This document shows positions 1-64,000 of a stretch of 64,000 nt of DNA, in pieces. A model generated the notes under the pieces. It was not told the DNA's origin. It was given only the letters and a program-made list of their open reading frames with translations, and did not search any database. Source of the stretch: Actinomycetota bacterium (lineage in GTDB: Bacteria > Actinomycetota > Thermoleophilia > RBG-16-64-13); assembly GCA_018830645.1 (NCBI GenBank), contig JAHJSA010000024.1:1-64000 (forward strand), given 5' to 3'. Each line of letters starts with the position of its first letter. The stretch's first letter is position 1. The translations under genes were made by a program, and so were the position numbers.

Positions 1-133
1 ATGTCTTCTCGTCTTCCGTCAACACCAGAGCCGCACGCCTCGACTTTCCCGCCATGGTTGCCTCCATGCGTGAGTCGGAACAGGACCATGGCAAGTATAG
101 CTCATTACGTAACGTTATTGTTGGAACGTACTA

Positions 134-583
134 CTAGGTAGCCCCGCCCGGCTCGGCAAAGGCCCCCATCCCGACCACCTCGACCACACCGGTCTCGCCG
201 TCTACGTGCACCCGGTCGCCCGTCGCGATGAGCACGCACGGATCCTCGCCGGGCTTGAAGTCGACCACGGTGGGAACCTGCAGTACGGCGGCCGCGACAC
301 CCGTGCTGGAATCGATGCGGGTGATGATCATGGCGAGGGGACCGGCACCGGCCACCCCGGCGGCGCCAAAGTAGCACGACCAACCGTTCGACCCTCGGCT
401 ACCAGGCATCACCAGGATCTTGCCCTTGATGGACAGGCCACGATTGACGTGCCCGTGTTCCTTGATGACGCCGGTGGCGGGGTCGATCCCGCCCCAGCCC
501 TGGATGCTGTTCGGGCACACGAGAGCCTCGCCCTCCACGACTCCCGCGACCACTCCGCGGCCCCTCATCGTGATCGCATCCAT
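134..583 (-). CDS. Aconitase X small (swivel) subunit, DUF126 family
   Basis: A 149-residue protein whose start ATG overlaps the end of the large-subunit gene by 19 bases, so the two are translationally coupled. Residues near 60-75 carry the segment PGSRGSNGWSCYF, the serine/glycine-rich signature of the aconitase X swivel domain. In this family the large and small subunits together form a dehydratase. Known activities are cis-3-hydroxy-L-proline dehydratase in bacteria and phosphomevalonate dehydratase in archaea; which substrate applies here cannot be read from sequence. It is the last recognisable gene of the leftward cluster. Positions 1-133, downstream of its stop, contain no gene I can recognise and are noticeably more AT-rich than the rest. 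Confidence 0.88.
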   Translation of the reverse strand: MDAITMRGRGVVAGVVEGEALVCPNSIQGWGGIDPATGVIKEHGHVNRGLSIKGKILVMPGSRGSNGWSCYFGAAGVAGAGPLAMIITRIDSSTGVAAAVLQVPTVVDFKPGEDPCVLIATGDRVHVDGETGVVEVVGMGAFAEPGGAT

Positions 584-1866
584 CGCCGACCCTCCTCCCA
601 CTTGCCGGCTACGGCCACGTCGAGGCAGCTCTGCCAGTCCCCGTAGTACACCGCGCCCTCGGTCCCCGATTTGACGGAACCGGCCTGCTTCACACTGTCG
701 AACACCTGGCCGGTGTAGCTGTCGAGGAACACGCTCCCCATGGTGCTGGGGCAGCTGCCCGTGTAGATATGGCCTCCGGCCTCCTCGATGATCCGGGTGT
801 ACCCGTTCACATCGGCCATGGCCTTGATGGGATAGACGGTCCAGATCATGAGATTCACGCCCGGATGGACCCTCTTCCCCTCCAGGTGCTGGGCGACCTC
901 TTTGATCTGGTCGATATCGTAGTGAGGACAGCCCAGACTCACGAAGTCGACCTCCCCCACTCCCTGGTCGCACGAGGCTTCATAGGACTCGACGATCGCC
1001 CGCTCGTCTATCGTCAGGGTGCCTGCCGGCGTCTTTCCGCGGAAGGCGTCGTCCACGGTCCGCGCGTCGGGTGTGACGCCCACGATGTGGCACATCTCGC
1101 AGTTGCTGGACACCGCCAACGTCGTGTAGAACTGCTTGAGCTTCTGGAAGGTGACCAAGCTGAAGCGGCCGGAGATCACGGGAACAGCACCACTCGGGAG
1201 GACCATCCCGATCGCCTGACCGAGGAGGTCCCACTCGAGGACGGTGTTCACCTCGGCCTGCACCTCCACGAGGTGCGTGCCCGCCCGGTTCTCCTCCACG
1301 TGGTTGCCCCACTTGGGGGTCCGGCCGCAGATCGCCGACCAGAAGGCGGCTTCGATCCCATCCGAGTTCCCCATCGCCCCCCAGAGCGAATTGCCCATCA
1401 GGGTGACCGAGGATTCGGTCGTGACAAAATGCTCCCCTCGCACGGGCAACCAGCCCGTCAAGTACGGAGCGCAGGTGCCCGCGATGATGACACCGGCTTT
1501 CCGAGCCTGTTCGAGGTACTCGGCGTTCTTCGCGAAGAACTCGGCGCTCTGCCCGAAGGGCTCGTGTTCGTGCTGGTCGCAGGGGCAGACGCACGACTGG
1601 ATGTAGCTGTTGTCGTAGGTGCGATCGAACGGGATCGTCTCATCGACGGCGAGGTTCATGCGCGAGAACACTTCGTCTATGTCGTCCGATCTGCACACGC
1701 TCAGGTAGTTGTGCGCGCCGCAGAAGACCGTCGCCTTGGTCACCTCGCACAGCTCCTCCGCGCCGAGGATCGTTGCGTAGCGCACCACGTTCTGAAGGCT
1801 GACCTGTTTCAGCCTGCCCTCCTTCCCCTCGAGGACACCCTCCTCGTACTCAGTCAGTCGCAGCAT
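565..1866 (-). CDS. Aconitase X catalytic (large) subunit, DUF521 family
   Basis: A 433-residue Fe-S dehydratase subunit. The chosen ATG is preceded by AGGGAGG at ideal spacing; an in-frame upstream ATG at 1947 lacks this and would add an unconserved leader. Cysteine-bearing motifs suited to cluster binding are GTCAPYLTG, SSNCEMCHIVGVTP, SLGCPHYD and GSCPSTMG. The family removes water from hydroxy-amino or hydroxy acids. It follows the MttB homologue by about 115 bases on the same strand and precedes the small subunit, so the methyltransferase and dehydratase probably act in one catabolic route. Membership of the aconitase X family is firm; substrate is inference. Confidence 0.9.
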   Translation of the reverse strand: MLRLTEYEEGVLEGKEGRLKQVSLQNVVRYATILGAEELCEVTKATVFCGAHNYLSVCRSDDIDEVFSRMNLAVDETIPFDRTYDNSYIQSCVCPCDQHEHEPFGQSAEFFAKNAEYLEQARKAGVIIAGTCAPYLTGWLPVRGEHFVTTESSVTLMGNSLWGAMGNSDGIEAAFWSAICGRTPKWGNHVEENRAGTHLVEVQAEVNTVLEWDLLGQAIGMVLPSGAVPVISGRFSLVTFQKLKQFYTTLAVSSNCEMCHIVGVTPDARTVDDAFRGKTPAGTLTIDERAIVESYEASCDQGVGEVDFVSLGCPHYDIDQIKEVAQHLEGKRVHPGVNLMIWTVYPIKAMADVNGYTRIIEEAGGHIYTGSCPSTMGSVFLDSYTGQVFDSVKQAGSVKSGTEGAVYYGDWQSCLDVAVAGKWEEGRRWMRSR

Positions 1867-1980
1867 CGCGCCTCCCTGGCATGGGCCAGCACCAGTCTCT
1901 TGAGACGGACTTGTCATCGGCGGTTCCTTCGCTGGTGCATGTTCCAATCTCTGTCCGCAGCCGGTGCCACCGGAGGAGCG

Positions 1981-3429
1981 CTAGCGCTCCTGGGCGACCC
2001 GGGTCGCGATGATGGTATCTATCTGCTCCAACACTTCGGCCGGGAGATCCTCCACCTGATCCTGCGCGAGAATGTCGTCCACCCGGCGGGCGGCCTTCTC
2101 TCCAAGCGAGAGTGAGCCGGCATTCACCCACTTGTCGTGGCTCGACTGATCGAAAAGGTCCGGGTACCAGTCCTCGCGGAGGTGGGCCATGGTGTGGTCT
2201 TCGGCCAAGTAGTCGCCCATGGGGGCCACGCGTTCGATGAGTTCGAGAGCGAGGGTCTCCTCGTCCACCACGATGGGATCCATGAAGCGGCGGATCCAGC
2301 CGATGATCTCGTCGCAGATCACGACCTGAGCCAAGGAGTTACTCATGCCCGATTCCATGTAGCCCACGTCATGGATGAGGTTGGAACCGGCAAGGGCTTC
2401 CACCAGCATGGTGAGGGCAGCTTCCGCCGCCGACTGCTCGTCCACCAGCTTACTCTCGGAGGCGCCAGCGAGGCCGAAGTGCGGTACGCCGCAGTGGCGG
2501 GCAACCTCGGTGAACGCCACCCGGTTCTCGGGGGCGGCGTAGATGTCGATCATGCTGCGCATGTCGAGCTTGTCCGCCGACCCGCCGGAGAGAGCTACCG
2601 GGCATCCTTCGTTCACGAGTTGCGCCAGCACCAACCCGAAGAGCTCGCCGGCGTGGGCCACGGCGGTGGCCGCCGCCGGGGTCACCGGGCTGCTGGCCCC
2701 CCGCAGGGAGAGAGGATTGTAGACGACTGGTACTCCCTTCTCCGCCAAGAAGATCAGCCTGTTCATATCTTCTAGCTCGTGCCGGAAGGGGTGGGTGACG
2801 CTGACGAAACCCACTCCCCGTGGCTTCTCCCGCAGTGCCTCTTCCCCACCCGCGACGGCTTCCAGCATCGCCACCATGGCGCGTATGTCGGCCGCCGAGT
2901 GACTCAGAAAGATGCTGGGCTTGGTGCAGTTGCGCAGCATGGTCTTGAACTCGTGCACGTAGGCCGTGCGCTGGTCGATATCGAGGGGCGTGAACATCGA
3001 CATGAGGAAATCGATGTTCGGGAGAGCGTCGACCACTCGAGCGCCCTCCGCCGTGTCGGCGAGGGTGGCTGGGCGTCGCTCGCCGGTGCGGTGATCCAGG
3101 ATGGCGAGCGTGCCCGGGCCCACCCCGAAGAACACGTTCTTGCCTCTCACCCGCATGGCGGGCTCGCCTTCCCGCGTATGGAGGGTGAAGCCCTTGGGCG
3201 CCGCCTCGAGGGCCCAGTCCACCAACCGGCGCGGCACCCGCATTCGGATCCCATCGACCCTTGCGCCTGCGGCGGCCAGGATGTCTCGAGCCGCGGCGTG
3301 ACGCGCCTCGATGCCCACCGTCTCCAGGAGTCGGCAACTCGCGCCGTGTATCGCCTCGCACTGCTCGGGGGCGAGCTTCTGGAAGCGAATGCCCACCTGT
3401 GCCTTCAAGCTGCTCCGTATCCCGATCAC
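1981..3429 (-). CDS. Trimethylamine methyltransferase (MttB) family protein, non-pyrrolysine type, copy 1
   Basis: A 482-residue protein starting at GTG with AAGGTG upstream. MttB-family enzymes transfer a methyl group from a quaternary or tertiary amine to a cob(I)alamin-binding corrinoid protein. The frame is uninterrupted by TAG, so this is one of the non-pyrrolysine homologues, a group that includes glycine betaine, proline betaine and carnitine demethylases. A family-typical stretch is NLIHDVGYMESGMSNS near residue 350. It is close to identical in many blocks to a second copy at 14584-16023. It lies downstream of an ABC importer operon and upstream of the aconitase X genes. No cognate corrinoid protein is visible in the window. 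The true substrate is unknown. Confidence 0.9.
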   Translation of the reverse strand: MIGIRSSLKAQVGIRFQKLAPEQCEAIHGASCRLLETVGIEARHAAARDILAAAGARVDGIRMRVPRRLVDWALEAAPKGFTLHTREGEPAMRVRGKNVFFGVGPGTLAILDHRTGERRPATLADTAEGARVVDALPNIDFLMSMFTPLDIDQRTAYVHEFKTMLRNCTKPSIFLSHSAADIRAMVAMLEAVAGGEEALREKPRGVGFVSVTHPFRHELEDMNRLIFLAEKGVPVVYNPLSLRGASSPVTPAAATAVAHAGELFGLVLAQLVNEGCPVALSGGSADKLDMRSMIDIYAAPENRVAFTEVARHCGVPHFGLAGASESKLVDEQSAAEAALTMLVEALAGSNLIHDVGYMESGMSNSLAQVVICDEIIGWIRRFMDPIVVDEETLALELIERVAPMGDYLAEDHTMAHLREDWYPDLFDQSSHDKWVNAGSLSLGEKAARRVDDILAQDQVEDLPAEVLEQIDTIIATRVAQER

Positions 3430-3447
3430 ACGTTCACCTTCGATTGA

Positions 3448-3558
3448 CTACTCCACCGAGAACTCATACGCCCGGAGGTACCGCTTCACCACTTCTTCAA
3501 GCGCCCGCACCGGTACGAAGCCGACGAGTTCGGCGCCCGCCACGGCACTCGGGGACGT
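3448..3558 (-). pseudogene. Possible C-terminal scrap of a glutamate formiminotransferase-like gene
   Basis: This stop-to-stop stretch of 36 codons reads TSPSAVAGAELVGFVPVRAL followed by a basic helix-like tail. The AGAELVGFVP block resembles the conserved end of formiminotransferase domains, which usually read like GSELVGLVP. No start codon with a ribosome binding site and no upstream remainder are present; an in-frame TAG sits just upstream at about 3559. I infer a leftover of a folate one-carbon gene, which would fit a methyl-group catabolic island, but the match is short and from memory. Confidence 0.3.
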
Positions 3559-3605
3559 CTAGCCCCGCCGTTCCGTTCTGCGACAACCAGCCGCGCGGGG
3601 AAGCG

Positions 3606-4550
3606 CTAGGTGTACCGAATCCGCGGATTGAGCACCGCGTACAACATGTCGGCGATGAGGTTGGAGACCCCGTAGATCAGAACGACCACCATCACGGTCA
3701 CCTGGATCAGCGGGATGTCCCGCCTCTGTACGGCGAACAGCACCAGACGACCCAGGCCCGGATAGCCGAAGACCGACTCGGTGACGATGAGCCCCCCCAT
3801 GAGCCAGCCGATGCTGATGGCGATGACGGTGATCGTGGGCAGGAGCGAGTTGCGGAGCACGTGGGTGAAGACAACCCGGCTTGGGGGAAGCCCCTTGAGT
3901 CTCGCCGTCCGTACGTAGTCCGTCTGCAGCACGTCCACCGTGCTCGATCGGGTCATGCGCACGATGTACGCGAGGGAGGTGAGAGCCACGGTCACCGCCG
4001 GCAGAACGAGGGACGGAAACGCTTCCCAGAGGCCCGATTTCGGGTCGATAGCCGATTGGGAGGGCAGCCAGCCAAGCTGGATGGAGAAGATACTGATGAG
4101 GATCACTGCGCTCACGAACTCCGGCAGCCCGATGAAAGCCAGTGACCCCACGGAGATGGCCTGATCCACCCAGCTGTTTCGTCGCAGAGCCGCCACCAGA
4201 CCGAGCAGAATCCCCACCGGCACGAAGATGGCGAAGGCCACCGCAGCCAGCATGGCGGAGTTACGTAGGCGCTGAAGCACCAGGGGGCGGATCTCGGCCC
4301 GCGTGCTCACGGAATCGCCCCAGTCGCCGGTGGCAAAACCCCCGAGCCAGTCAGTGTACTGCGCTACAAGAGGTAGGTTGAGCCCGAGTTCCTCACGCAG
4401 GTTCTCCTTGGCCTGGTCCGTGGCGAAGCGGCCCAACATCATCGTGGCCACGTCGCCGGGGAGCACCTGGGTAGCTATGAAGATGAGCATCGATGAGAGG
4501 ACGATCATGAGGACGACGAAGCCGAGTCGTCTCGCGATGAAGTGCAGCAT
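3606..4550 (-). CDS. ABC transporter permease, DppB/OppB family
   Basis: A 314-residue inner-membrane permease with about six hydrophobic segments, beginning with the usual N-terminal helix after MLHFIARRLGF. It has the DppB-type loop GDWGDSVSTRAEI and the EAA-type cytoplasmic loop around YVRTARLKGLPPSRVVFTHVL. Its ATG overlaps the stop of the upstream ATPase gene (TGATG). It is the last gene of the importer operon, which runs binding protein, DppC-type permease, fused ATPase, DppB-type permease; this order differs from the common binding protein-B-C-D-F order. Likely cargo is a small peptide or a betaine-like compound used by the neighbouring enzymes (inference). Confidence 0.93.
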   Translation of the reverse strand: MLHFIARRLGFVVLMIVLSSMLIFIATQVLPGDVATMMLGRFATDQAKENLREELGLNLPLVAQYTDWLGGFATGDWGDSVSTRAEIRPLVLQRLRNSAMLAAVAFAIFVPVGILLGLVAALRRNSWVDQAISVGSLAFIGLPEFVSAVILISIFSIQLGWLPSQSAIDPKSGLWEAFPSLVLPAVTVALTSLAYIVRMTRSSTVDVLQTDYVRTARLKGLPPSRVVFTHVLRNSLLPTITVIAISIGWLMGGLIVTESVFGYPGLGRLVLFAVQRRDIPLIQVTVMVVVLIYGVSNLIADMLYAVLNPRIRYT

Positions 4551-6742
4551 CAGGCGTCCCTTCCAGCTGAGGCCGGCTCGTCGCGGGACAGTGGTTTCAC
4601 ATCGGGGGCCAGCACCAGGGCCTCAGCCTGGAGACGGGCGAGTTCGTCCAGGGGGATGTGGCAGTAGATGCGGTGCTTGCCCTCACCGTCCCGCCAAGGC
4701 GGCTCCTCCGCACGGCAGATCTCCCCGAGGCAGCGGGGGCAGCGGGGGTGGAAGCGGCAGCCCGGCGGCACGTCCATTGCACTCGGCACGGCGCCGCCCA
4801 GGCGGATGGGGGTCTGCCGCACGTTGGGATCGGCCACCGGCACCGCTGAAACGAGTGCTTCAGTGTAGGGGTGGAAGGGCGGGGTGAGCACTCGGACGGC
4901 GTCGCCCACCTCCATGATCCGCCCCACGTAGACCACGACGATGGTGTCCGAGAGATGCTGCACGGCGGAGAGGTCGTGGGAGATGAAGATGTATGAGGTG
5001 CGCTTCTCCACCTGGAGCTTCATGAGGAGGTTCATGAGAGAGCCCTGCACCGAGACATCCAGCGATGATATGGGCTCGTCGCAGAGTATAAGTTCGGGTT
5101 CGGCGGCGAAGGCCCTAGCGATGGCCACCCGTTGCTTCTCCCCTCCGGAAAGCTCGTTGGGTAGGCGGTCGAAGTAGTTTACGGGGAGACTCACGGCTCG
5201 CAGGAGCTCTTTCGCCCGCTCCTTGGCCTCCTCTCGACCCACTCCGCCGAGCAGCACCAGTGGACGGGTGATGGCGTCTCCGACGCTCCGCGTGGGGTTG
5301 AGGGATGCGTCGGGGTTCTGGAACACCATCTGTATCTCTTTGAGCACGGCCCGGCCGCGCCCACGGGTCGCTCGGGCAAGACTCCGTCCGTGCATGCGGA
5401 TGTCGCCACCCGTGGCCGGCGTGAGTCCGATGATGGCCCGAGCCACCGTGGTCTTGCCGCTACCGCTCTCACCGACAATGCCGAGAGTCTGCCCTTCATT
5501 CACGCCGAAGCTGATCCCGTCCACAGCCCTGATGGTGCTGTGCCGACGCCGACCGGGGATGAGCCCCGAGCCGGGTCCTTTGAAGTGGGTCTTTGTGTCC
5601 GTCACCTCGACGAGGGCGACGGCATCTTGCGTATCGGCCGCCATGACAGGCAGGGCCTCCGTGGCCTCACGCATGAACTCGAGCGGCATAGGCACCACCT
5701 GCCACCTCCGACAAGCGCTCCGGCGGCCATCCCCCACGTCGGCCAGAGGAGGCCTCGCTTCGCGGCAGGCGTCTTCCACAAGACTGCAACGGGGACCGAA
5801 TATGCAACCTGCGGGCAGTTCGTCCAGACGAGGGATGGAGCCCGGTATGGTCACGAGTGACCGCTTCACGGGGGATGTCTTAAGCCGGGGCACGCAGCCG
5901 AGGAGATCCAAGGTGTACGGGTGGAGCGGACGGGCGAACAGGGCCCGCAGCGGAGCCTGCTCCATGAACTCACCCGCGTACATGACCCCCACCCGCTCGC
6001 AGATCTTGGTGACCACTCCGAGGTCGTGGGTGATGTACAGGATGGCCGAGTCGAACTCGCGCTTAAGATCCGCCACCAGGTCGAGCACCACGGCCTGCGT
6101 GGTCACGTCGAGGGCGGTGGTGGGTTCGTCCATGATGAGAAGCGCCGGGTTGGTCATGAGCGCCATGGCGATGACGCAACGCTGCAGCATCCCGCCGGAG
6201 AGCTGGTGAGGGTAGCGCTTCATGACGGCTTCGGGGTCTGGCATGGCCACTTTGGCCAGCATCTCCCCCACCCGCGACATGGCCGCCGAGCTGTCCATCC
6301 CCAGGTGCAGCCGCGGCACCTCCGCCAGCTGCCGACCGATCTGGATAGAGGGATTCAGGGCGCTCAAGGGGCTCTGGTAGACGACCCCGATGCTGGCACC
6401 CCAGAGGGCACGGAGTTCCTTGGGCGACAGATCAAGTAGCTCCACCCCGTTCAGGCGGACGCTCCCCTCGGTGACGCGCCCGTTGCGGGCGAGATACCGG
6501 ATGGCCCCCATGGCCAAGGTGGACTTCCCCGAGCCCGACTCCCCTACGAGACCGAAACTCTCGCGCCGGTGCACGGTCAACGAGACATTACGCACAGCCG
6601 GCAGAACGCCGGCTTCGGTCTCGTATTCGATGCAGAGGCCCTCCACATCGAGGACCGGGCGGGGGGTTTCGGCGAGAGCCACCGGGGCTCCGCCGCGGGC
6701 GGGATCGGCGCCCTCGGGGTGTCCGTCTGTTCCCATACTCAT
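4550..6742 (-). CDS. Fused double ATP-binding protein of a peptide-type ABC transporter (DppD-DppF fusion)
   Basis: A 730-residue protein with two complete ABC cassettes in one chain. The first has Walker A GESGSGKST near residue 70, signature LSGGMLQRC and Walker B LLIMDEPTTALD, followed by the oligopeptide-type C-terminal cysteine region (FGPRCSLVEDAC). The second has GESGSGKTT, LSGGEKQRVAIARA, ILCDEPISSLD and a matching C-terminal cysteine region (GCRFHPRCPRCLGEIC). In most operons these are two genes; fusions occur in related transporters. The start is placed at 6742, two bases after the upstream permease stop, with GCGAGGGA upstream; the frame stays open further up but overlaps the permease. 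Confidence 0.92.
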   Translation of the reverse strand: MSMGTDGHPEGADPARGGAPVALAETPRPVLDVEGLCIEYETEAGVLPAVRNVSLTVHRRESFGLVGESGSGKSTLAMGAIRYLARNGRVTEGSVRLNGVELLDLSPKELRALWGASIGVVYQSPLSALNPSIQIGRQLAEVPRLHLGMDSSAAMSRVGEMLAKVAMPDPEAVMKRYPHQLSGGMLQRCVIAMALMTNPALLIMDEPTTALDVTTQAVVLDLVADLKREFDSAILYITHDLGVVTKICERVGVMYAGEFMEQAPLRALFARPLHPYTLDLLGCVPRLKTSPVKRSLVTIPGSIPRLDELPAGCIFGPRCSLVEDACREARPPLADVGDGRRSACRRWQVVPMPLEFMREATEALPVMAADTQDAVALVEVTDTKTHFKGPGSGLIPGRRRHSTIRAVDGISFGVNEGQTLGIVGESGSGKTTVARAIIGLTPATGGDIRMHGRSLARATRGRGRAVLKEIQMVFQNPDASLNPTRSVGDAITRPLVLLGGVGREEAKERAKELLRAVSLPVNYFDRLPNELSGGEKQRVAIARAFAAEPELILCDEPISSLDVSVQGSLMNLLMKLQVEKRTSYIFISHDLSAVQHLSDTIVVVYVGRIMEVGDAVRVLTPPFHPYTEALVSAVPVADPNVRQTPIRLGGAVPSAMDVPPGCRFHPRCPRCLGEICRAEEPPWRDGEGKHRIYCHIPLDELARLQAEALVLAPDVKPLSRDEPASAGRDA

Positions 6743-6744
6743 CT

Positions 6745-7680
6745 TCAATCCCTCGCCACGCCCGGCAGCATGACCTGCCGAAGACCATCCGACATGAGGT
6801 TCGTGGCCACCACAAGGAGCGCGATGGTGCCCGCCGGGAAGAGGAGTGTCCACGGCGCGAGAGAGAAGAAGTTACGGGCCTCGTTGATCTGCAGTCCCCA
6901 ATCGGGCGAAGGAGGTTGAACTCCGAGCCCGAGGAAGCCGAGTGAAGCCACCATGAAGATGGAGTACGAAAAGCGCATGGAGGCTTCCACGAGAAGGGGA
7001 GGTAAGGAGTTTGGCAAGATCTCGCGGAAGAGTATGTAGCTCTGTCGCTCGCCCCGTACGCGGGCCGCTTCCACGAACTCCTTGGTCTTTAGGTCAAGCA
7101 CCATACTCCGCACCACACGGGCCAGCATGGGTATGTAGAGGATGGTGACCACCAACACCAGGTTGGCGTTGGAGGGGCCGATCACGCTGAGTAGGACCAG
7201 GGCCAGAAGGAGCGAAGGGAACGACAGCAAGACGTCCAGGAGTCGCATGATTACCTCGTCCACAAGACCGCCGACGTAGCCGGATACCAGGCCGATCGGG
7301 GTTCCGATCAAGACGGCGAAGAGCGTACCGAACCCACCGAGCAGGAAGATGTTCCGGGTGCCGACGATGACCCGGCTCAGGATGTCGCGGCCGAACTGGT
7401 CGGTTCCGAACGGGTGCTGAACGGTAGGTGACTGCAGTCGCAGAGCGGCGGACTGGACGTCGAACTCGTAGGGCGCTATCCAGGGCCCGAACATGGCAAG
7501 GATGAGGAAGAAGCAGAAGATGATCACACCTACGAGCGCCGCGGGGCGGCGCTTAAGGCGGTGCCAGTAGAGAGACCGCATCTTCTGCGGCAGCACCGCG
7601 GGAGGGTGGGTAGCGGTCTGGGCGACGTGCGCCCCGGGAGTCCCGGAGGCGAACTCGTCCTCGGTCTCGGCGGTCTTCAT
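6745..7680 (-). CDS. ABC transporter permease, DppC/OppC family
   Basis: An approximately 311-residue permease with a long hydrophilic N-terminus, a first membrane helix at AALVGVIIFCFFLILAMFG and the DppC hallmark HPFGTDQFGRDILSRVI. The EAA-type loop reads KEFVEAARVRGERQSYILF. It pairs with the DppB-type permease to form the channel. The start is uncertain: ATG at 7680 follows AGGACGAG, while an in-frame start at 7782 would add a basic, unconserved leader. Its stop lies two bases before the fused ATPase start. A strong hairpin separates it from the binding-protein gene upstream. Confidence 0.9.
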   Translation of the reverse strand: MKTAETEDEFASGTPGAHVAQTATHPPAVLPQKMRSLYWHRLKRRPAALVGVIIFCFFLILAMFGPWIAPYEFDVQSAALRLQSPTVQHPFGTDQFGRDILSRVIVGTRNIFLLGGFGTLFAVLIGTPIGLVSGYVGGLVDEVIMRLLDVLLSFPSLLLALVLLSVIGPSNANLVLVVTILYIPMLARVVRSMVLDLKTKEFVEAARVRGERQSYILFREILPNSLPPLLVEASMRFSYSIFMVASLGFLGLGVQPPSPDWGLQINEARNFFSLAPWTLLFPAGTIALLVVATNLMSDGLRQVMLPGVARD

Positions 7681-7859
7681 AATCTCGTCCTGCGGGTCAG
7701 CCGCTCCGCCCTTGCGGGACGACTCACCGTCTCGTTCGAACCCGTCCACGCCCAAGCCTTCCGGTCTGCGACCGCGTGTCAACGGTCTTCCAGCCGTACC
7801 AACGCTCGGCCGGGGATTGGAGAGAGGGGGACGGTGACGACCCCCTCTCCTTCAACGGA

Positions 7860-7893
7860 GCATGCCGGGCGATCCAAACATCGCCCGGCATGC
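7860..7893 (-). terminator. Perfect 14-bp stem-loop between binding-protein and permease genes
   Basis: The arms GCATGCCGGGCGAT and ATCGCCCGGCATGC flank a six-base loop. It begins 10 bases after the binding-protein stop and lacks a T-run. Such hairpins after a binding-protein gene commonly stabilise the upstream transcript or partly terminate, giving more binding protein than permease (established pattern; role here is inference). Confidence 0.7.
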
Positions 7894-7902
7894 CGCTAGA
7901 CG

Positions 7903-9531
7903 CTACTCGGTGAAGTGCGCCGTCCGGAAGAGCGTGTGCGCCCAGTCCGGAGACAACTCGATGCCGTCCACGTTGGCCGACTCGCCCGCGACACCGAGGA
8001 GGACGATGAAGTTGATCATCGGCACTTCGGTCTGCAGGATGCGCTGCGCGTCCTTGTAGAGCTCGGCGCGCTCCGCATCGTCAAGCGTTTGCGGGATCTT
8101 CTCCACGATGGCGTCGAACTCTGCGTTGCTCCAGCGGGAGTAGTTCCATGCGGCCGTGCTGGTCATGGCAAGCTTGAAGTAGGTGATCGGCGAGGCACGG
8201 GTGCCCCAGTCAACGATACCAAAGGGAGCCTGGTACCAGTTGTCCTGGCCTTCCTCAGCGTAGTAGACATCCGTGGGGACCTGCTGGATCTCCACCTCGA
8301 CGCCGATCGCCTTCATCTGCGCCTGCCAAGCCGTGGCCAGACCCGGGATGGGATCGGCGGTCTGGGCGACCAGCCTGATCGCGACGCCGTCGGGGTACCC
8401 GGCCGCAGCGAGCAGCTCCTTCGCCTTCGCGGGATCGTAGGGGATCTCTTCGTCCAGATAGTAGTCCGCGTAGGCCGGGCCCACGAGCGTGCCGTTGCCG
8501 GGATCACCAACACCGGGGGCTACGAGGTCGATCAGAGCCTGGCGATCGGTGCCGGCCATCAGAGCTTGCCGGAACTCGAGCTTGCTGCCAGGCTCAACAT
8601 CCACGCGGATCTGCAGCTCGTTGCAGTAGTTGGTGGCGGTGCTGATCGTCTTCAGGCTCGGGTTGGCCTCGACGGTCTCCTTCTGAGCGGCCGACAGTCC
8701 GCCGACCCAGTTGAGGGAACCACCTTGTAGACCTTCGACCTGCCCGGCCGTGTCGGGCGAGTAGATGAACTCGACGCCCTCGAGGTACGGGAGCTTGTCG
8801 CCGGCTTCGTCCGTGCCCCAGTACTCCGAGAAGGCTTTGAGCACGGCGCGGTCTTCCGCGGCGAACGACTCAAGCATGAAGGGTCCGGTGCCGATCAGCT
8901 CGGTCATCGGATCCGCGACGCTCTTGCTGAGCATCTTGGCGCGGTAATCGGTCAGCGAAGCGACAAACTCCGAGTCCGGCAGGGTGAGGTTGAAGGTCAC
9001 GTGCGTGGGGTCGTCGGCGACGACGCTCTCGATATTCGAGTACACGCCGGCCATCGGCGAACCGAGTTCCTCGCTGCGCAGGCGGTCGAACGAATAGACC
9101 ACATCGTCGGCGGTGAAGGGCTCGCCGTTGTGGAACGTGGCGCCTTCCCGAAGGGTGAACTTCCAGGTCTTGCCGTCTTCGGAGTCCCACTCGGTGGCCA
9201 GCACCGGGAATACGCTGAAGTCTTGGGCCAAATCGACCAGATTCTCCTGCACTTGGACGTTCAGGAGGATATCGCCTACGCTGCCGGCCATCAGTACGGG
9301 GTCGTACTGGCCGTTGCCGGGCTGCATCCCAACTTTGAGAACGCCACCCCGCGGCACTCCGCCGGCGGCAGTGGTCTCGGTGCCGCCCGCAGTGGTAGTC
9401 GTCTCGTCCGAGCCGCCACAGCCCGCCGCGACGGCAACCAGCAGCAACAGCATCGCCATGATACCTAGGGCAGCGAGGATTCGGCTCAACGTGCCACCTC
9501 GTGCCACATCGCGCTTGCCGAACATCTTCAT
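7903..9531 (-). CDS. ABC transporter substrate-binding lipoprotein, family 5 (peptide/nickel type)
   Basis: A 542-residue secreted binding protein. It has a basic start, a hydrophobic stretch and a lipobox LVAVAAGC near residue 37, followed by a Thr-rich linker, so it should be lipid-anchored outside the membrane. The body shows the SBP_bac_5 pattern, for example WKFTLREGATFHNGEPFTA and the DVYYAEEGQDNWY region. The start at 9531 has AAGGAG upstream; longer in-frame starts would spoil the signal peptide. It is the first gene of the importer operon. Ligand is not evident. A paralogue lies at 20288-21889. Confidence 0.92.
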   Translation of the reverse strand: MKMFGKRDVARGGTLSRILAALGIMAMLLLLVAVAAGCGGSDETTTTAGGTETTAAGGVPRGGVLKVGMQPGNGQYDPVLMAGSVGDILLNVQVQENLVDLAQDFSVFPVLATEWDSEDGKTWKFTLREGATFHNGEPFTADDVVYSFDRLRSEELGSPMAGVYSNIESVVADDPTHVTFNLTLPDSEFVASLTDYRAKMLSKSVADPMTELIGTGPFMLESFAAEDRAVLKAFSEYWGTDEAGDKLPYLEGVEFIYSPDTAGQVEGLQGGSLNWVGGLSAAQKETVEANPSLKTISTATNYCNELQIRVDVEPGSKLEFRQALMAGTDRQALIDLVAPGVGDPGNGTLVGPAYADYYLDEEIPYDPAKAKELLAAAGYPDGVAIRLVAQTADPIPGLATAWQAQMKAIGVEVEIQQVPTDVYYAEEGQDNWYQAPFGIVDWGTRASPITYFKLAMTSTAAWNYSRWSNAEFDAIVEKIPQTLDDAERAELYKDAQRILQTEVPMINFIVLLGVAGESANVDGIELSPDWAHTLFRTAHFTE

Positions 9532-9649
9532 GACTCCGGGTCTCCTTCGGGTCGAGATCACGAACACGGGGGGCGTGCTCCTGTGTGGAATATAGCGGGA
9601 GCACCGGGCGCGTACAAGCACGGCCAGACTCTGTCCACGCCGTGAGACA

Positions 9650-11695
9650 CTAATTCTGGGCCTTCTCTACCCGAACCTCCACCGACTTCATCAATGGAAA
9701 ACCACTGATCGGGTCGAAGCGGTCGTCATGAGTGAGCAGGTTCACGTTAGCCTCGCTCCACCCGTGGGTGATCTGCAATTCGCCGGGCCGAATCTCCACT
9801 GGAGACATGATCCGCACCGGTATCGCGACACTGCCGATTCTCGAGGTGACCTCGACAGTTTCGCCCTCTCCCACCCCAAGCGCGCGGGCGTCGCCGGGGT
9901 GCATCTCCACCTCCGGCCCGGACTCCGCAGTGCGAAAGCGAGGGATATTGCGGAAGCGGCTGTGCACGTAGAGGAGTTTCCGCGCCCCGGTGACGAGGAC
10001 GAAGGGGTACTCCATGTCGGGAGCCCCCCGATACGAGGGGCTCTTGTAGACGGGCAGCTCGTCGTAGCCTAGGTCCTTCAGGTACCGGGAGGCGAACTCC
10101 ACCTTGCCCGTGGGGGTGGCGAATGGCCCTGGCTCGCGCGGCGCCGCCTTCAGGGGACTGTACGTCACCCCTTCCGGGTGGGCCTCCAGCTTCTCGAGGG
10201 TCAAGCCCGAGGGCTCGAGGAGCCAGCGGTTTAGGGCGGTCTCGTCCTCCCAGGGGAAGTACCCGCCGATGCCAAGGCGATGGGCGAGATCGTGCCAGAA
10301 CTGGTACTCGTCCTGGACGTCGGGGAAGTCGTGGATGCGGCGGGTGAGCGTGACGGCCTGGTACTTCGCGTGCACGTGCAGCTCGGTCCGCTCCAGGAAG
10401 GAGGCCGCCGGCAGCACATAGTGGGCGAGGGCGGCGGTCTCCGTCATGAAGAGATCGCGCACCACGAGCAGATCCAGCGACTCGAAGGCCTTCTGCACCC
10501 TCGCCGTGTTGGGGTTCGTCAGCAATGGGTTGGCACCAGTCAAGACTATGGCCCGCAGCGGGTAGGGATCACCCTCGAGGATGGCCCCCATGGCCGTCAT
10601 GGTGTGGCACTCCTGGCGCAGATCGTAGAGCACCGGGAAGCGGTCGGCGCCCAGGGGGCCGAGGTGCTGCAGGGGCACCTCGTCGTAGAGAGTGAGCTTT
10701 CTGAGCGGCACCGGCTCTACGAAGCGATTCCCCCCCTCCTGGTCCACGGCGCCGAGCAGCCCGTCGAGGGAAACGACGGCCCGGATGTTGTTGACCCCGT
10801 TCTCGTGATGCTCGAGTCCGTTCCCCACGTACATAGCCACCCGTGGCGCGGCGTCTCCCATCAGCGCCGCGATCTCACGCACCGTCGCGGCTGGAACGCC
10901 GGCCTCGCCCTCGACCCTCTCAGGCGTGAACGCCGCGGAGTAGGCTGCGAGTTCAGGGAAGCCCACGGTGTATCGTTCGACGAACTCCCTGTCGTAGGTA
11001 CCGGTGCGGATCAGTTCCTGCATAAGCCCCCAGGCCAGAGCCCCGTCCGTTCCCGGGTGCGGCTGAACGTGGCGGTCGGCCCGCCGGGCGATCGCCGAGA
11101 GGCGCGGATCGACCACCACCAGCTTCGCACCCTTCCGACGGGCACCCGTGATGTACTGAGTCATATTGGGGTGGGCGTGTGGTGGGTTCGCTCCCCAGAT
11201 CACGACGACGCGAGCGTTCTCCAGGTCGGCTACGGGCCACGCTCCGTCGACCAGCTTGTAGCCGAAGTAGCGCGCGGCGTAGCACATGGAATCGTTGGAT
11301 AGGTAGTTCGGGCTCCCGAATGCGTGGATGAAGCGCCGGGCCATGTCCTCTTGCTGACCGAATCCGATCGCTTCGCCCTTCCACAAGCTGACGCTCCGAG
11401 CTCCGTCCCTCTCCTTGATCTCGAGGAGCCGGGCGGCGATCTCATCCAGAGCCTGGGTGAGGGAGATCTCCTGCCATCCGTCGTCCGTGCGCTTGAGAGG
11501 GGCGAGCAGCCGCTCAGGGTGATAGACCATGTCCACCGCGGCCCGAGCCTTGACGCACAGCCTGCCCTTGTTCCAGACGTGAGCCTTGTTGCCGACGATG
11601 TCGACCATCCGCCCGTCTTCCAGATGGACGTCGATGCCGCATCGGTCGTCGCACATGCGGCACAGCGTCTGCTTGATCTCCCGTTCGGATGACAT
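9650..11695 (-). CDS. Molybdopterin (bis-MGD) oxidoreductase, DMSO reductase family
   Basis: A 681-residue enzyme with an N-terminal [4Fe-4S] motif CRMCDDRCGIDVH and a fourth cysteine in KGRLCVKARAAV near residue 48. The central molybdopterin-binding region includes VVIWGANPPHAHPN and VVVDPRLSAIARRAD; a Cys in NDSMCYAARYFG is a plausible metal ligand. The C-terminal dinucleotide-binding domain starts around FVLVTGARKLLYVHSRF. There is no twin-arginine signal, so it should be cytoplasmic. Its ATG directly abuts a TAG in a second frame of the upstream ferredoxin gene. With that ferredoxin and the flavoprotein remnant it probably formed an electron-transfer oxidoreductase; substrate unknown. Confidence 0.92.
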   Translation of the reverse strand: MSSEREIKQTLCRMCDDRCGIDVHLEDGRMVDIVGNKAHVWNKGRLCVKARAAVDMVYHPERLLAPLKRTDDGWQEISLTQALDEIAARLLEIKERDGARSVSLWKGEAIGFGQQEDMARRFIHAFGSPNYLSNDSMCYAARYFGYKLVDGAWPVADLENARVVVIWGANPPHAHPNMTQYITGARRKGAKLVVVDPRLSAIARRADRHVQPHPGTDGALAWGLMQELIRTGTYDREFVERYTVGFPELAAYSAAFTPERVEGEAGVPAATVREIAALMGDAAPRVAMYVGNGLEHHENGVNNIRAVVSLDGLLGAVDQEGGNRFVEPVPLRKLTLYDEVPLQHLGPLGADRFPVLYDLRQECHTMTAMGAILEGDPYPLRAIVLTGANPLLTNPNTARVQKAFESLDLLVVRDLFMTETAALAHYVLPAASFLERTELHVHAKYQAVTLTRRIHDFPDVQDEYQFWHDLAHRLGIGGYFPWEDETALNRWLLEPSGLTLEKLEAHPEGVTYSPLKAAPREPGPFATPTGKVEFASRYLKDLGYDELPVYKSPSYRGAPDMEYPFVLVTGARKLLYVHSRFRNIPRFRTAESGPEVEMHPGDARALGVGEGETVEVTSRIGSVAIPVRIMSPVEIRPGELQITHGWSEANVNLLTHDDRFDPISGFPLMKSVEVRVEKAQN

Positions 11696-12014
11696 CTACA
11701 GCCTTCCCGTCTCGAGTCGGAGCACCTGGGCACACAACCAGGCACATCTTGCACCCCGCGCAACGGGTAGGATCATTCTCCACAGCGCCCGTATCCCGAT
11801 TTCGCGCGATCGCCCCGGCCGGGCACGCCTCCAACCACCAGGCTTCAGCGCAGTGCATGCACGTGAGAGGCACGCAGGCTCGCTCCTCCGGATGATAGGT
11901 AACCCGGATGTGCGAGCGCGTGCGATCAAGATCGCCGGTCTGCCGGAACGCGCAGGCATACTCACAGTTGCGGCAGGCCACACACGAGTCCGGGTCTATG
12001 GTCACGATGCGCAC
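11514..12014 (-). CDS. 4Fe-4S ferredoxin subunit (HycB/CooF-like), 3' end probably frameshifted
   Basis: Starts GTG with the sequence MRIVTIDPDSCVACRNCEYA. It carries cysteine clusters CVACRNCEYAC, CMHCAEAWWLEACP and CAGCKMCLVVCP, as in electron-transfer subunits of molybdoenzymes. After CLVVCP the frame runs on for about 60 unconserved residues and overlaps the molybdoenzyme gene by 182 bases. Removing one base near 11735 would instead give CPVLRLETGRL and a TAG at 11697, immediately before the molybdoenzyme ATG, the usual tight spacing. I therefore suspect a single-base frameshift or assembly error. The functional product would be about 105 residues. The start overlaps the end of the flavoprotein remnant. 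Confidence 0.6.
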   Translation of the reverse strand: MRIVTIDPDSCVACRNCEYACAFRQTGDLDRTRSHIRVTYHPEERACVPLTCMHCAEAWWLEACPAGAIARNRDTGAVENDPTRCAGCKMCLVVCPGAPTRDGKAVDVIRTGDQADAVPHVRRPMRHRRPSGRRADGRHRRQQGSRLEQGQAVRQGSGRGGHGLSP

Positions 12015-12424
12015 AGGTCTCTCTCCCTCGTTGGTTCCGCCACAGGCCCACGGCGACCGCCCGCGTGCGTGCGGGTGGCTCTCTGCGCCACGTGCCTCCC
12101 TTCCACCACGGCTTCGCCCTCGGCCATCGGCACCCGCCGACGAACATAGGGGTGCAGGTAGCCGAAGGCCCGCGCCGCCGCCGAGCCGCCCAACACGACC
12201 GCACCCACAGGCACTCCCTCTCGAAGCACGACCTTGAGGTAGCGGATCCCGGGCAGAGCGTCCCGCCGATAGACGATGTCACCCTCCTCGGCGGCGAAGC
12301 GCCCAGGAAGACCGTCGGCGACGACCTGCAGGCACCCCGATCGCCTGCACCAGACCCTCGGTGCGCGTGCCGGTATGGAGAGCCACCCCCGAAGCCAAGA
12401 TACACTCGTGGAGGATCCGTGTGG
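12002..12424 (-). pseudogene. C-terminal remnant of an FAD/NAD(P)-dependent oxidoreductase, frameshifted
   Basis: Two frames together read like the tail of a rubredoxin/ferredoxin reductase-type flavoprotein: first LTTRILHECILASGVALHTG, then, after a shift at the GGGG run near 12336, CLQVVADGLPGRFAAEEGD and DALPGIRYLKVVLREGVPVG with AVVLGG and ARAFGYLHPYVRRRVP. The N-terminal FAD-binding half and any start are missing; the frame begins inside the 3' end of the upstream iron-sulfur gene. It ends overlapping the ferredoxin start. A decayed gene is likelier than a new short protein, although a sequencing indel could explain the internal shift but not the absent N-terminus. Confidence 0.6.
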
Positions 12425-13513
12425 TCAAAGACCCCTCGACGTGAGGGGGTCCATCGCGATCGCCTCTTCGGGGCACTCGGTCGCGCACACGCCACAACCG
12501 CGGCAGAGATCGGTGTCGAGGACGATCTCGGGCCGGGCCGGGCCACCCCGCCCCGATGTGACCGGGGACCCCGAGACGAACGCACCAAAAGGACAGCGGC
12601 GGACACACTTGCCGCATGCAGTACAACGCCCGACATCATGACGGGCCACGTAGCGGCTGAGCGGCCACAGCTTCTCCGCCCCGAGCCGTTTGGTCACCAG
12701 GTGGGGATAACAGCAATCCACGCAGCAGTTGCAGAGGGCGCCGACCACACGGCCATCGACCTCCGCCACCTCGCCGGTCCGCATCAGCCCGGCCTTGTTG
12801 GCCTGCCGTATGATCTCACGGGCACGTTCCCGGCTGATCTCCCATCCGATCCCGCGTTCGTTGGTGAAACGTATGCAGACATTTGCAGGCATATTGCACG
12901 CGCCCATCATCGCCCGGCAATTGCAGGGCCACAGGTAGAACCGATCGACCCTCTCGAGAAGGGCCTCCGCTTCGTGCAAGAGCAGATACTCGGAGTTCTC
13001 CAGGTGAGGGCTGGGGACCGCTCCCGCACGCAACGCCTCGATCTGAGGACGCTTGCGCTCCTCGTACCTGCGCTGTTCCCACAGGTTGAGTTCGGCCCGC
13101 ACATCGTCGGGGACGTCTTTCCATCCCTCTAACACCGCCCAGACCTCGAACCGCGCGTGGAAGTCGGCACGGGTCACGGTGCCGTCGGAGAGCGCATCGA
13201 CCACGCCCCTGCGGTGGAGTCGCTCCACGTCCTGAGTGCTGAGACTGGGGACGCGCTCGCATAGGGCGCCCATGGTCAGCGGGCCTTCGGCCAGGGCGAG
13301 GACAACGTTCACGTCGGCTTCCTCGAAGAAGCGGTCGAGCCAGGGCGATAGGAAATCGGGGACGCCGAACGCCGCACAGAACTGGTCGACGCCCCGCCTG
13401 CAGGTCCGCTCGTCACCGGGCGGCGACGACGTCGCCTCGGGCGCCACCGACCCGGCGGACATCCCCAGCGCGTTGGATTTCTGGAACGGGTCGGGTCCCG
13501 AAGAACGCATCAT
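12425..13513 (-). CDS. Multi-cluster 4Fe-4S ferredoxin-domain protein
   Basis: About 362 residues. The N-terminal part (LAEGPLTMGALCERVPSLST) looks like a winged-helix fragment. The middle has unusual cysteine groups, PCNCRAMMGACNMPANVC and GALCNCCVDCCYPH. The C-terminus holds two classical ferredoxin motifs, CTACGKCVRRCP and CRGCGVCATECP. Such proteins occur next to FAD oxidoreductases and redox enzymes in anaerobes; the exact function is not established. The start is uncertain: 13513 has no good ribosome binding site and ATG at 13462 is possible. It ends directly against the flavoprotein remnant, suggesting they were once one electron-transfer unit. The gap to 13721 has no convincing gene. 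Confidence 0.75.
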   Translation of the reverse strand: MMRSSGPDPFQKSNALGMSAGSVAPEATSSPPGDERTCRRGVDQFCAAFGVPDFLSPWLDRFFEEADVNVVLALAEGPLTMGALCERVPSLSTQDVERLHRRGVVDALSDGTVTRADFHARFEVWAVLEGWKDVPDDVRAELNLWEQRRYEERKRPQIEALRAGAVPSPHLENSEYLLLHEAEALLERVDRFYLWPCNCRAMMGACNMPANVCIRFTNERGIGWEISRERAREIIRQANKAGLMRTGEVAEVDGRVVGALCNCCVDCCYPHLVTKRLGAEKLWPLSRYVARHDVGRCTACGKCVRRCPFGAFVSGSPVTSGRGGPARPEIVLDTDLCRGCGVCATECPEEAIAMDPLTSRGL

Positions 13514-13721
13514 AGCAGGGTCACGCGCGTTGACGGCGCGATACTCATACTGCGCAGACCGTGGTGCCCCGCTGGATCACGGAGCGCTGCCTGAGGTCCA
13601 CGTCGAAGGTGCCACTGGGAGCCCACATCGCAAGCCCTTCCTCGTCACGGGGGCACGCTGGTCCGCGGACCCCCTCCCCATACTACCTACCCGGTTGCCT
13701 ACGGCAGCGGGGCGGGCGGGA

Positions 13722-14544
13722 TCAAGCACGCGAATGCATGAGCACGTCCTCCTCCCTTCCGTCCTTGTGGAGGGCGTCGATCTCCGGATCGAGGATCATC
13801 TCCATGCGGTCGACCAGCGAACGGATCTGCGGATCGTCGAACCGTTCCTCCAGTATCTGCTTCGGCCCCAGTTCGCCATCGACGAGCAGCGCGGCCACGG
13901 GCCACATCACACTGAACTGAGCTTCTTCAGTGGTCGTGGGATAGCCCTGATAAGCCAGATCGACCGCCTCCTGGAAGGAGTGGATCTTGACGGCGCCGAT
14001 CTCGGCAAGGTCGAGATCGTTGTCGCGCACCAACTGGAGGGCGCCGACGGCGGGCGCGTGACCCCGGGCGCACGGCGCCCAGTCCTTGTAGGAGACCGTG
14101 TCGGGAAGCAGGTAGCGTTCGCCGACGTCCATGACCCGCTCATCGAAGCCTGGGGCCGCCAGAAGGCTCGGGACACCGGTATAGCCCCGGGCCGCGAGCT
14201 CAGGCGCGGCCACGCCGGTCATAGCCCCCCACCCGACACCGTGCTTGACCACAGCGGGCGAGGCGATCGTCGCTGATGTCGAGGGCGTTGCCAGCATTCG
14301 CGTTCGCGAAGACGGCGCCGGCGGCGGTCGCTCGGAGGCCGTGCCCAAGGATGGTGGCTTCGTCACCGCGCCAGGCCTCGGCGGCCCATCCGGCACTGAT
14401 GCGACTGATGGGCGCGAGCGTGCCTCCGAGCGTCGAGCCGAGGTTGTCGAGCAGACATGCGCGGGCCCGATACCGCACGGCCGGGGGGACCGTCTCCCAG
14501 CTCATCTCGCGCACGAACGCGGCTACCTTCTTGTTGCCGTCCAT
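13722..14544 (-). pseudogene. MmgE/PrpD family gene with internal deletion and frameshift
   Basis: The 5' part starts at ATG 14544 with AAGGGAG upstream and reads as a PrpD/MmgE N-terminus (RARACLLDNLGSTLGGTL, then NANAGNALDISDD). Near 14270 homology jumps to a later part of the family in another frame: HGVGWGAMTGVAAPELAARG and YTGVPSLLAA. About 100-150 family residues are missing between, and the C-terminus also looks short. The locus is 823 bp against roughly 1350 bp for intact members. The family includes 2-methylcitrate dehydratase. It lies 39 bases downstream of the second MttB homologue, mirroring the MttB-dehydratase pairing at 0.1-3.4 kb. Confidence 0.75.
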
Positions 14545-14583
14545 GAGTACTCCCTTCCCGAAGAGCGACCGGCAGCGCCGGTG

Positions 14584-16023
14584 TCAGTCCCCTTGGGTGG
14601 CGCGGACGGCGATGATCGAGTCGATCTGCTCGAGGACGCCCGGTGAAAGGTCCTCCACCGGATGCTTCGCGAGGAGTTCGTCCACCCGGCGGGCGGCCTT
14701 CTCTCCCAGGGTCAGTGAGCCGGCCTTCACCCACTTGTCGTGGCTGGATTGGTCGAAGAGCCCCGGATACCAGTCCTCGTGGTAATGAGCCATAGTGTGG
14801 TCTTCGCTCAGGTAGTCGCCCATGGGAGCCACGCGCTCGATCAGCTCAAGGGCCAGAGTCTCCTCGTCGACCACGATGGGGTCCATGAACCGGCGGATCC
14901 AGCCGATGATCTCGTCGCAGATGACGATCTGGGCCAGGGAGTTGCTCATGCCCGACTCCATGTAGCCCACGTCGTGGATGAGGTTCGAGCCGGCGAGGGC
15001 CTCCGCCATCATGGTGAGGGCGGCTTCGGCCGCGGACTGCTCGTCTACCACCTTGCTGTCGGAGCCGCCTCCAAGGCCGAAATGCGGGATATCGTAGAAG
15101 CGGGCCATCTCCGCGTACGCCGCTCTGTCTTCCGGGGCCGAGTAGACGTTGATCATGCTGCGCATGTCGAGCTTGTCGGCGGTGCCGCCGGACATGGAGG
15201 CGGGGCAGCCCTCGTTCACCAGCTGGGCCAGGACTAGGCCGAACAGTTCGCCGGCGTTGGCCACTGCGAGGGAGCCCGCTTTGGTGATGGGTCCGCTCGC
15301 GCCACGGATCGCCATGGGATTGTGCACGTAGGGCACGCCCTTCTCGGCGACGAAGAGCAGCTTCTCAAGATCTTCGAACTCGTGGCGGAAGGGGTGCGTC
15401 ACGTTGATGTAGCAGAGACCGCGCGGTCTCGCCCGCAGTTCGTCCGCCCCGCCCACCACAGCCTCCAACATCGCCACCATGGCGCGGATGTCGGTGGCGG
15501 AATGGCTCAGGAACAGACTGGGCTTCGTGGAGTTGCGCAGCATGGCCTTGAACTCGTGGACATAGGCCATGCGCTGCTCGATGTCGAGGGGCGTGAACAT
15601 CGACATGAGGAAGTCGATGTTGGGCAGCGCGTCCACCACCCGGGATCCTTCAGCCGTGTCGGCCAGCAGCGTGGGGCGCCGCTCGCCGGTGCGGTGGTCG
15701 ATGACGTTGAGCGTGCCCGAGCCCACGCCGAAGAACACGTTGGTGCCGCCCACCGGCATGACCGGTTCGCCGGCCCGGGTGTGCAGCGTGAAGCTCTTGG
15801 GCGCCACGCTCAGCGCCCAGTCGACGAGCCGGCGCGGCACGCGCACCCGAGTGCCGTCCACCGTCGCACCGCCTGCCGCCAGGATCTCCCGAGCCCGCTC
15901 GTGGTGGGCTTCGACGCCCACCGTCTCGAGAAGCCGACAGCTCGCCTCGTGGATGGTCTTGCACTGCTCCGGGGTGAGCTTCTGGAAGCGCACGCCCTTT
16001 TGTCCGATCAGAAGGTCTTTCAT
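14584..16023 (-). CDS. Trimethylamine methyltransferase (MttB) family protein, non-pyrrolysine type, copy 2
   Basis: A 479-residue paralogue of the protein at 1981-3429, sharing long identical blocks such as NLIHDVGYMESGMSNSLAQ and the C-terminal SSHDKWV. It has no internal TAG. The ATG at 16023 follows AGAGGAG; an earlier in-frame start at 16077 is unconserved. Predicted role is methyl transfer from an N-methylated substrate to a corrinoid protein, which is not encoded nearby. Differences from copy 1 cluster in scattered substitutions rather than indels, so the two may differ in substrate. It is followed by the broken PrpD gene. Whether copy 2 is still expressed as part of a working pathway is unclear. 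Confidence 0.9.
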   Translation of the reverse strand: MKDLLIGQKGVRFQKLTPEQCKTIHEASCRLLETVGVEAHHERAREILAAGGATVDGTRVRVPRRLVDWALSVAPKSFTLHTRAGEPVMPVGGTNVFFGVGSGTLNVIDHRTGERRPTLLADTAEGSRVVDALPNIDFLMSMFTPLDIEQRMAYVHEFKAMLRNSTKPSLFLSHSATDIRAMVAMLEAVVGGADELRARPRGLCYINVTHPFRHEFEDLEKLLFVAEKGVPYVHNPMAIRGASGPITKAGSLAVANAGELFGLVLAQLVNEGCPASMSGGTADKLDMRSMINVYSAPEDRAAYAEMARFYDIPHFGLGGGSDSKVVDEQSAAEAALTMMAEALAGSNLIHDVGYMESGMSNSLAQIVICDEIIGWIRRFMDPIVVDEETLALELIERVAPMGDYLSEDHTMAHYHEDWYPGLFDQSSHDKWVKAGSLTLGEKAARRVDELLAKHPVEDLSPGVLEQIDSIIAVRATQGD

Positions 16024-16196
16024 GGAAGTAGTGCTCCTCTGCGTTCCGTGTTGATTCGTCGACCCACGCCACACCACCTGGACATCGTTGCCAGACGGGT
16101 GTAGATCGCCCCGCCCGTTGCGCTACCTGCAACGGTGTCAAGGCAGTGCGAGTCGTTTCCAGCATTCGGGACGATAAGGCTCGGGCGCCCCCGCGG

Positions 16197-16793
16197 TCAG
16201 ATACTCGGTCGCTTCCACTCTTCCGGCAGCAACGCAAGGCCCCGCCTGAGCGCGTTGAGGTTCATCTCCTCGGTGCCCTTCGGCACCATGCTCAACACGG
16301 CCTTCTCCAGGGAGGCCACGCTCACCACGCCGGTGAGCCCGGCCACAGCGCCGAGGGCGAGGATGTTGGTGGTCTGCGTGCGTCCGGTCGTCTCGACGGC
16401 CAGGCGCGTGAACGGGATCCCGTAGCTGTTCGCGTCCATAGGGGGCGGGGAGGTGATCTCGTCGCTGTCGAAGATGAAGAAGCCGTCCCGTCTGAGCGAG
16501 CCCGCGTACTTGCGAGCGGCCTCAGCCGAAAGCGCGACGAGCAGGTCTAGACCCTGGATCTGAGGGTAGTCGATGGGAGCGTTGGCCAGCACGACATCAG
16601 ATCGGCTGTAGCCGCCGCGCGCCTCCGGCCCGTAGGATTGGGTCTGAACCACGTGACGCCGGTCTCGAGTGCCGGCCACGGCCAGGATGACCCCCATGAG
16701 GATCACGCCCTGGCCACCGGAACCCCCGAAACGCACCTCCACGTAGGGCCGGGAGGAAAGTAGCCCGTCGGTCATCGCCGGCGCCTCACTCAT
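16197..16793 (-). CDS. korC: 2-oxoacid:ferredoxin oxidoreductase, gamma subunit
   Basis: A 198-residue gamma subunit with the opening motif VRFGGSGGQGVILMG and the family segment TQSYGPEARGGYSRSDVV. It overlaps the beta-subunit stop by 8 bases, so the four genes form one transcript in the order ferredoxin, alpha, beta, gamma. The complex oxidatively decarboxylates a 2-oxoacid with CoA to acyl-CoA, CO2 and reduced ferredoxin, or runs in reverse. The four-gene arrangement and subunit sizes are those of 2-oxoglutarate-type (Kor) enzymes, but the substrate cannot be fixed from sequence alone. Confidence 0.93.
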   Translation of the reverse strand: MSEAPAMTDGLLSSRPYVEVRFGGSGGQGVILMGVILAVAGTRDRRHVVQTQSYGPEARGGYSRSDVVLANAPIDYPQIQGLDLLVALSAEAARKYAGSLRRDGFFIFDSDEITSPPPMDANSYGIPFTRLAVETTGRTQTTNILALGAVAGLTGVVSVASLEKAVLSMVPKGTEEMNLNALRRGLALLPEEWKRPSI

Positions 16794-17682
16794 CGGCCGA
16801 CTTCCTGATGCGCTCCAGCATACGTGCGTAGCTCGCAGTCAACTCCGGCACGCTCTCGTCACGATGAAGCAGGCCGGTCACGATGCGTCCTTCGAGCTCC
16901 TCGGGAGTCATGCCCTCGGCCTTCTTGCGGGAAATCGCTTTCTCCTTCAGGTTCTCGAGCATCTGCACCGGCCCCTTGGGCGGGTTGCGTTTGCCGTATT
17001 CGGTGGGGCACTGGGTCACAGCCTCGATGAAGGAGAAGCCGGGGTGCGTGATCCCGTCGCGTATCAGCTTCTGCAGCTGCCGTACGCCGTAGGATGTGCC
17101 GCGGGCGACGTAGGTCGCCCCGGCGGCCTCGGCGAGGCGGCACAGATCGAACGACGGCTCATCGAACCCGAACGGGGCGGTGGTGGCATAGCCGCCCATG
17201 CCGGTCTGAGGCGAGGCCTGGCCGCCGGTCATGCCGTAGGTGTTGTTGTTGAACAAGATCGTGGTGATGTCCAAGTTTCGGCGGCACGCGTGGATGAGAT
17301 GGTTGCCGCCGATCGCCGCGCCGTCGCCGTCACCCGTGAGCACGATCACCGTGAACTCCGGGTGCGCCATCTTGATACCGGTGGCAAAGGCCAACGCGCG
17401 GCCGTGGATGGAATGCACGGTGCCAAAATCCAGATACCCTACGGCACGGCTCGAACAGCCGATGCCCGCCACCACGACGGTGCGGTCCTTCTCGAGACCC
17501 AACTCGAGGGCGGCACGCAGGAACGCCGCGGTCACCGTGCCGAGGCCGCAGCCCGGGCACCAGATGTGAGGGAAGCGATCGGTGTGCAGGTAGTGATCAA
17601 TCGTCCTCGGCTCGGCCACGCTGGGCTCCTGCTCGGCCACGCTGGACTCCCCTTCGGCCACGCTGGGCTCCTGCTCGGCCAC
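16786..17682 (-). CDS. korB: 2-oxoacid:ferredoxin oxidoreductase, beta (thiamine diphosphate) subunit
   Basis: A 298-residue subunit with the cysteine motif IWCPGCGLGTV and the thiamine-diphosphate motif LTGDGDGAAIGG followed by ILFNNNTYGMTGGQ. The most upstream usable start is GTG 17682, three bases after the alpha-subunit stop. The first 22 residues are a low-complexity heptad repeat (VAEQEPS, VAEGESS, VAEQEPS) encoded by three 21-base direct repeats. Each repeat has its own GTG preceded by a GGAG-like ribosome binding site, so translation may start at several points. Homology to the family begins only after the repeats, at TIDHYLHTDRFPHIWCPG. Confidence 0.93.
   Translation of the reverse strand: MAEQEPSVAEGESSVAEQEPSVAEPRTIDHYLHTDRFPHIWCPGCGLGTVTAAFLRAALELGLEKDRTVVVAGIGCSSRAVGYLDFGTVHSIHGRALAFATGIKMAHPEFTVIVLTGDGDGAAIGGNHLIHACRRNLDITTILFNNNTYGMTGGQASPQTGMGGYATTAPFGFDEPSFDLCRLAEAAGATYVARGTSYGVRQLQKLIRDGITHPGFSFIEAVTQCPTEYGKRNPPKGPVQMLENLKEKAISRKKAEGMTPEELEGRIVTGLLHRDESVPELTASYARMLERIRKSADE
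17620..17682 (-). repeat. Three tandem 21-base repeats over the korB start
   Basis: The units run 17682-17662, 17661-17641 and 17640-17620; units 1 and 3 are identical and unit 2 differs at a few bases. Each begins with GTG and ends in CAGGAGCCCAGC or GGGGAGTCCAGC, so a Shine-Dalgarno-like GGAG sits 6 bases before the next GTG. A fourth partial unit (GTGGCCGAGCCG) follows. Repeat-number change would preserve the frame. Confidence 0.9.
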
Positions 17683-17684
17683 GA

Positions 17685-18863
17685 TCAGGCGCTCTCGTAC
17701 TTGCCGACCAGCTCGGCGAGCCGGTCTACGATGTCGCGGGGCGTGATCAGATTGCCGTCGATGCGACCCATGCTGACGACGGTGGTCCAGTTCTCGGCGA
17801 GGCGGCGCACCTCGCGGGCGTATTGGCCGAGGTTCAGCTCGGGTATCAGGATGAACTCCACCCGCCGCGCCAACTCCTGGATTATCTCGACGGGCAGCGG
17901 GAACAGGGTGTAGAGGTGAAGCACCTCGACGGGGATGCCCTCCTGCTCCGCCAGCTTCAGCGCCGCCCGGGCGCTCCGGGCGCACGATCCGTAGGCCACC
18001 ACCGCCACCCTGCCCTTCCCCACGTTCTTCACGTCGTAGAGGCAGAGTTCGCCGCGGTGGTGCACCACCTTGTCGTGCAGTTCGCGCAGGAACTGCTCGC
18101 TCTTCTTGGGGTCGTTGGTGGGAAAGCCCGTCTCGTCGTGTATCAAGCCGGTCACGTGCGGGTGAATGAGAGTGCCCAACTCGTGCGGCGGGTGAACCTC
18201 TCGCACCATCTCGGGGTGGATGTACGTCTCGGTGAAGTCGAAGTCACCCGAGGTGAGGCGGTAACGCCCCGCGATCTCGGGCGAGAAGCTCTCGCGCATG
18301 TGGCCCACGATCTCGTCGGCCAGCACGATCACGGGCATCCTGAAGCGCTGAGCGAACCGCACCGCCGCGATGGTCAGACGATACATGTCGGCCACGTTGG
18401 AGGCTGCCAGCACGATGGCCGGATGGTCGCCGTGCGTGCCCCAGCGCGCCTGCATCACGTCACCCTGAGACGGCGTGGTGGGTCGGCCGGTGGAGGGGCC
18501 CATTCTCATCACGTTCACGATGACGGTGGGCGCCTCGGCCATGATGGCGTAGCCGATAGCCTCCTGCATCAGAGAGAAGCCCGGGCCCGACGTCGCCGTC
18601 ATCGAGATCTCGCCGGTGAGCGACGCGCCGATGCACGCGCAGATCGAGGCGATCTCGTCCTCCATCTGCATGAACACGCCGCCCACAGCCGGCAACTCGC
18701 GCGCCATCACCTCCATGATCTCCGAGCTCGGGGTGATGGGATAGCCGGCGAAGAAGCGCACACCGGCGTCGAGAGCACCGAGCGCGCACGCCCGGTTGCC
18801 CTGAACCAGGAGGCTGTCCTGGTCGATGGTCTCCCGCATGAGGTGCGTGTACCAGAGTTCCAT
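17685..18863 (-). CDS. korA: 2-oxoacid:ferredoxin oxidoreductase, alpha subunit
   Basis: A 392-residue alpha subunit with the signature FFAGYPITPSSEIMEVMA near residue 40, the GMP-rich pyrimidine domain (SMTATSGPGFSLMQEAIGYA) and the C-terminal transketolase-like domain (VAVVAYGSCARSARAAL). It begins 3 bases after the ferredoxin-subunit stop. The gamma domain is not fused, matching four-subunit enzymes. Together with the beta subunit it forms the catalytic core in the cytoplasm. An alternative start at the ninth codon (MRETIDQDS) is possible. Confidence 0.94.
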   Translation of the reverse strand: MELWYTHLMRETIDQDSLLVQGNRACALGALDAGVRFFAGYPITPSSEIMEVMARELPAVGGVFMQMEDEIASICACIGASLTGEISMTATSGPGFSLMQEAIGYAIMAEAPTVIVNVMRMGPSTGRPTTPSQGDVMQARWGTHGDHPAIVLAASNVADMYRLTIAAVRFAQRFRMPVIVLADEIVGHMRESFSPEIAGRYRLTSGDFDFTETYIHPEMVREVHPPHELGTLIHPHVTGLIHDETGFPTNDPKKSEQFLRELHDKVVHHRGELCLYDVKNVGKGRVAVVAYGSCARSARAALKLAEQEGIPVEVLHLYTLFPLPVEIIQELARRVEFILIPELNLGQYAREVRRLAENWTTVVSMGRIDGNLITPRDIVDRLAELVGKYESA

Positions 18864-18866
18864 CGC

Positions 18867-19085
18867 TCAGGCCTTGGCCATGGTCACCGCGAAATCCGGG
18901 CAGATGAACTCGCACGATCGGCACGAGGTGCACTTGTCGGGCTCGAGGAGGATGGGAACCTCCGACGCGGGCACCTCGATGGAAGCGACGGGACACACGC
19001 ACGCGCAGAGTCCGCAGTTCTTGCACCGCGCGGAGTCGAAGCGGGGAGTCGACCGCACTCGCTGCTTCGACGGTGTCGATTTCAC
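18867..19085 (-). CDS. korD: 2-oxoacid:ferredoxin oxidoreductase, ferredoxin (delta) subunit
   Basis: A 72-residue two-cluster ferredoxin with CKNCGLCACVCP and CTSCRSCEFICP. GTG 19085 is chosen because GTGGAG precedes it by six bases; a longer frame exists but extends into what looks like regulatory DNA. It is the first gene of the korDABC operon and passes electrons from the thiamine site to free ferredoxin. The regulator gene upstream is divergently transcribed, so the operon promoter should lie in the 342 bases between them. Confidence 0.9.
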   Translation of the reverse strand: MKSTPSKQRVRSTPRFDSARCKNCGLCACVCPVASIEVPASEVPILLEPDKCTSCRSCEFICPDFAVTMAKA

Positions 19086-19427
19086 GATGTCTCCACTTTC
19101 GACTCGATGGGCGCGCCCTCGATCACTCGAGACCAGAGAGCATTGCAGTCCCAAATGCATTGCATTCCCAGTTGCGCAGTCTGCTCCTCCTCGAGCAGCG
19201 CGTCAATGGCGGTCTCTGGCCATTCCAGCATATAAGACGGATTCGACCCGAGACGCGTGGAAACCTGCCAGCTGCTGTGCGGTTTTTCGGAGCGCAGCCG
19301 CGACCCCATCCCGAATGTTGGACTCGCACTCCGCCCATACCTGGAGTAGAGTGTCGTACTTCGATCAGGTCCCGAGCAAGTCGCCGCGGCCGATCGAACC
19401 GGCATCCGCATCCCGATCGGAGCCCTC
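19086..19427. promoter_or_regulatory. Divergent control region between korD and an IclR-type regulator
   Basis: This 342-base stretch separates two divergent start codons and is less GC-rich than its flanks. Two direct repeats, GCATTGCAGTCCCA at 19140-19153 and GCATTGCATTCCCA at 19157-19170, are spaced 17 bases start to start and would place a regulator dimer or tandem dimers just upstream of korD. An open frame across the region has no family resemblance. Binding by the adjacent regulator is inference. Confidence 0.5.
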
Positions 19428-20333
19428 ATGCGCACCGAGAACGATCCTCCCGCACGTTCGGCGGAACGCACCATGAAGGTGCTCGAGTTCCTGGCGCGAC
19501 GCACCTACCCCACCCCGACCATGGTGATAGCCCAGGAGTGCGATATCCCCAAGTCGAGCCTGCACAACCTGCTCAACACCATGCGCGGACGCCGGTTCGT
19601 CACGTACCACAGCGATTCGCGGGGTTGGAGTCTCGGTTCGCGCCTGTTCGAGATAGCGGGAGACGCGCCGTTGCTCACGCACGCACTCGCCGTCTTTCGG
19701 GCCTTCGGACAGGGCACGCAGATGTTGGACGCCGGCGAGGTGGCGCGCCTCAGCGAACTTCCCCCGATGGTGGTGACCAGGCTGCTCCCGGTGCTGGAGC
19801 AGAACGACCTTCTGGCCAAGACGCCGGGAGGGCGATACCGACTGGGGTCGCAGTTGGTCGCACTGGCTTCACGGGTCAGCGATCTTGATCAGCTCCGCAT
19901 CGTCACCAGGCCGATCCTCACGCGCCTTCGAGACGCTACGCGGGAGACCGCGAACCTCGTGGTGCTCGAGAGCGATCACGCCGTGTACATCGACCAAGTC
20001 GAGAGCCGGCACGCCCTGCGCCACGCCGGCTGGGTGGGCAGGCAGATCCCGCTGGGCAACACCGCGAGCGGCGCCGCGCTCGGCGGTGATCCCAGCGTAC
20101 AGGTGGTTCGGGATTCGGTCGAACCCGGGGTCACCGCAGTCGCATGCCGCATCCCCAGGATGGAGCACCCCCCCGCCGTGCTCAGCGTGACCGGTCCTAA
20201 CTTCCGGCTCGAAGGCGCGGAACTGGCCCGCGCGTGCGCGGCAGTGGAAGCGGCGGCCCAGACGGCAGGGCACGCACTCTCGGCGAATCAGGACGCGAAG
20301 GACACCGCCCGCAGGGTCGTTCGAGGCCAGTAG
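19428..20333 (+). CDS. IclR-family-like transcriptional regulator with two winged-helix domains
   Basis: A 301-residue protein. Residues about 10-75 form an IclR-type winged helix (AERTMKVLEFLARRTYPTPT, then IPKSSLHNLLNTMRGRRFV). Residues about 85-150 repeat the same fold (AVFRAFGQGTQMLDAGEVAR, then MVVTRLLPVLEQNDLLAKT), both ending in the Y/WxLGS.L wing motif. The remaining C-terminal effector domain is about 145 residues, a little shorter than usual. It faces away from the korDABC operon and probably controls it and/or itself. Its last 46 bases overlap the 3' end of the convergent binding-protein gene, a possible source of transcriptional interference. Confidence 0.85.
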   Translation: MRTENDPPARSAERTMKVLEFLARRTYPTPTMVIAQECDIPKSSLHNLLNTMRGRRFVTYHSDSRGWSLGSRLFEIAGDAPLLTHALAVFRAFGQGTQMLDAGEVARLSELPPMVVTRLLPVLEQNDLLAKTPGGRYRLGSQLVALASRVSDLDQLRIVTRPILTRLRDATRETANLVVLESDHAVYIDQVESRHALRHAGWVGRQIPLGNTASGAALGGDPSVQVVRDSVEPGVTAVACRIPRMEHPPAVLSVTGPNFRLEGAELARACAAVEAAAQTAGHALSANQDAKDTARRVVRGQ

Positions 20334-21889
20334 GGAGCAAGCTCGAGGCCCTGCACACGCCTGTCGAGCCCGACCGCGGTGGTCATGAAGAACGGCACCA
20401 CCACCGGCCCGCGCTCCCGGAGGATCCGCTCGACCGCGAGATACAGCTCGCGGCGCCGGGCCTCATCCCCCTCGACCGCCAAGTCGGCCAGCACGGTTCG
20501 GAACTCCTCGTCGTCCCACCAGGTGCCACTCATGGGAGCCACGGGACTGTAGACAGAGCGCAGGTACGCGCGGGGCGAGACCTCGGTGGACCAGCGGGTC
20601 ACCCAGAACTCGGCCGAGAGCCAGGACGCATCGCCGTCGCTCTGATACGGACCGGAGGCCACGCTCTTCACTTCGAGCAGGACGCCGATCTCGGCCATCT
20701 GCCTCGTCCACTCCTCAGCGACAAGCAACGCCTCGGGCTCGTCCTCCACGAGCAACTCACCGCTCAGGCCTGACGGAAAACCCGCTTCAACCAGCAGGCC
20801 GGTCGCCGCGGCGGGATCGAAGGGGGGATCCACATCACTCCGCATGTCGTCGTAGAGGGGGCCGAACGGGGTATCGGCGCCGGGTACCGCGAGTCCGGGG
20901 CGCGCCGCCCGTATGAGGGCTTCGCGATCGGTGGCGAGCTTCAGAGCCTGGCGCACGCGCACGTCGGCCCCCAGGTGCCCCGCGTCCGACTGCACGTGTA
21001 TCGCGAAATGATCGTTCGATGGGCGCTCCGCTGCAAAGAGTCCAGGCGAGGCCCGCACCTGCGTCACCTCCTTCGCCGTCAACCCTCCCACGAAGCCCAC
21101 TCGACCGCTCAAGAGTTCCCCCAGGCGTGTTCCGGAGTCCCGCGAGAAGACAAGATCCACGCCATCCAGATACGGGAGGCGACGCCCCGCGGCGTCGCGT
21201 CGCCAGTAGTCGACATGGCGCTTGAGCACCGCGCCCTGCGCCGGCACGTACGACCAGAGCGCGAACGGCCCGGTGCCCACCCACTCGTGCACCGGATCGG
21301 AGACTTTCTCCGAGAGCACGGCCGCAGGGTCGGAAGCCAAGAGCGCGGGGAACTCCGGATCGGGGTGCAACAGTACGAACTTCACCTGAGCGGGATCGAG
21401 GGCCGTGACGCTCTCGATGTTGTCGAACCCCGAGAGCGCCGGAGCCGACTTGGCAAGGTCTCGTAGCCTCTCGAAGGTGTGCACCACGTCGTTCGCGTCG
21501 AACTCCTCGCCGTCATGGAAGAGCACGTCGCTGCGCAGCTCGAACGTCCACGCGGTCGCCCCCGAGTGCTCCCAGCTCAAGGCCAAGCCCGGCACGAGTC
21601 CGCCCGAGGCCTCCTGCTCCACGAGCCGCTCGTACACCTGCCGCGCCAGGAACACGTCGCCGGTCGAAGCGAGCCATGCGGGGTCGAGGTCCTTGAAGGG
21701 CTCGATGGCCACCGCCAGTACCGCCCCAGGCACCGGCGCGGCGCCGGAAGCAGTGGTGACGGTGTTGTTGCCGTCCTGTGAAGGCGCGGTGGTCGAGGTG
21801 GCCGTCTCGGAAGCGCAGCCGAGAGCGAGGGGCCCGAGTGAGAGCACGAGCGCCACGAAGACCAGAAGGCGATGGAGAGAGTGCCGCAC
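20288..21889 (-). CDS. ABC transporter substrate-binding lipoprotein, family 5, second copy
   Basis: About 533 residues. GTG 21889 gives a clean lipoprotein signal (VRHSLHRLLVFVALVLSLGP followed by lipobox LALGC) and has AGAAAGGG upstream. The mature part shows the SBP_bac_5 pattern (AWTFELRSDVLFHDGEEFDA) and is a diverged relative of the binding protein at 7903-9531. No permease or ATPase is adjacent, so it is an orphan that may load the importer at 3.6-7.7 kb. It ends inside the 3' end of the convergent regulator gene. Confidence 0.88.
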   Translation of the reverse strand: MRHSLHRLLVFVALVLSLGPLALGCASETATSTTAPSQDGNNTVTTASGAAPVPGAVLAVAIEPFKDLDPAWLASTGDVFLARQVYERLVEQEASGGLVPGLALSWEHSGATAWTFELRSDVLFHDGEEFDANDVVHTFERLRDLAKSAPALSGFDNIESVTALDPAQVKFVLLHPDPEFPALLASDPAAVLSEKVSDPVHEWVGTGPFALWSYVPAQGAVLKRHVDYWRRDAAGRRLPYLDGVDLVFSRDSGTRLGELLSGRVGFVGGLTAKEVTQVRASPGLFAAERPSNDHFAIHVQSDAGHLGADVRVRQALKLATDREALIRAARPGLAVPGADTPFGPLYDDMRSDVDPPFDPAAATGLLVEAGFPSGLSGELLVEDEPEALLVAEEWTRQMAEIGVLLEVKSVASGPYQSDGDASWLSAEFWVTRWSTEVSPRAYLRSVYSPVAPMSGTWWDDEEFRTVLADLAVEGDEARRRELYLAVERILRERGPVVVPFFMTTAVGLDRRVQGLELAPYWPRTTLRAVSFAS

Positions 21890-21922
21890 ACAGCCCTTTC
21901 TCTGTGACTTCGGCCTTCGCGG

Positions 21923-21961
21923 CCGGGGGTCCGGTAGCCTAGCCACAGTCCGGACCCCCGG
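21923..21961 (-). terminator. Perfect 12-bp inverted repeat between dehydrogenase and binding-protein genes
   Basis: CCGGGGGTCCGG and its complement CCGGACCCCCGG flank a 15-base loop. It lies 76 bases past the end of the saccharopine dehydrogenase-like gene and 34 bases before the binding-protein start, on a shared strand. It lacks a T-run, so it may be a terminator of the upstream unit, an attenuator or an operator. Confidence 0.55.
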
Positions 21962-22036
21962 CACACTACTCGACCGCGCGGAACCTTGTCAAGCTACGGG
22001 CACCGCTCGACAGTCCGCTCGCCCGGGCCCGAGAGA

Positions 22037-23260
22037 TCAGAGTCGATCCGTGAGATCCGCTATCTGCATGACGATGCCGTGGGCCTTGAAGGCCTCCACG
22101 ATCGGCTCGGGATCGAAGCTCTCGCACGGGTAGCACCCGGTAGCAGCCGAACCCCCCACCGTGAGCTCGCCACGGGCGAACAGCCCGGCCATGGCAGCCG
22201 GGGGGCGCCCGGTCTGGTACGCGACGGCGCTGGCTCCGAGCTCCTCGCGACACGCCTCGTAGGAGTTCGCCACGTAGTAGAAGAGCTTCTGCTCCTTCCC
22301 CTGGTGACGGCCCGCGACGAGGGTACCGATGACCCCCCATCCCACTGCCTCGCCCTCGACTTCAGCCGGGTCGGGCATGAGAGCCACCACGACATCGCGC
22401 GGTATGACCATCTGGCCCTTGACGTTGATGGGGAAGGGGTTGTTGAGCCCCAGTTTTCCGAGCACCAAGAGGATATCGATGAACTCCTGGTCGAGCTGGT
22501 ATTTGAACTCGCAGCGCTTCAGACCCTTCTCCTGGATACCGGGCAGATACAGGGGGATGGTCTTGGCTTCCTCGTGATCGACAGTGTAGACGGTCTGGGG
22601 GCCCAGAGGCTCGGGGAACGGGAACACCTCGGCCTCACCGAAGACACCCAACCGCTTGTGCTCGCCGTCTTCCCACACCATGGCCGGCATCAGGCACTCT
22701 TCGATCGCGATGGACGGGCTCCAGAGCGTGTAGAAACGGTCCTCCATGCCGGGCACGACGCCGCTGTCGCCGTCGCGCACACCGATGTGCCACACCTCCT
22801 CCATACGGTCGGCCCCGTAGCGCGCGAAGACGTTGGTCACGCCCGGATCCATGCCCATGCCCAGGATGCCGAGCAAACCACGGTCTTTGAACTGCTGGCT
22901 CCAGCCCAGGAACTCGAAACTGTCAGGCGTGCCGGTGGCGTACCGAGGGCCACCCTGAGCCAGATCCATGTAGTTCGCCCGCGAACGCAGACAGGCCTGC
23001 ATGACGTTCACGTTGAACTTCGGCTCCAGGGCGTTGATGACGAGATCCACATCCGCGAAGGCGGCCTCGAGGGCGGCAGGGTCGCCGGCGTCGATCTGCG
23101 CGTAGACAACGTGGTCGGGCTCGCCGATCCGCGTCTTCACCCTGTCGATCGCCTTCTGGCTGAAGTCGGCCAGGGTCACCTTCTCGAAATCGCCGCTCGC
23201 CACGAGATCTTGCGACGTGACGAAACCGATGGCTCCCAACCCTAGAAGATACGCGTGCAT
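22037..23260 (-). CDS. Saccharopine dehydrogenase-like NAD(P)-binding oxidoreductase
   Basis: A 407-residue protein opening with MHAYLLGLGAIGFVTSQDLV, a Rossmann GxGxxG motif, then VTLADFSQKAIDRVKTRIGE typical of the saccharopine dehydrogenase NADP-binding domain; the later part matches the saccharopine dehydrogenase C-terminal domain pattern. Members act on lysine, carboxynorspermidine or related amino acids, so the exact reaction is open. The start has AGGAGGG upstream that overlaps the stop of the Lrp-family regulator gene 15 bases before it. The coupling suggests amino-acid-responsive control of this enzyme. Confidence 0.82.
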   Translation of the reverse strand: MHAYLLGLGAIGFVTSQDLVASGDFEKVTLADFSQKAIDRVKTRIGEPDHVVYAQIDAGDPAALEAAFADVDLVINALEPKFNVNVMQACLRSRANYMDLAQGGPRYATGTPDSFEFLGWSQQFKDRGLLGILGMGMDPGVTNVFARYGADRMEEVWHIGVRDGDSGVVPGMEDRFYTLWSPSIAIEECLMPAMVWEDGEHKRLGVFGEAEVFPFPEPLGPQTVYTVDHEEAKTIPLYLPGIQEKGLKRCEFKYQLDQEFIDILLVLGKLGLNNPFPINVKGQMVIPRDVVVALMPDPAEVEGEAVGWGVIGTLVAGRHQGKEQKLFYYVANSYEACREELGASAVAYQTGRPPAAMAGLFARGELTVGGSAATGCYPCESFDPEPIVEAFKAHGIVMQIADLTDRL

Positions 23261-23275
23261 GTGATGCTCTCCCTC

Positions 23276-23716
23276 CTAATAGTACGTCTCCTTGACGATG
23301 CGCAGGTTCGTGAACACTTCGGAGTCTCTGACGCCGTCGATGGTTCCAAGACGGTGGGAAAGGAAGTCGAGCAGATGTGCATGATCGCGGAAGCGGGCCT
23401 CGAGCAGCAGGTCGAACGAACCAGCGAGCACCGCCAGATACACAACCTCGTCGTACTCCGAGATCTCCGCGGCGATCTGCTCGACACGTGCCATGTCCAC
23501 CTTCGCTCCGATCATCACCATGAGCGATCCACCAGTGAGCAGGGGGTTCGTGATGGCGACGATGCGAACCACTCCAGCCTTCTGCAGACGCTGGAACCGC
23601 AGACGGACCATCCCCGCCGACACGTTGAGGCGCCGAGCCATCTCGGCGAAAGACATGCGGGGGTCTTCGCTCAGTAGCTCAAGCACGCGCTCATCGGCCT
23701 CATCCAGCTCGAGCAT
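23276..23716 (-). CDS. Lrp/AsnC family transcriptional regulator
   Basis: About 146 residues: an AsnC-type helix-turn-helix (LDEADERVLELLSEDPRMSF, MARRLNVSAGMVRLRFQRLQ) followed by the ligand-binding RAM domain (GAKVDMARVEQIAAEISEYD and LLLEARFRDHAHLLDFL). ATG 23716 follows GGAAGGG; ATG 23734 with GGAG is an alternative. It is co-transcribed with the saccharopine dehydrogenase-like gene downstream and probably senses an amino acid. The 287 bases upstream (23717-24003) contain no recognised gene and presumably its promoter. Confidence 0.88.
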   Translation of the reverse strand: MLELDEADERVLELLSEDPRMSFAEMARRLNVSAGMVRLRFQRLQKAGVVRIVAITNPLLTGGSLMVMIGAKVDMARVEQIAAEISEYDEVVYLAVLAGSFDLLLEARFRDHAHLLDFLSHRLGTIDGVRDSEVFTNLRIVKETYY

Positions 23717-24003
23717 CGGCCCTTCCGCACACATCCATCGGCTCCCAGTGTCGATCTGCGCCGAACGCGTTTCGTGCCTTACTCCCCGGAGACTATGCGC
23801 TTTCGTGATGGATGTCAACATCTGGTTGTCGCTTACGCAGTCTAGTAGAGTAACTGATGAGTTTTCGGCATAGGATTCGACCATGCGCAAACGGATCGCC
23901 TCACATGGCTGTGCGTGGAGAGGCCGTCCGAGAGAGATCGGGCGCCCCGTCCGCTCGGACGGGGCGCCCAGAAGAAATGACCCTGACTTCGACGCCTAGC
24001 GCG

Positions 24004-24507
24004 TCATTCCACCACGGCCAGCTTGTGCCCCGGTTGCACCACCTGGCCGGCGACCGCGGTCACCTCGACCACATGACCGTCGATGGGCGAGCGCAACTGG
24101 TTCTCCATCTTCATGGCTTCGAGCACGAGCAACGTGTCTCCCGCCTTCACCTCGTCGCCCACGCTGGCCAACACCCGCACCACCCGCCCGGGCATGGGAG
24201 CCTGCACCACTTGGCGGCCCACGAGCATCTTGCTGCCGCTTCCCAAGGCGGCTCGCACGCGGTGGTTTCGGGCCGTGACCTCATAGTGCTCACCGTTGAT
24301 GAGAAGCATGTACTCGTGGCCCTCGCGCGAGAAGTGCACCTCGTAGCAGCGGCCTTCAACGATCATCGACAGCACGCCGTCCTCGAACATCCGCGCGTCA
24401 ACTTCGGCCGAGGCGCCGTCGATGCTCACCTCGTAGAGACCTTCGCTCTGGCGCACCACTTCGGCCTTGTGCTGATCGGATCCTTGATTCAGTACGTATT
24501 TGGGCAT
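24004..24507 (-). CDS. Biotin carboxyl carrier protein of an acyl-CoA carboxylase
   Basis: A 167-residue biotinyl protein. The biotin-attachment motif LLVLEAMKMENQLRSP lies near residue 133 in a C-terminal lipoyl/biotinyl domain (VQAPMPGRVVRVLASVGDEV). The N-terminal half resembles the linker domain of propionyl/methylcrotonyl-CoA carboxylase alpha chains, here split into its own gene. The ATG at 24507 follows GAGGAG. It comes last in the operon carboxyltransferase, biotin carboxylase, carrier. Confidence 0.92.
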   Translation of the reverse strand: MPKYVLNQGSDQHKAEVVRQSEGLYEVSIDGASAEVDARMFEDGVLSMIVEGRCYEVHFSREGHEYMLLINGEHYEVTARNHRVRAALGSGSKMLVGRQVVQAPMPGRVVRVLASVGDEVKAGDTLLVLEAMKMENQLRSPIDGHVVEVTAVAGQVVQPGHKLAVVE

Positions 24508-24518
24508 CGTGCAGCTCC

Positions 24519-26030
24519 TCAACCCAAGCGGCGCAGAGCGCCCTGCCGGGCCGCCACGCGCCATGATGACATGGTGTCCGCCCCTTCACTCGAGGTGCTC
24601 CCCCGAGCCGATTCTTCGTCCCGCCAGTAGGCCAACAGGGTCGCGGCGATGAGCGCGGGCTGCGAGTCGGGACACGATGACGTCCTCTTGGTCGCCAAGA
24701 ACCGCTCGTCGATGAACTTGGTGTCGAAGTCCCCCGCCAGGAAATCGGGATGGCGCAAGACCCGTTGATGGAACGGGATGTTGGTGCGGATGCCCTCGAT
24801 CACGTACTCCGAAAGCGCCCGCCGCATGCGGCCGATCGCCTCGGGACGATCCCTGCCCCACGCCGATAACTTCGACAGCAGAGGGTCGTAGTACAGCGGC
24901 ACCTCATACCCCTCGTACACGCCGATGTCGTCGCGAATACCGGGTCCGCCGGGGGCGCGAAGCGCCGTGATCTTCCCCGGAGACGGCATGAAGTCACGAT
25001 CGGGGTCCTCAGCGTAGATACGGCACTCCACCGCCGCCCCCGCGATACGCAGATCGTCCTGCGTGAAGGGGAGGGTCTCGCCGTACGCCACCAGCAGCTG
25101 CATCTTCACCAGGTCCACGCCCGTGATCAACTCGGTGACAGAGTGCTCCACCTGGAGCCTCGTGTTCATCTCGAGGAAGTAGAAGCGTTCCTGATCGTCT
25201 ACCAGGAACTCCACAGTGCCGGCGCCCGCGTAGCCGACGCTGCGGGCGGCCTGCACGGCGGCCTCGCCCATGGCCAGGCGCGTGGCCTCGCTGATGAAGG
25301 GAGACGGCGCCTCCTCGATCACCTTCTGGTGGCGGCGCTGGATGGAACACTCCCTCTCGAAGAGGTGCACGGTGTTGCCGTGCGTGTCTGCCAACACCTG
25401 TATCTCCACATGACGCGGCTTGCTGACGTACCGCTCCGCGTAGATCGTGTCGTCGCCGAAGCTGGACCGCGCTTCTGACTGCGCCGAGGTGAAGGCGTCG
25501 TCGAGTCCCTCCTCCGACGTCACCACGCGCATCCCCTTGCCGCCACCGCCGGCCGACGGCTTCAGCATGATCGGATAGCCCAACTCCCCCACCAAGCGCC
25601 GGGCCTCTTCGACGGTACGAAGCGGCGGCGTGCCCGGTACGAGGGGCACACCGGCGGCCTCCATGTGATCCCTCGCCGAGACCTTGTCGCCCATGGACTC
25701 CATGGCCTCCGGCGAGGGCCCAATGAACACGAGGCCTTCGTCGGCGCACATGCGCGCGAAACGATAGTTCTCGGAGAGGAAGCCGTAGCCGGGGTGGATG
25801 GCTTCCGCCCCCGAGCGTTTCGCTACCTCGATGATGCGTTCAGCGACCAAATAACTCTCGACCGAAGGAGCCGGTCCTATGCAGTACGCCTCATCGGCGT
25901 AGCGCACGTGCAGCGCGGTGCGGTCGGCGTCTGAATAGACCACCACCACGGGTATATCCATCTCGCGACACGCCCGGATGATGCGCACGGTGATCTCGCC
26001 GCGGTTCGCCACCAGGATCTTCTTGAACAT
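24519..26030 (-). CDS. accC: Biotin carboxylase subunit of an acyl-CoA carboxylase
   Basis: A 503-residue ATP-grasp enzyme, starting MFKKILVANRGEITVRIIRA. The ATP-binding loop is PSAGGGGKGM near residue 160, and RHVEIQVLADTHGNTVHLFE and EMNTRLQVEH are the expected catalytic segments. It carboxylates biotin on the adjacent carrier using bicarbonate and ATP. The last 60 residues continue past the usual AccC end toward a methylcrotonyl/propionyl alpha-chain linker. It precedes the carrier by 11 bases and follows the carboxyltransferase by 44. Confidence 0.95.
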   Translation of the reverse strand: MFKKILVANRGEITVRIIRACREMDIPVVVVYSDADRTALHVRYADEAYCIGPAPSVESYLVAERIIEVAKRSGAEAIHPGYGFLSENYRFARMCADEGLVFIGPSPEAMESMGDKVSARDHMEAAGVPLVPGTPPLRTVEEARRLVGELGYPIMLKPSAGGGGKGMRVVTSEEGLDDAFTSAQSEARSSFGDDTIYAERYVSKPRHVEIQVLADTHGNTVHLFERECSIQRRHQKVIEEAPSPFISEATRLAMGEAAVQAARSVGYAGAGTVEFLVDDQERFYFLEMNTRLQVEHSVTELITGVDLVKMQLLVAYGETLPFTQDDLRIAGAAVECRIYAEDPDRDFMPSPGKITALRAPGGPGIRDDIGVYEGYEVPLYYDPLLSKLSAWGRDRPEAIGRMRRALSEYVIEGIRTNIPFHQRVLRHPDFLAGDFDTKFIDERFLATKRTSSCPDSQPALIAATLLAYWRDEESARGSTSSEGADTMSSWRVAARQGALRRLG

Positions 26031-26074
26031 GGTGCCTCTCTCTCGCCGTGTTCGGCCGTCGGTGCCGCAGGCGG

Positions 26075-27652
26075 TTACAGCGGGATGTTCCCGTGCTTCT
26101 TGGGCGGGTTGGTGTCGCGCTTGTCCTTCAACATCTCGAGCGCCGTGAAGATCTTCTCCCGCGACCGCGACGGCACGATGACCTCGTCGACGTACCCGTG
26201 GGCGGCGGCGGAGTACGGATTCGCGAAGCGATCGCGGTACTCCTGAACGAGCCGAGCCCGCTCGGCCTCAGGATCTGCAGCGGCGGCCAGCTCCTTGCGG
26301 AAGATGATGTTCACCGCCCCCTCCGACCCCATCACCGCGATCTCGGCCCACGGATAGGCGAAGTTCATGTCGCCCCTGATGTGCTTGGAGCTCATGACGT
26401 CGTACGCTCCGCCGTACGCCTTGCGGGTGATGAGAGTGATCTTAGGGACCGTGGCCTCGCAGAAAGCGTACAGGAGTTTGGCCCCCTGACGGATGATGCC
26501 TCCCAGCTCCTGGCCTACACCAGGCAGGAACCCGGGCACGTCGACGAACGTGACGATGGGGATGTTGAAGGCGTCGCAGAAGCGCACGAAACGCGCGCCC
26601 TTCACCGACGATTCGATGTCGAGCACTCCCGCCAGGACCATGGGTTGGTTGGCCACGATGCCCACGCTGCGGCCCCCCACCCGCCCAAAGCCCACCACGA
26701 TGTTCTGGGCGTAGCCCTCGTGCACCTCGAGCAACACCCCGTTGTCCAGGATGGGGCGGATCACGTCGCGCATGTCGTACGGCTGGTTCGGATTGAGGGG
26801 GATCAGCGTGTCGAGTTCCTTGATCTCACGCAAGGGGTCGTCGTCGGTGGGGCCGAGGGGTGGGTCTTCCAGGTTGTTCTGCGGCATGTAGCTGAGCAGT
26901 TCCCTGATGAGCAGGAGACACTCCTCCTCGTTGTCGCTCGCGAAATGCGCCACCCCGCTCTTGGTGGAGTGGGTGAGCGCACCGCCCAGGTCTTCCTTGG
27001 TGACTTCCTCGTGAGTCACCGCCCGGATCACGTCGGGGCCCGTCACGAAGAGCGAACTCGTGCCCTTCACCATCAGGATGAAGTCGGTCATGGCCGGTGA
27101 GTACACGGCGCCGCCCGCACAGGGGCCCATGATCGCCGAGATCTGCGGTATCACTCCCGACACCATGACGTTCCGTAGGAAGATGTCGGCGTAGCCGGCC
27201 AGACTCACCACACCCTCTTGGATACGGGCGCCGCCGGAGTCGTTCAGACCGATCATGGGGGCACCGCTCCTCTGGGCCAGATCCATGACCTTGCAGATCT
27301 TAGCGGCGTACGACTCGCCGAGCGAACCGCCGAACACGGTGAAGTCCTGAGCGAACGCGAAGGTGGTGCGGCCGTTCACCCGGCCGTACCCGGTGACCAC
27401 GCCGTCACCCGGCACTTTGCGGTCGCCCATGCCGAAGTCGGCACAGCGGTGGACGACGAAGCGGTCGAGCTCGGTGAACGTGCCTTCGTCCATGAGCAGG
27501 GTGAGGCGTTCGCGGGCCGTCATCTTGCCGGCCTCGTGCTGCTTGTCGACCCGCTCCTGACCCTCTCCGAGCATCGCCTGCTCAGTGCGGTATTCGAGTT
27601 CCGCGATGGGATCGCGCACGCCCTCAGACGGTATCCGACCCTCGTCCATCAT
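26075..27652 (-). CDS. Acyl-CoA carboxylase, carboxyltransferase subunit (propionyl-CoA carboxylase beta type)
   Basis: A 525-residue carboxyltransferase with both crotonase-like halves in one chain. Typical blocks are [40 protein letters not shown] and [11 protein letters not shown]. It moves CO2 from carboxybiotin to an acyl-CoA, most likely propionyl- or acetyl-CoA. It is first in the three-gene carboxylase operon. No decarboxylase membrane subunit is nearby, so an ATP-driven carboxylase is favoured over a Na+-pumping decarboxylase. With the 2-oxoacid oxidoreductase it could feed methylmalonyl- or malonyl-CoA metabolism (inference). Confidence 0.94.
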
Positions 27653-27820
27653 GCCTCCAATACCGTGCCGCGCACGCCCTCGCGTGTGCCGGCCACAGTC
27701 ACGGTCGATGGGTGAAGCCGGTAGGCAGCACCCCCCTGAGCCCTTCCATCCAAGTTCGCCAGGAAGAACGGTGATTATCCCAGGGGACGATGCACCTGTA
27801 AACCGGATTCCGCGAGCGTC

Positions 27821-27868
27821 CTCAGCGGCCCTTCGAGCGGCTCTCTCAGCGGCCCTTCGAGCCGCGGT
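27821..27868. repeat. 24-base tandem duplication over the DtxR-type gene stop codon
   Basis: CTCAGCGGCCCTTCGAGC occurs at 27821 and again at 27845, giving a 24-base period. In the minus-strand gene the first copy encodes the last residues SKGR plus TGA, and the second copy repeats the same SKGR-stop sequence in the 3' untranslated region. Confidence 0.85.
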
Positions 27869-28559
27869 CTCGAGGCACCGGGCGGACCGTGACGATCTGA
27901 GCCAGACGCTGCCCGACGGTCCGTTCGATCCCCTCGACCTTGAGCACCACCGGCCCGTCGAACGGCATCTTCTGTAGGATCTCCACGCGGGCGCCCGGGC
28001 AGAGACCGAGCGAGTCGATGAACCCCACGATGTCGGGGCCCTCCTCCAACACGGTGGCCACCTCGCTCACCTCGCCAGGCTCGAGCTCGTAGAGTGTCAT
28101 CACATCCGGGAAGGAGTCCTCAGGCACCTCGGGGATGGGGAACCCGTGGGGACATGACGCCGGCTTATGCAGCGCCGCGTAGAGTCGAACCTCGACCTCG
28201 TCGGGTACTTCATGCTCGAACTGCGAGGCAAGGTCGTGGGCGTCGGACCAGGGAAAGCCGAGCATGTCCGTGAGGAACCGCTCGACGATGCGATGGCGGC
28301 GCAACGCCCTCGTGGCCTCGCGCTTCCCCGACGGGGTCAACCGCAGACCACGGTAGGGCGTGTAATCCACCAACCCTCGTTCCGCGAGCTTCTTGGCCAT
28401 GTCCGTCACGGCCGGGGCCGTGAGGCCCAACGCGTGGGCGAGTTCGTTGGTCTGCACCGGCCCCTCCCGGGGGCCCTCGCGCTCCTCGAGCTTGAAGATC
28501 TGCTTGAGGTACTCTCGGGCCGCCCGATCGGGGATCCGCTTGCTCTCGACCTCAGGCAC
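27846..28559 (-). CDS. DtxR/MntR-family metal-dependent transcriptional regulator
   Basis: A 237-residue three-domain regulator. The N-terminal winged helix reads [20 protein letters not shown], the dimerisation/metal region includes [15 protein letters not shown] and [13 protein letters not shown] with Cys/His ligands such as SCPHGFPIP, and a C-terminal FeoA/SH3-like domain runs from about residue 160. Members repress iron or manganese transport genes when metal is bound. It is transcribed alone between the carboxylase operon and the pyrophosphatase gene. The stop codon lies within a 24-base duplication. Confidence 0.92.
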
Positions 28560-28612
28560 GCGACACGCACCGACGTTTCGATCGCATACGTGTCACGTGC
28601 CTTCGACTTCTA

Positions 28613-30685
28613 CTATCCGTGGATGGCCGCGAACACCGGCGCGAACACCAGGGCCACCACGCTCATGAGCTTGATCAGGATGTTCATAGACGGACCGGAG
28701 GTATCCTTGAACGGATCGCCCACCGTGTCGCCCACGACGGCCGCCGCGTGCGGCGCGGAACCCTTGCCGCCGTACTCGCCGCCCTCGATGAACTTCTTCG
28801 CGTTGTCCCACGCGCCGCCCGCGTTCGCCATCATGATGGCGAGCAGGAAGCCGGAGACCAGGGCGCCGGCCAGCAGGCCGCCCAGGGCGACCGGGCTGAT
28901 GATGCCCACGATCAGCGGCACAAGCACTGCCAGCATACCGGGGATGATCATCTCCTTGAGCGCCGCACCGGTGACGATAGACACGCAGGTAGCCGAATCC
29001 GGCACAGCGGTGCCTTCCATCAGGCCGGGGATCTCACGGAACTGACGGCGCACCTCGTCGATGATGGCGCCGGCCGCGCGGCCGACAGCATTCATCGTGA
29101 GGGCCGAGAACAGGAAGGGCAGGGCGCCTCCCAAGAACAGGCCGATGATCACGGCCGGGCCCTTCAGCAGGTCGAGAGTCAACTCTCCACCGCCGGCGGA
29201 CTTGTACGTCTCGGCGAACGCCGTGAACAAGGCAAGGGCCGTCAAAGCCGCGGAGCCGATGGCGAAACCCTTGGCGATGGCGGCGGTGGTGTTGCCCAGC
29301 GAGTCGAGCTGGTCGGTGCGCTGGCGCACTTCCTTCGGGAGCTCCGCCATCTCGGCGATACCGCCGGCGTTGTCGGCTATCGGACCGTACGCGTCCACGC
29401 TGATGGTCATCGCGGTGGTTGAAAGCATACCGAGTGCGGCCAAAGCCACACCGTAGACACCCGAGTTCGAAAGCGGGACCGTGTCACCCAGGTAGTACGC
29501 CACCATGATGGCGCCCACCACGAGCAGCACGGGGACCACGACCGACTCCATGCCCACGCCCAACCCGCGGATGATGTTCGTGGCGGCGCCGGTGTTCGAC
29601 GCCTCAGCGATGCCTTTCACGGGCCCGTAATGGTCGGAGGTGTAGTACTCGGTCACCTTGCCGATGAGCACGCCCGCCACGAGGCCGGCGGCGCTGCCCC
29701 AGAAGAAGCCCATGTAGGTGGTCCAACCCTCACCATCACCAGGCAGGAACCAGCCGATGGTGACGAACATGGCGGCGATGGTCAGACCGGTGGCCACGTA
29801 CGTGCCCATGTTGAGGGCGGTGTGCAGCCGAGCACCTTCCTTGGCCTTCACGAACAGTGTGCCGATGATCGAGGCGAGGATGCCCGCGCCGGCAATGATC
29901 AACGGCAGGATCACGAACTTGCTGGTGGTGGCGTTGTTCGCCAGCACCACGCCGAGTGCCATGGTGGCGATGATGGAGCCCACGAACGACTCGTAGAGGT
30001 CCGCACCCATGCCGGCCACGTCGCCCACGTTGTCGCCCACGTTGTCGGCGATCGTGCCTGGGTTCCGCGGGTCGTCCTCGGGGATACCGGCCTCGACCTT
30101 GCCCACCAAGTCGGAGCCAACGTCGGCGGCCTTGGTGTAGATGCCTCCGCCCACGCGAGCGAAGAGGGCGATGGAGCTGGCGCCGAGCGCAAAGCCGTTC
30201 ACGTACTGAGGCTCCTTGAAGACGAGCCATATGACCGAGACGCCGAGCAGGCCCAGACCGCCCACGATCATGCCCATCACCGAACCGCCCTTGAAGGCGA
30301 TGTCGAGGGCGGCCGCGAGCGAGGTTCGGGCGGCGTTCGCCGTGCGGGCGTTCGCACGCGTGGCGATCATCATGCCCAGGTAGCCGGCCGACGCGGACAG
30401 GAAGCTACCGGTGAGGTAGGCGACCGCGGTCTGCCAGCCGAGTCCGACATCCCAGATGCTGCCCACCACCGCGATGGCGATTGCAACGAAGCCTACGAAC
30501 CAGATCAGTACCGAATACTCACGTTTCAAGAACGCCATGGCGCCGCTCTGGATGAGACCCATGATGGTCGCCATCTTCTCGGTGCCCACTTCTGCCTTCA
30601 CCACGACGCTCGCCGTATACGCGGCGTAGATCAGGCCCAGGACGGCAGCTACAGCTGCGAGCACCGCCCAAGTTTCCAACGACAT
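28613..30685 (-). CDS. hppA: Membrane-bound ion-translocating pyrophosphatase, K+-dependent type
   Basis: A 690-residue polytopic protein. Pyrophosphate-binding motifs [20 protein letters not shown] and [20 protein letters not shown] are intact, as is the C-terminal [18 protein letters not shown]. The potassium-specificity segment reads [10 protein letters not shown], with Ala rather than Lys at the key position, which is the K+-dependent signature in this family. Whether it pumps H+ or Na+ is not decided by what I can see. It would save energy from pyrophosphate in the membrane. It is convergent with nothing; a hairpin at 30753-30787 lies upstream. Confidence 0.96.
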
Positions 30686-30752
30686 CGAATCCCTCCTTCT
30701 TCTCCGTTACCGCGCCTCGACCGGCTTCACGCCGCGCCGGACGCTTCAACTG

Positions 30753-30787
30753 TCGGACGTGCCCGCTCTAGCGGGTGGACCGTCCGA
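30753..30787. terminator. Nested stem-loop upstream of hppA and downstream of the antiporter gene
   Basis: An outer stem TCGGACG/CGTCCGA encloses an inner stem CCCGCT/AGCGGG. It sits 110 bases past the antiporter stop and 68 bases before the hppA start on the same strand. It may terminate the upstream transcript or shape the hppA leader. No T-run follows. Confidence 0.5.
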
Positions 30788-30897
30788 CCGTGACACAAGT
30801 CCTGTTCAGCGCGACGCACCTCCCATCCGAGACCTCAACACTGAACAACTCCTCGCAGAGCCTGATCGCCGAGTCTCACGCCGCACCCGCCCGGCCA

Positions 30898-32229
30898 TCA
30901 TCGGAAGAACACCAGCGAAACGAGCACGAAGATAGGAATCAAGACCACGGCCGAGTAGGCCATGTAGCCGAAGAACGACGGCATCTTCAGACCGCTCGAC
31001 TCGGCGATCGACTTAACCATGAAGTTGGGCGCGTTGCCGATATACGAGTTGGCGCCCATGAACACCGCGCCACAGGAGATGGCCGCCAGGAAGATCTCGG
31101 GCGCCCGCCCAAGGACGGCCACCACATCGGTACTCATGAGACCGGCAACCGTATCGATACCAAGGAAGCCCTGGGCCGTCGACGTGAACGTGAGGTAGGT
31201 GGGTGCGTTATCGAGGAACGACGACAACACCCCGGTAGCCCAGAAGAAGTGCCAGGGCTCCACCAGGCCGAGCTCGGCTCCCCGTGCCTTCAAGATGGCT
31301 AGAGCAGGGATCATGGCCGCGAAGATGCCGGCGAATATGATCGCGACCTCCTGGATCGGGGCCCAACTGAAGTGATTGGCCTTGCGCGGCCCGCTGGGCC
31401 CGAACTTCAGCGAGAGCACGATCATGGCGAACATGATCAGCTCTCGAAGGAAGGGGAAGTGGATCGCCTCCCCCCAGTGGGCCAGGGGCTTCGAGAGCAG
31501 AACGGACGCGATGACGCCGAAGAGGAACAGCACGTTCACCTTGCCCGCGATGCGCATCGGCACGTAGTCGGCGATGTCCTCCCGGATCGTCTCGGCCGTC
31601 TCCTTGCGATACATGCGGTAGTCGAGCACGAAGAACACCGCCGTAGTGAGACCCACGGCCATCGCCCACTGCGGCAGCAGCTGGAGGGTCCAGAAGAAGT
31701 CCACGCCTCTCAAGAAACCGAGGAAGAGGGGCGGATCGCCAAGCGGTGTAAGAAGACCGCCGATATTTGCCACCACGAAGATGAAGAAGATCACCACATG
31801 CTTCTGATGATGGCGTTCGCTGTTGGCGCGAAGCAAAGGCCGGATGAGCACCATCGCCGCCCCTGTCGTGCCTATGAAGTTTGCAAGTACCGCACCCACG
31901 ATGAGAAAACCCACGTTGGTGAGCGGCGTGCCCAGCAGGTTGCCGGTAAGGTATATGCCCCCTGAGATCGTGAAGAGGGCCGCGAGGAGCATGATGAACG
32001 AGAAGTACTCCTCGCCCGTATGCAGCACCTCGGTGACGCCCTCGGAACCGAAACGGGCTATGAGGTAGATCACGACCGGCAGACCGAAGGCCGCCGCGAC
32101 GATCGCCCGGTTCCGGTTCTTCTCGAACCAGTGCTCGGCGACGAGGGGCAGGATAGCTATAGAGAGAAGAAGTCCGGCGAACGGGAGAACAAGAAGGGGG
32201 CTGAGAGAGTGCCCGAGATCTTCAGTCAT
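30898..32229 (-). CDS. Sodium:proton antiporter-like membrane protein (ion transporter superfamily, CitMHS/NhaD-like)
   Basis: A 443-residue protein with about 11-12 hydrophobic segments. The stretch NIGGLLTPLGDPPLFLGFL is the conserved ion-transporter motif seen in NhaD/CitMHS-type carriers; FLDNAPTYLTF near residue 340 is the second hallmark. Putative role is Na+/H+ exchange or organic-anion transport. Its position next to the ion-pumping pyrophosphatase suggests a shared role in cation balance (inference). Its start region faces the rubredoxin gene. Confidence 0.85.
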   Translation of the reverse strand: MTEDLGHSLSPLLVLPFAGLLLSIAILPLVAEHWFEKNRNRAIVAAAFGLPVVIYLIARFGSEGVTEVLHTGEEYFSFIMLLAALFTISGGIYLTGNLLGTPLTNVGFLIVGAVLANFIGTTGAAMVLIRPLLRANSERHHQKHVVIFFIFVVANIGGLLTPLGDPPLFLGFLRGVDFFWTLQLLPQWAMAVGLTTAVFFVLDYRMYRKETAETIREDIADYVPMRIAGKVNVLFLFGVIASVLLSKPLAHWGEAIHFPFLRELIMFAMIVLSLKFGPSGPRKANHFSWAPIQEVAIIFAGIFAAMIPALAILKARGAELGLVEPWHFFWATGVLSSFLDNAPTYLTFTSTAQGFLGIDTVAGLMSTDVVAVLGRAPEIFLAAISCGAVFMGANSYIGNAPNFMVKSIAESSGLKMPSFFGYMAYSAVVLIPIFVLVSLVFFR

Positions 32230-32325
32230 CGATCACCCAACACGCATGCAAAAACGACCCCACCGCCCGTATCCCTCCTCATTCGACTGCCGAGCCGCCC
32301 GGAGGACTCAGCGCAGCGCCCATTG

Positions 32326-32339
32326 TTAAGGGGCCTTAA
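32326..32339. promoter_or_regulatory. Inverted repeat between antiporter and rubredoxin genes
   Basis: TTAAGG-GG-CCTTAA is an AT-rich inverted repeat in otherwise GC-rich DNA, about 100 bases upstream of the antiporter start and 167 upstream of rubredoxin. Its position between divergent genes suits an operator. No regulator can be assigned; a DtxR-type regulator is encoded 4 kb away. Confidence 0.4.
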
Positions 32340-32505
32340 TCCGGATGTTCAGCAGGCTACAATCTCGGGGGCGGTCTTGTCAACCCTGCTTCCCACGCCT
32401 GTTGCGCAGCGGAGGTGAAAAGCGATACGTTTACCGGTGCGGCTGGGCGATGACCATGCCGCCAACGAAGTCGACTCCCGAGAAGGGCGACCCGAAGGAG
32501 AGTTC

Positions 32506-32670
32506 ATGGACAAGTGGGAATGCATGCTGTGCGGCTATGTGTACGATCCTGAGGCGGGTGACCCGAGCCAGGGCATCGCCCCGGGCACCGCGTTCGAAGA
32601 CCTCCCCGACGACTGGGAGTGTCCGGACTGCGGAGCCACGAAAGAGGACTTCGAGAAGATCGAGGACTAG
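32506..32670 (+). CDS. Rubredoxin
   Basis: A 54-residue one-iron protein with the paired ligands CMLCGY and CPDCGA, and the conserved [12 protein letters not shown] and [11 protein letters not shown] segments. The ATG has GAAGGAGAG upstream; the frame is open further 5' but unconserved. It carries single electrons in the cytoplasm, often in oxygen or peroxide detoxification or to AOR-type enzymes. It stands alone, divergent from the antiporter gene. Confidence 0.97.
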
Positions 32671-32846
32671 AACCAGGGAATGACGGCGGCCGGGCGAGAA
32701 TCCGGCTGCTTCCGGCAAGCGCGCCGCCCGCGCGAAGCTCCCGTCGATGCCGTGACGTTCGCGGCAGCCGCCGGTCGTATCCACGCCGGTCGTTCCCGCG
32801 CCGCGCTGTGGAGCCGTCGGCCGCTGCGGCGGCGGGCGTGGAGCCG

Positions 32847-34031
32847 CTACCGGCCCAGTAGTCGACCCATCAGACTGTTTCCATGCGCGATCTCGAGTCC
32901 CGTGGCGGATGCTGCCGCTTCCGTGAATGCCGCGGCTCCGTTGGGCTCGAAGCCCTCACCCCACAGGATGAAGGGTACCGGTTCAGCCGTGTGCGTCTTG
33001 ATCGCGAGCGGGGTGGGGTGATCGGGCATCACGAGTACGCGAACGCCCCGCCCCAGGCGTGCCAGAGGCTCCACCATCAGGCGGTCGATGTGCTCGAGCG
33101 ACTCGCGCTTGCCCTCCGCGTCGCCGGCGTGGCCGGTGGCATCGGGAGCCTCCACGTGCACCACCACGAGATCGTGCTCCTCGAGCGAGTCGAGCGCGCC
33201 CTCCATCTGAGCCGCGTAGTCGTTGTCCGTCCCATCCGTGACGCCCGGTATCTCCAACACCGACATCGAGACCTGCCGGGCGATGCCCCGCAGCAGGTCC
33301 ACCGCCGAGGTCACTGCCGCCCGCACCCCGAAGCACTCGTGGAACGAGGGCAAGGCGTCGGGGCGAAGTCCCGGCCAGAATGGCCAGATCTGCGTCGCGG
33401 GCGGCTCTCCCCTCTCCGTCCGTCGCTTGTTGACGGCGTGATCGGCAAGGATGGGCTTGGAGCGCTCCATCAGATCGAGCAGCAGATCGGCACCCGGTCC
33501 CACAGGAAGGTGGCCGTCGACAGGTTGGTCGGCGAGATCGTGGGGCGGGGTGCATTCCGTCTCGAGCATGTGCCGGCCGTGTCGCACCGTGAGGATGTGG
33601 CGGAATCCGACACCCGAGTGGAAACGCACCCGTGCGTCGCCCAACTCGCTCTGGATCGCCTTGATTAGAACGTGCGACTCCGAGGACGGGATCCCGCCGG
33701 CCGCGTAGCTTCGCATGACGCCGTCGATCACCGTGACCAGGTTGCACCGCAGAGCCGCCTGCTCGGGCTCCAGCTCGATGCCCAAAGCCACGGCCTCGAT
33801 CGGTCCACGTCCGGCGTAGTAGCGGCACGGATCGTAGCCCAGCACGCTCATGCACGCCACCGCGCTCGATGGCTCCATGCCCCTGGGCACGGTGTGGGCG
33901 AGTCCCACCGTCCCTTCACGAGCCAGGCGGTCCAGGTTGGGCAGCTCCGCCGCCTCCAGCGACGTGCGTCCTCCGAAGGCGTCGACCGCCCACCCGGACG
34001 CACCATCGGTGATCAGCACGACGAACTTCAC
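32847..34031 (-). CDS. apgM: 2,3-bisphosphoglycerate-independent phosphoglycerate mutase, archaeal type
   Basis: A 394-residue alkaline-phosphatase superfamily enzyme. GTG 34031 follows GAGGAGG and gives VKFVVLITDGASGW, whose Asp is a metal ligand. Further metal-site motifs are VVVHVEAPDATGHAGDAEGK and LVMPDHPTP. It interconverts 3- and 2-phosphoglycerate in glycolysis/gluconeogenesis. Archaeal-type members are common in Actinomycetota-like and anaerobic bacteria. It is divergent from the glucosaminidase gene, 114 bases away. Confidence 0.92.
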   Translation of the reverse strand: MKFVVLITDGASGWAVDAFGGRTSLEAAELPNLDRLAREGTVGLAHTVPRGMEPSSAVACMSVLGYDPCRYYAGRGPIEAVALGIELEPEQAALRCNLVTVIDGVMRSYAAGGIPSSESHVLIKAIQSELGDARVRFHSGVGFRHILTVRHGRHMLETECTPPHDLADQPVDGHLPVGPGADLLLDLMERSKPILADHAVNKRRTERGEPPATQIWPFWPGLRPDALPSFHECFGVRAAVTSAVDLLRGIARQVSMSVLEIPGVTDGTDNDYAAQMEGALDSLEEHDLVVVHVEAPDATGHAGDAEGKRESLEHIDRLMVEPLARLGRGVRVLVMPDHPTPLAIKTHTAEPVPFILWGEGFEPNGAAAFTEAAASATGLEIAHGNSLMGRLLGR

Positions 34032-34145
34032 ACCCGCCTCCTCAGATCCCAGCGCCACAGGCATTCGGCGCCCCGAAATTCGGCGCCCCAACCCTCGGCG
34101 CCGCCGCAGCCCACCTGACGACGGCAACCATTATAACCAGGTATC

Positions 34146-35210
34146 ATGCACCGCCAGGGTCCCCGAGACGCATCGAGGGCGAACGCCCGATCGCAGATCG
34201 CGACAAACCAGATGAGACAGCCTTCCCCGAGATGGATAGCCGGCATCGCCGGCGCCGCCCTCGTACTCGCCGGCGCCGCGCTCGCGGCGGTGGTCGCGGG
34301 AGCTCCCGACCGCGCACCTTCGGCCACCGCTCAGAGTACTCTCGCCGGAGCCGTCGCTCCCACGACGACGGGCTCCATCATCGGAGCTCCCGGCTCAGGC
34401 GACACAGGCGCGGACGCCGCTCCTTCCGAGTTCGCTCCGGTGCCCCACTCCGATGCGGCCGAGCAGGAGCCGTTCTGGAAGATCAAGCAGCGGGAGGCGG
34501 AGGCGCAGCTCCTCCGCGAGGGTGACGAGACCGGTGCCGTGGGCATCGTGGCGGCGATCTCCTTCGATCCAGCGCGGGAGGCGGCCTTCGCGGCCGCGGC
34601 GACCCCGCCCTCGACCACGACCCCCGCGACCGCCGGTAGCCCGCCCGCCTCCTCGACCCCCTCGACCGCCGGCGGCTCGACCACGCGGACGGTCGGCCAG
34701 AATGGCGCCACGCCGCTCGCCGGCGTCTGGACCGGCACCGCCGGCGAACTCTCCCGCTACCTGTTGCGGTACGAGTCGGCCCCGAAGTTCACCGTGCCCG
34801 CGGAGACACTCGCGGGCTACTACGTGAGGTACGGAGCAGAGGTAGGACTTCGGGCCGACGTTCTGTGGGCCCAGATGATCCACGAGACGGGCTTCGGCGC
34901 CTACGGAGGCGACGTGAGCCCGGCACAGAACAACTACGCCGGCATCGGAGCCACGGGGGGTGGCGCGCCCGGCATCTCCTTCCCCACGGCCGAAGCCGGG
35001 GTCAAGGCCCACGTGGCGCACATGGTGGCCTATGTCTTCACAGAAGACCGCGCCACCTGGGTCAACTCCACCACCGACCCGAGATACCACCTGGTATCGC
35101 CGCGCGGGGTTGCGCGGGTCCTCTCCGACCTGAACGGCCGCTGGGCGGTGCCGGGCGACGGGTACGGAGCCGCCATCGAGCGCCACGTACGCGCCATCAA
35201 CGGCTCCTGA
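34146..35210 (+). CDS. Secreted/membrane-anchored glucosaminidase-domain protein
   Basis: About 354 residues. A membrane segment (WIAGIAGAALVLAGAALAAV) near residue 30 serves as anchor or signal, followed by about 130 residues rich in Ala, Pro, Thr and Ser that should span the wall. The C-terminal domain from about residue 205 is of the glucosaminidase type: LWAQMIHETGFGAYGG carries the likely catalytic Glu, followed by QNNYAGIGATGGG. It probably cuts peptidoglycan glycan chains. The start is uncertain (34146, or ATG 34212 closer to the hydrophobic segment). Confidence 0.85.
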   Translation: MHRQGPRDASRANARSQIATNQMRQPSPRWIAGIAGAALVLAGAALAAVVAGAPDRAPSATAQSTLAGAVAPTTTGSIIGAPGSGDTGADAAPSEFAPVPHSDAAEQEPFWKIKQREAEAQLLREGDETGAVGIVAAISFDPAREAAFAAAATPPSTTTPATAGSPPASSTPSTAGGSTTRTVGQNGATPLAGVWTGTAGELSRYLLRYESAPKFTVPAETLAGYYVRYGAEVGLRADVLWAQMIHETGFGAYGGDVSPAQNNYAGIGATGGGAPGISFPTAEAGVKAHVAHMVAYVFTEDRATWVNSTTDPRYHLVSPRGVARVLSDLNGRWAVPGDGYGAAIERHVRAINGS

Positions 35211-35262
35211 CCCTGACGGAGCCCCGCGCAACGCCGGGGCACACGAAGATCGAGGAGGACAC

Positions 35263-35754
35263 GTGATAGACGAAACGCTCGAGGGGTCCCTGGGTGATGC
35301 GGTTGCGACCGGCGAGGCGCGCAGGAAGGCCGGAGAGCTCCTCGCCGCGGCACACACGGGCTTCTTGGCCCTGGCCGACGAAGAGGGCCCCTACGTGGTG
35401 CCGATCTCGTTCGCGTACGACGGCGAGAACATCTACTTCCACGGGGGCGAGGGCAAGAAGTCCCGCGCGCTCGAGGCCGAGTCCCGCGTGTGCCTCGCCG
35501 TGACCAGCGATGCCGAACTGGTGAAGGACGACGACCCGTGCTCCGACAACTTCCGGTGTGACTCGACCCTGGTGTTCGGCCGCGTCGTCAGGCTTGAGTC
35601 GATGATCGAGAAGGACGCAGCCCTGCGCACCGTCATCGCCAAGTACCATCAGGAGGCGGCGGCCGACCCCCTCGCGCCGAGCAGGGTCGCCGGCACGACC
35701 GTCTACCGCATGGAGATCAGGGCGATCACGTACCGCAAGCTGCCCGGCGACTGA
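35263..35754 (+). CDS. Pyridoxamine 5'-phosphate oxidase-like FMN-binding split-barrel protein
   Basis: A 163-residue flavin-binding protein starting at GTG with GAGGAGG upstream. The pattern LLAAAHTGFLALADEEGPYV followed by PISFAYDGENIYFHGG is that of NimA-type pyridoxamine oxidase-related proteins. The reaction is not known; relatives bind FMN, haem or F420. It follows the glucosaminidase gene by 52 bases on the same strand. The 114 bases to the next gene (convergent aminotransferase) hold nothing I recognise. Confidence 0.82.
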   Translation: MIDETLEGSLGDAVATGEARRKAGELLAAAHTGFLALADEEGPYVVPISFAYDGENIYFHGGEGKKSRALEAESRVCLAVTSDAELVKDDDPCSDNFRCDSTLVFGRVVRLESMIEKDAALRTVIAKYHQEAAADPLAPSRVAGTTVYRMEIRAITYRKLPGD

Positions 35755-35868
35755 GTCCGGCGGGTATCGCGGGCGGCCACCGACGCCCGCCTCAGCCGAC
35801 GCCCGACTGCCGCGGCAACCGACCATCTCGACCGCGCCGCCCAAGCTTCCAGCGCCGCGGGAGGCTCA

Positions 35869-37053
35869 TCAACCGTAGTACTTGCGCCCCACCTTCTCGA
35901 AGATAGGGATGGCGCCTTCCACCGTCGGCCGCGACACGCAGTAGGCGATGCGGAAGTGACCCGGGCCGCTGAACCCGCTGCCCGGTACCACCAGCACCAG
36001 GTGCTCCTGGAGTTCCTGAGCGAAGACCACGTCGTCTTCCACCGGCGACTTCGGGAACAAGTAGAAGGCACCGTCGGGCTCGGGCACAGTGAACCCCGAG
36101 CCGCGCAAAGCGCCGAGGAGCAGGTCACGGTTCTCCCTGTAATGGGTCAGGTCCACCTTGACCCCCTGTAGCCGCGCGATCGCGCGCTGCATGAGCGCGG
36201 GAGCGTTCACGAAGCCCAGGATGCGATTCGCCAGGATCAGACCGCCCATGAGTTGTTGCACGTCGGGGATCGCGGGATGCGCAGCGATGAAGCCGATGCG
36301 CTCGCCCGACAAGGAGAGGTCCTTGGAGTAACTCGTGGAGAGGATGGTGTTCGGATAGGCGGCCATCAGCGAGGGCACCTTGGTGTCGCCGTACACGATC
36401 TTCCGGTAGGGCTCGTCGGCGACCAGGTAGATCATCCGGCCGTTCTCGAGCCACTTGTGTTCGAGGAGTCGCCCCAGCTCCTGCACGGTCTCTTCCGGGT
36501 AGATGCGCGCGGTGGGGTTGTTGGGCGAGTTCAGGATTATCGCGCGGGTCTTGGGGGTGATCGCCGCGGCGATGCGGTCGAGGTCGAGGCTGAAATCGGG
36601 GTTGGTCTCGACCGGTTTCAACACTCCGCCGTGGTTGTCGACGTAGAAGCTGTACTCCACGAAGAAGGGTTTGGGCACGAGCACCTCGTCGCCATCGTCG
36701 AGGATGGCCTTGAAGATGACGTTGAGGGCTCCCCCGGCCCCCGAGGTCATGACGATGTGATCCGGGCCGATGGCCACTTCCTGCTCCACGGTGAGGTAGT
36801 CGGCCACCGCCTTGCGGGTCTCGGGATAGCCGGCATTGGACATGTAGCCGTGCCGCCCCGGATGTGGCTCTTCGATGAGTTCGCGAAGGGCGCGGTGAAA
36901 CTCCTCAGGAGGTTCTAGATTGGGGTTGCCCAGACTGAAGTCGAATACCTTGTCGGCTCCGTGCTCGGCCTTCAGCCGCCCACCCTCCTCGAACATCCTG
37001 CGGATCCATGAGGACCGCTCCATGAAACTCTCGATCTTCTTGCCGACGGGCAT
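35869..37053 (-). CDS. Pyridoxal phosphate-dependent aminotransferase, class I/II
   Basis: A 394-residue fold-type I aminotransferase. The PLP lysine is in STSYSKDLSLSGERIGF near residue 240; the substrate loop NSPNNPTARIYPEE and the C-terminal arginine region (FRIAYCVS) are present. The start at 37053 has GGGAGGG upstream. Amino-acid specificity is not evident. It is transcribed leftward, followed by a convergent flavin protein gene, and has no obvious operon partners. The 236 bases upstream (37054-37289) contain no recognised gene. Confidence 0.92.
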   Translation of the reverse strand: MPVGKKIESFMERSSWIRRMFEEGGRLKAEHGADKVFDFSLGNPNLEPPEEFHRALRELIEEPHPGRHGYMSNAGYPETRKAVADYLTVEQEVAIGPDHIVMTSGAGGALNVIFKAILDDGDEVLVPKPFFVEYSFYVDNHGGVLKPVETNPDFSLDLDRIAAAITPKTRAIILNSPNNPTARIYPEETVQELGRLLEHKWLENGRMIYLVADEPYRKIVYGDTKVPSLMAAYPNTILSTSYSKDLSLSGERIGFIAAHPAIPDVQQLMGGLILANRILGFVNAPALMQRAIARLQGVKVDLTHYRENRDLLLGALRGSGFTVPEPDGAFYLFPKSPVEDDVVFAQELQEHLVLVVPGSGFSGPGHFRIAYCVSRPTVEGAIPIFEKVGRKYYG

Positions 37054-37289
37054 GTCGCCCTCCCCATTCACTCGAATGCCACCCTGTGCGATACCACCTG
37101 TGCGATACCAGCCGGTCCTCGAGACACCTGCGGCGGCGTCATCGGCGACTAATCTATCAGACGGAAGTGTGGCTCCGCAGCGTTGACGGGCGATGGACGC
37201 CGGACGGCGACCAGGGATACGGCTGCGCCGGTAGCGACGAGCGCCGCCGCTCCGGGCTCCGAAGGTCGAGAATCACGACCGGACGGCCG

Positions 37290-37562
37290 CTACAGCACGC
37301 ACATTCCGTATACGCGATGATACGGGACGTAGTCCGGGAAGAAGGCCACCCGGTCGCCCTCGCCGACGGAGGAGTCCAGCTCCGCCTTGCAGCCGTTGAC
37401 CATCACCAACCCCAGCCACGCCGGATCCAGCCCGGCGTCGCGCGCCACGGAGGCGACCGTCGCCCCACGCGGTGGATGCACGGTCACGTGCCCCTTCTCG
37501 CCCACCAAGCCGGCCAGATGCAGGAACGCGCGCACTTCGACACCCGATTGTGACGCCATCAT
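37290..37562 (-). CDS. MoaD/ThiS-like beta-grasp protein without terminal Gly-Gly (first of three)
   Basis: A 90-residue ubiquitin-fold protein. The late segment WLGLVMVNGCKAELDSSVGE followed by GDRVAFFPD is the standard MoaD/ThiS ending, but the chain then continues as YVPYHRVYGMCVL instead of ending in Gly-Gly. It therefore cannot be adenylated and thiocarboxylated in the usual way unless processed. Two more beta-grasp genes and an aldehyde ferredoxin oxidoreductase follow on the same strand within 3.3 kb, suggesting a role in tungsten or molybdenum cofactor handling for that enzyme (inference). An operator-like inverted repeat lies 69-85 bases upstream. Confidence 0.8.
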   Translation of the reverse strand: MMASQSGVEVRAFLHLAGLVGEKGHVTVHPPRGATVASVARDAGLDPAWLGLVMVNGCKAELDSSVGEGDRVAFFPDYVPYHRVYGMCVL

Positions 37563-37630
37563 GCCCTCCAGAGCCGCGCCGACGAATCACCCCCGGCGAC
37601 CACCCGCGGGAGCCGCCATTCGTGGAGTAT

Positions 37631-37647
37631 AACACTACGATTGTGTT
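37631..37647. promoter_or_regulatory. Operator-like inverted repeat upstream of a beta-grasp gene
   Basis: AACAC-TACGATT-GTGTT lies 69-85 bases upstream of the beta-grasp start at 37562. Read on the minus strand it runs into TATACT, a good -10 element. An 11-base stretch, AACACTACGAT, is shared with the inverted repeat upstream of the ferredoxin gene at 57.7 kb. Confidence 0.5.
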
Positions 37648-38267
37648 GTAAACCTCGCACCCGCCTCGCCCGTCTCGCCCGTCTCACCCGCCTCCGACGC
37701 CTGCCGCGGCGCATCGTCGAGACGCGCGAGGGCGGCCAGCATCGCCTGCGGATCGTCGGGTGACACCAGAGTGCGCGGGCGGCCGGTCCCGCTGAAGATG
37801 AGCGCGCGACGGCCATCGCGGCCGAACGACCAGAAGCCGGCGAGCGACTCCTCGATGCGCGCGCCCCGCAACCCGAACACGCGGGTACCCGAAAGCAGCG
37901 GCACCCAGGGGAAGATGACTCGTCTGGCGCCGAGTACTTCCTGATAGCGCCCCAACGCCAACCTCACCGCGGCGCTCCAGCGTCGCTCGACCACGAGAAC
38001 GGTGCCGTGCGCTCCGTCCCGCTCGAGCCGATAGGCCCGCGGGGCGCGGGCGAGAGTGAACACCCCTGCCGCAAAGGCAACGACACCGTACGAGAGGCCG
38101 CGTACGACTCCGAGTACGTCACCCTCCCCTACGGACACGACGGTCTGCACACATCCGCCGAGCACGAGCGCTCCCAGGATCGCGAGGATCAGGCCGGTGA
38201 GCACCTTCGTGGGGAGATCCGCGGGAGCCGCGGGAAAACGGCCGCTCTCGGGGGGAGCAGGCAGCAC
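37635..38267 (-). CDS. Unknown small membrane protein, two-helix
   Basis: About 210 residues if it starts at GTG 38267, just after the upstream beta-grasp stop; an in-frame ATG at 38348 would overlap that gene by 71 bases. Two hydrophobic segments (VLTGLILAILGALVLGGCVQ and a second near residue 70) form a hairpin, followed by a soluble domain with PH-like spacing (RLERDGAHGTVLVVERRWSA, and SLAGFWSFGRDGRRALIFSG). The C-terminus is a short repeat (GETGETGEAG). No family recognised. It sits among the beta-grasp/AOR genes and its stop overlaps the operator-like repeat of the next gene. Confidence 0.6.
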   Translation of the reverse strand: MLPAPPESGRFPAAPADLPTKVLTGLILAILGALVLGGCVQTVVSVGEGDVLGVVRGLSYGVVAFAAGVFTLARAPRAYRLERDGAHGTVLVVERRWSAAVRLALGRYQEVLGARRVIFPWVPLLSGTRVFGLRGARIEESLAGFWSFGRDGRRALIFSGTGRPRTLVSPDDPQAMLAALARLDDAPRQASEAGETGETGEAGARFTTQS

Positions 38268-38277
38268 CAGAGCGGCC

Positions 38278-38508
38278 CTATCCGCCGCCCACGGGAGGGA
38301 AGAGCCCGAGCCTGTCGCCGTCGGCGAGTTCGGAGTCGAGCGACCCATGCTTGCCGTTGATCATCACGATGTGCACGTCGTTCCGGCGCAGGCCCTCGGC
38401 ATCCACGATCTCGCCCACGGTGAGCCCGGGGCGCGGTTCCAGGGTGAACTCCTTCCGCCCGGTACTCGAGCGCATGGGCAGAGTTGCGAAAAGACGTACG
38501 TCGATCAT
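38278..38508 (-). CDS. MoaD/ThiS family sulfur-carrier protein with Gly-Gly end (second of three)
   Basis: A 76-residue beta-grasp protein, starting MIDVRLFATLPMRSSTGRKE and ending GDRLGLFPPVGGG. The terminal glycines allow adenylation and thiocarboxylation, so this is the member able to act as a sulfur carrier for molybdopterin or tungstopterin synthesis. It lies between two beta-grasp genes that lack this end. The start ATG has no strong ribosome binding site. It fits a dedicated cofactor supply for the aldehyde ferredoxin oxidoreductase upstream (inference). Confidence 0.88.
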   Translation of the reverse strand: MIDVRLFATLPMRSSTGRKEFTLEPRPGLTVGEIVDAEGLRRNDVHIVMINGKHGSLDSELADGDRLGLFPPVGGG

Positions 38509-38696
38509 GGTGGGTGCTCCAAAGTGGGAGGGCGTGCCGCCCTTTGTGCCACAGGTGCCGTCGTGCGGAAAGTCTACCACGCGCCATCGCCCGCGCGGCC
38601 CTCCGCACGTGCACGCTACGGGGGCCGGCTCCCGCTGCCCGCGGAGGGCGAAGCAGGCGGCCGTGCACTCCGGAAGCACCCTCGGCCTGGGTCCGC

Positions 38697-38972
38697 CTAC
38701 TCCTCGTCGCGCTTCAGGTAGAACTGAGAGAAGTGGATGAAGTTCGGCGGGAACAGCCCCAGCCGGTCGCCGTCCTCGACGAGGGCCGTGCTCGTGACCA
38801 GCCGATGGTTCCGGTAGATCAAGTTCACCTCGTCGTGGGTGATGTCGAGCGACGCCATGACCTCGCCAACATGCGCAGGCCCGGAGCCCTCGAACTCCAC
38901 GACTCCCTCGCCCCCTCGGAAGGCAGGCGCCTTGGCCCTGAGGGTCGAGCCGAGCTTCACCGTCACCCTCAC
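38697..38972 (-). CDS. MoaD/ThiS-like beta-grasp protein without terminal Gly-Gly (third of three)
   Basis: A 91-residue protein, starting MRVTVKLGSTLRAKAPAFRG. The core NLIYRNHRLVTSTALVEDGD followed by RLGLFPPN matches the MoaD/ThiS fold, but the chain ends FIHFSQFYLKRDEE with no glycines. It is the closest of the three to the aldehyde ferredoxin oxidoreductase gene, 115 bases downstream of its stop. A structural or chaperone role with that enzyme is possible; alternatively it is a non-conjugating paralogue. Confidence 0.8.
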   Translation of the reverse strand: MRVTVKLGSTLRAKAPAFRGGEGVVEFEGSGPAHVGEVMASLDITHDEVNLIYRNHRLVTSTALVEDGDRLGLFPPNFIHFSQFYLKRDEE

Positions 38973-39087
38973 GTCGAATGGCGCCGACCCGCCGGCGCGC
39001 CATCGCGCCGGCGGCCACAGACTGCGGGGGCGGGGCGCCGCGGCGCCCCGCCCCCGTCAATGACCCACGCATCCAAACGATACTCCC

Positions 39088-40833
39088 CTACATCTCCAGA
39101 ACGGGGCTCCATCCACAGACCTGGTCGAGCTCAGCGTCGGGGATGTCCCAGATCACATCGTGCGGAGGCAGTCGCTCGGTGCTGAAGAAGGCCGGCAGAC
39201 GGTCGTCCTTCTCCGTGAAGCCCGCCCGGCGGTTGAAATCGCGCTCGATGGACAGCAGGGTCTCTCCATACGGTCCGATCTGGTCGAGACCGAAGGGGAC
39301 GCCGTACTGGGCGCTGATCAACTCGGGGATAGCGGCCAGCGAATCAGGCTGGTCGAGCGCTGCGAAGGCCAGGAACACGCAGAGGCCGGCGGAATCGAAC
39401 AGCACCGTCGCCTGCTGCAGGCCGTTCGAGAGCGGGCACTGCCCCTCGGAAGCGAGAGGATCGACGTCGCCGCCCACCTTCAGGATGTTGGTGGCCACCG
39501 CGTAGCCCGACGTATGGTCGGCGCCCATCGTGCTGGTGGCGTAGGTGACTCCGATGCCCTTGACGGCCCGCGGGTCGTAGGCCGGGATACCCTGGCCCTT
39601 GACCGCGGGGACCCGGGTGACCCCAAACTCAGCCCCGGCATGCACACAGCCGTTGGCGAGCTTGCGGCCCAACTCCGTGCCCTGCCGGATGTCCTCGAAG
39701 AGCTCGATCATGCGTGCCGCATCACCCCAAGGAAGAACACCACCCTCCATGGCCACGCCGAAGGTGTTGCCCATCTCGATGGTGTCGAGGCCAAGATCGT
39801 CGCACAGCCGATCCATCTGGGCGATCGACTCGATATCGTCGTTGTCGCAGTTGGCGCCCAGTGCCCAGATCGTCTCGTACTCCACGCCGCTCGAGACGTA
39901 GTTGCCATCCTTATCGTTGTAGACATTCGAGCAGTGGATCACGCACCCCGTCATGCAGGCGTGCTCGCGCTTGCCGCCTCTGTCTTCGCAGTTCTGGTGC
40001 ACAGTCTCGCCCGAGATCGCCTCGGCCCCTTCGAAGCGACCGGAGGTGAAGTTGTGAGTGGGCAGCGCGCCGGCCTCGTTGATGATGTTCACCAGGATGG
40101 CCGTTCCGTAGTTCGTCAGGCCCTGACTGGTCACCGGATGGCTCTTCAGACCATCCACGAGCGTCTTGCGCGCCGCAGCGAAGCGTTCCTTGTCGACCGC
40201 CTCCGGCCGCTCGGTGCCTGCGTCGTCGGCTACGATGGCCTTCAGACCCCGAGCGCCCATCACGGCGCCGGTGCCTCCCCGGCCGGCATGACGCGCCGGG
40301 TTACCCTCGGGGTCGGTGACGGCTACGGAAGAGTTCTTGTAGCCCATCTCTCCGGCCGGCCCCACTTGCATAGTGGCGACCTTCTCACCGTAGGCGGCCC
40401 GCAACGCGGCCGCGCATTCGTAGTTGCCTGTGCCCCAGTAGGGCGCTCCGTCATCGAGGCGGGCGCCGTCTTTGGAGATGTGCAACACCCACTTCTTGTC
40501 GCCGGGGTCCCCCTCCACAATGATGGCGGCCACGCCCAGACGGGCGAGTCGCATGGCTGCCTGGCCGCCGACGTTGGCCTCCTTGATGCCGCCGGTGAGC
40601 GGGCTCTTCGTCCCCACCGAGAGCCTGCCGGAATTGGGGGCAGTGGTCCCCGAAAGGAGTCCCGGGGCGAAGACGATCTTGTTGTCCGGACCCAGGGGGT
40701 CGATGCCCGCGTCCACCTCGTTGGACACGATGGTCGAGGTGAGTGCCCGGCCCCCGCGCAACGTCCATTCGGCAGGCAGATCCTCGAAAGCGGTGGTCCC
40801 AGCGGCCACATCTACACGCAGTATCCTTCTCAT
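39088..40833 (-). CDS. Aldehyde ferredoxin oxidoreductase family enzyme (tungsten/molybdenum)
   Basis: A 581-residue enzyme. ATG 40833 follows GGGGAGGG and gives MRRILRVDVAAGTTAFEDLP. The cofactor-binding N-terminal domain contains SGTTAPNSGRLSVGTKSPLT and GRGGTGAVMGARGLKAIV. Cluster ligands are CMTGCVIHC near residue 295 and DSAGLCVF near residue 490. Members oxidise aldehydes to acids (or reduce acids) with ferredoxin, using tungstopterin or molybdopterin. It heads a leftward group with three beta-grasp proteins. Substrate unknown; ferredoxin or the nearby rubredoxin are candidate partners. Confidence 0.94.
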   Translation of the reverse strand: MRRILRVDVAAGTTAFEDLPAEWTLRGGRALTSTIVSNEVDAGIDPLGPDNKIVFAPGLLSGTTAPNSGRLSVGTKSPLTGGIKEANVGGQAAMRLARLGVAAIIVEGDPGDKKWVLHISKDGARLDDGAPYWGTGNYECAAALRAAYGEKVATMQVGPAGEMGYKNSSVAVTDPEGNPARHAGRGGTGAVMGARGLKAIVADDAGTERPEAVDKERFAAARKTLVDGLKSHPVTSQGLTNYGTAILVNIINEAGALPTHNFTSGRFEGAEAISGETVHQNCEDRGGKREHACMTGCVIHCSNVYNDKDGNYVSSGVEYETIWALGANCDNDDIESIAQMDRLCDDLGLDTIEMGNTFGVAMEGGVLPWGDAARMIELFEDIRQGTELGRKLANGCVHAGAEFGVTRVPAVKGQGIPAYDPRAVKGIGVTYATSTMGADHTSGYAVATNILKVGGDVDPLASEGQCPLSNGLQQATVLFDSAGLCVFLAFAALDQPDSLAAIPELISAQYGVPFGLDQIGPYGETLLSIERDFNRRAGFTEKDDRLPAFFSTERLPPHDVIWDIPDAELDQVCGWSPVLEM

Positions 40834-40969
40834 TCGTTCCCTCCCCAAGCGGCCATCACATAGATCCGATGCCCTCTAACTTTATCAGGGGCGTGGCGGC
40901 TGTCAATCACGGGGGGCGCCCACGATCGAGCCTTGCACGACACGCCTCGTGAAGGCCACGCCGGAGCCG

Positions 40970-41041
40970 CGCACACACCACCGCCTACGCCACCGCACAC
41001 ACCACCGCCTACGCCACCGCGAACGCCACCGCGAACGCCAC
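40970..41041. repeat. Tandem repeats upstream of the zinc-ribbon/coiled-coil gene
   Basis: Two 24-base units (CGCACACACCACCGCCTACG followed by CCAC) at 40970-40993 and 40994-41017 are followed by two 12-base units CGCGAACGCCAC at 41018-41029 and 41030-41041. They lie between the AOR start and the promoter of the next gene and are not coding in any family I recognise. Together with flanks they fill most of the 322-base gap 40834-41155. Confidence 0.85.
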
Positions 41042-41086
41042 CGCCCCCGGCACGCGCACGCCGCGCTTCCCGAAAAAGGCCCCTGG

Positions 41087-41092
41087 TATAAT
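41087..41092 (+). promoter_or_regulatory. Consensus -10 element TATAAT
   Basis: A perfect TATAAT stands 63 bases before the ATG of the zinc-ribbon/coiled-coil gene in GC-rich surroundings. The best -35 candidate, GCTTCC at 41065-41070, is weak with a 16-base spacer. Confidence 0.55.
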
Positions 41093-41155
41093 CAAGGTGA
41101 TGACTCGACCAAACCCCTTTCCACCCGCCCCGGCCGGGCAGGAGGAGTGACTGCG

Positions 41156-42280
41156 ATGAACCCTTGGGACGAACCCCTCGCCCCCACCGATCGGTGCGGC
41201 ATGTGCCAAGCCATCCTGGATAGCAACGGAACGCTCGTCGAGACCGACGACCAGGCGCTTGTGATGGTGTGCGCCAACTGCCTCGCCGAACTCGAGATCG
41301 AAGGGAGCGACGAGGTCGAAGAAGTCGACGACCACGCCCAACCCGTGGCACCGCCCTCGGTCGCGACGCCTGCTTTCGTCGCTTCTCACCCTGAGGAGCC
41401 AGCGCAGGACACACCGGATCCGCCCACCTCCGACGCCGGAGAAGAGGCCGCCGACCCAGACGATGTTGGTTCGGCGTTCGACCAGCCCGCGGGGCCGGAT
41501 GACACCGACCCCGCAGAAGCGGCCCGCGCGATACTCCTCGATCTCGCCACGGCTCGGAGTCAGGAGCAGTCCCGGCTCGATGAGCTCGCGACCCAGCTGG
41601 AACGGCTCTTCGTCGGCTACGACACCGCACAACTGACGATGATGGACATGGAGAATCGCATACGCGCCCTGGAAGCAGACCTGGAACGCACTCGGGGACG
41701 CCTACGCCGCGCGGAGGGACTGCTCGGCTCCACCGGCGAGCACCCCGTGGTGGTTCTCGATGCGGCGCAAAGCGAGGTAGCGACTCCTCGATCCCCCGAT
41801 CATTCGAGCACCATCGTAGTGGCAGCGTCCGACCTCACCCGCGACGACATCAGGCTCATCCAGCGTTTCTTCAACGAATCGATGTTCATCTCCAAGATGC
41901 GCAGCGTGCGCCGCAGCCTCGGTCGGCCCCTGGTGAACCTGGTGAAGATCGCGGGAGCGGAGCGCAAGGTGTTGTTGACCGTGGGCTGGGATATCGTCTG
42001 GTACCAGTACCTCATCGACCTCTCCGAAGACGCCGAGGGCGATCGGATCACCCAGTTCGGGGAGGGCATGGAGCTCACCGAGTTATCGGATGTGTTCAAG
42101 GAGACCAACGCGATCATCGAAGACTCGGGCCGCCTCGACGCCTCAGAGTTGGAGCTCTCGCTCGAACAGGATCATCCGGCCAACGTGGTGCCCACTGCCG
42201 CGGAGGAGCAGGAGGCCGAGGACGCGACCCAGGAGATCTGGAACAAGACTCACACGCCTCAGTTCCGCTGGGACGACTGA
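41156..42280 (+). CDS. Unknown protein: N-terminal zinc ribbon, coiled coil, conserved C-terminal domain
   Basis: A 374-residue soluble protein with GGAGGAG upstream of the ATG. Residues 13-42 carry paired cysteines CGMC and CANC, a small zinc ribbon. Residues about 50-120 are acidic, Pro/Asp/Glu-rich and probably disordered. Residues about 140-185 form a coiled coil (LERLFVGYDTAQLTMMDMEN and IRALEADLERTRGRLRRAEG). The C-terminal third (DIRLIQRFFNESMFISKMRS, KVLLTVGWDIVWYQYLIDLS) is globular and looks conserved. No family name can be given. It is a single-gene unit with a strong promoter, suggesting a constitutive role. Confidence 0.75.
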   Translation: MNPWDEPLAPTDRCGMCQAILDSNGTLVETDDQALVMVCANCLAELEIEGSDEVEEVDDHAQPVAPPSVATPAFVASHPEEPAQDTPDPPTSDAGEEAADPDDVGSAFDQPAGPDDTDPAEAARAILLDLATARSQEQSRLDELATQLERLFVGYDTAQLTMMDMENRIRALEADLERTRGRLRRAEGLLGSTGEHPVVVLDAAQSEVATPRSPDHSSTIVVAASDLTRDDIRLIQRFFNESMFISKMRSVRRSLGRPLVNLVKIAGAERKVLLTVGWDIVWYQYLIDLSEDAEGDRITQFGEGMELTELSDVFKETNAIIEDSGRLDASELELSLEQDHPANVVPTAAEEQEAEDATQEIWNKTHTPQFRWDD

Positions 42281-42437
42281 CAGGGCAGCGGGTCCCGCTA
42301 CGCCTTGACGACCGACAGGGCGCCGGCACCAGCTACGCTCGGAGTGCCGCGCTTGCGTTGCGGCCGCGAATTGATACAGTTCGACTTGGGAATCGGCCGA
42401 GAATCCCAACCTGGAGAACGGTGGTGCAGCGCATCTG

Positions 42438-43139
42438 ATGTACGAAGTCCGTCGCGAGATCTTGGATGTAGCGAAGGCTCTGGGCGAGGAGACCCGCTTC
42501 GCCATATTCCGCACCATCGCGGGCTCGAGCGATCCACTTACCGTCAAGGACCTCGTCGAGCGACTCGGCATGCATCACAGCGCCATCCGGATCCACCTGA
42601 ACAAGCTGGAAGATGCGGGCCTCATCACGTCTCAGAAGCGCCATCGCCCGGGTGCCGTGGGCAGACCCCAGCTCGCGTTCCTGCCTAATCCCGACGCTAT
42701 CTCGATCACGTTGCCGCCTCGGGACTACCGCTTGCTGGCCCGGCTGGCCATGGAGTTGGCCGCGCGGAACGGCGATGCCGAAGGGATCGACGCGTTCGGC
42801 TTCGCGTGGGGCGGAGACTACATACGCGACAGAGGTCGCGGCGTGGACGGACCCCTCCCGCTGACTGAGGCGATCGAGGTCGTGAGGCGTGAGATGTCCG
42901 ATGGGGGCGCTGCCACCAGCGTCGAACGCCCCGACGGATACTCCGAACTCCTCCTGCACAACTGCGTGTTCGCCGAGCTCGCGCCCGACTTCGATCCGGC
43001 GATCTGCAACCTGCACCAGGCCGTCCTACGGGGCATGGTCTCTCAGATCTCCGGCGAGCGGTTCGATTGGGAGCAGACGGAGCGTATCTGCGCCGGCGCT
43101 AGCCGCTGCGTCGTGCGGATCACCCCGCGCGTCGACTGA
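42438..43139 (+). CDS. SufR-like winged-helix regulator with putative Fe-S cysteines
   Basis: A 233-residue regulator. Residues about 5-75 form an ArsR/DeoR-type winged helix (LGEETRFAIFRTIAGSSDPL, MHHSAIRIHLNKLEDAGLIT, KRHRPGAVGRPQ). The C-terminal part has cysteines at LLHNCVFAELAPDFDPAICN and ICAGASRCVVRI, the pattern of SufR-type regulators that bind a [4Fe-4S] cluster. It is convergent with, and 9 bases from the end of, the flavin/Fe-S fusion gene, so it may control redox genes elsewhere. Confidence 0.8.
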   Translation: MYEVRREILDVAKALGEETRFAIFRTIAGSSDPLTVKDLVERLGMHHSAIRIHLNKLEDAGLITSQKRHRPGAVGRPQLAFLPNPDAISITLPPRDYRLLARLAMELAARNGDAEGIDAFGFAWGGDYIRDRGRGVDGPLPLTEAIEVVRREMSDGGAATSVERPDGYSELLLHNCVFAELAPDFDPAICNLHQAVLRGMVSQISGERFDWEQTERICAGASRCVVRITPRVD

Positions 43140-43148
43140 CGAACCGCC

Positions 43149-45215
43149 TCAGGTCGCCACGATGATCGGGCGGTGGCACCTCAGGCAACGAGTGGCCTCC
43201 CGCCGAGCCCGCGCGTCGTCGTAGCCCAATTCGCAGTGGTCGAAGTTAGCCTTGCGGATCTCGGGCTCAAGCATGGGCATGGATTCGCGTGCCCCATAGT
43301 CTCGGCCGGGTACGAACGGATACCGGCTCGACTGGGCGCCCAGCTGCACGGCGATGCGTTTCACCCGGTCCTCGAGGTCCTCGACCACGGGTAATCCACG
43401 GAGATGAAGGTCGATATATTTGGCCGCGGTCTTGCCCGCGTGGATGGCCTCGATCACCGTCCCGCCACCGCTCACAGCGTCGCCGCCCACGAACAATCCG
43501 GGCTTGCTCGTCATGAAGGTGAAGGGGTCCATCTCAAGGTAGCCCCACGCGTTGAAGTCGATGGCCGGATCGACCGCTAACGGCGAAAAATCAGGCTGTT
43601 GCCCGACGGCGGCGATGATCATGTCGGCTTCGAGCTCGAACGGCGCCGACGCCGAGGGCAGGGGCGACCGGCGACCGCTCTCGTCGGGAGGCCCGAGTTC
43701 CATCTGTTGACACACCAGCACCTGAACACACGTATCGCCCTCGCAACTCACGGGCGCCGAGAGGAAGCGGAAGTCGACGCCTTCCTCCTCGGCCTCATCG
43801 ACCTCCCACGGATTCGCCGGCATCTGCTCGCGGGCCCGCCGGTACACCACTCTCACCTCGTCCGCACCCATCCGCACGGCCGTGCGCGCGGCGTCCATAG
43901 CGGAGTTCCCCCCGCCGATCACCAGCACCTTCTCCCCCACCACAGTGCGCGTGCCGAGGGACACCTCGCGCAGGAAGTCGATCGCGTCCATGGAACCGGG
44001 CAGGTCTTCACCCGGGATGCGCAGCTTCTTGCCCGAGTGGGCTCCGATGCCCACGAACGTGGCCTCGAATCCCATGTCGTCCAGGTCGGCGAAGGAGAGG
44101 TCGCGGCCGATGGCCGTGTTATAGCGTATCTCCACGCCCTCCCGCTCGATGAGCTCCACCTCGCGATGCAGGTGAGCCTTGGGTAGCCGGTACTCGGGGA
44201 TGCCCACATAGAGCATGCCGCCCGGCACGGGGAGGGCTTCGAAGATCACGGGACGGTACCCAAGGCGCGCGAGGTAGTAGCCGGCGGAGAGCCCCGCAGG
44301 CCCGGCCCCGATCACGGCGACCTTCCGACCGCCCGCGTCCCCGTGCGCCGAAACCGCCCGCTGACTCGCCTGCGCCGTGGACTCCTCGACCAACTCGTCC
44401 GGCAGGACCGCAGCATCCACCCACGACGCAACGTCCTCAGGGATGGCTACGCCCGACCCGGCGTCCCTTCCCGGACCGTACTCGGCTCGGGCGATCCCCT
44501 CCACTCGGTCGGCGCACCAACGCTTCACGAAGTTGATGGCGAGCGGCTGCCCGGCGTCCACGAGCGTGCAGTTCGACTCGCACGGGCGAGGGCAGGTGCG
44601 CCCGATCACCACCGGTAGCGGGTTATCTCGCTTCACGATCTCGGTGGCCAAGTGGGCATGCTCTTCCATCGCCTGGAAGATGTAGCTCGGGCAGTCGACT
44701 GTGGAGGGACAGGTCGATCGGCATGGCGCCGTCACCCAGCCGAACGTCGAGGGCTCCGGACACACACGGCCTTCGAGGTGGGCGGCGAAGTGCTCCGCCC
44801 CCAGTTCGAGCAACGCCACGAGCGGTTCACGGATGGTATCCGCGATGCCGCACCAGGAGGCTTCGTCCACCTCTTCCGCCAACCGGCGCAGCTGATCGAG
44901 GTCTCGTTTGCGGCCCGTGCCCTGCTCCAAACGGACCAGGATCCTCCGCATGACTTGGGTGCCTATCCGGCAAGGACTGCAGCGTCCACACGACTCCCGC
45001 TGCACGAGGTCGACGTACGCACGAGCGAGGCTCACAGGACACACGGCCGGGTCGAGGACGGCCCCGCGCCACGAGACGACCGCCTTGATGTCGGCCATGT
45101 CAGGCTTGCTGAGTCGCGCGGTCACCGCGTCCCCGTCGGGTCCGGGGAAGCGATCGCTCAGCGAGACGAGAAACTCCCGGACATCACCGGGCACCTGCAG
45201 GGCGCTCTCCACCAT
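43149..45215 (-). CDS. NuoF-tail/GltD-type fusion: NAD(P)H and FAD-dependent iron-sulfur oxidoreductase
   Basis: A 688-residue multi-domain protein. The N-terminus (ESCGRCSPCRIGTQVMRRIL near residue 75) is the iron-sulfur tail domain of NuoF. Next come glutamate synthase small-subunit-type cysteines (CRSTCPSTVDCPSYIF and CPRPCESNC), an FAD site (VIGAGPAGLSAGYYLARLGY) and an NADPH site (VIGGGNSAMDAARTAVRMGA). The C-terminus ends CLRCHRPIIVAT. The usual NuoF FMN domain is missing. Such fusions feed electrons between NAD(P)H and ferredoxin-dependent enzymes, possibly by bifurcation, but the partner here is unknown. Confidence 0.85.
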   Translation of the reverse strand: MVESALQVPGDVREFLVSLSDRFPGPDGDAVTARLSKPDMADIKAVVSWRGAVLDPAVCPVSLARAYVDLVQRESCGRCSPCRIGTQVMRRILVRLEQGTGRKRDLDQLRRLAEEVDEASWCGIADTIREPLVALLELGAEHFAAHLEGRVCPEPSTFGWVTAPCRSTCPSTVDCPSYIFQAMEEHAHLATEIVKRDNPLPVVIGRTCPRPCESNCTLVDAGQPLAINFVKRWCADRVEGIARAEYGPGRDAGSGVAIPEDVASWVDAAVLPDELVEESTAQASQRAVSAHGDAGGRKVAVIGAGPAGLSAGYYLARLGYRPVIFEALPVPGGMLYVGIPEYRLPKAHLHREVELIEREGVEIRYNTAIGRDLSFADLDDMGFEATFVGIGAHSGKKLRIPGEDLPGSMDAIDFLREVSLGTRTVVGEKVLVIGGGNSAMDAARTAVRMGADEVRVVYRRAREQMPANPWEVDEAEEEGVDFRFLSAPVSCEGDTCVQVLVCQQMELGPPDESGRRSPLPSASAPFELEADMIIAAVGQQPDFSPLAVDPAIDFNAWGYLEMDPFTFMTSKPGLFVGGDAVSGGGTVIEAIHAGKTAAKYIDLHLRGLPVVEDLEDRVKRIAVQLGAQSSRYPFVPGRDYGARESMPMLEPEIRKANFDHCELGYDDARARREATRCLRCHRPIIVAT

Positions 45216-45253
45216 ATCCTCCTAAGGACAAGTAACCGTGAGCGGCCGTCGGG

Positions 45254-45910
45254 TTACTCCCGCCGGTCGCTGCATTGTATGCGAGGAGACCCGCCCGCGC
45301 CACCGGACAGGCCAAGCTCGTCGAAGAATATCTCCGCCATCTGCAACCGATACGCAAGGCGCCCCCAGCCCACGGCACGCATGCGGGGCGCCACCTCAGC
45401 ACGGAACCGGTCGTACGCCACCCATGACGCGACCTCGATCTCGCGGGTATCGACCGGCGCCGGCTCTCCGGAGCACCAGTCCGCGGCCATCACATGCGAG
45501 GTCCACGGGCGCCGGCGGGCGCCGCACCAGAACAGGGCGTGCACGCGGAGCACGTAGCGGCTCACGCGTACGCTCACGCCCGCCTCTTCGTGGGCCTCGC
45601 GTTCGGCGGCCTCCCATAGCTGCTCGCCTAGGGCCACGCCACCGGCCGGCGCCCACCAGACGCCAGGCGGGTCGGAGGGTTTGTGCACCAGAGCAAGATC
45701 GAGGCCGCGGAACGCGAACACGGTGACGTCGTGGTGTCTCCGGTCGGCGCACACCTTCTCGATCAAGTCGAGCTCCCAGGCACGCACCTCTTGCTCGAGC
45801 CGCACCACTCGGGGAGTCCCGTGCCGGGCTTCGGCTTCGGCGAGCCGGTCGGCTCCCGGGTCGCCCGCGCAGTCCGCGGGCGCTGGATCAGAGGAGGGTC
45901 CCACCCTCAC
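45254..45910 (-). CDS. Nudix hydrolase
   Basis: About 218 residues with a full Nudix box, GGVALGEQLWEAAEREAHEE followed by AGV, near residue 105. The preceding WWAPAGG matches ADP-ribose/NADH-pyrophosphatase-like members; substrate unknown. GTG 45910 lies one base after the stop of the upstream membrane-protein gene, which suggests coupling. The N-terminal 50 residues are unconserved, so a later start is possible. Confidence 0.85.
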   Translation of the reverse strand: MRVGPSSDPAPADCAGDPGADRLAEAEARHGTPRVVRLEQEVRAWELDLIEKVCADRRHHDVTVFAFRGLDLALVHKPSDPPGVWWAPAGGVALGEQLWEAAEREAHEEAGVSVRVSRYVLRVHALFWCGARRRPWTSHVMAADWCSGEPAPVDTREIEVASWVAYDRFRAEVAPRMRAVGWGRLAYRLQMAEIFFDELGLSGGAGGSPRIQCSDRRE

Positions 45911-45911
45911 G

Positions 45912-46553
45912 TCACCGCCCTGTGAGTACGAGGCCCCCGCTGATGCCAAGCAGTCCCGCCACGATCACGCCGAACGTGCCGATGTATCGCATGTCGCCTG
46001 AGGCCATGATCGGATTGTCCGGATGGAACGCCCCCGGGGTGATCGTCAGCAGTACCACCATGACGATGAGGGACGCCAGCGCGAGAGCCGCGGTGAGACG
46101 CGGTCTCTCGGCCACGAGCCCCACACCCCATGCCAAGAGCAGCGCGGTGACCACCTCGGCCGACATGAGCAGTTTCGGTTCGTTCCACAGGACGCCACCC
46201 CAGGTCATGGTCATCACCGGGAAGCTGATGGCGAGGGAGCCCGCCCAGAACAGCGCGGCCATCGACAGGACCAACCAGACCCGCCGGGCATCCGGACGCC
46301 GCAGCAGGAGGAAGGCGAGCCCGAGCACGCCGGCCGTCCACGCCATCACGATGCCGGTCCAGGTGACGGCACCGTGGAAGAACACCAAGCGTACACTCGA
46401 ACCGAGCGTCCTGTCGGGCGGCACTACGGCCACGCCGACCGCAACGGCGAGAACGCCGGCTCCGATCAATACCAGCGGGAGGCTCTGCGCGAACGATCGA
46501 CGGGGGTGCCGCGTCGCTGAATCAGGTGTGGGCTCTATGGGGGCCGGATCCAT
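45912..46553 (-). CDS. Six-helix membrane protein, possibly cytochrome c assembly (CcmC/CcsA-like)
   Basis: About 213 residues with six predicted membrane helices. The loop after helix 3, MTMTWGGVLWNEPKLLMSAE, recalls the tryptophan-rich haem-handling segment of CcmC/CcsA (WG..W..D.RLT), and RLVFFHGAVTW recalls the YVHVP.AW segment of CcmC. This is a remote resemblance only. ATG 46553 is chosen over a TTG at 46589. If right, it could mature the c-type haem of CoxB at 62 kb. Otherwise it is an unassigned membrane protein. Confidence 0.5.
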   Translation of the reverse strand: MDPAPIEPTPDSATRHPRRSFAQSLPLVLIGAGVLAVAVGVAVVPPDRTLGSSVRLVFFHGAVTWTGIVMAWTAGVLGLAFLLLRRPDARRVWLVLSMAALFWAGSLAISFPVMTMTWGGVLWNEPKLLMSAEVVTALLLAWGVGLVAERPRLTAALALASLIVMVVLLTITPGAFHPDNPIMASGDMRYIGTFGVIVAGLLGISGGLVLTGR

Positions 46554-46720
46554 ATCCGACAGGCTAACCTCTCCCGGTCCGCCCGACAAGGCGAAGGGCG
46601 GTCCGGTCCGGCCTCCGGTAGCGGCCCGTCATCCGGCCCGCCGCAACTGTCCGCGGTGCGGGCACCCCCACTTCGATACAATGACCTTCGGCAGGCGTGG
46701 GCGCGAAGAGAGGAGACACG

Positions 46721-47212
46721 GTGGACCAGCTCTGGGCTCCGTGGCGCATGCAGTACATCATGACTCCAAAGGCCGAGAACTGTATCTTCTGCACAATGCC
46801 GGGAGCGGGAGACGACTCCGCGGCGCACATCGTCTGGCGGGGAGATTCGGTCTTCGTGATGCTGAACGCCTACCCGTACAACAACGGGCACCTGATGATC
46901 TCGCCCTTCGCCCACGCGGCCGAACTCGAAGACCTAGAACCTCAGACCCTCCTCGAACTCATGACGGTCTGCCAAGACGCCATCCGGGTGTTGAAGCGGC
47001 ACTTCAATCCCGAGGGCGTCAACGTGGGCCTCAACCTGGGAGCCGCCGCGGGCGCCGGCGTGAAAGATCACCTGCATCTGCACGTGGTGCCTCGCTGGCT
47101 CGGCGACACGAACTTCATGCCGGTGGTATCCGACGTGCGCGTGATCCCTCAGGCGCTCGACCACGCGTACGAGATCCTACGCAGGGGTTTCGAGGAACTC
47201 GGCCGAGTCTGA
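46721..47212 (+). CDS. HIT family nucleotide hydrolase/transferase
   Basis: A 163-residue histidine-triad protein, DHLHLHVVPRW near residue 110, with an N-terminal CIFC pair and NAYPYNNGHLMISPFAHAAE. It resembles the AP4A phosphorylase/hydrolase-like group. GTG 46721 follows GAGAGGAG. It hydrolyses or phosphorolyses dinucleotide or AMP-linked substrates. It is followed at 26 bases by the radical SAM gene on the same strand. Confidence 0.93.
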   Translation: MDQLWAPWRMQYIMTPKAENCIFCTMPGAGDDSAAHIVWRGDSVFVMLNAYPYNNGHLMISPFAHAAELEDLEPQTLLELMTVCQDAIRVLKRHFNPEGVNVGLNLGAAAGAGVKDHLHLHVVPRWLGDTNFMPVVSDVRVIPQALDHAYEILRRGFEELGRV

Positions 47213-47238
47213 GCCGAGGGCGAGCGAGAACGAGCGAC

Positions 47239-48168
47239 ATGCCAACCCCCGCACACCCCGAAGGAGCCTCGTACCTGGAGGCGGCGATCAGCGGGCGGCT
47301 CCGCGAGAACGCTGAGAGCGCGCTCCGGCGCCTCGGCGCATGCGATCTCTGCCCGCGCGCGTGCGGGGTCGATCGCATGGGCGGCGAGATCGGGTACTGC
47401 CGCATCGGCCGAAAGGCCAGGGTAGCGAGTGCCGGCCCCCACTATGGTGAGGAGCGCCCGCTCGTGGGAACGGGAGGCTCTGGCACCATCTTCTTCTCAG
47501 GCTGCAACCTGCACTGCAGGTACTGCCAGAACTCCGAGATCAGCCAGGCCGGGAGAGGGATGGAGGCGGAGCCGGCCGAGCTCGCCGCGCTCATGCTCGA
47601 CCTCCAGGCCAGAGAGTGCGAGAACATCAACCTGGTCTCGCCCACGCACGTGATCGCGCAGATCCTGGAAGCCGTGTCCCTTGCGGCCGCCTCCGGCCTC
47701 CGCCTACCGCTCGTGTACAACACCGGTGGATACGACCGAGAGGACGCACTCGCCCTTCTCGACGGCGTCGTAGACATCTACATGCCCGACATCAAGTACG
47801 CGTCGGGCCAGATCTCGCGACTACTCTCCGACGTTCCCGACTACCCCGAACGCAACCGGGAGGCCATCAAGGAGATGCACCGGCAGGTGGGCGACCTACG
47901 GCTCGACGAGCGCGGGGTCGCTATCCGCGGCCTTCTGGTGCGTCACCTGGTCCTCCCCGCCGACCTGGCCGGTACGGCGAAAGCCGTGGCGTTCCTCGCC
48001 GACGAGGTATCCACCCACACATACGTGAACATCATGGATCAGTACCGGCCGCACCACCAGGCATGGGGCACTCCGCACCTCGATCGCGGTATAGCGCCTG
48101 AGGAGTACGGAAGGGCCGTGGCTGCCGCCCTTACTGCCGGGCTACACCGGTTGGACGGCCGCCGGTAG
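47239..48168 (+). CDS. Radical SAM protein, PflA/AmmeMemoRadiSam (AmrS)-like
   Basis: A 309-residue radical S-adenosylmethionine protein with CNLHCRYCQN near residue 92 and an N-terminal cysteine group CDLCPRACGVDRMGGEIGYC. This layout is that of the AmrS-like/PflA-related group, often linked to AmrA/Memo-domain proteins; none is adjacent here. The partner substrate is unknown. A much longer reading frame runs upstream of this ATG, but it is antisense to other genes and not conserved. The ATG has only a weak ribosome binding site, so coupling to the HIT gene is likely. Confidence 0.88.
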   Translation: MPTPAHPEGASYLEAAISGRLRENAESALRRLGACDLCPRACGVDRMGGEIGYCRIGRKARVASAGPHYGEERPLVGTGGSGTIFFSGCNLHCRYCQNSEISQAGRGMEAEPAELAALMLDLQARECENINLVSPTHVIAQILEAVSLAAASGLRLPLVYNTGGYDREDALALLDGVVDIYMPDIKYASGQISRLLSDVPDYPERNREAIKEMHRQVGDLRLDERGVAIRGLLVRHLVLPADLAGTAKAVAFLADEVSTHTYVNIMDQYRPHHQAWGTPHLDRGIAPEEYGRAVAAALTAGLHRLDGRR

Positions 48169-48183
48169 GGGCGGACCGCCGCC

Positions 48184-48261
48184 AAGACGTCGCGGGCCAT
48201 GCCGGTAGGCGCAGGCTACGCCGAGACATCGCGAGCTATGCCGGTAGGCGCAGGCTACGCC
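48184..48261. repeat. Two 39-base tandem repeats over the DUF1385 gene stop codon
   Basis: Units 48184-48222 and 48223-48261 share ATGCCGGTAGGCGCAGGC plus TACGCC and differ at about five positions in their first half. The second unit contains the last two codons and TAG of the minus-strand DUF1385 gene; the first repeats that end in the 3' flank. Confidence 0.85.
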
Positions 48262-49124
48262 GAGACCGCCTTGCCCTCAAGGCGCAGGAGTTCGGCCAGC
48301 GCCTCGCGCGCCACCTCCATCTGCTCCTCGCTCGGCTCCCGCGTGGTGAAGAAGTGCTGAAGCAGATAGCTCGACCGTGCCAACCCGCGGGCCACCAACG
48401 AATCGGGACGCTTCCCGGCCCAGCGATAGATCTCGAGCGCGGAACCCAGGCTCAGCAGGCTTCCCAGCGCTACGGTGGCCGGCGACGGCTTGCGCATGAC
48501 CGTACGCATGACGATGTTCCCCGCGAGACTCGTGGCCACCATCGGCGCCACGAGACTCGAGCCGCAACGCGCGTGCTCACGCACGGCTCCGGCGGCGTCC
48601 TCACCGCGCATGGTCAGCTCGTACTCGTCGATGGCCTTGTGTTCCGCACCGTGATACGCGGCGAGCTCCGAATCTCTGAGCGCGAGCAGCACCGGCACGA
48701 GCCCCAAGAGAAGTGCTCTCGTCTCCTGCGTGGCCTGCGAACCCCCAAGCCGGCGCGAGGCCGCGGTGACCAGGGCGGACAAGCCGAGCGCCCCGAGAAT
48801 GCGCGGCGTCTCGAAGGGGAGGATCGCCGAACCTCTGCGTCCCTTGAGGGTGGGGATGACGCTGAACGAGTCGGCCAGCCGCGCCAAGCCTCGCAGGACC
48901 GGCACCCCGCCCTCGGCGTTCCCCGGCTTCCCGAATCGCTTGGCGCCCGAGGTCACGCCTATCGAGCCATCGGCCTCGCGGACGGCGGCGGCCCAGTGCC
49001 GAGCCGTCTGGAGCAACAAACCGTTCTCGAGAGCCATCCCGCCGACTCGGAGGGACACGGCGTCGGCCCTGGTCTCCTCCGCTCTCACCCCTTCGCGCTC
49101 CAGGTTCCGCTTCGACCCGATCAT
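48255..49124 (-). CDS. DUF1385 family membrane protein
   Basis: A 289-residue protein with the family hallmark AYHGAEHKAIDEYE near residue 160 and several hydrophobic segments, including ILGALGLSALVTAASRRLGG and a 3' helix pair. DUF1385 proteins are widespread in Firmicutes and Actinomycetota; their function is not settled, though a metal-dependent membrane role is suspected from the conserved His/Glu. The start overlaps the MFS gene stop by four bases (ATGA), so both are one operon. The stop codon is inside a 39-base tandem repeat. Confidence 0.88.
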   Translation of the reverse strand: MIGSKRNLEREGVRAEETRADAVSLRVGGMALENGLLLQTARHWAAAVREADGSIGVTSGAKRFGKPGNAEGGVPVLRGLARLADSFSVIPTLKGRRGSAILPFETPRILGALGLSALVTAASRRLGGSQATQETRALLLGLVPVLLALRDSELAAYHGAEHKAIDEYELTMRGEDAAGAVREHARCGSSLVAPMVATSLAGNIVMRTVMRKPSPATVALGSLLSLGSALEIYRWAGKRPDSLVARGLARSSYLLQHFFTTREPSEEQMEVAREALAELLRLEGKAVSA

Positions 49125-50332
49125 ACCTGTCCCTCCCGCGCGGTCTCTCGCCGGCCGGACGGCGACATGGCGTACGGCAGGTAGATCACGGTGGCCGACA
49201 CCGCACAGCCGATGGCGATAAGCACGAAGAGCGGGCGGACGCCCACGATCGCGCCAAGCGCACCCCCCGCCATGAGGCCCACCGCGGTGGCGATCTGACC
49301 GAACCCTGCGCGCACGGAGATGATGCGGCCCTTGTCGGGGCGCGGCTCGATCTCTTGGAACAACGTCATCGAGCCCACGACCACACCCACGTTGGCCACG
49401 GCCCCGCCGGACAACAGGCCAACGGACAACCAGAAGTAGTCACTCAAACCCACGCCGAGCATACCCACCGACATGCAGAGCATCGACCAGAACACGTAGC
49501 GGTTACGGTCACCCTGATAGTCGATGCGACTCGCCAGGATCCCTCCTACGATGAACCCGAGGGCCATCCCCACCTCCATCACGACGAACCCCGTTGCTCC
49601 TACCTCGAACACCTCGAGCGCAAGAGCATACGCGTTCGGGGTCATCATCAGGATGAACACAGACGGCACAAGGGCGAACAGCAGGTTCGTGCGAAGGTGT
49701 GGGCGCCTGAAGATGACGCCTACGGCCAACGGAGAATCTCGGACGAGCGCCGACAGCGACCTGCGCACCTGTTCAGTGACGTGGGCGCGGGGAAGGCCGA
49801 GCAGGAGCAGCGCCGATACGAGGTAGCTGGCGCCGTCTGCTATGAAGGTGACCGTGTACCCGAAGGTCACAACCAAGGCCCCGCCCACCACGTACCCGCC
49901 GAGCTCCGCGCCATCGCGGGCGATGCTCAAATACGAGTTCGACTTCACCAAATCGCGAGGTAGCGCGATCTCGCCAACGAGCTTCACCTGGCTCGGGTTG
50001 AAGACCGATCCGAACACTCCCATCAGCGCCGCCACAACGTAGATGAGCCCCACGTCCACTCGAGCCGCCCACGGCATGAGCATGATCAGCACGGCCCGAG
50101 CGACGTCGGCCGCTACCATCAGGCGCCGCGCGTCGTACCGGTCGAGCAATGCTCCACCCACGAAGCTCATCACTATCAGCGGAGCAACGGACGCGGCAAG
50201 GATACCGCCCATGTGGAGCACGGAACCCGTGCGGTCGAACACCATGACCGCTAGGGCCACCGTGGTCACCGAGTTACCCAGGCTGGACAGGGCCTGAGCC
50301 CCGAGGATTCGCGCCAGCGGACCTCTGATCAC
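49121..50332 (-). CDS. Major facilitator superfamily transporter
   Basis: A 403-residue transporter with about 11-12 membrane helices. The loop VGGALLDRYDARRLMVAADV is the MFS motif A region (G-x-LaD-R-x-G-R-R type). The sequence resembles the enterobactin-exporter/MefA-like drug and siderophore efflux group. Substrate unknown. It starts at 50332 and is co-transcribed with the DUF1385 gene. The 180 bases upstream to the HD-GYP stop hold no recognised gene. Confidence 0.88.
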   Translation of the reverse strand: MIRGPLARILGAQALSSLGNSVTTVALAVMVFDRTGSVLHMGGILAASVAPLIVMSFVGGALLDRYDARRLMVAADVARAVLIMLMPWAARVDVGLIYVVAALMGVFGSVFNPSQVKLVGEIALPRDLVKSNSYLSIARDGAELGGYVVGGALVVTFGYTVTFIADGASYLVSALLLLGLPRAHVTEQVRRSLSALVRDSPLAVGVIFRRPHLRTNLLFALVPSVFILMMTPNAYALALEVFEVGATGFVVMEVGMALGFIVGGILASRIDYQGDRNRYVFWSMLCMSVGMLGVGLSDYFWLSVGLLSGGAVANVGVVVGSMTLFQEIEPRPDKGRIISVRAGFGQIATAVGLMAGGALGAIVGVRPLFVLIAIGCAVSATVIYLPYAMSPSGRRETAREGQV

Positions 50333-50512
50333 GTTTGGACACCCCCGCAGCGGTACACCTGGTCGATCCTTCTGATGCTCCCTCTGCCCGACCGGGCATT
50401 ACGCGTCAGGCTACCACACGGGAATGTCACCGAGCCACCGAGCGGGTCACTCGCACCAGAGACAGAAGGCACGACGGTTTCCGCGGCGACGCGAGGGCGA
50501 AGTCTCGTCGTC

Positions 50513-51931
50513 TCAGGCGATATCCGCCAAGAAGCGGACCTTCTGGAACTGCACCTGGAAGTCCACCTGATCGGCGGTGCGATACTCGATCGACGAGCGC
50601 GCGAGGACGTCCAGGAAGGCGCCGGCCACGACCGGGTCGAACTGGCCCCCCCGGCCTCGGCGCAATTCCTCCATGGCATCGGCGGAATCCCTCATCGACC
50701 TGTATGGTCGGGCCGAGACCATGGCCGAATAGCTGTCGGCCACCGCCACGATCCGGCTCAGCAGCGGGATCTCCTCGCCCGACAGACCCTTGGGGTAGCC
50801 CGTGCCGTCGTACCGCTCGTGGTGATGCAGGATCACACGACCGAGCTCCTCGAACTCGGTCATGTTGCTCACGATCTTTTGGCCGGCTGTAGCATGCCCG
50901 CGCACCACGTCCCATTCCTCGTGGTCGAGGCATTCGCGGCTGTTGAGGATGCCGTCCGGTACGCTGATCTTTCCCAGATCGTGCAGCAGTCCGGCCAGGT
51001 GTGCGAGGTTGCACTGTTTGGGCAAGAGCCCGAGTTCCTGCGCGGTATCGAACGAGTACTGAGCCACGGCCGCCGAGTGCTGGGCGGTGTAGTTGTCCTT
51101 GAGGTCGAGTGCCGTGATCATGCTGGCGGCGATCTGGAACGAGAAGCGCTCCAGGCTTCGGGCCTGCTCGCGCTGACGCGCGAAGGTGCGAAAAGCGTAG
51201 ATGAGGCCTAGCACGGGCAAGAAGGCCAGGCCAAAACCGAGTACCCCCTTGTCCTGGAAGCTGAACAGCAGCCCCAGGCTGAGCGCGAGGAAGAACGCGT
51301 GGAAGGGGAGGAACGGCCGGAAGCCCTCGTGGAAGAACGCGCCGGGCCCGACGCCCCCCCGAAGCCAAGCAATAGGCACCAAGAGTACGAAATTCAGAAG
51401 TTGATAGGCAGCGCCAGCAATCACCCCCGCAGCCGCGAGAGCGAGGCCGCCACCGCCCCAGGATAGATGCAGCCACCAGAACACCATACCGGCAACGCCG
51501 GTAATGAGCACGACAGCGGCCAAGGTGAAGGCGGTACGGGACCACGGGCGGCCTTTCTCGTGCTCGCTCAGGATCCCCGCCGCGGCCACCAGCCCCCCCA
51601 TGAGGGGCCCGAACAAAGCAGCGCTGAGAAAGTCGGCCAAAAAGGCGGCGGAAACATCCGTATTTGCGCCGATGTGGATGCGGCTCCGCGACGCGAACAC
51701 GCCGACTCCCACGAAGAAGAGCAGGCCGAGGACGCTGTAGTTCGGCGCGAGAATCGAGAGCCGTGGAAGCTCCAACCACGCCACCTGCAGATACACAAGA
51801 GCGACGGTGAAGACGACGCCCGCGAATATGACGAAACCGGCGTAGATCTTCCAGCCGGATTCCTTCAGCACGCGCGGTACGGCCGGCAATGCCGACCGTA
51901 CCGGAACGCTCGTGGACTCACTCCGGTCCAA
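50513..51931 (-). CDS. Membrane HD-GYP domain protein, probable c-di-GMP phosphodiesterase
   Basis: A 472-residue protein starting TTG with CAGGAG upstream. About eight N-terminal membrane helices (from WKIYAGFVIFAGVVFTVALV to about residue 255) form a sensory module. The HD-GYP domain follows, with HLAGLLHDLGKISVPD and HHHERYDGTGYPKGLSGEEI, both the HD pair and the GYP triplet intact. Members degrade cyclic di-GMP. The 658 bases upstream to the next start contain a promoter candidate, a strong hairpin and a possible six-codon leader peptide. Confidence 0.93.
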   Translation of the reverse strand: MDRSESTSVPVRSALPAVPRVLKESGWKIYAGFVIFAGVVFTVALVYLQVAWLELPRLSILAPNYSVLGLLFFVGVGVFASRSRIHIGANTDVSAAFLADFLSAALFGPLMGGLVAAAGILSEHEKGRPWSRTAFTLAAVVLITGVAGMVFWWLHLSWGGGGLALAAAGVIAGAAYQLLNFVLLVPIAWLRGGVGPGAFFHEGFRPFLPFHAFFLALSLGLLFSFQDKGVLGFGLAFLPVLGLIYAFRTFARQREQARSLERFSFQIAASMITALDLKDNYTAQHSAAVAQYSFDTAQELGLLPKQCNLAHLAGLLHDLGKISVPDGILNSRECLDHEEWDVVRGHATAGQKIVSNMTEFEELGRVILHHHERYDGTGYPKGLSGEEIPLLSRIVAVADSYSAMVSARPYRSMRDSADAMEELRRGRGGQFDPVVAGAFLDVLARSSIEYRTADQVDFQVQFQKVRFLADIA

Positions 51932-52040
51932 AAACCTCTATCTCCTGTTTCTCGGGCATCCGCGTGTAGACACCATCGGCAAGTGCTGCAGAAGACTTAA
52001 GTTGCGAACGATGCAGGCGGTCCGAGATGCGTCGCTCGAT

Positions 52041-52061
52041 CTACCAGTACGTGGTTCTCAT
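52041..52061 (-). CDS. Possible six-residue leader peptide upstream of the HD-GYP gene
   Basis: ATG AGA ACC ACG TAC TGG TAG encodes MRTTYW and is preceded at good spacing by GGGGAGAGGGG, one of the strongest ribosome binding sites in the window. It lies 110 bases before the TTG start of the HD-GYP gene. A translated leader could attenuate or couple expression, but such a short frame may also be chance. Confidence 0.3.
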   Translation of the reverse strand: MRTTYW

Positions 52062-52251
52062 GAAAGTCCCCTCTCTCCCCGCCCCCGGCATGGACTCCTT
52101 GAACCCAGGGCTCACCAAGAGGCGACCCGCAGGCTGCCGCGGACTGCTGGATACCGACCCTTCCCTTTCTCCTTGGACCGGCCTGGAAGTGGTCCCATCC
52201 ACCGAACCAGACCGACCCGCTCGACCACCATACCCGGGTCCCATCCTGGGC

Positions 52252-52278
52252 TGTGGAGACGATCGAACCGCCTCCACA
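52252..52278 (-). other. Strong hairpin in the HD-GYP leader region
   Basis: On the minus strand TGTGGAGGC pairs with GTCTCCACA around a nine-base loop GGTTCGATC, giving a 9-bp stem with one G-U pair. It lies just downstream of the promoter candidate. No riboswitch class I know matches. The loop resembles a tRNA T-loop, but no tRNA can be folded around it. Confidence 0.5.
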
Positions 52279-52299
52279 TGTCGTCGAACGGTTCGAAGC

Positions 52300-52326
52300 C
52301 TAATACGCCGCAACAAGTTTTGTCAA
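52300..52326 (-). promoter_or_regulatory. Promoter candidate for the HD-GYP transcript
   Basis: On the minus strand a consensus -35 TTGACA (52326-52321) and a -10-like TATTAG (52305-52300) are separated by 15 bases, shorter than the usual 17. Transcription from here would give a leader of roughly 360 bases before the HD-GYP start. Confidence 0.4.
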
Positions 52327-52429
52327 GACCTTCATTCCGCGTTGGGTCGAAGTGGTCTCGCCACGGTGCATTGTGAGTCGCCCGAATGATAGCCGTCGCC
52401 TGGCCAGGCCCTGCCAAAAGGCATGCGGG

Positions 52430-52525
52430 GAGCCGTTTACCCTCTGCGCCTAGGTGAATCCCATCCTAGGCGTGAAGCCTCAGCCGTTTTCGTCAAGGTA
52501 GAAGCCCCCCAATAGCAGCGACTCC
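52430..52525 (+). ncRNA. Structured intergenic element, possibly a TnpB-type omega-RNA/IS200-IS605 end relic
   Basis: An 8-bp perfect stem CGCCTAGG/CCTAGGCG (52447-52454 and 52465-52472) encloses the loop TGAATCCCAT, followed by GTGAAGCC and then GTAGAAGCCCCCC. This order recalls the 3' part of IS605-type elements, where the right end doubles as guide RNA, but no tnpB remains on either side. It could instead be an unassigned riboswitch in the leader of the secreted-protein gene at 52590. The element is AT-richer than flanking coding DNA. Assignment rests on memory of such ends, not on a search. Confidence 0.3.
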
Positions 52526-52589
52526 TGGCTCATTGAATCCGGGCTTCCCTTCCCCGATACTGAAGGTGAGCAAAAGAAAGGGGTGCCCG

Positions 52590-53054
52590 GTGAGACCGTC
52601 TCGGACAGCGATGATGATCACGGCCTTGGCCCCGGTTCTCGTCGTCATCTTGGCGGTATCGGTCGCGCCGGCCTCAGAGCTCGCCCCGCCGCCTGCGGCC
52701 ACCGGCGTCACTCTCCGCGCGGCGAACGCCCCAGCGACGATCACCCCCACCAGCGACGCCCCCGAGCCCGGAGCTCCGACAGCAGGCGGCTCGGCTGCGG
52801 GCGCCACTGCCTCAGTACGGGTGACGGTGACGGTTCAGGCCGCGCGGCTCATAGTCCTCGACCGCGCAGACCGCATCGTCGAGATCTGGAGCAACACCAC
52901 CGCGGCCCCCGTGCCCTACGATCTGCACGCGGCTCGCGGATCGCACGATGGACCGCGGGTAGCCGCGATCCCCGCGGCGGCCCTCGCCGAGTACGAGACC
53001 CTGGTCGACACGATCGACTGGAGCGTCGTAGGCCTCGCATACCAGGCCCACTGA
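52590..53054 (+). CDS. Small secreted protein of unknown function
   Basis: A 154-residue protein with GTG start and AAAGGGG upstream. It begins VRPSRTAMMITALAPVLVVI, a secretion signal ending near residue 33, then has an Ala/Pro/Thr-rich stretch. A C-terminal beta-rich part follows (SVRVTVTVQAARLIVLDRAD and RIVEIWSNTTAAPVPYDLHA). The later part resembles a short pilus-like or WxL-neighbour beta domain but no family is recognised. The WxL-like gene follows 263 bases downstream on the same strand, so it may belong to the same surface set. Confidence 0.7.
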   Translation: MRPSRTAMMITALAPVLVVILAVSVAPASELAPPPAATGVTLRAANAPATITPTSDAPEPGAPTAGGSAAGATASVRVTVTVQAARLIVLDRADRIVEIWSNTTAAPVPYDLHAARGSHDGPRVAAIPAAALAEYETLVDTIDWSVVGLAYQAH

Positions 53055-53150
53055 CCCCACACGCAGAGTAGAATCCGGGGGCCGAGTGGCCCCCATGTGG
53101 ACCGGCACGGCGCGTGGTCCGCGCGGCTCGCGACTTGCCTTCCCGTACGT

Positions 53151-53171
53151 TGCCCAGTGCCGCTGGGCAAG
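53151..53171 (+). terminator. Hairpin after the secreted-protein gene
   Basis: TTGCCCAG-TGCCG-CTGGGCAA is a perfect 8-bp stem 97 bases after the stop. It lacks a T-run. Two further palindromes follow before the WxL-like gene, TTTCCTCTAAAGGAA-like (about 53180-53200) and AGTGTCGACACT (about 53206-53217), so this stretch may instead be a protein-binding region. Confidence 0.45.
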
Positions 53172-53317
53172 AGTACTCAATTTCCTCTAAAGGAATTCCC
53201 TCTGAGTGTCGACACTTGCACCAGTAAGGAAAACGGCGGGTCGAAAGTGGGGCGTTGGAGGTGCCGCACTACCGGAGATCCGCAGCGTAAGGGCGCCGTT
53301 CAGAACGAGGAGGGATC

Positions 53318-53791
53318 ATGAAGAAGGTACTGGTAGCAGGGGTTCTGGTGATTGCGATGTTGGGGCTGTTGTCGGCGGCCGCGTTCACGGCGCCGGGCGA
53401 CCCTGATCAGACGGTCACCGTGAACGCGACCGTCTCGAAGGCGGTGTGGCTCAATGTGACCGACGCCATGGTAGCGCTCGCCGGTAGCCCGGGGATCAAC
53501 GCCCACACCGATACGGCGGCGGCATTCGAGGTACGGGCCAACTGGAACTGGACCCTGCAGGCGAACGCACTCGCCAATCTCAACGGCACCGACCCCGATG
53601 GAGGGGCGGTCGTGCTTCCCGCGAGCCGCATCCTGGTGGGCGGAAGCTCCGCAGAAGTGAACCGGATCGTAGCCTCCGGTGCGAAGGTCACCAGCCTCGC
53701 CGTCCCCGTGACATACGGCGCGAACTTCACCTGGGACGATACGGCGGGCACCTACTCCGGACCCCACACGTACACCCTGGCCTTCCAGTAG
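53318..53791 (+). CDS. WxL-like small secreted protein
   Basis: A 157-residue exported protein with signal peptide MKKVLVAGVLVIAMLGLLSA and cleavage near AAAFTA. The mature part is a beta-sandwich-like domain with WNWTLQANAL near residue 70 and a C-terminal aromatic-hydrophobic strand (GPHTYTLAFQ). This layout is that of WxL-domain proteins, which bind the cell wall non-covalently. Ribosome binding site GAGGAGGG is strong. It is followed by a rho-independent terminator and then a DUF916-like gene, its expected partner. The match is by architecture, so certainty is moderate. Confidence 0.6.
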   Translation: MKKVLVAGVLVIAMLGLLSAAAFTAPGDPDQTVTVNATVSKAVWLNVTDAMVALAGSPGINAHTDTAAAFEVRANWNWTLQANALANLNGTDPDGGAVVLPASRILVGGSSAEVNRIVASGAKVTSLAVPVTYGANFTWDDTAGTYSGPHTYTLAFQ

Positions 53792-53816
53792 ACGACAGGA
53801 CAACTGAAGCGGCAGC

Positions 53817-53838
53817 AAGGGCCCGCAAGGGCCCTTTT
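53817..53838 (+). terminator. Rho-independent terminator of the WxL-like gene
   Basis: AAGGGCCC-GCAA-GGGCCCTT is a perfect 8-bp stem with a stable GCAA tetraloop, followed by two further T residues (TTTT overall). It starts 26 bases after the stop. The next gene begins only 47 bases later, so read-through may occur. Confidence 0.9.
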
Positions 53839-53884
53839 GCTATGCTTGTCTCGGCAACGTTGTGATCACACGAGGAGCGGGCGG

Positions 53885-54967
53885 ATGTCGGGCGGCGGCG
53901 GCTTCGGAAGAGGTAGCAGGGAAAGAGTGGCAGTGCTTCGGACTGTTGCCGCAGCACTGTCGGTGGCGACGCTGGTCCTCGGCCTGACCGCTCCCCCTTC
54001 CGCTCTAGCGGCGCGTTTCAGCGTCGAGCTCACGCCCGCCCAGATCGAGCTCACCTTGGAACCCGGCACCAGCTCGCCGCAGTGGGTGGGAGTGCGCAAC
54101 CACGCGGAGAACCCCATCGATCTCACCGTACTCGTTCGCGACTTCGATCTGCGCGCTGACGGCAGTTTCGAGATGCTGGAGCCCGGCCACACCACCTACT
54201 CGGCCGGGAAGTGGCTGGACTTCCCCGTTGCCACCATGCGCCTGGCGCCCGACGAGACCCGCATCATCGACTACACCATCGTGGTGCCAGAGGACGCCGA
54301 GTCCGGAGGTCACTACGCGGCCATCGTGTTCGAGGGGGTCCCCGTAGAGACCGAAGGTCAAGAAGGCACCACCGGTGTGCAGATCGTCGGGCAGGTGGTC
54401 GGGCAGGTTCTCATCACCATCCCTGGACCGATAACACGGAACCTGGTCATCGAGTCGCTCGCCGTGCCCAGCGTGGTGTTCGGAGCAGGTGCGGACACGG
54501 CGACCGTGCGCATCACGAACAACGGCAACGTGCACCTCACCCCCAACGGGTACGTGCAGACCTGGGGCGGCCTGCCTTCGGGCTCCTTCGACGAAGCGTT
54601 CGGGCAGTTCACCCTCCTGCCGGGGGCTTCTCGGGACTTCCAGGTGAAACTGCAGAACGTCCCCTGGCTCGGGCGTATGAAGGCCAAGACCGAGCTGCAG
54701 TTCGGCCCGCGGATCGGGATGTTCGACCACTCCGTGGAGACGTCCGTAGACTACTACGTGCTCTCCTGGAAGGTGATCCTGCTGCTCAGCATCCTGCTGA
54801 TTGGCTTCGACATCGCCCTCTTCCGAGAGTGGCGCCGGCGCGTCGCCCTCCGGAAGGCGGCCCCGACCGACGAGACCAACAAGAGGGAGCCGGAGACGCA
54901 GGCCGGCGCGTCGCCCGACACAGCGGACGAAGCGGCGGCGCAACTCGCACGCGAGACGGCATCGTGA
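53885..54967 (+). CDS. DUF916/WxL-interacting-like membrane-anchored protein
   Basis: A 360-residue protein with GAGGAG upstream. After a signal (LRTVAAALSVATLVLGLTA) come two immunoglobulin-like domains: PAQIELTLEPGTSSPQWVGV with VRDFDLRADGSFEMLEPG, then VIESLAVPSVVFGAGADTAT and VRITNNGNVHLTPNGYVQTW. A C-terminal membrane helix (SWKVILLLSILLIGFDIALF) and a charged tail follow. This is the layout of DUF916/DUF3324 proteins that partner WxL proteins at the surface. It overlaps the next gene by four bases. Confidence 0.75.
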   Translation: MSGGGGFGRGSRERVAVLRTVAAALSVATLVLGLTAPPSALAARFSVELTPAQIELTLEPGTSSPQWVGVRNHAENPIDLTVLVRDFDLRADGSFEMLEPGHTTYSAGKWLDFPVATMRLAPDETRIIDYTIVVPEDAESGGHYAAIVFEGVPVETEGQEGTTGVQIVGQVVGQVLITIPGPITRNLVIESLAVPSVVFGAGADTATVRITNNGNVHLTPNGYVQTWGGLPSGSFDEAFGQFTLLPGASRDFQVKLQNVPWLGRMKAKTELQFGPRIGMFDHSVETSVDYYVLSWKVILLLSILLIGFDIALFREWRRRVALRKAAPTDETNKREPETQAGASPDTADEAAAQLARETAS

Positions 54968-55230
54968 GCACCCCACGATCCGCCTGTACGGAAGTGCTCG
55001 AGTACCTCCGCGCCGCCCACGAGCGCAACCCCCAGGCCGAGACCCACGCGTTGCAGCTTGAACGGGAACTCGGGCTCGACGCGGACTCGGTGCGATCCTG
55101 CCTCCAGGAGTTGGTGGCCCAAGGGACCGCGGAGGCCGACCTGTCACTCGTGAACGTGTGGGTGCGACTCACGGGAAGCGAGCCGCCTCCTCTCCGACAG
55201 TTCCGCTCGGACAGTGCTCCCGAGGCGTAA
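54964..55230 (+). CDS. Small winged-helix-like protein
   Basis: An 88-residue protein starting GTG, overlapping the stop of the DUF916-like gene (GTGA). ETHALQLERELGLDADSVRS with CLQELVAQGTAEADL has a helix-turn-helix-like pattern, followed by LVNVWVRLTG, which could be a wing. No family recognised. Its position inside a surface-protein operon suggests a local regulator or a structural domain, but neither is shown. Confidence 0.55.
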   Translation: MSTPRSACTEVLEYLRAAHERNPQAETHALQLERELGLDADSVRSCLQELVAQGTAEADLSLVNVWVRLTGSEPPPLRQFRSDSAPEA

Positions 55231-56035
55231 GCACACGTACGCCTGCTCGGCATACGCCCACTGGGTCTCGGCCGTCGCGACCGCCGCGTTGGCGGTGTCG
55301 CTCGGTCTGCTCGGTCTGCTCGGTCTGCTCGGCTGCGCGGACACCAACGACCCAAGCACGGCTACATCGCCGGCCACCACCGTCCCCGCGGTCGCCGATT
55401 CACCCGCGACGCCCGGCGTCACGGGTCGAGAGAGCCCACCGACAACGGAGGGCACCGCCGTCTCACCCACAACTCTCGGCGGCGACTCAACGACCACCAC
55501 GACCCCGCCACCCGACCTCCCCCCTCTCGCCACCTACATCTACGACGATCCCGACGGGTGGTTCACGTTCGCCTACCCGAAGGGGTGGAAGCTCACCCAG
55601 GTGCCCGCGGTGCAGGCGATTGAAGGCGGCACGCCTCTCAGGAGCGTCGGCGCGTTCGACCCGACGGGCGGCCGACTGGGGTCGGTGCTGCTGGACGGAG
55701 TCGCGGTCTCCTCGTACCAACTGGGCGTTGCGGTGAGCGACGATCTGCTGCCCGCGTTCCGCGAAGAGCTCGCGGATCTCCTCACGGGGCTCGAGGGTCG
55801 ACTCCAATCCTTCGAGACCGTGGAGCCCTTGGCGCCCCGCACGGTCGGCGAGAGCCAAGGGTTCGAGGTGACCTTCCGGTTCACGCGCAGCGGGAAGAGG
55901 ATGCGCTCGCACGTGGTGTTCCTGGTCGAGGGGAATCGTCAGTACCAGATAACCAGCCAGGCCACCGACGCCGAATGGGACGTCGTCCACCCGATGCTGC
56001 GGGTGGTACTGGACACGTTCCGCCTCAACCGCTGA
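55214..56035 (+). CDS. Putative lipoprotein with PsbP-like C-terminal domain
   Basis: A 273-residue protein, start GTG 55214 overlapping the previous gene by 17 bases. The signal ends LGLLGLLGLLGC, a lipobox encoded by 9-base tandem repeats. A Thr/Pro-rich linker of about 60 residues follows, then a domain with YIYDDPDGWFTFAYPKGWKL, DPTGGRLGSVLLDGVAVSSY and HPMLRVVLDTFRLNR. This resembles PsbP/DUF1795-type lipoproteins; function is not established. It probably lies at the outer face of the membrane with the WxL-like proteins. Confidence 0.7.
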   Translation: MLPRRKHTYACSAYAHWVSAVATAALAVSLGLLGLLGLLGCADTNDPSTATSPATTVPAVADSPATPGVTGRESPPTTEGTAVSPTTLGGDSTTTTTPPPDLPPLATYIYDDPDGWFTFAYPKGWKLTQVPAVQAIEGGTPLRSVGAFDPTGGRLGSVLLDGVAVSSYQLGVAVSDDLLPAFREELADLLTGLEGRLQSFETVEPLAPRTVGESQGFEVTFRFTRSGKRMRSHVVFLVEGNRQYQITSQATDAEWDVVHPMLRVVLDTFRLNR

Positions 56036-56209
56036 CCCCGGCGCGCGCGCCGGCTCGGAAGCGCGGAGCAGCTTCGGCACCAATCTTGCCTGAAGCACGC
56101 GCCTCTAGCAGGTTTGGGCCTGGTGATGTAAAAGGGAACTATCGAGTGTGGACCAACGGGTCCGGACCCGGAGCACCCCGCCCCTGACGACCGAGGAGAG
56201 GTCAGCGCC

Positions 56210-56698
56210 ATGAGCGAACCGCTTCCCATCGGAGCAGCAGCCCCCGACTTCACGTTGCCCTCGCACCTCGGCGACACGGAGACGCTGTCGTCGTACCACG
56301 GTCCAACTGGCAAGAACGTGGTGCTGTTCTTCTACCCACTCGACTGGACGCCCGTCTGAGCGCGGGAGCTCCCCATCCTGCACGCGTACAGCGCTAGGAT
56401 GGCTGAGCTCGGCGCCCAGGTCTTGGGCATCAGCTGCGATTCGAACGCCTCCCACCGCGCTTTCGTCAAAGAGAGCGGAGGCCTCGACTACCCCCTGCTC
56501 AGCGACTTCTGGCCGCACGGAAGGGTCGCCCGCGAGTTCGGGGTGCTTGACGAAGAGCATGGGCGCCCGCGGCGCAGCGCCTTCGTGCTCGACCGACGTG
56601 GGGTGATCCGCTGGGCATACCACGCCGAGCTCAACGAGCAGCGCGACATCACACGCATCATCGGCGTGCTCGAAGAGCTCTGGGAGCAGGACCTCTAG
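56210..56698 (+). CDS. Peroxiredoxin (AhpC/TSA-Bcp family) with in-frame TGA at the peroxidatic position: probable selenoprotein
   Basis: One frame of 163 codons from ATG 56210 (GAGGAGAGG upstream) to TAG 56698, interrupted only by TGA at 56357-56359. Before it: GAAAPDFTLPSHLGDTETL and NVVLFFYPLDWTPV; after it: ARELPILHAY and LGISCDSNASHRAFV. In peroxiredoxins the residue after WTPV is the catalytic Cys, so TGA falls exactly on the active site at position 50. Homology continues on both sides and no cysteine codon replaces it, which supports selenocysteine over a pseudogene. Downstream AGCGC (56359-56363) can pair with GCGCT (56391-56395), a candidate SECIS stem. Reduces peroxides. No selABCD genes are in the window. 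Confidence 0.9.
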
Positions 56699-56735
56699 CC
56701 TCGCGGAGCCCCACGACCGAGGCGGTGACCGTACG

Positions 56736-56837
56736 GCGGCCGTCACCACACGGCGGCCGTCACCGAGCTGCGGCGCTCAGCGCACCGCGGCCGTCACCAC
56801 ACCGCGGCCGTCACCGAGCGGCGGCGTTCAGCGCGCC
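56736..56837. repeat. 51-base tandem duplication over the ferredoxin gene stop codon
   Basis: Units 56736-56786 and 56787-56837 share GCGGCCGTCACCACA at their start and a common tail GCGGCG.TCAGCGC, with about five differences. Each unit also holds two copies of GCGGCCGTCACC. The second unit includes the last codons and TGA of the minus-strand ferredoxin gene. The rest lies in the 129-base gap after the peroxiredoxin. Confidence 0.85.
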
Positions 56838-57670
56838 GCGGTCGCCGGACTGAGTCGCTCGCCCCCGATGCTCACCACGATCTCCTCGACAGGCACCTTG
56901 AGACCGGCGACATCCGCGGCCCGAGTGGCCAGTGCCACCAGCCCGCCGCAACACGGCACTTCCATCCTCACCACCGACACCGAGCGCGGCTGTGCGGCGT
57001 GGAAGAGCATGGCCAGCTTCTCGAGGTGCGCTTGAGCATCGTCGAGCTTCGGGCAGGCTATGACGAGGCTTCGTCCTTCGAGGAACTCCGAATGGAAGTC
57101 GCGGTAGGCGAACGGTGCGCAGTCGGCCGCGATCAGAAGGTCTGCGTTCTGGAGGAACGGAGCGTTGGGATTGACCAGACCAAGCTGGACGGGCCAATTC
57201 TGCAACAGGCTCTCCGCCGGCCTCTGGTCTGCCGAATCCGGCTGGGCGGTCGACGCCCGTGCCGAAGCCGTCTCAGGCCGGCGCATATCGCGGGCGAGTG
57301 AGCCGGGGCACCCGACGTGCGCCGCCGGAGCTTCGGCCGCCTGATGCTGAGCGGCGTGCGCCGTGTGGCCGTGCGCCGCGTGGCCGTTGCTGTGATCGTG
57401 CCCCGAAGCGGCCAACGACGGTCGTCCGAGCTCGCGCAGACGCGCTTCCACCGCGACCTCGTCGAACTCGGCCGCTTCGCGCACTTCGATGGTGAGAGCT
57501 CCCTCCGGGCATTCGCCCAGGCAGGCGCCCAGGCCGTCGCAGTAGAACTCGGCGGCAATGCGGGCTTTCCCGTCGACGATCTCAAGGGCCCCTTCGGCAC
57601 ACGCGGGCACGCACAGCCCGCACCCGTTGCAGAGGGATTCGTCGATCCTGATCATCTCTCGTGTCGCCAT
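56828..57670 (-). CDS. Ferredoxin-domain protein with His-rich linker
   Basis: A 280-residue protein. The N-terminal 55 residues carry two clusters, CNGCGLCVPACAEGALEI and CDGLGACLGECPEGALTI, the second having the altered CxxxxxC spacing common in this group. A linker near residues 87-110 is very His-rich (GHDHSNGHAAHGHTAHAAQH). The C-terminal domain (LLIAADCAPFAYRDFHSEFL, VIACPKLDDAQAHLEKLAML, MEVPCCGGLVALA) has three lone cysteines. Similar ferredoxins occur in sulfate reducers and other anaerobes; function unknown. An operator-like inverted repeat lies 77 bases upstream. Confidence 0.8.
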   Translation of the reverse strand: MATREMIRIDESLCNGCGLCVPACAEGALEIVDGKARIAAEFYCDGLGACLGECPEGALTIEVREAAEFDEVAVEARLRELGRPSLAASGHDHSNGHAAHGHTAHAAQHQAAEAPAAHVGCPGSLARDMRRPETASARASTAQPDSADQRPAESLLQNWPVQLGLVNPNAPFLQNADLLIAADCAPFAYRDFHSEFLEGRSLVIACPKLDDAQAHLEKLAMLFHAAQPRSVSVVRMEVPCCGGLVALATRAADVAGLKVPVEEIVVSIGGERLSPATAAR

Positions 57671-57746
57671 GCTTGGCTCCTTCCGTTGCGCCGTTTCCTC
57701 GGCACGATCGCCCTCGAACGCTCACTGCCCGAAGGCGTGGATATAT

Positions 57747-57768
57747 AAACACTGCTATCGTAGTGTTT
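57747..57768. promoter_or_regulatory. Operator-like inverted repeat upstream of the His-rich ferredoxin gene
   Basis: AAACACT-N8-AGTGTTT is a perfect 7-base inverted repeat, 77-98 bases upstream of the ferredoxin start, next to TATATA that can act as its -10. Its half-site and spacer share AACACTACGAT with the inverted repeat at 37631-37647. Confidence 0.55.
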
Positions 57769-57894
57769 ACTCCGCGAAACGTCAAGTCGCCGGCCCTCCC
57801 GACATCTAGCCGCCGGCCCCCTCACGTGCTTCTGCGCCGAGCGCCTTCGCCCCGAGCGGTGTATCCTCGTGAAAAGGCCCACGGAGGTAGACAC

Positions 57895-58197
57895 ATGGCA
57901 CTCACGCTACGACAAAGGACACTCCTGCACATCATCGTGCAGCGTTTCGACCGGTCTACTAACAGCACCGTGTTGGACCCAGTGTCGCTCGGCGCGGAGC
58001 TGTCGGCCGGCGGGGCAGATCTCGCCGCCGACCTTGTCGAACTAGAGCAACAGGGCTACGCGGCTCGGGTCACCGACCCGATGGCCGCCGACGCCCAGCC
58101 CGCGGACCCGGCAGCCAACTGCCCGCCCATCGAAGAGGAACGCTGGGTGGTCACACCCACGGATCGGGGCGTCATGGCGGCGATGGGCCTCGACTAG
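57895..58197 (+). CDS. Small protein of unknown function, 100 residues
   Basis: ATG with GGAGGT upstream. The N-terminus MALTLRQRTLLHIIVQRFDR and LGAELSAGGADLAADLVELE look like a winged-helix domain; the C-terminus EERWVVTPTDRGVMAAMGLD has the T-x-x-G ending typical of small winged-helix proteins. No family name. It is convergent with queE and overlaps its stop by four bases. Confidence 0.65.
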   Translation: MALTLRQRTLLHIIVQRFDRSTNSTVLDPVSLGAELSAGGADLAADLVELEQQGYAARVTDPMAADAQPADPAANCPPIEEERWVVTPTDRGVMAAMGLD

Positions 58198-58814
58198 GGG
58201 ATGCCGAGAACGCGGTGGAGTTGAATGGAAAGGCGCCACCCTGGGTGGGCCAGGACCGCGTCGGCGGCTACCTTCCCGGTCTCTGCGAGACGAGACGCCT
58301 CCGGCTGGAGACACACCGCGGCCGACGGGTGCTCTGCCGCCAACGCCTCGACCCAGGCAACCTGGAAGTCCTGATCGACCACCACCTTGAGCTCGTCTAC
58401 CATCCCACACAGGCCGCCAACGATGACGTAGTCGGGCGGCTTCGGGCTCACCGTGACCCAGTCGGGTCGGGTCGCTCCGGGAGGGGGCAGGGTGCCGTTG
58501 GTCTCGACGTGCACGAGGACCCCGGCGTCCTGCAGCCGCTCGATGAGGCGCGCAAGGTGCTCACCCTGAAGCAGAGGCTCGCCCCCCGTGAGACAGACCC
58601 GGCCCAGACCCCCACGAAGCACCCGCTCGACGATCTGAGCGGAGTCGGTCTCGACGCCGCCGTCCGCGCGCCAACTCTGCGGCGTGTCGCACCAGGCAAG
58701 GCACCCCAGGCGCAGGTCTGACGCGTTGCAGCCCGCGAAGCGCACGAAGGTCATGGCGACGCCCGCCCAGACGCCCTCCCCCTGTAGCGAGTCGAACACC
58801 TCCAGAACGCGCAC
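58194..58814 (-). CDS. queE: 7-carboxy-7-deazaguanine synthase
   Basis: A 206-residue radical SAM enzyme starting MRVLEVFDSLQGEGVWAGVA. It rearranges 6-carboxytetrahydropterin to 7-carboxy-7-deazaguanine, step 3 of the queuosine precursor route. The cluster motif is CNASDLRLGCLAWCDT, that is C-x8-C-x2-C rather than the usual C-x3-C-x2-C; the known Burkholderia enzyme has C-x14-C-x2-C, so variation here is tolerated. CLTGGEPLLQ and VETNGTLPPPG are typical. It is last in the operon queF-queC-queD-queE. Confidence 0.92.
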   Translation of the reverse strand: MRVLEVFDSLQGEGVWAGVAMTFVRFAGCNASDLRLGCLAWCDTPQSWRADGGVETDSAQIVERVLRGGLGRVCLTGGEPLLQGEHLARLIERLQDAGVLVHVETNGTLPPPGATRPDWVTVSPKPPDYVIVGGLCGMVDELKVVVDQDFQVAWVEALAAEHPSAAVCLQPEASRLAETGKVAADAVLAHPGWRLSIQLHRVLGIP

Positions 58815-58822
58815 CCAGACCC

Positions 58823-59200
58823 CTAAGTCGCAGACCCCTCAGTCGTGACGTCGGCGTAGCTCGTGGGAGTCTCCCAGAGCCGCACGCGCACCACGGGGAG
58901 ACCGGACGCCCGAAGTTCCTCGAACGCCCAAGCCGCCAGCGCCTCGGCCGTGGGCACAAAGTCGAACAGATCGTTCAGATACTGGTGATCGAGGTGGTCG
59001 ACCACCAGCTCAGCCACCCGTCCGCGAAGGTCGGCGAAATCCATGACCATGCGGTCGGTGGGGCCGCCGTCCTGCACCTGCCCCTCCACGGTCACCTCGA
59101 GCGTGTAGGTGTGGCCGTGGACGTTGCGACACTTGCCCTCGTGTTCGGGCAGACAGTGGGCGGCGTCGAAGGAGAGTATCTTCGTCACCGTGGTCTTCAC
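58823..59200 (-). CDS. queD: 6-carboxy-5,6,7,8-tetrahydropterin synthase
   Basis: A 125-residue enzyme that converts dihydroneopterin triphosphate to 6-carboxytetrahydropterin. Zinc and catalytic residues are in FDAAHCLPEHEGKCRNVHGH and the YADVTTE end. GTG 59200 lies five bases after the queC stop; a longer frame would overlap queC. The GTP cyclohydrolase step (FolE) is not encoded in the window. Confidence 0.94.
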   Translation of the reverse strand: MKTTVTKILSFDAAHCLPEHEGKCRNVHGHTYTLEVTVEGQVQDGGPTDRMVMDFADLRGRVAELVVDHLDHQYLNDLFDFVPTAEALAAWAFEELRASGLPVVRVRLWETPTSYADVTTEGSAT

Positions 59201-59204
59201 GCGG

Positions 59205-59915
59205 TCACATCCGCACCACGTAGGGTATCGGGTCTTCGGCGCCCGCCTCGCGGAAGGCTTCGACACGCGCCTGGCACGTGTCGCACACCCCACAGCCCGG
59301 CCGGCTCCCCTGATAGCACGAGAGGGTCAGCCTGTAGGGCACCTCATGATCGAGGCCCCAGCGAACCACGTCCCCCTTCGACCATTCCGCAAACGGGGCC
59401 CTGACCCGCAGACCGTATTGCGTGCCCAAGCGGACAGCCTCGTCGGCGGCCCGCACGAACTCCGGCCGACAGTCCGGGTAGCCGGTGTGATCGTCGCGAT
59501 GCACGCCGAGCCATAGGTCTGCCGGGCCGTGAGCGTCCGCGAGTGAGGCGAGAGAGGCCAGGAACAGCAGGTTGCGTGCGGGCACGTAGGTGGGCGCGAC
59601 GCCGGTCACCGTGCCGAGATCGCGCCCTTCGGGCATCGCCTGGTTGGCGTCCGTAAGCGCCGAGCCCTCGATGGTGCGCAGTTCGACGACGCGGTGCTCG
59701 AAGCCGTAATGGGCGGCCAAGGCGGCGGCCGCTTCGCACTCGACGCTGTGTTTCTGCCCGTAAAGGAAGGTGACCGCGACTACGGGCGCTCCCGGATGGG
59801 CGTGCCGCACCCAGGCCGCGAGCGTCGAGGAATCGACGCCGCCGCTCAGGAGTAGGTAATGGGAGAAAGCGGGATCCGCCGAGGAAGGCCCGAGGTTCGC
59901 GGATGACGGAGTCAC
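59205..59915 (-). CDS. queC: 7-cyano-7-deazaguanine synthase
   Basis: A 236-residue PP-loop ATPase with LLLSGGVDSSTLAAW near residue 22 and a C-terminal zinc site CYQGSRPGCGVCDTCQAR. It turns 7-carboxy-7-deazaguanine into preQ0 with ammonia and ATP. GTG 59915 overlaps the queF stop by four bases (GTGA), giving coupling. YGQKHSVECEAAAALAAHYG is a family segment. Confidence 0.95.
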   Translation of the reverse strand: MTPSSANLGPSSADPAFSHYLLLSGGVDSSTLAAWVRHAHPGAPVVAVTFLYGQKHSVECEAAAALAAHYGFEHRVVELRTIEGSALTDANQAMPEGRDLGTVTGVAPTYVPARNLLFLASLASLADAHGPADLWLGVHRDDHTGYPDCRPEFVRAADEAVRLGTQYGLRVRAPFAEWSKGDVVRWGLDHEVPYRLTLSCYQGSRPGCGVCDTCQARVEAFREAGAEDPIPYVVRM

Positions 59916-60295
59916 GCACGCTCCCCGTGTTCGGCACGGACGACGGTCTTGATGTTGCCCCGCACGTTGAAGTCGCCGGTGACTCTCATCCATCGTGGAT
60001 CGAGGAGGGCGACGAGATCGTCGAGGATCCTGTTGGTGACCGCCTCGTGCGAGATCGCCACATCACGGTAGGCATTGATGTAGAGCTTCAGCGCCTTGAG
60101 TTCTACGATGCGCTCGCGCGGCTGGTATCTGATCTTGATAGTTGCGAAATCGGGATAGCCCGACTGGGGACACACGCAGGTGAACTCCGGAACGTCCATT
60201 GACACCAGGTAGTGCCGCTCGGGGGCGGGGTTGGGCCACGCCGTGAGCTCGTTCGTCTCGATGGCGATGGCCCCGTACTTCTTCTCGGTCTCCAT
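59912..60295 (-). CDS. queF: NADPH-dependent 7-cyano-7-deazaguanine reductase (preQ0 reductase)
   Basis: A 127-residue enzyme of the T-fold, type I. The nucleophilic cysteine is in VPEFTCVCPQSGYPDFATIK and the substrate loop in VELKALKLYINAYRD. It reduces preQ0 to preQ1, so the pathway here leads to queuosine in tRNA rather than to archaeosine. It is first in queFCDE. The 130 bases upstream show no recognisable preQ1 riboswitch. Confidence 0.95.
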   Translation of the reverse strand: METEKKYGAIAIETNELTAWPNPAPERHYLVSMDVPEFTCVCPQSGYPDFATIKIRYQPRERIVELKALKLYINAYRDVAISHEAVTNRILDDLVALLDPRWMRVTGDFNVRGNIKTVVRAEHGERA

Positions 60296-60431
60296 CAGCG
60301 GTGGGTCTCCTGGATGCGATGCACGAACACGTATGGTAGCCGCATTCGGAGTGACGGCTGCACAGAGGGTACCACGAGGCCCGGGAAGATGGCGCGGGTG
60401 GGCGCCGGCGCGGTCGCCCCCAGAAAGCGAA

Positions 60432-60462
60432 CGACCCCGCGGGCCAAAGGCCCGCGGGGTCG
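60432..60462 (-). terminator. Rho-independent terminator of the cold-shock gene
   Basis: CGACCCCGCGGGCC and its complement flank a three-base loop; on the minus strand the stem is followed by TTCGCTTTCTG. It lies 38 bases past the cold-shock stop. Confidence 0.88.
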
Positions 60463-60499
60463 ACTAGAAGACTCGTCCGGCAAGCCGGACTGCTTCAGG

Positions 60500-60706
60500 T
60501 CAGGCGGTAGCGCGACTCACGTTCGCGGCCTGCAGGCCCTTGGGACCTTCGACCACTTCGAAATTAACGGATTCGCCTTCAGTCAAGGTGCGGAACCCTT
60601 CTCCGGTGACGGCGGAGAAATGTACGAAGACATCCTCCCCCTCTTCACGCTCGAGAAAGCCGTAACCCTTGGCATCGTTGAACCACTTGACCTTGCCGGT
60701 CTCCAT
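60500..60706 (-). CDS. Cold-shock domain protein (CspA family)
   Basis: A 68-residue single-domain RNA chaperone. RNP1 is KGYGFLE and RNP2 is VFVHFSAV; start [11 protein letters not shown] is canonical, with AGGAGG upstream. It unwinds RNA structure in the cytoplasm, in cold or growth transition. The 462 bases up to the uspA start (60707-61168) contain no gene I recognise; part is probably a long cold-shock leader, including a small hairpin ACGGC-GATACGT-GCCGT about 45 bases upstream. Confidence 0.97.
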
Positions 60707-61067
60707 CTGTTGGGACCTCCTGCTTGTCTTTCACCGGGAACACCCCCGGCTGACGGCGATACGTGCCGTCCTTCTACTCGGAAGTCCTGATGTTCGATGG
60801 AGCCACGGAACTGGTTCTGCGGTCTCACGGCCTTCAAGAACTCCGATCTACGATTGTGGAGTTTCCCACGCGGCGGGCAAGTAGTCAAGGCGGATGAGCT
60901 TTCGGAAGGTGAGTTGAGTCTCCCTATCCCGGAGCCGGCACCCGTCACCAGCGCGACTCTGCCAATCGACCGCGGTGCCAAGACCACCTCCCCAGAGTGC
61001 AACTTTCCCTGCCTAATGGTACCGTTTGGCGAGTGACAGCGGCAGACCCGCGCGCAGCTTCATGGCA

Positions 61068-61112
61068 GGTTCGTGCCCGGCTGGTTCGCGCCCGGCTGGT
61101 TCGCGCGCCGGC
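61068..61112. repeat. Three tandem 15-base repeats upstream of uspA
   Basis: GGTTCGTGCCCGGCT (61068-61082), GGTTCGCGCCCGGCT (61083-61097) and GGTTCGCGCGCCGGC (61098-61112), ending 57 bases before the uspA ATG. They could be repeated protein-binding sites or a slippage product. Confidence 0.8.
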
Positions 61113-61168
61113 CCGCGTGGGAAGAAAGCCTATCGGCCCAAAGAGCAGGCGGACCTGGGAGGCGCGAG

Positions 61169-61591
61169 ATGCAGAGTGGACTCTTTAACACCATCGTACT
61201 CGGATACGACGGATCGGAGCATTCAGAGAAGGCGGTGGACCTTGCCCGCGCTCTGGCGAAGGCTCACAATTCGAGGATCGTGATCGTTCACGCCTTCCCC
61301 CACGTTTCGCGGATAGTCACCCCCAGCCAAGACGACGCGCACGAGATCCACGATGCACATGAGCTCGCCGGGAAACTCGCGCAACGGCTGAAGGCGGAAG
61401 GGCTGCGAGCGGAGCCCGACGTGCTCGAAGGGCCGGCGGCCGAGGCGATATTGAACGCCGCCGAGGCGCACAAGGCCGATCTCATCATCGTGGGAAGCCG
61501 GGGGCTGGGGCAGTTCAAGGGCCTGGTCATCGGCTCACAGTCGAACCGCGTGGTGCACTACGCGAAGGTGCCGGTCTTGGTGGCGCGCTGA
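61169..61591 (+). CDS. Universal stress protein (UspA family)
   Basis: A 140-residue single-domain protein. The nucleotide-binding signature is IIVGSRGLGQFKGLVIGSQS (G-x2-G-x9-G-S type), so it is of the ATP-binding class. The ATG follows GGGAGG. Its function is stress survival by unclear means. It precedes the cytochrome oxidase genes on the same strand, its stop overlapping a candidate CTG start of coxB. Confidence 0.95.
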   Translation: MQSGLFNTIVLGYDGSEHSEKAVDLARALAKAHNSRIVIVHAFPHVSRIVTPSQDDAHEIHDAHELAGKLAQRLKAEGLRAEPDVLEGPAAEAILNAAEAHKADLIIVGSRGLGQFKGLVIGSQSNRVVHYAKVPVLVAR

Positions 61592-61737
61592 GACCTGGGC
61601 CCTACACGACGCGAAGAGGCGCCGCTCGCTGGTGGGCACTCGGCGTCGCGACGCTGGCCGCGGCGTGTTCTCTCGCGCCGCCCGCCCTCGCCACTCCCTC
61701 GATCCTCCGGCCGGAGTCGCCCCAGGCCCAGGAGATC

Positions 61738-62603
61738 ATGGACCTGGCCGTGTTCTTGCTGGTCATCTCGATCATCATCCTCGTCGTCGTCGAAGGATGG
61801 CTCATCGTCGCGCTGGTGCGCTTCCGGAACCGACCCGAGGCGCACGTGCGCCAGGAGCACGGCAACAACACCATCGAGGCGGTGTGGACATTGATCCCCG
61901 CCATCCTCATCGTGATCATCTTCGTGATGACCGCGCGCACCATGGACTCCCTCGAGATGCCGGGCGGAGACGTCGAGCTCACCGTGATAGGCCACCAGTG
62001 GTGGTGGGAGGTGCGGTACGCCGACGGTGACCTCGTGACGGCGAACGAGATCCACGTGCCCGTGGGTCGAGAGGTGAGCATCGACCTCGAGTCCGCCGAT
62101 GTGATCCACAGCTTCTGGGTGCCACAGGTGGGTGGCAAGACCGACCTGGTGCCGGGGCACACGAACCGCACCGGCTTCTTGGCCGCCACCCCGGGGGTCT
62201 ATCTCGGGCAGTGCGCCGAGTTCTGCGGGCTGCAGCACGCCCACATGCGTTTCTACCTGGTAGTGGAGAGCGCGGAGGATTTCTCGGCCTGGGTCAGGCG
62301 ACAGCAGGCGCCCGCGCGAGAGCCCACCGATCCGGTAGCCCGACAGGGGAAAGAAGTGTTCCTCCAGATGTGCGGGGGGTGCCACGCTATCCGGGGCACC
62401 GAAGCGGCCGGCACTCTCGGGCCCGACCTGACCCACGTGGCCGGGCGCCTCAGCCTGGGCGCCGGTACGCTCGACAACACCACCGAGAACCTGCGCACCT
62501 GGCTCCGTGACCCGCAGGCCGCCAAGCCTGGGAACCTCATGCCCACCATGCCCCTCGACGAGAGCCGGCTCGACGAGCTCGTCGCATACCTGAAAGGCCT
62601 CGA

Positions 62604-62607
<4 letters not shown>
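61738..62607 (+). CDS. coxB: Cytochrome c oxidase subunit II with fused cytochrome c domain
   Basis: At least 289 residues. Two N-terminal helices (DLAVFLLVISIIILVVVEGW, LIPAILIVIIFVMTART) are followed by the CuA cupredoxin domain (GHQWWWEVRYADG, YLGQCAEFCGLQHAHM) and a C-terminal haem c domain (FLQMCGGCHAIRG, LMPTMPLD), as in caa3-type oxidases. The frame stays open upstream to 61588, encoding a likely lipoprotein signal with LAAACS, but without ATG, GTG or TTG; a CTG at 61588 is the only candidate, so the annotated start is conservative. It accepts electrons from cytochrome c. Confidence 0.93.

Positions 62608-64000
<1,393 letters not shown>

Follow-up and report, generated by a model that had tools for sequence, protein, structure and literature searches.

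Known selenocysteine peroxiredoxins

Selenocysteine (Sec) peroxiredoxins are an established family, in which the AhpE-like (1-Cys) subfamily is less documented than the PrxU-like one. PrxU of Eubacterium acidaminophilum was described in 2001 (ref. 83 of PMC13188914), and comparative genomics by Zhang et al. in 2006 counted 12 Sec peroxiredoxin proteins with T/SxxU sites, one of them in Symbiobacterium, then classed as Actinobacteria (PMC1794560). The first-pass annotation of the locus reported here had correctly stated that such proteins are known in bacteria. In the passages of the 2006 study that we compared, AhpE-type proteins were not separated from other peroxiredoxins, and the members described below differ from that set in their origin from metagenome-assembled genomes (MAGs) of uncultured Actinomycetota and Chloroflexota. 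No described Sec AhpE was found in a literature search that covered mainly open-access journals.

The closest characterised cysteine counterpart was AhpE, the 1-Cys peroxiredoxin of Mycobacterium tuberculosis (Rv2238c; PDB 1xvw, 4x0x, 5id2). It shares the DFWPHG region with the protein studied here, and its peroxidatic Cys aligns with residue 50 (U50) of that protein; since this residue is Cys and not Sec, AhpE is made without UGA recoding. PrxU (NCBIfam NF040737) likewise carries Sec at the peroxidatic position of a PxxxTxxU motif and belongs to the same superfamily, but it represents another subfamily.

Gene and predicted product

The locus lies in a 64-kb stretch of DNA from an uncultured actinobacterium (hereafter the window). 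Its features are as follows.

56194–56201, + strand: Shine-Dalgarno-like AGGAGAGG, identified from the sequence 5′ of the ATG
56210–56698, + strand: coding sequence of an AhpE-type peroxiredoxin, 162 aa, with putative Sec at residue 50; TAG stop at 56696–56698
56336–56359, + strand: active-site motif P43-L-D-W-T47-P-V-U50 (PxxxTxxU)
56357–56359, + strand: inferred Sec codon, an in-frame UGA where the peroxidatic residue is encoded (Cys-or-TGA alignment column; Sec machinery of the genome)
56366–56410, + strand: bacterial SECIS-like hairpin, 17 bp, beginning 6 nt after the UGA (fold, recodings, compensatory changes)
56386–56390, + strand: apical loop, GUACA, which opens with G-U and lies 26 nt from the UGA, fitting the bSECIS model
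56573–56575, + strand: codon of the expected catalytic Arg, R122, which does not vary in the alignment
56828–57670, − strand: 4Fe-4S protein gene, convergent neighbour conserved in 5/5 nearest relatives (context, outside the selenoprotein)

The frame from the ATG at 56210 to the TAG contained the TGA as its sole internal stop and read PLDWTPV-TGA-ARELPI. The single frame, the normal TAG end and the ribosome binding site were all as first annotated, while two lengths had to be corrected. With the TGA read as a residue, the product had 162 aa and not 163, a number reached only by counting the stop codon, and the first in-frame ATG 3′ of the TGA was codon 64, which opens an open reading frame (ORF) of 99 codons and not the 100 that standard gene calling had been expected to report. 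Standard (table 11) annotation would shorten the gene of this likely antioxidant enzyme at the TGA.

Between the convergent genes, just past the end of the peroxiredoxin frame, short imperfect direct repeats with a GCGGCCGTCACC-like unit were observed at 56730–56850. A composition scan of the window for further TGA-interrupted genes returned two weak candidates; it missed the peroxiredoxin itself and was too insensitive.

Protein family and active site

Translated through the TGA, the full frame matched Pfam AhpC-TSA over residues 7–135 (E 1.5e-36). AhpE of M. tuberculosis was the top sequence match among solved structures (E 2.7e-27) and also the top structural match of the predicted fold (pLDDT 94.9), with a query-normalised TM score of 0.85–0.87 and 38% identity. 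P43, U50 and R122 were invariant in the alignment, and T47 was replaced by Ser in some rows. R122 is presumably the catalytic Arg expected of peroxiredoxins, the counterpart of R116 in M. tuberculosis AhpE; an R116A mutant occurs among the matched structures. The protein therefore combined the three hallmarks of peroxiredoxins, i.e. the fold, the PxxxT/SxxC(U) motif and the catalytic Arg. The sole other Cys, C76, was Ser in one relative (L071), so there was no conserved resolving Cys. With AhpE first by both sequence and predicted structure, and without a conserved resolving Cys, the predicted protein falls within the AhpE subfamily. Membership in the PrxU equivalog was rejected: its score was 70.6 bits where the cut-off is 270, and the match spanned only positions 37–169 of the 233 in that model. 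Anti-phage defence models gave no match to the window peroxiredoxin.

Conservation and phylogeny of the TGA codon

The claim that the TGA exactly replaces the codon of the peroxidatic Cys was borne out by the alignment, in which this column held Cys at 93 and TGA at 17 of 110 homologous loci, and no other residue or stop; the count includes duplicates, as the five nearest relatives were counted once from whole-genome hits and once from GTDB contigs. After removal of duplicates, 12 distinct TGA genes remained besides that of the window. The pattern is the one expected of a bacterial selenoprotein, an in-frame UGA at the redox-active Cys position of Cys homologs.

The five nearest relatives, all from other species of the same family and approximately 60–87% identical, carried the same TGA and formed one clade with the window gene (support 100/97). 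The convergent 4Fe-4S gene lay beside the peroxiredoxin in all five of them; queuosine genes were also shared in four, and the contig of the fifth ended too soon. In the window, this queuosine cluster (58194–60295) comprised queE, queD, queC and queF by resemblance, with the Pfam test covering only the queD-like PTPS protein. Codons 51–63 were conserved among the relatives, and in none of them were the two halves of the gene separated or differently framed. Between the window gene and that of the nearest species, dS was 0.43 and dN 0.009 before the TGA, and 0.50 and 0.11 after it; for the pair L070/L071, the dS/dN values were 0.26/0.01 and 0.41/0.07, respectively. As judged from these substitution rates, purifying selection acts on both sides of the TGA.

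Sec forms fell in three or more separate parts of the tree, namely the actinobacterial family, SAR324 and a clade of Chloroflexota whose neighbours are Cys forms from sulfate reducers. Further Sec forms were a lone Chloroflexi row (L097) and an AhpC-like protein from the same family as the window (L031). The tree does not decide between gains and losses of Sec. We give even odds to the reading that the AhpE-type 1-Cys peroxiredoxins with Sec are a distinct subfamily, not yet named, which arose or was retained independently in SAR324, in Chloroflexota and in the uncultured actinobacterial family; in this reading the SECIS keeps a distance of about 25 nt from the UGA, and its upper stem is rebuilt from genus to genus.

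Two AhpE-like loci of SAR324/Deltaproteobacteria (L086:5001-5402 and L087:4777-5178) had TGA at the same site and encoded proteins identical over the matched stretch; their downstream fold was weak (−10.5 kcal/mol over 60 bases). L031 (G003:C10:17011-17463), from another genome of the same family, encodes an AhpC/Prx1-type peroxiredoxin whose peroxidatic codon is TGA (FYPGDFTFV-TGA-PTEL), by its sequence a second Sec peroxiredoxin subfamily in the lineage of the window. Several more weak matches with TGA occurred besides L031.

SECIS-like hairpin

The 59 bases from the UGA folded into one long hairpin (−33.1 kcal/mol; z −3.4 versus dinucleotide shuffles), with the arms GAGCUC-C-CCAUCCU.../...AGGAUGG-CU-GAGCUC at 56366–56410. 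Only 1 of 500 synonymous recodings folded as well. When only 48 bases, too few to hold the full hairpin, were compared with mononucleotide shuffles, z was −0.2; the signal appeared with the whole 59–60 bases. Published limits for the bacterial SECIS (bSECIS) are a loop of 3–9 nt with G in one of the first two places, a distance of 16–37 nt from the UGA and a minimum free energy of −7.5 kcal/mol or lower (PMC13188914), and the window hairpin, with its GUACA loop and −32.9 kcal/mol, lay within them. Rfam models at gathering thresholds gave no match within the window. The first-pass annotation had proposed a stem just after the TGA; a SECIS-like hairpin does exist there, but the stem named, AGCGC/GCGCT, takes in the A of the UGA codon and is absent from the predicted fold.

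When the window and the five relatives were aligned, 85% of cells were paired in the structure of the window, with eight two-sided compensatory changes, as against at most 46% and two for slid versions of the structure on the same rows; the structure had itself been taken from one of these six rows, which are few. Both arms of the lower stem (GAGCUC/GAGCUC) specify conserved Glu-Leu pairs in preferred codons, and the invariance of this stem is therefore weak evidence for RNA structure. The upper stem differed among relatives and was rebuilt in L070/L071. The relatives kept the hairpin, and the strict loop rule held only in some of them: in L067, L068 and L069, three of the six rows, it was unmet or met only in a different fold. 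Because the structure comes from one of few rows, the lower stem is coding and the upper stem is rebuilt, a role of the hairpin as SECIS is probable but not proven.

Selenocysteine machinery of the genome

The assembly containing the window (3.87 Mb, 112 contigs, 99.8% complete) encoded a tRNA-Sec with the anticodon UCA (72.6 bits; Rfam cut-off 47). Both selA (558 bits) and selB (319 bits) were located on contig C48 and selD (402.6 bits) on another contig, all above curated cut-offs, so that the genes of a Sec host were present in one assembly. ARAGORN found no tRNA in the 64-kb window, and the tRNA-Sec therefore lies elsewhere in the genome. Sec machinery outside the window had been predicted at the outset, with genome-wide absence of selA, selB and selC named as the observation that would overturn the reading; the opposite was found. 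The selD gene (G000:C73:21163-22089, L057) had a TGA in its GSG-U-ACK active-site motif and is, as read from its sequence, a second selenoprotein gene of this genome. The genes selA, selB and selD were also present in 5/5 other species with a TGA peroxiredoxin. A genome of the same family (G009) was without selA, gave no selB or selD match above cut-off and had no TGA in its peroxiredoxins. In the window, TGA was the normal stop of 9/12 genes checked.

Alternative explanations

A Cys codon (TGC or TGT) is one base change away from TGA, and the window alone, from an assembly of 112 contigs, cannot exclude a base error. A sequencing error is nevertheless very unlikely because five relatives carry the same TGA, as do genes in Chloroflexota and SAR324. 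A pseudogene broken by a nonsense mutation also fails, because the TGA is conserved in a supported clade with shared synteny and changes are mostly synonymous on both sides; dN stays far below dS 3′ of the TGA, and all Sec genes are present. Together, error and pseudogene retain a negligible probability. We find it equally hard to credit a split into two ORFs, one for a 49-residue peptide and the other for a 99-residue protein starting at codon 64. That ATG is present and table 11 gene calling would yield this outcome, but the peroxiredoxin fold would be cut through its active site, codons 51–63 are conserved like the rest, and no relative has its halves apart.

Most bacteria show some UGA readthrough, and the codon might be read without selenium, by near-cognate suppression (insertion of Trp, Arg or Cys) or after genome-wide reassignment of UGA. 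The use of TGA as a stop in most window genes checked, a dedicated tRNA-Sec with SelA and SelB, and Cys in the same column of all other homologs make such decoding highly improbable.

Proposed decoding and significance

Our preferred reading, to which we assign a probability of about 0.96, is that this is the gene of a full-length AhpE-type (1-Cys-like) peroxiredoxin of 162 residues, with UGA codon 50 decoded as Sec. The Sec peroxiredoxin first proposed for this locus is thereby supported. We infer the insertion itself, the enzyme activity and the reductant from what is known of Sec decoding in bacteria and of the chemistry of peroxiredoxins. SelB carrying Sec-tRNA(Sec) would bind the hairpin just behind the UGA, and the complex would insert Sec in place of termination. 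In the PxxxTxxU pocket, which also holds R122, the U50 selenolate may then attack H2O2 or organic peroxides, and a cellular thiol or redoxin would reduce the selenenic acid that results.

An AhpE-type case would thus join the Sec peroxiredoxins, making Sec and Cys comparable in one scaffold, and the gene offers a test case for programs that predict SECIS elements in high-GC Actinomycetota. The actinobacterial family concerned, which is poorly known, appears to decode selenocysteine, and standard annotation would miss its full-length enzyme.
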